From NCBI GenBank assembly GCA_013416795.1, contig RQSC01000154.1:77025-108106 (forward strand): a DNA stretch of 31,082 nt, written 5' to 3'. Positions 1 through 31,082 of the stretch are shown one piece after another (position 1 is the stretch's first letter; each line of letters starts with the position of its first letter). This DNA is from Prasinococcaceae sp. CCMP 1430 (lineage: Eukaryota > Prasinodermophyta > Palmophyllophyceae > Prasinococcales > Prasinococcaceae). A program made the position numbers and the translations under genes. A model generated the notes under the pieces. That model made no database searches. It was given only the letters and a program-made list of their open reading frames with translations, and was not told where the DNA came from.

Positions 1-599
1 CGCCGCGCGCGCCGCGCGCGCGCAGAGGCGACGCCGCGGCGACACGTGGCGGGGCGGCCCCAACCAACCGCACCCAACGAACGCCTTGCATCGCACGCCA
101 GAGCCAAAACCACGCCATGGGCAGACGAATTTAGCCACAACCGTCGAATTCATCCCAATCCGTATGGGAACCGCGTCCGCTCCCACCGCACCCCCGAATT
201 CATGCGGCGATGAAAGAAGGCCACCCCGGGGCGCGCGCCGACCGGCCCCGGGGCGTAATTAGGGTTTAGTCGGATGCGCGCGCGCGCGGCACACACGCCC
301 AGTACACAGACGCACATGTGTGATGCGAACACAGCAATTTAGGCGAAATTTTATGAACTACGGATTTGATTGCATCACAAATATTACGTAAATTAGGTCA
401 AAACGGAGAAGAAAATGACGCACGCGCGCGCGCGCACGGACGAAAACGCGCGCGCGCGCGCACGCGCGCGCGCGCCGGCGCGCGCTTTTTTCCGACCCTC
501 AAACGCGCGCGTGCCGCGCGCGCGCCGCGCGCGCGCCCGCAGCGGGGTTCCAACGGAATCCGTCCCTTCCCCCAATTTGAGCGAATCCAATTTAAGAAT
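1..599. other. Left flank without a confident gene
   Basis: This stretch holds no coding frame that I trust. The first 150 bases are GC-rich. Bases 140-400 are relatively AT-rich, as in other 5' flanks of this window, and contain a TTAGGGTTTA telo-box-like string at 259-268. From about 419 the sequence becomes long alternating CG tracts. It probably contains the promoter and 5' leader of the downstream plus-strand gene. A short minus-strand open frame at 150-332 has no recognisable features. Confidence 0.5.
419..540. repeat. Alternating CG tracts
   Basis: Several runs of alternating C and G, interrupted by short A-containing spacers, fill this region just upstream of the first gene. Alternating purine-pyrimidine CG runs are the classical Z-DNA-prone sequence. 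A similar run lies at 10161-10197. Confidence 0.7.
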
Positions 600-2108
600 A
601 TGAGGTGGTTTGGAGTGGAAGGGGGGTTCCGCGTTTTCGCGCGGCGGGGGCGCGGCCGGGCGGCGCGCGGGCGGCGCGAGGCAAGGAGATCGTCAAGTTC
701 TTCAAGAAGCTCACGGGCGTGTACGGCATCGACCGCTGCGGCGGGGCCGAGCGGCAACAGCTTGGCGCACGCGCCGCTGGCCAAGGCGCCCACGGCGCTC
801 GGCGTCACCCACCCGCTCGCGTTGGCGACGCACATGCCGCCAGTCGGCGTCAGCGCGGCCCTCCCGGCGCTGGGCCAGGGCCTGGTGGCTGGGCTCGCGC
901 CCGCCAACCTGGCGTTCGCGGCGGCCGCCGCAGCGGCGGGCAACCAGACCGCGTACGCGGCGCTGGCCCAGCTCACCCAGCAGCTGCAGCAGCAGCAGCA
1001 GCAGACGGCGCTGGCACTGCAGCGGCAGCTGGAAATAGACGCCGCCGCCGAGCAGGCGCGGCGCATCGAGCACGCTCGCCTGGAGCAGGAGGGGCAGAAC
1101 TCGCCCCCGCAGCCGCGCTCGCCGCTGCGGAGCGCCTCCAACGGCACCATCGAGGCGGTGTCGCCGCAGATGTCGCGCGGCGCGCGCACCAACGCGCGTC
1201 GGCCGTCCGTCGAGCACATCTCGAGCCTGCCGCAGGGCCTGGCCAAGGTCCTCGGGACCGTGGGGACCAGCAACGCGCCCCGCGGGACGGGCACGCCGCC
1301 GCCGTCTGAGGGCAGGCCCGTGCTGACCAAGCCCACTGCCTGGCATGCAAAGGACGCGACGTCCGGGCGCGGCAAGAAGAGCAGGAGCGCGACCTCGGGC
1401 GCGTCGTCCAAAGCCGGCAAGAAGCCCAAGGGCGTCGCCAAGCCCGGGAGAGCGCGCGCGGGCGCCGACGCCCCCAAGCCGAAGGGCAAGCCCAGGGGCA
1501 TCCACGCTGCGCGCGCGAGGGAGCGCGAGCGCGTTGCGGCGCGCGAGGCGGCGGCTGCGCGAGGCGAGGCGGTGCCGCATGCGCCCACGCCGTGCTTCGA
1601 CGGCACCAATTGGGTGGGCACGCCCGAGGTCATCGAGAGGGAGATCGGCGACATGGACCAGAAGTCCCTGCAGGCGCGCTTCGAGGCTGTCTACGGCAAG
1701 GCCACCAACAGCAACAACAACGCCTGGCTCCGGCGCAAGCTGCTCGAGGCCTCGGGCCTGCGCGCGCCGCCCGCGCCTCGCTCCAAGGGGCGGCCCACCG
1801 TGCACTTCGCCGGCGCGAGCCTCGGCGTGCAAACGCTCATGCAGCTGGCAGGCCCCGGGTCGCGGTCCGCCAAGAGGAGGTCGACGTCCAAGCGCAAGCC
1901 CTCCCCTGGGGACGCGGTTCCTGCGCAGAGCAAGGGCGTCTCCAAGCCGAGGTCAACGGCCAGGCGCTCGCCCCTGAAAGCCCCGGCCCTGAATTCCGAG
2001 GCCGTGCCGGCGACCGCCGTGCCGGCGACCGCCGTGCCGGCGACCGCCATGCACGGCGCGCCGTTGCTCGCCCACGGACTGGCGGACGCCGCCATCGCCG
2101 CGGCCTGA
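600..2108 (+). CDS. Q-rich and K/R-rich putative nuclear protein, 5' end uncertain
   Basis: I do not recognise this gene. The main frame ends with TGA at 2106-2108, and its first plausible ATG is at 600. Visible parts are an Ala-rich stretch, a glutamine run (about 981-1003), a basic Ser/Lys/Arg/Pro-rich middle suggesting nuclear location, and a compact motif near 1650-1760 reading YGKATNSNNNAWLRRKLLEA. That motif looks like a small helical, possibly DNA- or protein-binding module. The C-terminus has a threefold PATAV repeat. The 5' part is unclear: between about 680 and 745 a different frame (codons starting at 680, 683 and so on) has perfect GC3 and encodes KEIVKFFKKLTGVYGIDRC. The main frame there is a serine-rich string with poor codon use. 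Either a very short intron (for example 719-785 or 721-760) or a one-base assembly insertion would join the two frames. No CTGAC branch motif lies there, which favours the indel. Function unknown. Confidence 0.55.
   Translation: MRWFGVEGGFRVFARRGRGRAARGRREARRSSSSSRSSRACTASTAAAGPSGNSLAHAPLAKAPTALGVTHPLALATHMPPVGVSAALPALGQGLVAGLAPANLAFAAAAAAAGNQTAYAALAQLTQQLQQQQQQTALALQRQLEIDAAAEQARRIEHARLEQEGQNSPPQPRSPLRSASNGTIEAVSPQMSRGARTNARRPSVEHISSLPQGLAKVLGTVGTSNAPRGTGTPPPSEGRPVLTKPTAWHAKDATSGRGKKSRSATSGASSKAGKKPKGVAKPGRARAGADAPKPKGKPRGIHAARARERERVAAREAAAARGEAVPHAPTPCFDGTNWVGTPEVIEREIGDMDQKSLQARFEAVYGKATNSNNNAWLRRKLLEASGLRAPPAPRSKGRPTVHFAGASLGVQTLMQLAGPGSRSAKRRSTSKRKPSPGDAVPAQSKGVSKPRSTARRSPLKAPALNSEAVPATAVPATAVPATAMHGAPLLAHGLADAAIAAA
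2001..2045 (+). repeat. 15-bp tandem repeat x3 in coding sequence
   Basis: The unit GCCGTGCCGGCGACC occurs three times in perfect tandem and encodes a repeated Ala-Val-Pro-Ala-Thr pentapeptide near the C-terminus of the first gene. Perfect identity at DNA level suggests recent slippage. Confidence 0.9.
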
Positions 2109-2493
2109 AAAGGCGCGCACACGAAACAAGAAGCTCCTCGGGATTCGTGCCGGATGCCGGCACGCCCCGCGCGCTGAGAAACTCAAACACCGACACAGAC
2201 TGCTGACCCAGCGACAACAATGTATACTAGTTGGCAGCAGAGCGCGAAGGCCGTAGGCCCCGGGCCGAGCGCACGCGCTCCGAGTAGACGACGCGGTGCG
2301 CAAGCCATTGGGTCCCTCTGCACCCCCTCTCTGCACCCCTCTCCCTTTTTGGTAACTTATGATAGCTGTAGACGAACGTTATACGAATGACAGTGACCCC
2401 CCCGAGCCGCACATGCGCGCGCCCTTAGACGCGCGCGAAGCGCGCGAGCGGTCCGCGGAGCGCGCGCGCGCGCCGCCTCCGCCCGTCGCACCC
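2109..2493. other. Convergent 3' region
   Basis: These 385 bases separate two convergent genes. They hold both 3' untranslated regions. There is a small direct repeat of CCCTCTGCACCCC-like sequence near 2312-2341, and a moderately AT-rich patch at 2345-2395. A TGTAT string follows the plus-strand stop by about 110 bases and might serve in 3' processing. I see no gene, tRNA or mobile element. Confidence 0.5.
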
Positions 2494-4372
2494 TCAGTCG
2501 ACGCTTGATCCGAGGCCCACTACCGACATATTGAGCGGAGACGTGGCCCTCCTCCCCACGCCACTCGCCCCCACCCTCTGCGGCGAGGCCTCGACGAGGT
2601 CCGCGGTAGCGGTGGCCACCAGCTCCGCCGTGCTGAGGGCTGTGGGGCAGGTGGCGTGCCAATGGCGAAACGGGGGGGAGACGAGCATGCCGCCCTCTGT
2701 CAGCACAACATTCGGCGCCGGCACTCAGTGGGCCCGAACGCGCGTGAGCGGGACGCGCGAGCGGTCGTGCTCGCAAGCCCTCGCTCGCTGCGCGCGAGCG
2801 GTCGCGCGTGCACGCACCCTCGGTGACCTCCTCCTCGAGCTGCGCTATTTTGCTCGAGTGCGACACCCGCACCTCACGCTCGAGCGCCTCGAGGCGCGCC
2901 TCGTTGACCTGTGTACCACGCGCTACCTCAGCGAGCTGCCGCCGCATGGCCTCTGCGAGGCCCAACGGCTCGCGTCGCTCGCTTTCCACCATGGCTGCTG
3001 CTGCTCCGCACACCTTCTGCATCATGGCATGCAGCGACTGAACCTCAGAGCTCAGGCTCTCGATCGAGGCTTCGAAGGAGGACAACTTCGAGCGCAGCGA
3101 GCGCACCTCGGCGGACGAGGGTTCAGCGTCGCGCTCGATGCCCTCACAGCGCTGGCGCAATGAGTCGGCCGCCGCGCCTGCCGCGTCCGCCGACGACGCG
3201 GCGCTCGACGCGGCGGCCGCCGCCGCCACGCCGCTGTGCGCGGCCTCCGCCAGACGCGCCATGGCCTCGCCCAAGCTCAAGGGCTCGCTCGACTGTGCGG
3301 CCCCCTCTGAGCCGCCCCCCTCGCCGTCTCTTGTGCCCTCGCTGCGCTGCGGCGTGCCCGCGCCGACCTCAGCGACTGCTCGCACGGCTGCATGGCGCGC
3401 GGACGCGAGCTCGGCTTTCAGCTGTTCGACGCGTTTGGTGAGCACCTCGCAGCGTGCATCATCTCGGCGCGTTTGCATGGCCGCCGCGGCCGCCGCGGTG
3501 GCTGCGTCGCTCTCGAGCTGTCCCAGCGCGCTGTGTAACGCCGCAATGCGCTCCTCCTGCTGCGGAACTCGGCTGCTGAGGCCCTCGGAGAGCTCCGTCA
3601 GCTCGCGCACGCGCCGGCGCAGCTCCTCGTCGCCTTGTCGCTGCGTCGTCCGCTGCGCTTCGGCCGCGGCCGCGCGCAGCTGCTCGGCCTCGGCCTCTAG
3701 AGCCACAAGCTCGGATCGAATCGTTCGAGCGTCCTCGCGCGCAGCGGCTGCGCCGGCGGCCTCTCTGCTCGCGGCGGCCTCGGCGACCTTGGCGCGGTCC
3801 TCCATTGCCGCCAGGCGCTGGCGCGCGTCGTCACGCTCGGCCTCGGCGCGCGCGCGCGCAGCACCGGCATCTTGCGCCTCGGCTTGCCACGCATCGGCGG
3901 CCTCGCGCCACGCCTCCATCTGCGACGCCCAGCCCGCAACTTTTTTGCGCGACGCCGCGAGTTCCTGCGCGTACCGCTCTGCCGCCGCGGATGCTAGCGC
4001 ACCAGCACGGCGGTGGCCCTCGAGCTCAGCGCGGAGCGCCTCTGCCTCGGCGCGCGCGCGCGCGGCGTCGGCTGCCGCGGCTAGTGCCCCACCCTCGGAC
4101 TCGCCTGTGCTCACGAGAGGAGAGGGAGGGCTGGGTTGCTGGTGGGCCGCGCTAATCGGCTGTTGCGACTGTTGCGGGGTGATTGGCTGCTGCTGCTGCT
4201 GCAGCAGCGGCTGGGCCGGGGAGCATCGCGCCATCTGCCCCTGCTCCGTCCGCGCTGCGTGCCAAGCGTGCTGCGCGACGTGCGGCTGCGCGGCCACCTG
4301 GGCCGCCCGTGCCTTTCGCGAGGTGACGGCGGCGGTGGCATTGGTAGCAGCGGTGGCGGCGCCGGCTGCCAT
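2494..4372 (-). CDS. Coiled-coil protein, two exons
   Basis: I infer a 566-residue protein from exons 4372-2818 and 2639-2494. The start at 4372 is chosen because the frame upstream is Arg/Gly/Pro-rich low complexity over a polypyrimidine tract. The first 110 residues are Ala- and Gln-rich and contain Thr-, Gln- and Pro-rich strings. Residues from roughly 120 to 490 are almost entirely Ala/Glu/Arg/Leu/Gln heptad-like sequence typical of a long coiled coil, broken by a Gly/Ser/Glu linker and an Ala/Ser patch. After the intron the frame changes and ends in a short non-helical tail. No catalytic motif is visible. It could be a structural, centrosomal, flagellar or tethering protein; composition alone cannot decide. 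It is divergent to the cupin-TPI gene, with about 535 bp between the starts. Confidence 0.75.
2640..2817 (-). other. Intron of the coiled-coil gene
   Basis: The donor is GTGCGTGC after a phase-1 break. CTGAC lies at 2703-2699, followed by a pyrimidine-rich tract and the acceptor CCACAG ending at 2640. Removing it joins the coiled-coil frame to the open tail frame. An alternative acceptor at 2697 is also in phase, but it lies only three bases after the branch-like adenine and would retain the pyrimidine tract as coding. Confidence 0.7.
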
Positions 4373-4907
4373 GCCGCGCAGCCGGCGGCGGGCGGCGCGG
4401 CGCGGCGCACGGGGCGGCGCTCCCGCCCTCGGCCCTCCCTCTTCCTCTCCCTCTCGTCGCGGCGCCGTTCGTCCCTCGCCCCTCCCCCCCTTTTCCCTCC
4501 ACCCCTCTCCCTCCTCCTCCTTCGCGCGGCTCACCCCCCGCGCGGCGGGCCGCTGTGGCCGCGGCCTCCGCGGCGCCCCGCCACCCCCCACCAGCGCCCG
4601 ATGCGGCCAATCGGCCGTTCCCCGAGCGATCGATGCGCTGCGGGCCGCCCGCGCCCCCGTTGTTATGCGCCCGCCCGTTTTATTTTTGGCGCCTTTTCCG
4701 GGTATTTTGTTTTTAAAAACACCGCACCGCGTGCGAGTGTGGTGACGAGCAGGTGCCCAACCAGCCGCGTCTCAGCCCAAATCCTGCTTTGATTCTCACT
4801 ATGCCGCGGTCTACCGACCCCGAGGCGATGGCCTCTGTTTTTTTTCTCATGGGGTTCCACATCCGCCTGGTGAGGGACACACGCTTCGGTCGGAGCGGGG
4901 GTGTCGA
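4373..4907. promoter_or_regulatory. Divergent promoter region with E2F-like site
   Basis: This gene-free stretch separates the coiled-coil gene and the cupin-TPI gene. Bases 4430-4530 form a long pyrimidine-rich tract on the plus strand, which is the 5' leader of the minus-strand gene. Bases 4675-4730 are unusually AT-rich and contain TTTTTGGCGCC. Within it TTTGGCGC (4685-4692) matches the E2F consensus TTTSSCGC. No TATA box is clear. Confidence 0.45.
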
Positions 4908-6743
4908 TTGACCTGGCCCTTGTCAGTTGACGGCGTTATCCACAACGCCCCAAAAATGTATGGTGGCAACGGGCCCCACTCATCGCAGCGAGCGAGCGAG
5001 CGAGCGCGGGGCGGCGGGGGAGAGCGAGAGCGGGCCGGGGCGGGCCGGGGGGGAGGCGGGCACAACGCGCGCCGCGCACCGCAACGCACGGNCCCGCTCC
5101 GCCGGAGCGCGCCGCGCCGTCTGCGCGCGACTGCCGCCGCCGATGACCGCCGCGCCGTCATCGGCGGCGAGCGATGGCTCACGCACGCGCCGCTGGCGTA
5201 CTTCGCGCTCGACAAGCTCGCGGCCAAAGGCCTCCGCGCGAACGCCGATGTGGGCTCGCCGAACGACTCGTCGCGGCCGCTGCTCAAGCTGGGCGACGTC
5301 GCCGTGGGCTCGTGGGCGTGCACCACCGGCGGATGGGAGAGCCCGTCGCCGCGGGCGTCGACCGAGGTCTTCTACGTGCTGAAGGGCGAGGGCTCTGTCG
5401 ACGATGAAGATGGCACCCGGCACCGCTTCGGGGCGGGGGACCTGGTCACGCTGCCGCGCGGCTGGAGTGGCCGCTGGGACGTGACGTCGACGGAGACGCT
5501 GCACAAGGTGTGGGTTACGCACGCCCACCCCGAGGTTAGCGGCGCCTCCACCGCCGCCGTCGTGACGACGCCGATCGCGCCGGCGCAGACCTCCGGCTGG
5601 TTCAAGCGCGACGTGGCGAGCGGTCCGTCGCACAAGGTGGCGTACAACGTGGGTGGCACGTCGGTCTCGGTGTGGAGTGCCCCGCCCGGCACGAAGCAGC
5701 AGCAAGCCGATCCCACGATCCAGGCGCTCCACGTGCTCGACGGCGTCGCCTTCGTCACCAACGCCGACGGCACCGCGTACCGCTGCGCCGCCGGCGACAC
5801 GCTCGTGCTGCCCGCGGGGTGGTCGGGCAGCTGGGACATTGTCGAGGAGCTGAAGGCGGTGTCGGTCGCCGTCGGCGATGGGACGGCGGCGCCGGGAATC
5901 TCCGCCAGCGCAGCCAGCACTTCGCAGTCCAAGGCCCGCCGGCCTATCGTCGGCGGCAACTGGAAGTGCAATCCCGAGAGCTTCGACGACCTGCCGGGGC
6001 TCATCGCCAACATCAATGCGTGCGACACGACGCACTGCGACGTGTACGTCTGCCCGTCGAACTTGCACGTGGGCGCGGTCTACAATTCGTTCACGAACGG
6101 CGCGCTCGTCGCGCCCCAGAACTGCAACTTCAAGGGCACTGGCGCCTTCACCGGCGAGATGGCGGTCGAGCAGATGAAGTCGATGGGGATGAAATGGGTG
6201 CTCATCGGCCACTCGGAGCGCCGCGGCGAGTTCGGCCTCCCCACGCCGGCTGAGTCGAACGCTCTGCTCGCGACGAAGCTCGAGCACATCCTCGACCAGG
6301 GGCTCAACTGCATCCTCGCGATCGGGGAGCCGCTGCCCGTGCGCGAGAAGGGCATCGACGCTGTCATGGAGAACCTGATTCCGCAGCTCGCCGAGGTGAA
6401 AGATCTGCTGAGCCCCGAGCGCGTCGTCATCGCGTACGAGCCGGTGTGGTCCATCGGCACCGGCGTCACGGCGACGCCGGCGCAGGCGCAGGAGACGCAC
6501 GCGGCCATCCGCCAGTGGATCCGCGAGAACGTCTCCGACAGCTGCGCCGACGGCATCCGCATCCAGTACGGCGGCTCGGCGAACGCTTCGAACGCGCCCG
6601 AGCTTGCGGCGTGCCCCGATGTCGACGGCTTCCTCGTTGGCGGCGCCAGTCTGAAGCCCGAGTTCAAGGACATTGTGGCGGCGCTGGTACCCGAGGAGAC
6701 CCGGCTGGCCGCGGAGCGCCAAAAACTAGAGAAGGCGATGTGA
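4908..6743 (+). CDS. Tandem cupin - triosephosphate isomerase fusion
   Basis: This is one uninterrupted 611-codon frame. Residues about 125-205 and 235-325 are two cupin_3 (DUF861)-type beta-barrel modules. The first has the usual YVLKGEG, GAGDLVTLPRGWSG pattern; the second repeats it as HVLDGVA, AAGDTLVLPAGWSGSWD. After an Ala/Ser/Thr linker, residues about 347-600 are a complete triosephosphate isomerase. It shows GGNWKCN with catalytic Lys353, IGHSERR with His435, AYEPVWSIGTG with Glu511 and the phosphate loop, then YGGSAN and GFLVGGASL. TPI interconverts dihydroxyacetone phosphate and glyceraldehyde 3-phosphate in glycolysis and the Calvin cycle. No in-frame ATG lies between the second cupin and the catalytic lysine, so the isomerase cannot be made alone from this transcript without splicing. 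The Arg/Ala/Ser-rich N-terminus resembles a plastid transit peptide. The start could be 4908 or 4956, and the single N at 5092 makes the N-terminus slightly uncertain. Confidence 0.9.
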   Translation: MTWPLSVDGVIHNAPKMYGGNGPHSSQRASERARGGGGERERAGAGRGGGGHNARRAPQRTXPLRRSAPRRLRATAAADDRRAVIGGERWLTHAPLAYFALDKLAAKGLRANADVGSPNDSSRPLLKLGDVAVGSWACTTGGWESPSPRASTEVFYVLKGEGSVDDEDGTRHRFGAGDLVTLPRGWSGRWDVTSTETLHKVWVTHAHPEVSGASTAAVVTTPIAPAQTSGWFKRDVASGPSHKVAYNVGGTSVSVWSAPPGTKQQQADPTIQALHVLDGVAFVTNADGTAYRCAAGDTLVLPAGWSGSWDIVEELKAVSVAVGDGTAAPGISASAASTSQSKARRPIVGGNWKCNPESFDDLPGLIANINACDTTHCDVYVCPSNLHVGAVYNSFTNGALVAPQNCNFKGTGAFTGEMAVEQMKSMGMKWVLIGHSERRGEFGLPTPAESNALLATKLEHILDQGLNCILAIGEPLPVREKGIDAVMENLIPQLAEVKDLLSPERVVIAYEPVWSIGTGVTATPAQAQETHAAIRQWIRENVSDSCADGIRIQYGGSANASNAPELAACPDVDGFLVGGASLKPEFKDIVAALVPEETRLAAERQKLEKAM

Positions 6744-6865
6744 GCGAGCGAGACAGAGACCCTGCCCGTGCCCCGTGCCGGCCGCCCGCCGACTCGACGC
6801 CTACTCCGCGAGCAGTTTTTGTTAAGATCCTAGGTTGTGTGTTTGCTTTGCCCCCAGACCCGCCG

Positions 6866-6892
6866 CACACACACACACACACACACACACAC
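6866..6892. repeat. CA dinucleotide microsatellite
   Basis: An uninterrupted CA run of 27 bases lies in the 3' flank of the cupin-TPI gene. Confidence 0.95.
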
Positions 6893-6921
6893 GAGTTCCC
6901 CCAGCCGACGGGTCGGTCCCC

Positions 6922-6951
6922 TTGAATTGAATTGAATTGAATCGAATCGAA
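6922..6951. repeat. TTGAA/TCGAA pentanucleotide repeat
   Basis: Four TTGAA units are followed by two TCGAA units, six pentamers in all. It lies between the cupin-TPI gene and the CS-domain gene, about 205 bases before the latter's start. Confidence 0.95.
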
Positions 6952-7157
6952 TGCGCGAATCACGCGCGCACTTGGTATCATGCGTTCGAACAGAGCCTGA
7001 TCAGACGGACGGTCGCGTGTTCCGTTCCCCCAGCGGGCGCGGGCGCCGGCGGGGCGCGCCAAGCGGCACACCCCGCGCCGGCGCGAGGCGCGGCCGCCTG
7101 GCGGGCGAGCGGCGGGCCGCAACCGGCTCCGGCGCGGAACAGCGGGCGGCAGCGGCG

Positions 7158-8003
7158 ATGACGGACTTCGCCAAGTGGGACCGCATCGTCTTCGAGATGA
7201 GCGACAGCGATGATGAGGCAGCGGCGACCGCGACGGCAGCGGCCGAGCGCGCGCCGCGCGCGGTGCCTCGGCCGGTCGTCGCCAACGGCATGGGCAACGC
7301 GCTCGGCCACAACGCCGATGTGGCCGACGTCGAAGCGGTGCGCCTTAGTGAGGTCGCCTGGCGCGACCTGGGCGACACGGTGGAGATCACATTGCCGCTG
7401 GGCGATGCTGCGCGCAACAGCGTCGCATGCAGCTTCGGTGCTCGATCGATTGAGCTGCGGCTAGGCGCACCGCCCACGCAGCAGCGCGTGCTGCGCGTGA
7501 AGCGGCTGCATGCGCGCGTCGCGCCGGAGCGGTGCGAGTTCGCCGTGGCGTCGAAGGGCACGGCGGACTTTCACTCGGAGGGGATCGTGCGCGTGACGCT
7601 AGTGAAGGTAGATGCGGGGGGAGCGGCATGGAAGTCGCTCGAGGCCACGGGTCCTGACGCGCTACAGGTCAGCGCGCGCGAGCGAGCGCGCGGCGCGCCT
7701 CCGCTGACCATCAGTAGCTACTCGTGGCTCGATCTCACGCAGGGCGTGCGTGTGTTCCTCAACGTGCCCGAAATCGACAGCATCCCACTCGGGGACATCA
7801 CCGTCAACTTCCGGGACAAGTCTTTTGACGTGGAGGTACTCGACATCGCGCGTGCCAAGCGCTGGGTGCTCGCCGTCACGGAACTGCCTGACACCGTCAT
7901 TATCGGGCAGTGCAAGTGGAAGGTCAAGGACGGTCAGCTTTCGGTGTATCTGCGCAAGTGGGCGCGCATGGGATGGTCTAAACTCCAGATGAAGCGAGGA
8001 TGA
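7158..8003 (+). CDS. Double CS-domain (p23/CacyBP-like) protein
   Basis: The 281-residue protein starts at ATG 7158 with MTDFAKWDRIVFEMSDSDDE, a short Lys-Trp-Asp plus acidic pattern common at the N-terminus of CS-domain proteins; sequence upstream is Arg/Gly-rich leader. Two CS-type beta-sandwich regions follow. One spans about residues 58-165 (VAWRDLGDTVEITLPLG). A better one spans about 184-278 (SSYSWLDLTQ, then GDITVNFRDKSFDVEVLD and a closing VYLRKWARMGWSKL). The second resembles the CacyBP/SIP CS domain. CS domains act as Hsp90 co-chaperone or scaffolding modules in the cytosol and nucleus. No Siah-binding, SGS or TPR segment is seen. Compared with CacyBP it replaces the N-terminal dimerisation region by another CS-like domain. 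A CS-domain assignment is firm; the exact subfamily is not. Confidence 0.8.
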   Translation: MTDFAKWDRIVFEMSDSDDEAAATATAAAERAPRAVPRPVVANGMGNALGHNADVADVEAVRLSEVAWRDLGDTVEITLPLGDAARNSVACSFGARSIELRLGAPPTQQRVLRVKRLHARVAPERCEFAVASKGTADFHSEGIVRVTLVKVDAGGAAWKSLEATGPDALQVSARERARGAPPLTISSYSWLDLTQGVRVFLNVPEIDSIPLGDITVNFRDKSFDVEVLDIARAKRWVLAVTELPDTVIIGQCKWKVKDGQLSVYLRKWARMGWSKLQMKRG

Positions 8004-8095
8004 GGACGGCGGGGCCGCTGGTGCTGGTGCGCACGCGTGTTTGCGCGTGTCTCCCGCCCATCACAGCGCCCGCGACTTAGCAGGTGGGGGCAAAA

Positions 8096-8100
8096 TTACA
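8096..8100 (-). terminator. TGTAA-type polyadenylation signal
   Basis: On the minus strand this reads TGTAA within TGTAATTTTGC, about 100 bases after the stop of the J-domain gene. TGTAA is the usual signal in green algae. The 196-bp convergent gap it lies in holds no gene. Confidence 0.5.
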
Positions 8101-8199
8101 GTACTGTACATGAATTTTGATTACGGGCTCCGCCGGGGTTGCTGGCACAAATAGCGCGCGCGCGGACGGAAGTTCAACGCGGTGGCAGCACGCCCTCCG

Positions 8200-9945
8200 C
8201 TATCCTGATGGGGGGTTCCCAGTCTCAGCCGCGACAGCGGCAGCTGCGCCCTTCTCCTTGGCGCGTTTATTCTTGAGCGAAGTGGCGAGCTCGGCCGCCT
8301 TGCGCTTGCACTCGGCAGGCAGGCGGCCACCGGGCACAGCGGACGAGATGCGCGCCCAGCGCTCCGCGGGGTCGTCATGGGCATCGGCGGGAAACGCGCG
8401 CATTGCCTTCACCAGCGCGCTCACCTGAGCATCCGTCCACGGCGCAGGCTGCTGCGATGCACCCTTTCCAGCTCCGCCGCGCTTCGCAAGGAATGTTTTG
8501 TACGCATCGCTATCTATCGATGCCGACGCGAGCTCCGGGTACGTCTTGACGAAGGCCACGATCTCTGCGCCGCTGCGACCCGAGCCCATCGAGGTGGCCA
8601 CGGCGTCCCAGCGCCCGGGCGCACCGGCCGGGTGTTTTTTTAGTGCAGCGCGCAGCGAGGCGAGCTCCACCTCATTCCACCCACGCATTGCAGCGGCAGA
8701 CGCGTCGTTGCCGCTGCCGACCTCCTCCTCATCGCTGCCCCGCTCCGGCGCGGCGAGAGCGGCCGCACAGAGCTCCCGCAGCAATGGCAGGAACCTCTTC
8801 AGCAGAGCCGTGTTCACCGTTGCGCGTGCCGCCGCGCGCTGCAGTACCGATGCGTCGGCATCGCAGCCTGTGGCAGCAGAGGCCGCAACGCCCGCGTCTC
8901 CTGGGAGTTGTTCCGCCTTGACTGCCTCGCTGGCCTCCGCTCGCCAACGCAGCGCCTCCTGGCGGAGCGCCTGGTTGGAAGCTCCACCGGCGGCCGCCTC
9001 CCACCCCACTGCCTTGGCCACCTCGGCCAGCGCACGCAACAGCACTAGGAGGGCGCCGCAGGCACCCTGCTGCGCGCTGGCCTTCGCCTCCCCACGCGCA
9101 CATTCGGCGACCGCGCATACCTCGGCGAGTCGCTCACCGGCGCCATCTCCCGGAGAGGGCACCTCGAACTTTGCAAGAGCGGCGGCGGCGTCTTTCTCGG
9201 CTGCGGCGACGGCACGGCGGAAGTGCGCGATGCGCTGCTCCTGCCCGCCACGTTCTTTGGGGCCGTTGCGCTTACTGCTCGCCGCCGCGGCCCGGTCGGT
9301 GGACTTTTTGACCGAGCGCAGGATGCCCTCCTTCTTGCGCCGTGCCTTGTCCTTGCGCTCGCTCGCCTGCGCTGCCTGCATTGCACGCCCGTACGCCGCC
9401 GCTACCGATCCGCATATCGCCGCCAGCAGCGCCCAACCCCACCATTTGGAGAGCGGGTCTTGCGCCGCCTCGAACTGCGAGCGCGCCCACGCCGCGTCGT
9501 GGCTGCCGCCGCCCCAGAAGTCATCGCTGTCTTCGTCGCCGTCGCCGTGATACCTTATGTCCCAGCCCGAGCCAAAGGTATCGTACTCTCCGCGCAGTCC
9601 CTCATTGGTGAGGATCTCGTGCGCAGTCGCAAGCAGCACGAACGCGGCCTCGGCCTCGGCCTTGTCCTCGGCCGAGGCCTTGTCGGGGTGCGTGTTGCGC
9701 GCCTTAGCGCGGTACGCCCTCTTAATGGCGCGCGCGTCCGCGGTGCGCGGCACGCCGAGCAGCTCGTAGCAGTCCGCGCCGGAGCGCGTCGGCCGACCGC
9801 GCGGCGCGCACGGCGGATGGCTGAGTCAGCACCTAACTGTCGCCTTTGCCGATACGTTTCGTCTCTACGGCGCCCCTGTGGCACTGCGCGGCCGCACGCG
9901 CCGACCGACGCACCCTCGCGGCGACGCACCGCGACCCGCAGCCAT
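8200..9945 (-). CDS. J-domain protein with membrane segment and two SANT domains
   Basis: I infer 550 residues from exons 9945-9914 and 9820-8200. The J domain spans about residues 27-93, beginning DCYELLGVPR and carrying the essential HPD at 55-57 (THPDKAS). After an acidic, Gly-rich stretch, a hydrophobic segment at about 137-157 (WWGWALLAAICGSVAAAY) looks like one transmembrane helix, followed by a Lys/Arg-rich strip. The middle is Ala-rich helix. Two Myb/SANT domains follow, at about 390-440 (WNEVELASLRAALKKHP..GRWDAVA) and 471-526 (WTDAQVSALVKAM...RWARISSAVPG). J plus SANT pairs occur in zuotin/DNAJC2 and in the ER-membrane DNAJC1/ERj1. The membrane helix favours the latter, but no N-terminal signal peptide is seen. 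Hsp70 stimulation is the expected biochemical role. The first exon is short and supported only by phase and donor, so the N-terminus is tentative. Confidence 0.8.
9821..9913 (-). other. Intron of the J-domain gene
   Basis: The donor is GTGCGTCGG and the acceptor is CTGACTCAG, 93 bases in all. It joins a 10-codon first exon in phase to the J-domain exon, which otherwise has no upstream ATG before a stop. The CTGAC lies unusually close to the acceptor, so the exact junction is less certain than for other introns here. Confidence 0.55.
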
Positions 9946-10433
9946 CACTTCGCATGCGCTCCACATCACAGGTAGGGTTTAACATTTCTCGTATTGATGT
10001 CACATTAGATTACGTTTCGTGGGCGGAGTTCGCTTTTGGGGGGTTACGAGGGCTTCACCCCAAACTACGGAGAGGCGGCAGCGGCTGTTACTGTGCTCGA
10101 AGGGGGGTCGATGCGTGCGATTTGATGTGGGGCTCGGCGATGAGGGTTTGGGTTGCCACACCGCGCGCGCGCGAGCGCGCGCGCGCGCGCGCGCCGCTAC
10201 GCAGCGAGGCGAGGCGAGGCACGGCGCGGTCCCCTTGCCGCGGTCCAACCGCCAGCCAGCCTGACCCTCCCCTCTTTCCCTTCCCGCCCACCTACCCTTG
10301 CGCTGCTCTCCCCTCCTCTCGCTCGGCTGCCCGCGCTCCCGCGCCCCCAAGCGCGCGGGGTGTGTGGGGTGGGGGTTTGGGGTTGGGAGGGAGGGAGGGA
10401 GGGAGGGAGGAGGGGGGCCCGCGGCCGGGCATC
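9946..10433. promoter_or_regulatory. Divergent promoter region, J-domain gene and transporter
   Basis: This 488-bp region lies between two divergent starts. Near the minus-strand gene it has an AT-rich patch with TAGGGTTTA (9973-9981), a telo-box-like element. It then has an alternating CG tract (10161-10197), a pyrimidine-rich stretch (10255-10325) and a G-run region (10357-10417) directly before the transporter start. I see no gene in it. Confidence 0.45.
10357..10417 (+). repeat. G-run / GGGA repeat with quadruplex potential
   Basis: Many runs of three to six Gs lie on the plus strand, including seven successive GGGA-like units. They are 17-77 bases before the transporter start codon and so probably in the 5' leader. 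Confidence 0.75.
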
Positions 10434-12466
10434 ATGGCAGCGCGCCGGCACGGGAGCTCGGGCGATGGCGGCGGTGAGTGGAGCTTCGACGATCCCGGCG
10501 CGCCGGGCGGGGCGCTCGACGGCGACGCGGGTGGCATAGAAGCGGGAACCAGCGGAGGTGGCCACGAGTCGCCGCCCGGCGGCAGCGATGGTGGTGTGCC
10601 GCGTCCCGGGACGTGGCTCTCCCAGGCGTTCGAGTCGGCAGGTGCGCGGCGTGGGCGGAATCTGCCTGCGTTCCCGCGCGCGAGCGCCGCCACGCGCACA
10701 CAAACGAGCGGCCTGCTCCTCTCTCGCGCGCTGACGCGCTGGCACGCCGGCGCACTGGCGCTGCGTGCATGCTGGCCGCAGGCGCTAGCGCAAACGTTGC
10801 GTCCGCCATCATGGGCTCAGGTATCCTGGGATTGCCGCTCGCCGCGAGGTACTCCGGCGTGGGGCTCTTTGTGTGCGTGCTCTTGGTGTGCATGCTGCTG
10901 GCGAATGCGGGCGCGAAGCTGCTGCTCGCGTCGGCCAAGGCGACAGGCGTGTACTCGTACGAGGCGCTCGGCGCCGACGCGCTCGGCCGCCGCGGCCGCG
11001 GCGTCGTCGCAGGCGCCATTCTCGTGCAGAACACAGGCGCGATGACCTCGTACATGATGACCATCCGCGACGCGGCGCCCAACGTGGCCTCAGGCCTTGC
11101 CAAGGCGCTCTTTGGCGTTTCCCTGGCCGATGACTCAATCTGGCGCGACAGGTCGGTGCTCACCGCGACTGTCGCGACGCTCGTCGTCCTGCCGCTCGCA
11201 TGCATGCGACGTGTGTCAGGCCTGGCATTCGCGAGCTCGCTCAGTGTGCTCATCGGCGCGACCTTCGCCGTGTTCGTCACGTGGCGGCACTCGGCCAGCC
11301 CTGACCTGAGCGATATCTGCGACGTGGGGCCCGCACCCAGGGGCCACTGGTGGATACTGCGGCCGCTGCCCGAGGAGGGCGCCGTGCCGGGCATCTTCAT
11401 GGTCTTCCCGACGGTGTGCTTCGCCTTCGTCTGCCACACCATGCTCCTGCCGGTGGCGGACGAGCTCGTGCGCAAGCACGAGGCGTCGATGGCCTTGTTC
11501 CCTGCCGCTGCACAGGCGGCAAGCAGCGCGTCCGCGCCGCGCCGCGTGCGCCGCGCGCTCGACGGGGCGTTCCTCGCCTGCACGTGTTGCTATGCCGTGG
11601 CCGCCATCATTGGCTACCTGACATTCCTAGAAACCACCGACGCCGACCTGTTGCTCAACTATCCGCCCAACGACCGCTGCAAGGCCGACCGCTACGAGGA
11701 CGTCACGCAGCTCGTGCGCGGACTCTTCGCGTTCTCGATCGTGCTCTCGGTGCCGCTCATCCAGTACCCGGCCAGGCGCACCCTGACGCTGCTGCTGTTT
11801 GGTGAGGAGGCCCTCGGGGAGATGGCCCTCGCCGATGACCAGGTGCGTGAAGCACGCATGCGCACGCACTGCGCATGATGCGCTCGGCGGTGGGTGCGCG
11901 TTCGGCTGAGTTCTGACACAGCGCGCTGCGCTGTGTTCCCCGCGCAGGTTGACGAGCTCGGCGACATGGTCTTCTCGCCCGCGAGGCGCACCACCAGCAA
12001 CCGCGCGCTGAGCGTCATCAACTCAGACAGGCTGCTGGTGAGTGTCGGCAGCGCGGCAGGTGGCAGCGCGGGCAGCAGCGCCGAGGGCTTGCGCAAGCCG
12101 CTGCTCGCGCTGGGCGGTGACACGCACATGGAGGCTCGTCGCGTCACAGGGGATGGGGAGGGGGACACCTCGGAGAGAGGTGGGGGCAGGGAGCTCAGCA
12201 CGTGGGCGCGCTGCGGCCTCTCCGTGGCAATCATAGGTACCGTGACGACGCTCGCGCTGGCCGTGCCCCAGATATCGATGGTGTTCTCTGTGGCAGGTGC
12301 CACCAGCTCGCCGACGCTCATGTTTGTGCTGCCTGGAGTCATCGCCTCGCGCGTGGCGCCGGGCTACCGCGCGGCTGGCTTCGTGCTTGCAGGCACGGGC
12401 GTCGTGATGGGCGCCTGCTGCCTGTCGGCTGTGATCATCTCGCTCGCGACGCGCGGCTCGAGCTAG
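10434..12466 (+). CDS. AAAP/AVT-type amino acid transporter, three exons
   Basis: Exons 10434-10641, 10782-11842 and 11948-12466 join in phase to a 595-residue membrane protein. The N-terminus is a Gly/Ser/Asp-rich cytosolic tail. The first membrane segment begins ANVASAIMGSGILGLPLA, the hallmark of amino acid/auxin permease (SLC38, plant AVT6) transporters. Further hydrophobic segments follow through the second exon, including FMVFPTVCFAFVCHTMLLPV and CYAVAAIIGYLTFLE. A hydrophilic loop encoded across the second intron precedes the last three segments, which end near ISLATRGSS. About eleven membrane helices are expected. The family exports or imports neutral amino acids at vacuolar or plasma membranes, driven by protons or sodium; substrate and membrane cannot be read here. 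It is divergent to the J-domain gene and followed on the same strand, 282 bases on, by the ABC ATPase. Confidence 0.88.
10642..10781 (+). other. Transporter intron 1
   Basis: The donor is GTGCGCGGC, CTGAC lies at 10731-10735 and the acceptor is CCGCAG. It is a phase-1 intron of 140 bases. Removal fuses the N-terminal tail to the first membrane helix. Confidence 0.8.
11843..11947 (+). other. Transporter intron 2
   Basis: The donor is GTGCGTGAA, CTGAC lies at 11913-11917 and the acceptor is CGCGCAG. It is a phase-0 intron of 105 bases, joining ADDQ to VDELGDM. Confidence 0.85.
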
Positions 12467-12748
12467 CTATAGAGAGCCGCGGGCCGGCACACGCGCCTGG
12501 CGCTGTACATTGCACGTAATCAAACCAGCACTGCACTGTCGCCGCCGCCGCCTGCAGCGCCGCCCTGCTTTCGCGCGTGCAGGCATGGGCATGCCGCGCG
12601 CGCACGTGCGTCCACGCGTGGCGTGACGCGTCAGGTCGTTTTGCTGGGGTTTGCAATTGGAAATGTGCACGGAGCTGAGGGGGTGGATGCACTCGTTGGT
12701 GGGTGCCACAGGGTGCGCGCGCGCCGCGCCGTGCGCGCGCTGGAGGGC

Positions 12749-13652
12749 ATGGCGAGCGCGCAGGCGAGCGCGCTCAAGAGCGCGCGTGCGGCGCCGACGC
12801 GCCGCGCACGCACATCCGCGGCCGCCGCGCGCGTGCGCACGGCCAGACTTCGGTACGCGCCCCCAGGCGCGCCGCAGGCGCTGCTCGATGGCGTCGAGCT
12901 CGATGTGCCGGCTGGTGCGCTCCACGTGGTGGTGGGACGTTCGGGGTCGGGGAAGACCACGTTGCTCAACCTGCTTGCGGGCCTCGCTGCGCCCACCGAG
13001 GGGGAGGTGCACGTCGGAAGCGCGGTGTCGAGCGCCGCCGCGGGCGCGGCGGCCGTCGCCGCCAGCGCAGGCATCGTCTTCCAGTTCCCCGAGCGCCACT
13101 TTCTGGGCAGCACCATCGCGGAGGAGCTCACATTCGGCTGGCCGCGTGGCGGCGGCCAGGCTGCCTACGACGCTCGCCGGCGCCTCGGCGCGCAGGCGGG
13201 CGTGGCGATGGAGACCGTGTCGATGGGGGACGTGGACACAGCCACGCGCGTTTCGGGGCTCAGCGGCGGCTATCAGAGGTGCGTTGGGGCGCGTGCGTGC
13301 GGCAGCAGTTGGACGCGTGACGCTGGCAGTGGAAGGGCCTGTGCGGAGGGGAGCTCGTGGGGAGTCGGTGCTTTGCTGACATCAGGCTTTGCGCCGCGCG
13401 CTTGCGCACAGGCGGCTCGCGCTGGCGGTGCAGCTGGCGCGGCGGCCGCAGCTTCTGCTCCTCGACGAGCCGCTCGCAGGGCTGGACTATCGAGCGCGCG
13501 ACGAGGTGGTGCGAACACTCGAGGCGCTCAAGGGTGGCACCACGGTGGTGGTCGTGTCACACGACCTCGAGGAGCTCGCCCCCGTTGCCGACGGCGCATG
13601 GCGCATGGATGACGGCCGGCTCGCGCGGCTCTCGAAGCTCCCCGGCCGGTGA
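12749..13652 (+). CDS. CbiO/ECF-type ABC transporter ATPase (ABCI11-like), two exons
   Basis: Exons 12749-13278 and 13412-13652 give 256 residues. The first 40 residues are Ala/Arg/Ser-rich without acidic residues, like a plastid transit peptide, and 12749 is the first in-frame ATG. The nucleotide-binding domain is complete: Walker [10 protein letters not shown], the Q-loop in [13 protein letters not shown], the signature LSGGYQRR created across the splice junction, Walker [13 protein letters not shown] and the H-loop in [11 protein letters not shown]. The FQFPE Q-loop is characteristic of CbiO/EcfA ATPases of energy-coupling-factor transporters. In plants such ATPases (ABCI10 and ABCI11/NAP14) are plastid proteins linked to metal homeostasis and plastid development. 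No membrane partner is in the window. The localisation is inferred. Confidence 0.88.
13279..13411 (+). other. Intron of the ABC ATPase gene
   Basis: The donor is GTGCGTTGG, CTGAC lies at 13376-13380 and the acceptor is GCACAG, 133 bases in phase 2. It interrupts the codon after LSGGYQ, inside the ABC signature region, and changes the frame. Splicing is therefore required for a functional ATPase. Confidence 0.88.
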
Positions 13653-13727
13653 CGGTGACGGCGCGCGCCGACTGGGAGGGGCGGCGCGAGCCGTGTGACA
13701 CCACGGACAATCAGACGTCGTATTCGT

Positions 13728-13733
13728 AATAAA
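13728..13733 (+). terminator. Possible polyadenylation signal for the ABC ATPase gene
   Basis: AATAAA follows the ATPase stop by 76 bases, inside the 127-bp convergent gap with BiP. It overlaps CGTAAT, a variant of the TGTAA-type signal, so either may be the functional one. Confidence 0.4.
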
Positions 13734-13779
13734 TAGAGTGGGGGACGACCTACTGTACTTACTCGCACATGCCAGCAGC

Positions 13780-15199
13780 CTACAGCTCATCGTGGTCGAA
13801 GTCCATGTCCTCCATGTCCTCGTCGAAGCCTCCGTCCTCCGCAGCGCCGTACACCGACGACACGATGGGGTTGGCGACGGCCTCGAGCTCCTTGAGTTTC
13901 TCGTTGATCTCGTCCGCCTCGGCGTCATCCCCGTTCTCCTCCAGCCACTCGAGCGTGTCGGCGACGGCGTCCTCGAGCGTCTCCTTGTCCGCCTCGTCCA
14001 GCTTGCCCCCCAACTTCTCCTCGTCCTCCACCTGGTTGCGCAGGTTGTAGGCGTACGTCTCGAGGCTGTTGCGCGCGTCGATCCGCTCCTTGACCTTCTT
14101 GTCCTCCTCGGCGAACTCCTCGGCCTCCTGGACCATGCGATCGATCTCCTCCTGGGAGAGGCGACCCTTCTCGTTCGTGATCACGATCTTCTCCTTGGAG
14201 CCGGTGCCCTTGTCCTCGGCACCGACGTTGAGAATGCCGTTCGCGTCGATCTCGAAGGTCACCTCAATCTGCGGCACGCCGCGCGGCGCCGGGGGGATGT
14301 TGGTCAGGTCGAACTTGCCCAGAAGGTGGCAGTCCTTGGTCATGGTGCGCTCGCCCTCGAACACCTGGATCTGGACGGTCTGCTGGTTGTCCTGGTACGT
14401 CGTGAACGTCTGCGACTTCTTGGTCGGGATCACCGTGTTCCTGGGGATGAGCTTGGTCATCACGCCGCCGACGGTCTCGATGCCCTGGGTGAGCGGGGCC
14501 ACGTCCAGCAGCAGAATGTCCTTGGCGTCGCCGTCCTCGCCGCTCAGAATGCCGCCCTGCACGGCCGCGCCGAAGGCGACGGCCTCGTCGGGGTTGACGC
14601 CCTTGTTGGACTCCTTGCCGTCGAAGTAGTCCTTGATGAGCTGCTGGACCTTGGGGATGCGCGTGGAGCCGCCCACCAGCACGATCTCGTCGACCTCGTC
14701 CTTGGAGAACGCGGCGTCCTCCATGGCCTTCTTGACGGGGCCCATGGTCTTCTTGAACAGGTCGGCGTTGAGCTCCTCGAAGCGCGCGCGCGTGAGCGGC
14801 TCGGAGAGGTCGACGCCGTCGTAGAGCGACTCGATCTCCACGCGCACCTGGTGCTGCGACGAGAGCGAGCGCTTGGCGCGCTCGCACTCGCGGCGGAGCT
14901 TCTGGAGGGCGCGCTTGTCGCCGGAGATGTCCTTGGAGAACTTCTTCTTGATGAGCTTGATGAAGTACTCCATCACGCGCTGGTCGAAGTCCTCGCCGCC
15001 CAGGTGGGTGTCGCCGTTGGTCGAGATCACCTCGAACACGCCGTTGTCGATGGTCAGGATGGACACGTCGAAGGTGCCGCCGCCGAGGTCGAAGACGAGG
15101 ATGTTCTTCTCGCCGCCCTTCTTGTCGAGGCCGTAGGCGATGGCCGCGGCGGTGGGCTCGTTGATGATGCGCGCCACGTTCATGCCGGCGATGGTGCCC

Positions 15200-15237
<38 letters not shown>

Positions 15238-15947
15238 GGCCGGGACGGTCACCACGGCGGACGAGACGTCCTTGCCGAGGTACGCCTCCGCGGTCTCCTT
15301 CATCTTGGTCAGGATCATGGCCGAGATCTCCTCCGGCGAGAAGCTCTTGGTCTTGCCGCCCGCGATCTCAACCGACACCATGGGCTTGCCGTCCTTGGAC
15401 GTGATCTTGTAAGGGACGAGCTTGGCGTCGCGCTGCACCTCCTTGTCGGCGTAGTTGCGGCCGATGAGGCGTTTCACGTCGAAGATGGTGCGGGTGGGGT
15501 TGACGGTGGCCTGGTTCTTGGCGGCGTCGCCGATCAGGCGCTCGTCGTCCGTGAAGGCCACGTACGACGGCGTGATGCGGTTGCCCTGGTCGTTGGCGAT
15601 GATGTCGACCTTGCCGTTCTTGTAGACGCCCACGCACGAGTACGTGGTGCCGAGGTCGATTCCAATCACCGTGCCCAGGTCCTCGTCGGCGCGCGCCAGC
15701 GAGCCGGCACACACCGCCGCCACGGCGGCGAACGCGAGGAAGCCTGGTGATGGTGGTGGTGTTTGAGGCGCGTGGGGAGCGGGCCGGAGGGAGCTCTCTG
15801 TGTCAGCGGGCGCTGCCTGGAACGCGCGCAACACATCACACCTGCCCTAACTTCCGCCACAGCTTGCAGGGGAGCACCTGCCCGGTGGCGCACGCGCACG
15901 CGGCTCGTCCTCCCGGAAAGCGCGGTCACACGCGCTGCCTTCGGCAT
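13780..15947 (-). CDS. BiP: ER-lumenal Hsp70 chaperone BiP
   Basis: Exons 15947-15932 and 15743-13780 give 659 residues, the normal BiP length. The spliced N-terminus [19 protein letters not shown] is a clean signal peptide ending near SLARA-DED. The Hsp70 nucleotide-binding domain shows [41 protein letters not shown] and [15 protein letters not shown]. The substrate-binding domain and helical lid follow, and the protein ends HDEL, the ER retention signal. BiP binds nascent and unfolded proteins in the ER lumen in an ATP cycle driven by J-domain partners. A longer start (12 residues upstream, in the same frame) is possible but makes a worse signal peptide. The 5' flank has UPR-like and CCAAT elements. 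Confidence 0.95.
15744..15931 (-). other. Intron in the BiP signal-peptide region
   Basis: The donor is GTGTGACCG, CTGAC lies at 15806-15802 and the acceptor is ATCACCAG, 188 bases in phase 1. It splits the signal peptide after MPKAA and is needed to give the mature N-terminus a start codon. Confidence 0.75.
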
Positions 15948-16265
15948 GCGCTCAGCCAGGCGGCGCCATCGCCTCGCCATCCCCGCCGCGCCGCCCCGCC
16001 CCCCGCGCCCCCGCACGCGCCGATCGGACCGAGCAGTTGCCACCCACGATGGCGTCGCGCGCGCGCGCGCCGCTGCCGCTGCTGCTGCGGCGCGCATTTG
16101 CGGCTCCCGCCGCCCGAAATCGCCGTTCCGCGCTTCTCCGCGCCACCGCGCGCCACCCGCGCCGCGAGACCCTGCGGAGAAGGAAACTCCGCGAGCGCGC
16201 CGATCGCCCGCCGTAGACGTAGTAGGCGCGCAATCGGCCCGGAACGCGCCGGAAGCTGTGGGTGC

Positions 16266-16283
16266 CCACGTCACGTCGCCAAT
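16266..16283 (-). promoter_or_regulatory. Candidate unfolded-protein-response element
   Basis: On the minus strand, the BiP orientation, this reads ATTGG then CGACG then TGACGTGG. TGACGTGG is the core recognised by XBP1/ATF6/bZIP60-class factors, and ATTGG is an inverted CCAAT box. It lies about 320 bases before the BiP start codon. BiP is the classical UPR target. Confidence 0.5.
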
Positions 16284-16600
16284 GTTAGGGTTAAGAATAG
16301 GGTCCAAAAAGTCGCGTGCGACGTCTCATTCTGACGTCGAATCCGCAATGGGATGGGGTTCGGGGTCGGGGTCGCCTCGTCGCCGCGTGGGCGCGCGCGG
16401 CCCACCCGGGTACGACGTGCTCGATGGACCGGGTCACCTCGTGTCAACAGCCCATCGGGAACCGGGTCGCACCCGGGGATCGACCCCCGCTTCCCGGGGC
16501 ACGCCGCTTCGAACGCGAGGGAAGACAGTTTGTTTAACTGCTCGGGTGTCGTGTCGTGTCGTCATCATCAACCAACGGGGCGAAACGCGCGCGCGCTGAG

Positions 16601-16690
16601 GTGCGCCGGCCAATCGGATCGCGGCGTTTGGCGCGCCGGCCAATCAGATCGCGGCGTGTGGCGCGCCGGCCAATCGGATCGCGGCGTGCG
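16601..16690. repeat. Three tandem 30-bp CCAAT-containing repeats
   Basis: The unit is G(C/T)GCGCCGGCCAATC(G/A)GATCGCGGCGT plus a variable three-base end. Copies sit at 16601-16630, 16631-16660 and 16661-16690 with exact 30-bp period and only a few substitutions. Each copy carries one CCAAT box, and GGCGCGCC palindromes form at the junctions. Confidence 0.95.
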
Positions 16691-16985
16691 GCGCGGCAGA
16701 CGCGAAAGCGATGAACCCGCCGACGCTATGGCCGGTGCTGGCAAGGATGCCATGTCCGGGCACGCGGGCGCGGGGCGCCCGGGCCTTGGGAGGGTCGCCG
16801 TGGCGCGCTCGTTGGCGGCGTTGAGCATGGATGCCCGGCCTTGGAGCGCGGGCGCGGGCCCGGGGGGCGCCGTGGGGGCCGGCCGCGGGGCCACACAGGC
16901 GAGTGTCAAAATCTGGAACATTCATTGGGAGCAAGTACGACGCCGAATGTCTCCTCCGCCCGCACACGACAATGCGGGCCATCGG

Positions 16986-19900
16986 TCAGCTTGCGCCGGC
17001 CAACTCCCTCCCACCCGAGTCGCCCACTCCCGCTGCTGCGCCCATGGCGACGGCGACGGCGTTGGCGACCGCCGCGAGGCCCTGGGCGGGCGAGAGCAGG
17101 GCCTCTACTTGGCGCACAACGTCCAGGCTGAGCTCCTCCGTCTCGGACATCTGCTCAATCCCGGCCGCCTCGGCTCCCCCACCCTCATCACCGGCGGCCT
17201 CGTCCTCGTCCTCGCCTACGGCCGATGACTTATCATTGGCGAGGGCCGCCTTTTGAGGGAAGAGCGTCATGACGGCGCGTTGGAGCACCTCGAGCTGCCG
17301 GTCGCGCGGCGGGAGCGGCTCGCCTGCGGCCTGCGCGGCCTCGGCCGCGAGGCGCAGGTCGGTGGCGGCACGCCTCGCTTCGCTCAACGCTCGCGCTTTG
17401 ACGCACGTGCTGCCGCGCAGCACGCGCGCCTCGCTGAGCTTGCCGTCGCAATCGCCGTCCCCAGGCGCCACGATGACGTACACGGCGCGCAGCGTGCCTC
17501 CGGCGCCCTCAAGCCACTGCACGCACACGAGGTTGTCCGCCAGCAGCTCCGCCGCGGCACCGGCGTCAGCGAAGCTCGGCAGCGGTACCTCCGCGAAGCA
17601 ACACTGGCTGGCGTATGGCTCGCACGACTTGATGAGGAAAGAGTGCAGCGCGACGGCCTTCCTCCGCGCGGAGCCGTCGAGCCCCGTGACAATTCCCCCG
17701 GCCTTGAGCACAGCCCGTCCGCCCGCGCGCAGCAGCAGCCTAGGCAGCTGCGAGTCGCTCGCGGCGGCAGGTGCCGGGCCGCTCGAGGCCGCCCTTAGGG
17801 CGGCATACTCCTCAGACTCGCGCGCCTCGGCGAGCGCCCACGAAGGAGCCTGCGAGATCGCAGAGGTCCCCATCCCGGCCGCAATCGCATCGCTGGCGCC
17901 GAGAAAGCTACGGCCCATCGCCACAGCCCGCTCCGCGGCCTTCAGGCAGCTCGCAGCGCGGCCGACAGCGTCCATCCACGAATCGCCGGTGCTCGTTGCC
18001 GGCAGATTCCCACGCTCGCCATCGCACAGAAGCGCAAGGGCGAGCTGGACGAGCGCCGAGCGTAAGAGGTCACGGTCGTTGCCGCCGTCGCTCACGGTGA
18101 TACGGACCGCCGCCGAGAGGTGGCGCGCCGCGCCCTTGGCGTCGCCGACACCAGCTTCGCCGCTCAGCTGGAGCTTGGCCGCGCCGAGCGCTGCGTACGC
18201 AGACGCCGCGAGGGCGGGGTCCACCTGCGCGGGGTACGTGCGCGCGAGCGCGCACGCGCGTTCTCCAGCAGCGCACGCCACCTCAGCGAAGCCACCGCCG
18301 CCGGTGCCGCCCGAGGCGCTCGCGTTGACGAGCAGGCACGTCTTCGCGTGAAGCACGTGCGCGGTGGCGAGCATTTCGACTCCCGGGACGCACGCGCGGC
18401 GCAGCACGAGGTGCGTGTCCGAGTCGCGCAGGGCAAGCCCTTCGCAGAGCTCCTCCATTTCCTCGACTGCGCGGCGCGCGGCGGCTGTGGCGGCGTGTGC
18501 GTCGCCCAGATCGACGTGCATCGCGGCCATCCGTAGCAGGCAGCGCGTACGAGGGGCGCCAGGGTTGCCCATGCGGTCGTGCGCGGCTCGCACGTTGCGT
18601 AGAAGCTCGATGGCCGCTTCGATGTCGCCGTCGGCCAGCGCGAGATGCGCCTGGATCTCGGTGATTGCGGCAGCACTGCGATCGGCGCGCGCTTTCGAGG
18701 CGGCCACCAGCGCGCGTTCGCACGCCTCGCGTGCTTCGACGCGCCGTCCGAGCTGCTCGAGTGACTCGCACAGCAGCCGGTCGCAGGCGAGCTCGAACGC
18801 CGTCCCAAGAGACTGCCCGGCGCTTTGGGGGGTCGCCGAGAGTGCCAGGCGCGCCTCGCGTGCGCACTGCAGTGCCGCAGGCGCATCGAGCTGCGCCCGG
18901 TGCACGTGTGACAGCACCAACGCACCCCACGCCTTGACCTCCCACGCGTAGGAGCCCTCCTGCTCAAGATCACTCTGGCCCGTCGTCGGGCGTTCGGTGG
19001 CACCCTCAGCCGCGGCGTGGCGCGAGAGTGTCTCGTCCGCCTCGCTCTTCAGCGCGTTCACGAGCTGCTTGGCGGCGTCGAACAGTTGGTTCTGCTCGGG
19101 AGAGACCACCAAGGCCGGCGCATCCGCCTGCAGCCCGTCCTCGGAGGCGGGATCAGTCACGGCCCAGGTGCGCGCGGTCGTGCCGGCGACCAGAAGCCAG
19201 CGCGCGCGCGCGAACTGGATGTTGGCGGTGACGCGCGCACCGTACGCTTCGCGCACGGCCACGGGGATCTCAGCCTCGGCCACGAACTTGGTTATGGCGG
19301 CGTTGTGTGGATGGTCTGCGCCGCAGTCATCCCGGTAGGGCGAGGGCCGCCCCAGGCCCGTGGTGGCAGGCAATGCGGCAATGCCCCGGCTGCCCGGCAT
19401 GGGGCCGCGCCACGGCACATCATCGCCATGGACGAGCGCGACGAGCACGGCGGAGGCTGACGCGATCCGCCCCAGCAGGCAAAGAGCGCGCACGCGCATG
19501 GCGCGCGCGGAGGCTGTGCCACCCGCCTCGCGGGCGCGGAAGCGGAACAGGTGCTCGAGCATCGACAGCACGGGCAGCGCCGCCAGCGCGTCGCTGGCGG
19601 GCTCGCCCTGAGCGATGTGTTCCGCGCTGATCTCGTCCCCGGATTTGAGCAGCACCTCAGCAGTCACGCGAAGCGCATGAATGAGTTTGCTCGCACAGCA
19701 CAGGTACGGGTCATCCAGCACGTCAACGTTCTCCCAGAGCTCGACAGGCACGTAGTCAGCGAAGTCGATCAGGCGCTGTGGGTGCACGATCGAGCACTCG
19801 AACGTGGCGGCCACGAGCGCGGCCGCGAACTCGCAGCACCGCCGCTTGCCTTCGATGTCGTTCGCGTACGTTGACTCGCCAACCTTGACGAGGATGCAGA

Positions 19901-22900
19901 CGCTCATCAGGCAACCGTGTAGACCGAGCGCCCTTATGGGCGATGCGCCCAGCGCACGCAGTGTCGCGCGCCAGTCCTTCGTCGCGTGATAAGAACCGAA
20001 GAGCGCGTCAATGGCGTCGCTCCAGGCCACTGCGGCTGACGCGTGGTCGCCCAGGGACGCATGCACGTCGCCCAATTCGTGCAGAGCCTGCACGTGCAGC
20101 AGGCGCGCGTCCTTGCCAGTTCGCAGCCGCAACATTTCGACGGCCTTGCCGTAGGCGGCCACAGCGGCATGCACATGGCCACCGCCGTGGCCACGAGCGG
20201 ACCCGCGGCTGAGTGGGCGGGCGGTTTGCGCGGCGCCGTGGCCCTCGGCGGCGCCGCCGCTGCCATCCGTGTCCTTCTCTGCGGCACAGTGCTGCGCCCA
20301 CAACGCGCGGCAATCGTCCAGCGCCGAGACGGCGAGGTTTTTGTCGCGGCGCAGCTGCTCCGTGCGCTTGCGCACGCGGTTTCTTGCTGCTGAGTCGCCG
20401 CTCGCCTCGGCGGCCTCCATCGCTAAAGGGAGGCTCTTGTCGGCGTACGCGTCGTCCGTGAGAGCATTAAAGCTTTGCGCCACGCTGATGCAGCCGTGCC
20501 ACATGCCCGCGTCGAGGATGCGGCGCAGGCACTGCATGGTGAACGCGCACGCCCACTTCATGTGGCCGGCAGCGAAGTGATCCTTGAACCAAGGCTCTGT
20601 GGGCGGTGCGTCTGACGCCGCGCTGAACGCGGTGGCCGGGCGCCCATCTGCGCCGTGTACTTTGTGCGAGCGCAGGCCCTCCATCTGTGCGAGCAGTGAC
20701 TCTGACGCCACCTCGAGTGCGCGACCGAGCTTGCGCGCCTCGTGAGGCGCCGCGCCATCCGCGAAGAGTTCGCGCAACACATCGGTGAGCGCACGTGCCG
20801 CCCACGCCGCCTCCGAGCTCACGAGGATATGTGTGCGGTAAGCAAGCACGCACGTTCGGCACATACGCAGCGCCAGCTGCAACTCCGGGCTGGGTTCTTT
20901 GGACTTCAAGTCGGCCTCGTCGCCGCCAGTGGCAGCGTCGTCGCCTCCCTCGCTGATCTTGGCAGCTTCGGCGTCGGACACGAGCATGAAGGACGGCCCG
21001 CCGTTGACTTCGGCCGCCTCGAGGCACAATTCCATCTCACATGAGGAACGTAGCAGCTCCACGCGCACTCGCCATGTGTTGAAGTGTTTCATGCGCTCTA
21101 GGCGCGCAAACATCTCGCGACGCCTGCGCAAGCGCGCACGCAGGCCGCGCTGGATGATAACAGCTGCTGCCTCCTGCTGCGTTGCTTCATCCTTCGCAAC
21201 TGCAGCGGCGTCAGCATCCATTGCAACGCCGGGCCCACCAGTGCCATCACCATCGCCCTCGACGGCCTCGTGAGCCGCTGCAGCCGCCTCGGCATCGGCG
21301 GCCTCCCGAGCGGCGACCAGCTCGGCGTACTTCTGTGCGCGAGCAGCCTCGTCCGCCTCAGCCGCAGCGGCAGCCGTATCGTTGATTTGCTTCTCGTCGG
21401 CGACGACCATGCCAACCGTCTCCTCGATCCATCCTTGGACCTCTGTGAGCCGACCCTCTCGTACGCCCTGCGCGACGACGCTGTGCAGTGCCTCGAGGGT
21501 GCGAGGGCACAGCGGCGCCGCCAAGAGCACACCGCGCGCAGCCTCCGCGCCTGCTTTCGTGAGCGTGGCATTGATCTTTGCGATGAGTGCGTCGCCGCTC
21601 GCCTCATCAGGTGTGGGCGCGTCTGGGCTCTCAGTTGCAGTGGGTAGCACCGCGACGTACTCGTTCAGCGCCTTGACGGTGTCCACGGCCGTGTGCTGGC
21701 CGTCCTCGACGCCATCCGGAGGCTTTCTGAAGAGCGACGACTTGGTGATGGACGCATAAGATGCTACTGCGTCGGCTTCGCCAGCGGTACGGTAGATCTC
21801 GATGAGGTCGTACGCGGCTGCGGCCGCCGATGCGGCGACAGTCGAATGGCCGCGCTTGGACTGGATGCACCGCTGCAGAGCAATGTTCGCGCGGCCGAGG
21901 GGCTTCGCCAGCCAATTCGCCCGGTGGCGCAGGGTGCGCAGCGGAGCAAGCGTATCGTGTACGCGCAGCCCAGCCTCTTCGATGAGACGCTCGTCGCCCA
22001 CAGCTGCCGCCACCTCGAGAGCCATCAAGCGCAACTTGGCGCTGCGCAGCAGCCCCATATGCGCTTTGAAAGGCGGGAGGCGCACATTGGTGCTCGTGCC
22101 TGGGGTCCGGCCATCGCAGCCAGTCAGAGCCGCACTCTGCAGTAGCACATGCACCAGAGAGCGCAGCGTGGCAGCCGGGGCACTGGTTAGTGCCGCCGCG
22201 TTGATCTCAACCTCATCGGTGGGGTGCGCGTCCCACGGCGCGCTGAGGTCGTGCGATACCAGGAACTTTTCTGTCACCTGCGCGAAGGCGTCACGCGCGA
22301 TTGTAGTGGAGCCAACACGCGCAGCTGCGAGGCCAATCGACGACCACAGTGCCAGCGTGGGCAGAGGCAGGAGCGCGGGGACACCAACAGTACTCGCGCC
22401 GATGCCATCGCCAACCAGGCGCTTCGACTTGTCGTACGCGGCCACCGCAAACATGTACATCTCATTGGGACGCAGGCCATGCACCCGCACGGCGCTGTCC
22501 ACCGGTACGAGCTCGCCACACCCAGCGAGGCCGGAGTCGTTCAGGCTGACGCCGAGACCGCTGCCGAGCGGCTTGGCATACACGGCGTAGTACGTCACCT
22601 CCCCCTGCGACTTGAGGTTGAAGGCAGGCGCGCCAACCACGACGGCACCGGCTGTGCGCGCGACAACACGCGGCGCAGCAGGTACGCGGCCGCGGGGTGT
22701 GGTCTTCTGTGCTGCCGCTGTCCGAATCGCCTCCTCCGCATCGCTGGCCTCCCGCGCTTTAGCGCATGCCTGCGAGAGCAGCTGACCCGCGCGCCCCGCA
22801 TCGTGGGGGAAAAGGCTCGCCATTTCCACCAGCAGCATCGCGTGCTCGTATGGGTTTTTGTTCACCACGTTTGCAAGGCGGCGCTCCTCCTTCGCGGGGT

Positions 22901-25271
22901 GCTCTGGCACTCGCCGCGCCTCGGAGAGCCGCTTAGCGTTCGCGGTCATCTGCAGCCCGAGCAAACCTCCATAAGCCTTGGCCTGCTCTTCTTGCTTGGA
23001 CACCTCACGCTCCACGCGCATCCGGCGCGTGCGGGCTTTGGCCAGGTCACTCCCCAGGCTCCCGCGAAGGGCGCCGCGGAAGCGAAGCGTAGTCAGGTCC
23101 GCCTGAAGACCAGCGAGCGCCGACTCGTTGCTCTCGGTGTCGTTAGCCGCCGCAAAAGCTGCGCCACCGCTGCCGCCGGTCATTGCTGAGCGCTCCGCCT
23201 CCTCGCCGCGGACTTGAATGACGTGGTCAAGCGCCTGGATGGCCACCTCTTCGCATCGGCGGTGGTCCTTCAGGCCATCGAGAAGCACGCACAACGCTGC
23301 GGCCACACGAGCTCGCGCGACAGCATCATCAGCGCGCACTGCTTGCAAAACCTCGTGGAGGGTGCCTAGGGCGCTCACCGCTGCCAGCGCGTCCCCTGCA
23401 GCGGATTCAGACCCATCGCCAGGGGCGGCGGTGGCAGTGTTTGGCGGGGGGGGCACCGCGCTCAAGGCGGCACCCGCGAGCTCCCACACACGCATGGCCA
23501 GATCCGCCGCGAGGTCCGGAGCGCGGCCGAGCACCTCTCTCTCTGCAGCGCTCGATTCTAGCACCGCAAGCGCTGTGGCCACGGCATCGTCGAGCTGCTT
23601 TCCCCCTCCGCATGTCCAAGGCATGGAACCCACACCCTCGGCGGGCGCAGCCGCGGCCACGTCGAGCGCGCGCAGTGCGCGAACCATGTGCAGCTCGTGC
23701 TCAGCCTGTGCGGACGTCATCTGGCCCTTGGGGTCGGCATCGCATGCCAGAGCTGCTGCTGCGCGCCGTTCGCTCAACGCCAAAGCGCGCTCCAGCAGCT
23801 CGTGGCGCTCGTACTGGTACGCACATCGCACGAAGCCAACGAGCAGGTCGAGCGGCACGCTGACCGCACACGCCGACGCCGCCTCGGCTGCTGCGGCCAT
23901 ATCCGCGGCAGCAGCTTCAGCGGCTTCGGTCGTCTTGGCGTTGAGCTCTTCTTCGGCGGTCAGCGCTGCCTCGGATGTCTCCCCCTCCGCACGTGCAGCG
24001 GCGGCGCTCTCTTTGACTCCGGCAGCGGCGGCAGCGGTGGCCGCAGCTCGCGCACTTTCGCCCTCATCCAGCTTGGCGACCATGTCCTGAAGTGTCGGCT
24101 CGATGAGCGACCACATGGCGTCAAACAGTGCGACTTGCGCTGGGACGGCCTCGCTGTGGTTCCCGGGGCGCTCGACGTTGCCACTCGCGCGCAGCGCCTC
24201 CACAGCGGCCTGCAGCTTGCTTTCGATGTTGTTGAAGGCGCCGAGCGCTGCTTCTGCGTCGAACGTGGCGTCAGAGCCGTCCGCCAGCGCCGCGTCATAC
24301 TTCAGCACGAGCATGTTGATGGCCATCAGAGCACGCGCGTACGCAGCCTCGCTCTCAACGGGCAGCGCGATAGGCTCGAGCTTCTCGAGCGCATAGAGCT
24401 GCTCCATCTCGCCGAGGCCACGCCTGGCGAAGGCAAGAGCGAGTGATCGCTTGCCTGCGTCGGCGTACGCCTCGCACGCGAGCGCGATGAGCTCGCAGCG
24501 CCACGCAAAGTGACGGGGCAAGCACAATGGCAGCAATTTCTCAAATGCGAGCGAGGCGAAGAGCAGGCTCTCGAGCGCGAGCGCGCCCAGGCCAGCCGCC
24601 ATGAGCGGCGCCGCGAGCGTCGCCATGTGCACCGACCCATCGTGCACGAGCCAATACAATTCGTCTTCGGGGAGCGACAGCTCGATACCGCGCCGCACCA
24701 GCGCCATCGCCGCGAGGAGGCGCTTTGGGGTTTCTTGCAGCGCGCATGTGCCGTCGGCCTCGACCGCCAGCGCGTGCTCGCAGCGCGCCACGCCGAATGA
24801 TGCTTGCACCTCGAGTGCAACGAGCTCGGCACGCGTGGTTGCGCCAGCCGCCCCCGCGCCGAGCAGGTCCATATCGAGGCAGCGGCGATAGCACTCCGTC
24901 AGTGCCAGCCGATGCTCGCCGCAGCGGATGAGCCCGCTGCCCAGCGAGAGTAACGCAGCGGCCGCCGCCGCGACCGGCAGGCGCGCAACATGATGTGCGA
25001 CGCAATCGGCGAGCTTGCCTCGCAGCTGCCACAGGCGCTCGCACGCAACCCGCACGCGCTCGTCCTCGCTCTGGGTGGGGACTGGAAGCGTCATCGTCGC
25101 CGCCACGGCGGCGGCGGCAGCTGATTCCACCGAATCTGCCGCGCGTGTGCCCGCGTCCCGCTCGCCCCACCCGCCACCTTTCTCGCGCTTGTGCGCTGCG
25201 AGCGCGCGCATCGCCTTGCCGGCCTCTTGGTCGAACGCGCGGCGCCACGCGGCGGACGCGCCGGCCGCCAT
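16986..25271 (-). CDS. CFAP54: Cilia- and flagella-associated protein 54 (CFAP54/FAP54-like)
   Basis: This is an intronless 2761-residue frame, close to the family's size. The N-terminal region contains the CFAP54 pattern DELYWLVHDGSVHMATLAAPLM followed by FAWRCELIALACEAYADAG. Around residues 855-950 is a fibronectin-III-like domain (GEVTYYAVYAKPLG, LRPNEMYMFAVAAYDKSKRL). Around 1360-1395 is an IQ motif (AAAVIIQRGLRARLRRR). Much of the rest is Ala-rich helical repeat resembling TPR-type solenoids. CFAP54 is part of the C1d projection of the ciliary central apparatus and is needed for normal beat. The start is placed at 25271; an in-frame ATG at 25586 would add 105 poorly conserved-looking residues. 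The C-terminus (LFPQKAALANDK, acidic tail) ends at TGA 16986. It is head to head with CCDC39. Confidence 0.88.
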   Translation of the reverse strand: MAAGASAAWRRAFDQEAGKAMRALAAHKREKGGGWGERDAGTRAADSVESAAAAAVAATMTLPVPTQSEDERVRVACERLWQLRGKLADCVAHHVARLPVAAAAAALLSLGSGLIRCGEHRLALTECYRRCLDMDLLGAGAAGATTRAELVALEVQASFGVARCEHALAVEADGTCALQETPKRLLAAMALVRRGIELSLPEDELYWLVHDGSVHMATLAAPLMAAGLGALALESLLFASLAFEKLLPLCLPRHFAWRCELIALACEAYADAGKRSLALAFARRGLGEMEQLYALEKLEPIALPVESEAAYARALMAINMLVLKYDAALADGSDATFDAEAALGAFNNIESKLQAAVEALRASGNVERPGNHSEAVPAQVALFDAMWSLIEPTLQDMVAKLDEGESARAAATAAAAAGVKESAAAARAEGETSEAALTAEEELNAKTTEAAEAAAADMAAAAEAASACAVSVPLDLLVGFVRCAYQYERHELLERALALSERRAAAALACDADPKGQMTSAQAEHELHMVRALRALDVAAAAPAEGVGSMPWTCGGGKQLDDAVATALAVLESSAAEREVLGRAPDLAADLAMRVWELAGAALSAVPPPPNTATAAPGDGSESAAGDALAAVSALGTLHEVLQAVRADDAVARARVAAALCVLLDGLKDHRRCEEVAIQALDHVIQVRGEEAERSAMTGGSGGAAFAAANDTESNESALAGLQADLTTLRFRGALRGSLGSDLAKARTRRMRVEREVSKQEEQAKAYGGLLGLQMTANAKRLSEARRVPEHPAKEERRLANVVNKNPYEHAMLLVEMASLFPHDAGRAGQLLSQACAKAREASDAEEAIRTAAAQKTTPRGRVPAAPRVVARTAGAVVVGAPAFNLKSQGEVTYYAVYAKPLGSGLGVSLNDSGLAGCGELVPVDSAVRVHGLRPNEMYMFAVAAYDKSKRLVGDGIGASTVGVPALLPLPTLALWSSIGLAAARVGSTTIARDAFAQVTEKFLVSHDLSAPWDAHPTDEVEINAAALTSAPAATLRSLVHVLLQSAALTGCDGRTPGTSTNVRLPPFKAHMGLLRSAKLRLMALEVAAAVGDERLIEEAGLRVHDTLAPLRTLRHRANWLAKPLGRANIALQRCIQSKRGHSTVAASAAAAAYDLIEIYRTAGEADAVASYASITKSSLFRKPPDGVEDGQHTAVDTVKALNEYVAVLPTATESPDAPTPDEASGDALIAKINATLTKAGAEAARGVLLAAPLCPRTLEALHSVVAQGVREGRLTEVQGWIEETVGMVVADEKQINDTAAAAAEADEAARAQKYAELVAAREAADAEAAAAAHEAVEGDGDGTGGPGVAMDADAAAVAKDEATQQEAAAVIIQRGLRARLRRRREMFARLERMKHFNTWRVRVELLRSSCEMELCLEAAEVNGGPSFMLVSDAEAAKISEGGDDAATGGDEADLKSKEPSPELQLALRMCRTCVLAYRTHILVSSEAAWAARALTDVLRELFADGAAPHEARKLGRALEVASESLLAQMEGLRSHKVHGADGRPATAFSAASDAPPTEPWFKDHFAAGHMKWACAFTMQCLRRILDAGMWHGCISVAQSFNALTDDAYADKSLPLAMEAAEASGDSAARNRVRKRTEQLRRDKNLAVSALDDCRALWAQHCAAEKDTDGSGGAAEGHGAAQTARPLSRGSARGHGGGHVHAAVAAYGKAVEMLRLRTGKDARLLHVQALHELGDVHASLGDHASAAVAWSDAIDALFGSYHATKDWRATLRALGASPIRALGLHGCLMSVCILVKVGESTYANDIEGKRRCCEFAAALVAATFECSIVHPQRLIDFADYVPVELWENVDVLDDPYLCCASKLIHALRVTAEVLLKSGDEISAEHIAQGEPASDALAALPVLSMLEHLFRFRAREAGGTASARAMRVRALCLLGRIASASAVLVALVHGDDVPWRGPMPGSRGIAALPATTGLGRPSPYRDDCGADHPHNAAITKFVAEAEIPVAVREAYGARVTANIQFARARWLLVAGTTARTWAVTDPASEDGLQADAPALVVSPEQNQLFDAAKQLVNALKSEADETLSRHAAAEGATERPTTGQSDLEQEGSYAWEVKAWGALVLSHVHRAQLDAPAALQCAREARLALSATPQSAGQSLGTAFELACDRLLCESLEQLGRRVEAREACERALVAASKARADRSAAAITEIQAHLALADGDIEAAIELLRNVRAAHDRMGNPGAPRTRCLLRMAAMHVDLGDAHAATAAARRAVEEMEELCEGLALRDSDTHLVLRRACVPGVEMLATAHVLHAKTCLLVNASASGGTGGGGFAEVACAAGERACALARTYPAQVDPALAASAYAALGAAKLQLSGEAGVGDAKGAARHLSAAVRITVSDGGNDRDLLRSALVQLALALLCDGERGNLPATSTGDSWMDAVGRAASCLKAAERAVAMGRSFLGASDAIAAGMGTSAISQAPSWALAEARESEEYAALRAASSGPAPAAASDSQLPRLLLRAGGRAVLKAGGIVTGLDGSARRKAVALHSFLIKSCEPYASQCCFAEVPLPSFADAGAAAELLADNLVCVQWLEGAGGTLRAVYVIVAPGDGDCDGKLSEARVLRGSTCVKARALSEARRAATDLRLAAEAAQAAGEPLPPRDRQLEVLQRAVMTLFPQKAALANDKSSAVGEDEDEAAGDEGGGAEAAGIEQMSETEELSLDVVRQVEALLSPAQGLAAVANAVAVAMGAAAGVGDSGGRELAGAS

Positions 25272-26221
25272 CGCGCTGGCCGCCGGCTGAGCGGAACGGC
25301 TGAGCGGGACGGCGGCGGTCGGGGAGCGTCGCCACTCGATCACGCGCACCGGTCTCAGCCCGGAGGAGGAAAAGCAGGAGGGGTGGCATGCGACGAGATA
25401 TGTATGGCTGCGGGCAGTGGCGGAGGCGTGCGGACGCCGTCGTGGAGCAGTTGTCCACCATGAAGGCGACGCCGCGCGCGTGGCGCAGCCCCGCGCGCCG
25501 CGCCGACACCAAACCGCGCCGTACAAATGCCGCGCCTTCCCGATGAAGCATCCAATCCGTATCAAAATACGAGTTATTCTTCGCATGAACGCGGATATTT
25601 TCCCCTAACGTCGCTCAATTGGGGACCTTCCGTGAAATTCCCGCGATGGGGTGCCGGGCCGGGCGGTCGTGTGGCGCCCGCGTGGCCCCGCGGAACATCC
25701 CCGTTTTCCCGCCTTTTTCCGAAACCCCACCCTGCGCTGCGCCGGCAAACCCGGTCAAACTACCATCAAATGAAACATAGTATAGACCCTATGTTGGAGC
25801 GCACCGCAACAGAATATTCTCGCGGGAGCTGGCGCGCGCACGTGTGCGCCTGCTGGACGGGCTCGGCCGCCGGGGTTGGGGCCACGCGCGGGCGCACGAG
25901 GTGCTCCCCGGCTGGCGCCGGCTCGGAGGGGCGTGGGCGTGCCCCGCCGCGGATGGTCTTTGTGGCGCCCACCGCCGGGGACCGGCCTGCCTCCATGCCT
26001 GACTACTGATCGGCTGACTGAGTGCTGACTGACTGAGTGACGCCGTGCGGTGGCGGGAGGTCTCGTCGGCTTCCCATGAATCGCCGGGCAAAGCCCTGCC
26101 CCTCCGCCGCGCCACCGGTCCGCGCCGCGTGTCACGTGTGGCCGGCGCAGACCCAGCCGGGCGCGCGCTCGCCTCGTGGCGGTTAGCAGCGTGGCCCCAG
26201 CAAGCGCCTAGCAGGCGCGCG
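25272..26221. promoter_or_regulatory. Bidirectional promoter of two ciliary genes
   Basis: This 950-bp region lies between the starts of the CFAP54-like and CCDC39 genes. It has an AT-rich centre (25535-25810) containing TTCCCGCG (25638-25645) and TTTCCCGC (25705-25712), both E2F-like. A hairpin-capable ACATAG...CTATGT lies near 25775-25796. Four CTGAC motifs occur at 25999-26033. The last 190 bases before CCDC39 are GC-rich leader. No gene is seen. Confidence 0.5.
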
Positions 26222-29134
26222 ATGGCGGAGCCGGGCGCCGCACCCGCGGGCGTGGACGCAGACCCGCAGGGCGAGGGCCCGCAGCAGCCGGAAGCGGAGC
26301 GCTACGCCAGTGACGCCAGCGCAGACAGCGCCGACCATGGCAAGCCCGGGTCGTTCCGGCCGCGCTCCAGCGGCGCGGAGGACGGCGACGGAGGGGGCAG
26401 CGAAGACCAATCGGATGACCTGCCCAACTTTCTGCCGCCCTTCGCCGACGCGCGGAACAGGCAGCTCAACGAGGAGGTTGTGGCCGCCGAGAGGGCTGTC
26501 GAGAAGGCAGAGGCGCTACTCGAGGAGAACGTGGACCGTGTGGCCATCATGGCCGAGCACCTCCGTAACGTGCAGGCGGAGCTGACGTACACGCAGGCAC
26601 GCGCCGACGCAAAACGCAAGGAGGCCGAGACCGAGGAACACCTGCGCCAGCTGAACGCGCGCGAGGCCGGCCGCCTCGAGAAGGAACGGAAGGCGGCCGA
26701 GGCCGAGCGTGCGGAGCTGCTCGACAAGGCCAAGCGCACACAGCAGCAGATCCTGAAGGGCACGGAAACGCTCGACCAATTTCGGCTTCTCATGAACTGG
26801 AACCAAGAGGAGCTCGAGAACTGGGCGCTTGCGAGCCGCCAGAAAGAGGAGGACAACCTCGCGCTGCAAAAATACCGGCGCGCCGACGATGCGCGAGTCA
26901 AGGAGCTCAATCTCGCTATCGAGAAGACGACCAAGTCGGTGAGCGAGAAGAAGGCCGAGCTCGAGGCCGAAGTGACCGAGTCTCAGGCTGCGCAGATCCA
27001 GCTGTACAAGACCGCGGACGATTTCGCAGCGCTGCACGCGGAGCGCACGCAGCTCGTGCATCAGTGGGAGGAGGCGGTGGAGGCGATGCAGCGCCGTGAC
27101 GCTGCCATCGCTGAGGCCTCGGAGCTCTTCGCCCAGCGCCGGGCGGAGCTCCGCGAACTGCAGCAGAAACTGGACGAGCGCGGGCGCTTCTTGGCGGCCG
27201 AGGTGGCCAACAACCGTGAGCGCCAGGCAGCTATCAGCCAGGCGGAGCGCGGCGTTGACAAGCTGCGAAAGGTCTATGGCAGCCAGCACAGCGTTGTGCA
27301 GGACGCCAGCGACGAGGTACATGTAATGAAGAACACGCTCACGAAGGCGCAGAAGGAGCTTGGAGCGCAGAAGCAGGGCAACAAGACCATGGGCGAGGAG
27401 CTTGCCTCCAAGACGAAACGCCTCGACGACGTGCAGAAGCGGCTGGCAAGCACCCAAGCCAAGCTCGATGGCGAGCACGACACGCTGCTCACGCTGGAGG
27501 AACGTGCCGACGAGCTCGCCAAGATGCAGGCCGAAGAGGAGGCAAGCGCCGCGGCGGTGGCCGAAGAGGTCACGCGCCTCAAGGACTCGACTTTCAAGCA
27601 CTCGCAGGAGCTCTTCTCGCTCCGCAGCCGCGAGAAAGATCTCATCGCCGAGATCGCGGGCTGCCAATCGCAGAACAAGAACGTGACCCTGAAGCTCTCG
27701 GCGCTTGACGCGAACGTGGTCAAGCAGCAAGAGCTCCTCTACGCGGCCGAGTTCAAAGTCCAGCAGATGGAGCGGAAGGTGGCGCGCGCGGGCGGGGTGC
27801 GGTCGGACGATGAGAAGCGCGTGCTCAACGCGCGCATCGAAAAGCTCACGGAGGTGCTCGAGGAAAAGATCGGGCAGCACGCTATGCTGTCGGGTCAGGT
27901 GAAGCGGGCGGAAGACGCCCTACAAGGAGCGCAAAGGCGCGCGCGAGAGGTGGGGAAGGAGGCTGAGGACCTCAGCGGCAAAATCTCCGAGCTCTCGCTC
28001 GAGACGGACTCGACTGCGCGCTCGCTGCGGGCCACCGAAAAGGAGAAGGAGGACACGTTGGTGTCGCACGACGTGCTGAGGCTCGAGGCCAAGCGTCTGC
28101 GCGACTTGCTCAACCTACGCGCGGACGAGGTGTACGGGCTCGAGAATCGCAAGTTCGAGCTGCAGATGTCGATGGAGGAGCGGCGGCACGAGATCGAGGC
28201 GCACCGCGAGGTGCTGCGCGCAGAGCTGAAGAGCGCGCAGGAGGGCGTGCACAAGGCGACGCTCGAGGTCAAGGAGCGCGCCACGCGCGTCGAGCGCCTG
28301 CAGTCCAGGTACGAGGTGCTGGTGGGGCGCATGAGGCCCTCGGGCGACCAAGGCGACGGCGAGGAGCACACGCAGGCCTACCACCTAATCAAGGCCGCTC
28401 AGGAGCGCGAGACGCTGCAGCGCGAGGGCGACGCGCTTGACGCGGGCATTCGGAAGGCTGAGAAGGAGATCAAGGCGCTCGAGGCCACGCTTTCCAAGCT
28501 CAACGGCAAGAACTCGAGCTTCCACGGCTCGTTCCGCCGCGCAGAGTCGTCGGACCAGCTCCGCGAGCAGGACGCGCTGCGCGAGAAGCTCGACCGGGCA
28601 TACGACCGCATGAAGTTCAAGCGGGCTGAAGAGCGCGCGCTGATGCAGGACGTGGAGCAGTACCAGGCGCGCCTGCGGAACGCGCGCGGAGAGGAGGACG
28701 CGCTCGCCGAGGCGGTGGGGTTGGCCCAGCAGCGCGCTGAGACCGCCGCGCGTGAGGTGGAAGATCAGGAGGCCAAGCTCGGCCGCGCTCTTCGCAAGGT
28801 GGATCGCCTCCGCAAGGAGCACCGCATGCGCGCAGGCGTCCCGGCGGACGCGCCGACGGACGAGCCGCAGACCACCGAGGAGGTTGACTTTCTGTACCGA
28901 GAGACTCGAGAGGCCAACAAGCAGATGCTCCACGAGCTGGCCGCCGTGGCCGCGGACAACCCGTCGGTCGCGCCGCTCATCGAGGAGAGGCTTGCGGGCG
29001 TCGGCCTGAGCCTTCCGTCGCGCCCGCCCAGCCGTGCGAGCTCAGTCGCGGCGAGCTCCGCCTCGGGCGTCTCGGCCACGTCGTCGCGGGCCGGCCGCGC
29101 GCTGCAGCCCAAGGTGATTGGCCTGGACCTTTGA
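26222..29134 (+). CDS. CCDC39: Axonemal 96-nm ruler protein CCDC39 (FAP59)
   Basis: The 970-residue protein is almost entirely coiled coil after an acidic, Gly/Ser/Asp-rich N-terminus of about 75 residues, matching the family length of about 940. Diagnostic strings are LRNVQAELTYTQA, the MNWNQEELENWA segment, ALQKYRRADDARVKELNLAI, the HTQAYHLIKAAQERETLQREG segment and LDAGIRKAEKEIKALEATL. CCDC39 pairs with CCDC40/FAP172 to form the molecular ruler that sets the 96-nm repeat and docks inner dynein arms and radial spokes on the doublet microtubule. The start at 26222 is the first ATG giving a sensible N-terminus; the frame is open farther upstream. The tail is Ser/Arg-rich. No coding introns are needed. 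CCDC40 is not in the window. Confidence 0.93.
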   Translation: MAEPGAAPAGVDADPQGEGPQQPEAERYASDASADSADHGKPGSFRPRSSGAEDGDGGGSEDQSDDLPNFLPPFADARNRQLNEEVVAAERAVEKAEALLEENVDRVAIMAEHLRNVQAELTYTQARADAKRKEAETEEHLRQLNAREAGRLEKERKAAEAERAELLDKAKRTQQQILKGTETLDQFRLLMNWNQEELENWALASRQKEEDNLALQKYRRADDARVKELNLAIEKTTKSVSEKKAELEAEVTESQAAQIQLYKTADDFAALHAERTQLVHQWEEAVEAMQRRDAAIAEASELFAQRRAELRELQQKLDERGRFLAAEVANNRERQAAISQAERGVDKLRKVYGSQHSVVQDASDEVHVMKNTLTKAQKELGAQKQGNKTMGEELASKTKRLDDVQKRLASTQAKLDGEHDTLLTLEERADELAKMQAEEEASAAAVAEEVTRLKDSTFKHSQELFSLRSREKDLIAEIAGCQSQNKNVTLKLSALDANVVKQQELLYAAEFKVQQMERKVARAGGVRSDDEKRVLNARIEKLTEVLEEKIGQHAMLSGQVKRAEDALQGAQRRAREVGKEAEDLSGKISELSLETDSTARSLRATEKEKEDTLVSHDVLRLEAKRLRDLLNLRADEVYGLENRKFELQMSMEERRHEIEAHREVLRAELKSAQEGVHKATLEVKERATRVERLQSRYEVLVGRMRPSGDQGDGEEHTQAYHLIKAAQERETLQREGDALDAGIRKAEKEIKALEATLSKLNGKNSSFHGSFRRAESSDQLREQDALREKLDRAYDRMKFKRAEERALMQDVEQYQARLRNARGEEDALAEAVGLAQQRAETAAREVEDQEAKLGRALRKVDRLRKEHRMRAGVPADAPTDEPQTTEEVDFLYRETREANKQMLHELAAVAADNPSVAPLIEERLAGVGLSLPSRPPSRASSVAASSASGVSATSSRAGRALQPKVIGLDL

Positions 29135-29180
29135 GGCGCGCGCGTGCGCGAGGGCGCGCGCTGTACGTCCCAGCACCTTT

Positions 29181-29185
29181 TGTAA
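29181..29185 (+). terminator. TGTAA polyadenylation signal of CCDC39
   Basis: TGTAA in the context TTTTGTAATTTTGC lies 47 bases after the CCDC39 stop. The surrounding 70-bp gap is also the 3' end of the opposite LOG gene. Confidence 0.6.
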
Positions 29186-29204
29186 TTTTGCGCATGCGAT
29201 ACTG

Positions 29205-30104
29205 TCACTTGGCGAGCGCCTTCGCCTGCGAGGGCGTCGCCTTCCAGCTCTTGCTGGGCAGCAGCGCGGCGCCCCTGTCGTGCTTGTACTTTCGGAGCTT
29301 TTCCAGCAGCGGGTCTACGGTGCTCTCCGACAACAGAAGGTCGCGCGTGCGCTGCTTGACGAAGCCTTCCCCGACGGCCGAATCAAAAAAGGCCAGCAGC
29401 TGCGTGTAGTAACCACATACGTTGAACACGGCCACGGGCTTGTCGTGGATGCCCAGCTGCGCGTGCGTCAGCATCTCCACCAGCTCTGCGTGTGTGCCGG
29501 CGCAGCGCACAGCGAGTGGGAAAGGGGGGGGGGGGTCGGAGAGGCGGGTCAGACTCGAGCGGCGCTCTTCGGTTTGCGGCGGTGGCGCGCATGCGCCCGC
29601 TCGCGCGCTCGCTAGGACGTCGGTGAGCGAGCGCAGGAGCGCTGGCAGGGACCACGCCGCACCCTCGAGCGTGCCGTAGCCGCCAGGAAGCGCGATGAAG
29701 GCGTCGGAGCGCTCGGCCATGAGCGCCTTGCGCTGGTGCATCGTCTCCACCACGGTGGTCTCGCCCACCGTCGAGCCCGACACCTCGCGCGGCATGAGCG
29801 CGCGGGGGATGATGCCGTTCACCTCGCCGCCCGCGGCCGCACACGCCGACGCGACCTTGCCCATGAGACCCACATTGCCGCCGCCGTAGATGAGCTTTAT
29901 GCCGGCCGCGGCGAGCGCCGTGCCGAGCGCCTCGGCCGCGGTGGCATACTCCGGCCGAGCCCCCGGCGACGCGCCGCAGTACACGCACACGCTGCGGATG
30001 CCGCCCCCGGCCCCGCTGCGAGGCGCGGACGGGCGGCCGCGCACGCACAACACCCGCGCACGCGCACCGACGCAACGCACTGCGGCACGTCGCGCCCGCG
30101 TCAC
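29205..30104 (-). CDS. LOG: LOG-type cytokinin riboside 5'-monophosphate phosphoribohydrolase
   Basis: Exons from about 30104 to 29663 and from 29485 to 29205 give about 240 residues. Conserved LOG/lysine-decarboxylase-like motifs are SVCVYCGASPG, IYGGGNVGLMG, the METMHQRKALM-type basic segment and the signature PGGYGTLEE, whose last Glu is completed across the intron. HAQLGIHDKPVAVFNVCGYY follows. LOG enzymes release active cytokinin bases from nucleotide precursors; related bacterial proteins hydrolyse AMP-type nucleotides. The C-terminus is Lys-rich. The 5' end is a problem: between the tubulin start on the other strand and the first motif there is no minus-strand ATG. The start at 30104 is a GTG and only a placeholder; a non-AUG start or an upstream exon is possible. 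The old lysine decarboxylase label for this family is misleading. Confidence 0.82.
   Translation of the reverse strand: MTRARRAAVRCVGARARVLCVRGRPSAPRSGAGGGIRSVCVYCGASPGARPEYATAAEALGTALAAAGIKLIYGGGNVGLMGKVASACAAAGGEVNGIIPRALMPREVSGSTVGETTVVETMHQRKALMAERSDAFIALPGGYGTLEGAAWSLPALLRSLTDVLASARAGACAPPPQTEERRSSLTRLSDPPPPFPLAVRCAGTHAELVEMLTHAQLGIHDKPVAVFNVCGYYTQLLAFFDSAVGEGFVKQRTRDLLLSESTVDPLLEKLRKYKHDRGAALLPSKSWKATPSQAKALAK
29486..29662 (-). other. Intron of the LOG gene
   Basis: The donor is GTGCGGCGT, CTGAC lies at 29552-29548 and the acceptor is ACACGCAG, 177 bases in phase 1. It happens to be open in frame, so unspliced reading would insert 59 residues in the middle of the conserved PGGYGTLEE motif. 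It contains a run of 12 Cs on the transcribed strand (G-run at 29524-29535). Confidence 0.85.
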
Positions 30105-30294
30105 GATCGCGCGCGCCCGCGCGCAGATTTCGGCGGGAACTCGGCTGGTACGAACGCGTCCCGGCGCACACCAGAGCGCGCGCGAGCCGCGAGGCGCGAG
30201 GCGCGAGGCGCGAGGCGCCAGCGCCGTGGTGTGTGTGTGTGTGTGAGGTGGAGGGTGGGTAGGGGAGGTGGGAGAGAGAGAGGGAGAGGAAGAG
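30105..30294. promoter_or_regulatory. Divergent promoter region, LOG and tubulin
   Basis: This short region contains GGCGGGAA (30132-30139, E2F-like), four tandem GAGGCGC heptamers (30191-30218), a GT run (30229-30245) and a purine-rich leader ending at the tubulin ATG. Confidence 0.45.
30191..30218. repeat. GAGGCGC heptamer repeat x4
   Basis: Four perfect tandem heptamers lie 76 bases upstream of the tubulin-like gene start, followed shortly by a GT dinucleotide run. Confidence 0.9.
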
Positions 30295-31071
30295 ATGGCG
30301 CGCGCGGGCGGCGAGGCGGTCTTCGTGCACGTCGGTCAGTGCGGCGCGCAGCTGGGCGCGGCGTTCTGGAGGGCGGTCGCGCACGAGCTGCGCGAGGGCG
30401 GCGGCGCGTGGGCGCACCTCGCGGACGGCGGCGGTGACGGCGGCGGGGGGGGCGGTGTGCGGCGACGCGGCACGCTCCGCGCGGTGTTCGTCGACAGCGA
30501 GCCCGCGGCCGTGGACGCCGCTGTGGCCGCGCTACGTCCGTGCGCAGTCAGTGCCGTGCACGCAGGCGGCGGCGGCGGGTGCGGCAACAACTGGGCGCAC
30601 GGCTACGCGGCGGGCGGCGAGGGCGAGGGCGAGGGCAACGTGGCGGAGCGCGTGGCGGAGGAGGTGCGCGCGCACGCCGAGCGCTGCGCCGTCGAACCAG
30701 CGTTCGTCGTGTGCTACTCGCTGGGCGGAGGCACGGGCTCGGGACTCGGCTCGCGCGTGCTTGAGGTGCTGCGGCGCGAGCGGCCCGAGGCGACGCTCAT
30801 CGCCGTCGCCATCGCGCCCGACATGGAGAGCGGCCCCGCCGCGCAGAGCCTCAACGTCGCCATGGCCGCTCAGTGGTTGCACGAGTACGCCGACGCCGTC
30901 ATGCTATGGCGCAATGGCGAGCTTGCGGCGGCCGCGCGGCGCGCAGCCAAGCGCGCGCCGGGCGCGGGCACGGGCGCAGGCGGGGCACCGCAGGTGACGA
31001 TGGCGGCGATGAACGACCATGTGGCCGCCCCGCTGCTCGCGCTGCTCGCTCCCGCTCCCGGCGCTCGATGA
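30295..31071 (+). CDS. Delta-tubulin-like protein, N-terminal part
   Basis: The frame starts at the first ATG, 30295, and gives 258 residues, about half a tubulin. Seen motifs are FVHVGQCGAQLG (nucleotide-contact loop), VFVDSEPAAVD, GCGNNWAHGY and the tubulin GTPase signature GGGTGSGLG. The Cys in GCGNNWA is typical of delta-tubulin, where alpha, beta and gamma have GAGNNWA and epsilon has GSGNNWA. A Gly-rich insertion follows the first helix. Delta-tubulin acts in basal bodies and centrioles, where it is needed for triplet microtubules. The frame stops at TGA 31069-31071, 11 bases before the window ends, without the C-terminal tubulin domains. An intron starting near 30994 (GTGACG) or 31022, an indel, or a truncated gene could explain this. 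GAQ in place of the usual GNQ in the first motif is a small deviation. Confidence 0.75.
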   Translation: MARAGGEAVFVHVGQCGAQLGAAFWRAVAHELREGGGAWAHLADGGGDGGGGGGVRRRGTLRAVFVDSEPAAVDAAVAALRPCAVSAVHAGGGGGCGNNWAHGYAAGGEGEGEGNVAERVAEEVRAHAERCAVEPAFVVCYSLGGGTGSGLGSRVLEVLRRERPEATLIAVAIAPDMESGPAAQSLNVAMAAQWLHEYADAVMLWRNGELAAAARRAAKRAPGAGTGAGGAPQVTMAAMNDHVAAPLLALLAPAPGAR

Positions 31072-31082
31072 CCCGCCTGCCC

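Follow-up and report, generated by a model that had tools for sequence, protein, structure and literature searches.

One open frame for two cupin domains and a triosephosphate isomerase

In the alga Prasinococcaceae sp. CCMP 1430, two cupin domains and a triosephosphate isomerase (TPI) in all likelihood form one fused protein encoded by a single nuclear gene. The reading that we favour, at a probability of about 0.5 for its parts taken jointly, is that this protein would be an active TPI to which a non-metal cupin module is attached. The window (the whole stretch analysed, 31,082 nucleotides) comes from a 24.5 Mb assembly, in which it lies on contig C57; its own GC content is about 69%. On its + strand, positions 4908-6743 make up one open frame of 611 codons without a stop; when this stretch was simulated 2000 times with a dinucleotide-Markov model, not one run remained stop-free over the full length. 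Translated, the frame gives two Cupin_3 domains and then a complete TPI, and no stop or in-frame ATG comes between them; the first two in-frame methionines are residues 17 and 418, any others lying further on, so that the TPI core lacks an in-frame start of its own. The first-pass annotation had described both a cupin-cupin-TPI arrangement in a single frame and a TPI part devoid of an in-frame ATG of its own, and on both points the 611-codon frame, with its Pfam TIM match, its two Cupin_3 stretches (E-value 1.2e-25 for the whole protein) and its methionine positions, agrees with it.

The two parts are joined by an Ala/Ser-rich linker (residues 326-345, 5883-5942, + strand) which contains no in-frame stop, has a positive coding score and is predicted to be disordered (pLDDT 32-35). 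With a codon-usage score trained on a set of host genes, the fusion TPI itself being one of them, the fusion frame is the only forward frame to be favoured between about 5130 and about 6690, also across the linker, and third-position GC stays at about 0.9 along the cupin-linker-TPI coding stretch, with no break at the linker. The TPI domain is followed by a short C-terminal tail (6684-6743, + strand), ending in ETRLAAERQKLEKAM and a stop. The case for a fusion thus relies on four features together: the shared frame, the lack of a stop after the cupins, the lack of a start before the TPI and the continuity of the coding signal. The fusion is present at a single locus, and the remaining matches in the genome are separate TPI genes. 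Just downstream, another open frame is found at 6951-8003 (+ strand), the C-terminal part of which looks by eye like a CS domain; CA and GAATT-type simple repeats lie between the two.

Could splicing, nevertheless, separate the cupins from the TPI, the latter being read from some other upstream exon spliced into the linker? CAG trinucleotides are present in the linker, leaders are apparently carried by separate first exons in other genes of this genome (the TPI gene on contig C52 and GapA), and the openness of the short linker is in itself uninformative, since 73% of simulated 16-codon stretches are stop-free as well. However, the cupin frame meets no stop before the TPI, both domains lie in one frame, and the coding signal runs through the linker without any noncoding gap between the domains, so that we hold such an error in the gene model to be quite improbable. 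That separate cupin and TPI genes were joined by an assembly error is more improbable still. An ambiguous base at 5092 marks a region that was hard to sequence, and the contig is short (108 kb), the window reaching its end; but this base is upstream of both domains, away from the junction, and the common frame, the third-position GC near 0.9 and the host codon usage shared by cupin and TPI make it unlikely that the join is foreign or accidental. We also rejected a bicistronic arrangement of two ORFs, as no stop separates the domains.

A eukaryote-type TPI expected to be active

The TPI domain (residues 346-592, 5943-6683, + strand) was delimited with Pfam PF00121, TIGR00419, matches to PDB sequences and Foldseek comparison with TPI structures. 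It matches PF00121 (TIM) with an E-value of 2.8e-66 and 224 bits for a cut-off of 20.1, and exceeds the TIGR00419 cut-off (177.2 versus 130.6 bits). Its best PDB score, 225 bits, is to eukaryotic TPIs, and identity to TPIs from bacterial plasmids is 40-43%. The completeness of the domain, already asserted in the first-pass annotation, is confirmed by the presence of the catalytic residues in their expected surroundings, i.e. Lys353 (5964-5966) in GNWK, His435 (6210-6212) in GHSERR and Glu511 (6438-6440) in YEPVW, all on the + strand. A five-residue insertion follows GHSERR. On these sequence features, the domain is of eukaryotic type and should very probably be active. The TPI family consists of dimeric isomerases; the fused domain, as an obligate dimer, would interconvert DHAP and glyceraldehyde-3-phosphate.

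Cytosolic and chloroplast TPIs of plants and algae (6cg9, 4obt, 4ohq, 4mkn) belong to the same family and have the same conserved active site. The fusion TPI is more divergent, with 208 bits to the cytosolic enzyme 6cg9 as against 302 for the TPI encoded on C52, and differs by its insertion and its cupins.

Three TPI genes, and the probable location of the fusion

Genome searches revealed three TPI loci: the fusion, and one gene on each of the contigs C52 and C55. The C52 gene, whose product is 46% identical to the fusion TPI, is split by introns; its inferred first exon encodes a transit-peptide-like leader of 36 residues, in phase with the FIVGGNWKSNG sequence. The protein scores about 301-307 bits against plant cytosolic TPIs and 288-291 against chloroplast or Chlamydomonas-type TPIs. 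Its sequence makes it the likely plastid enzyme, and a better candidate for that role than the fusion. The C55 protein (L003:844-2298 (+), G000:C55:30969-31883) is divergent but TPI-like (7.3e-42). It has ATWTG at the GNWK site and YCPAW for YEPVW; the histidine is kept, but as the catalytic Lys and Glu are both missing, it is probably a pseudoenzyme. The fusion is then the only TPI found in the genome, besides that of C52, which should be active.

The first-pass annotation had seen a possible transit peptide and, from it, suggested a plastid location, for which the 5' end of the gene provides no clear support. The nominal start of the frame, TTG at 4908, is implausible for a nuclear gene, and the sole in-frame ATG upstream of the cupins is at 4956. 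The putative leader starting there (4956-5174, + strand, delimited from methionine positions and a listing of codons) consists of Arg/Gly-rich codons of low complexity up to about 5090 and then of the Arg/Ala-rich segment PLRRSAPRRLRATAAADD. The ambiguous base at 5092, an N, has no counterpart elsewhere in the window, and an indel at this place would shift the frame of everything upstream. By the codon-usage score, no coding signal was seen before about 5094-5130. It can be argued in favour of a plastid location that an in-frame ATG does exist and that the segment just after the N, rich in Arg, Ala and Ser, resembles green algal transit peptides. Against it, the stretch from the ATG to about 5090 contains acidic residues in addition to its low complexity and lack of coding signal, and it is the C52 TPI which has a separate exon with a transit-peptide-like leader joined to its core. 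The arrangement of leader and core on separate exons is apparently also that of a GapA-like gene on contig C82. We therefore regard a plastid fusion as doubtful; with the C52 gene as the likely source of the plastid enzyme, the fusion could well be, by exclusion, a second, non-plastid (cytosolic) TPI, a reading that we rate at roughly even odds.

Two other observations relate to plastid functions in this genome. A fragment of a nuclear RbcS gene of green type is present, and a GAPDH encoded on contig C140 (L151:718-1893 (-)) has a CP12-like C-terminal extension, CATNPDADECKVFDD, a tail of the kind found in GapB. Both are indications that the organism is a green alga.

One conserved and one degenerate cupin

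Cupin domain 1 (Cupin_3/DUF861) spans residues 90-208 (5175-5531, + strand; Pfam core 5289-5492) and cupin domain 2, a degenerate Cupin_3, residues 225-325 (5580-5882, + strand; Pfam core 5658-5849). With 57.3 and 41.8 bits for a cut-off of 23.5, both pass the threshold of PF05899 (Cupin_3, EutQ-like/DUF861), and the proposal that the two front domains are of the Cupin_3 type thus stands. A motif-seeded scan of 84,980 prokaryotic genomes (pattern GWSG[RS]WD[VI]) retrieved relatives of cupin 1 at 70 loci. Taking as conserved a position that is the same in at least 85% of these bacterial cupins, which gives 34 positions, 29 are retained in cupin 1 and 15 in cupin 2. These figures are partly circular, because the scan was seeded with the motif; when the seven motif positions are left out (our own count, from the same table), they become 22/27 and 9/27. 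The retained residues of cupin 1 include W136, C138, W143, R149, E153, W186, R189, W190, D191 and K200; of these, E153 is the nearly invariant glutamate of the family, which in cupin 2 is replaced by a glutamine (Gln272). Among the conserved residues that cupin 1 has lost, T140 stands for P, H199 for R and W202 for Y. No alignment column has a histidine in 30% or more of the 70 bacterial relatives, i.e. the classical His/His/Glu/His metal site is absent, and with a family so devoid of conserved histidines the pair is unlikely to be a metal cupin enzyme of the classical kind.

The full-length predicted structure is of moderate quality (pTM 0.50). In it, cupin 1 has a pLDDT of about 90 or above, cupin 2 of about 75, the linker is disordered, and the TPI part shows mixed pLDDT values, which we attribute to a shallow alignment. 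When cupin 2 was modelled alone (AF2), its mean pLDDT was 82 and its best PDB match the DUF861 protein 3bcw, other matches of this fold including the dimerisation cupins of CENP-C and Mif2. Both cupins are complete as predicted folds. The nearest solved structures by sequence profile are DUF861 proteins, namely BB1179 (3bcw), TM1112 (1o5u, 1lkn) and 3es4; these and PSPTO_0244 (3myx, 238 aa) belong by profile to the same family as the algal cupins, 3bcw and 3es4 being also at the top by fold. None of these solved cupins is fused to a TPI, and their molecules are recorded as uncharacterised.

Bacterial relatives and a possible role for the cupin pair

The bacterial relatives are single, stand-alone DUF861 proteins of about 115 amino acids, and the closest of them are 42-48% identical to cupin 1. 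Neither a tandem cupin copy nor a TPI was found in the fetched flanks of the 70 loci, and in four of these bacterial genomes, searched whole, TPI is located apart from the cupin. The alga departs from this pattern by having two copies, the second degenerate, fused to an enzyme. A comparison with PTAC18-type cupins had also been suggested; it found no support among the prokaryotic genomes searched, where the nearest relatives were these stand-alone bacterial proteins. A tree of the two algal cupins with the 70 bacterial ones placed neither of the former, their branches being very long; most simply, the pair would descend by duplication from a single cupin of bacterial type.

The upstream gene, where scanned, usually encodes a DAO-type FAD oxidoreductase and once an aldehyde dehydrogenase. 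Within 3 kb of the cupin, the former is found at 42 of the 70 loci, the latter at 21, and one or both at 48. These neighbours suggest that amine or aldehyde oxidation, and not glycolysis, is the setting of the bacterial family. None of the bacterial cupins tested against NCBIfam received a named function.

Such neighbours lend some weight to the idea that the cupin pair is itself an enzyme, for instance one whose substrate is a reactive product such as an aldehyde, an imine or an amine, in which case the protein would be bifunctional and may handle by-products arising near the TPI, e.g. methylglyoxal. The many conserved residues retained by cupin 1 could be invoked too. But the family is without conserved metal-ligand histidines, the T140, H199 and W202 substitutions affect cupin 1 itself, no bacterial relative has an activity named in NCBIfam and the bacterial cupins show no link to TPI; altogether, we find a catalytic cupin pair unlikely. 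The missing histidines fit better with a binding or structural role than with classical cupin catalysis. The first-pass annotation had envisaged a sensing, oligomerising or metabolite-binding role, and such a role is conceivable; the reading that we favour, at about even odds, is a non-metal module for ligand binding or for oligomerisation. In such a module, cupin 1 would provide a conserved pocket and cupin 2 a degenerate structural partner, the two acting as an internal pseudo-dimer, and the bicupin would bind a small ligand and/or keep the TPI dimer within a larger complex. A TPI can tolerate an N-terminal partner, as in the PGK-TIM of Thermotoga, a tetramer (PMC7729029). One may speculate further that a ligand held by the bicupin, whose ancestry would lie in bacterial amine oxidation, controls the activity or the assembly of the TPI, so that triose phosphates would be tied directly, through regulation or detoxification, to the metabolism of nitrogen or aldehydes; we see this as a long shot, to be given even less credit than a catalytic pair.

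A second case of Cupin_3 fused to a carbohydrate-type enzyme exists in the same genome: on contig C121 (L006:1-1686 (+)), a seven-bladed lactonase (PF10282, 8.4e-67) and a C-terminal Cupin_3 (3.7e-14) are in one open frame.

Comparison with known TPI fusions

No cupin-TPI fusion was found among plasmids, viral contigs, the 70 bacterial loci and the four whole bacterial genomes. The plasmid search brought partial matches only, with less than 80% of the query covered in each of 300 records, and viral contigs scanned with fusion or TPI queries yielded no relative. Scanning with the DNA pattern for GNWKMN retrieved a few ordinary TPIs of bacterial type, most matches being unrelated. In the freely readable literature on cupin and TPI, judged by title and abstract, no such fusion is reported. 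The combination is thus without precedent within the sources searched (prokaryotic, plasmid, viral and literature). A contig of the viral collection (L121:2-1522 (-)) carries a truncated TPI in frame with a sequence resembling, by eye, phosphoglycerate mutase; a frameshift is possible there.

TPI fusions with other partners are on record. TPI-GAPDH proteins occur in stramenopiles, some Cercozoa and an apusozoan (PMC3527533). As in our case, TPI is covalently joined to another protein in an alga or protist, and a separate TPI is also present (in diatoms). In these proteins, however, TPI is N-terminal, its partner is the next glycolytic enzyme and there is a mitochondrial leader, whereas here TPI is C-terminal and its partner a bicupin not known to be connected with glycolysis. 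According to Pfam, the fusion frame contains no GAPDH domain, and the GAPDH genes are elsewhere in the genome. The PGK-TIM of Thermotoga (PMC7729029; NCBIfam NF010569) is closer in layout, its TPI being also C-terminal, behind a larger N-terminal part, but the partner is a glycolytic enzyme, phosphoglycerate kinase, instead of two small cupins. The algal protein matches NF010569 over its TPI half only and, with 195.7 bits for a cut-off of 883, does not belong to this family. The covalent partners of TPI that we found, in TPI-GAPDH and in PGK-TIM, are thus glycolytic enzymes in both cases.

Significance

TPI is usually seen as a catalytically perfect, hardly regulated enzyme that stands alone. 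If the fusion with domains of a ligand-binding type is genuine, it would offer a simple system in which to ask whether the flux of triose phosphates can be gated, either by a metabolite that is bound or by an imposed assembly. Moreover, it would be a case of a bacterial-type cupin put to use by a eukaryote, and as such it may help to find the role of a widespread bacterial family.
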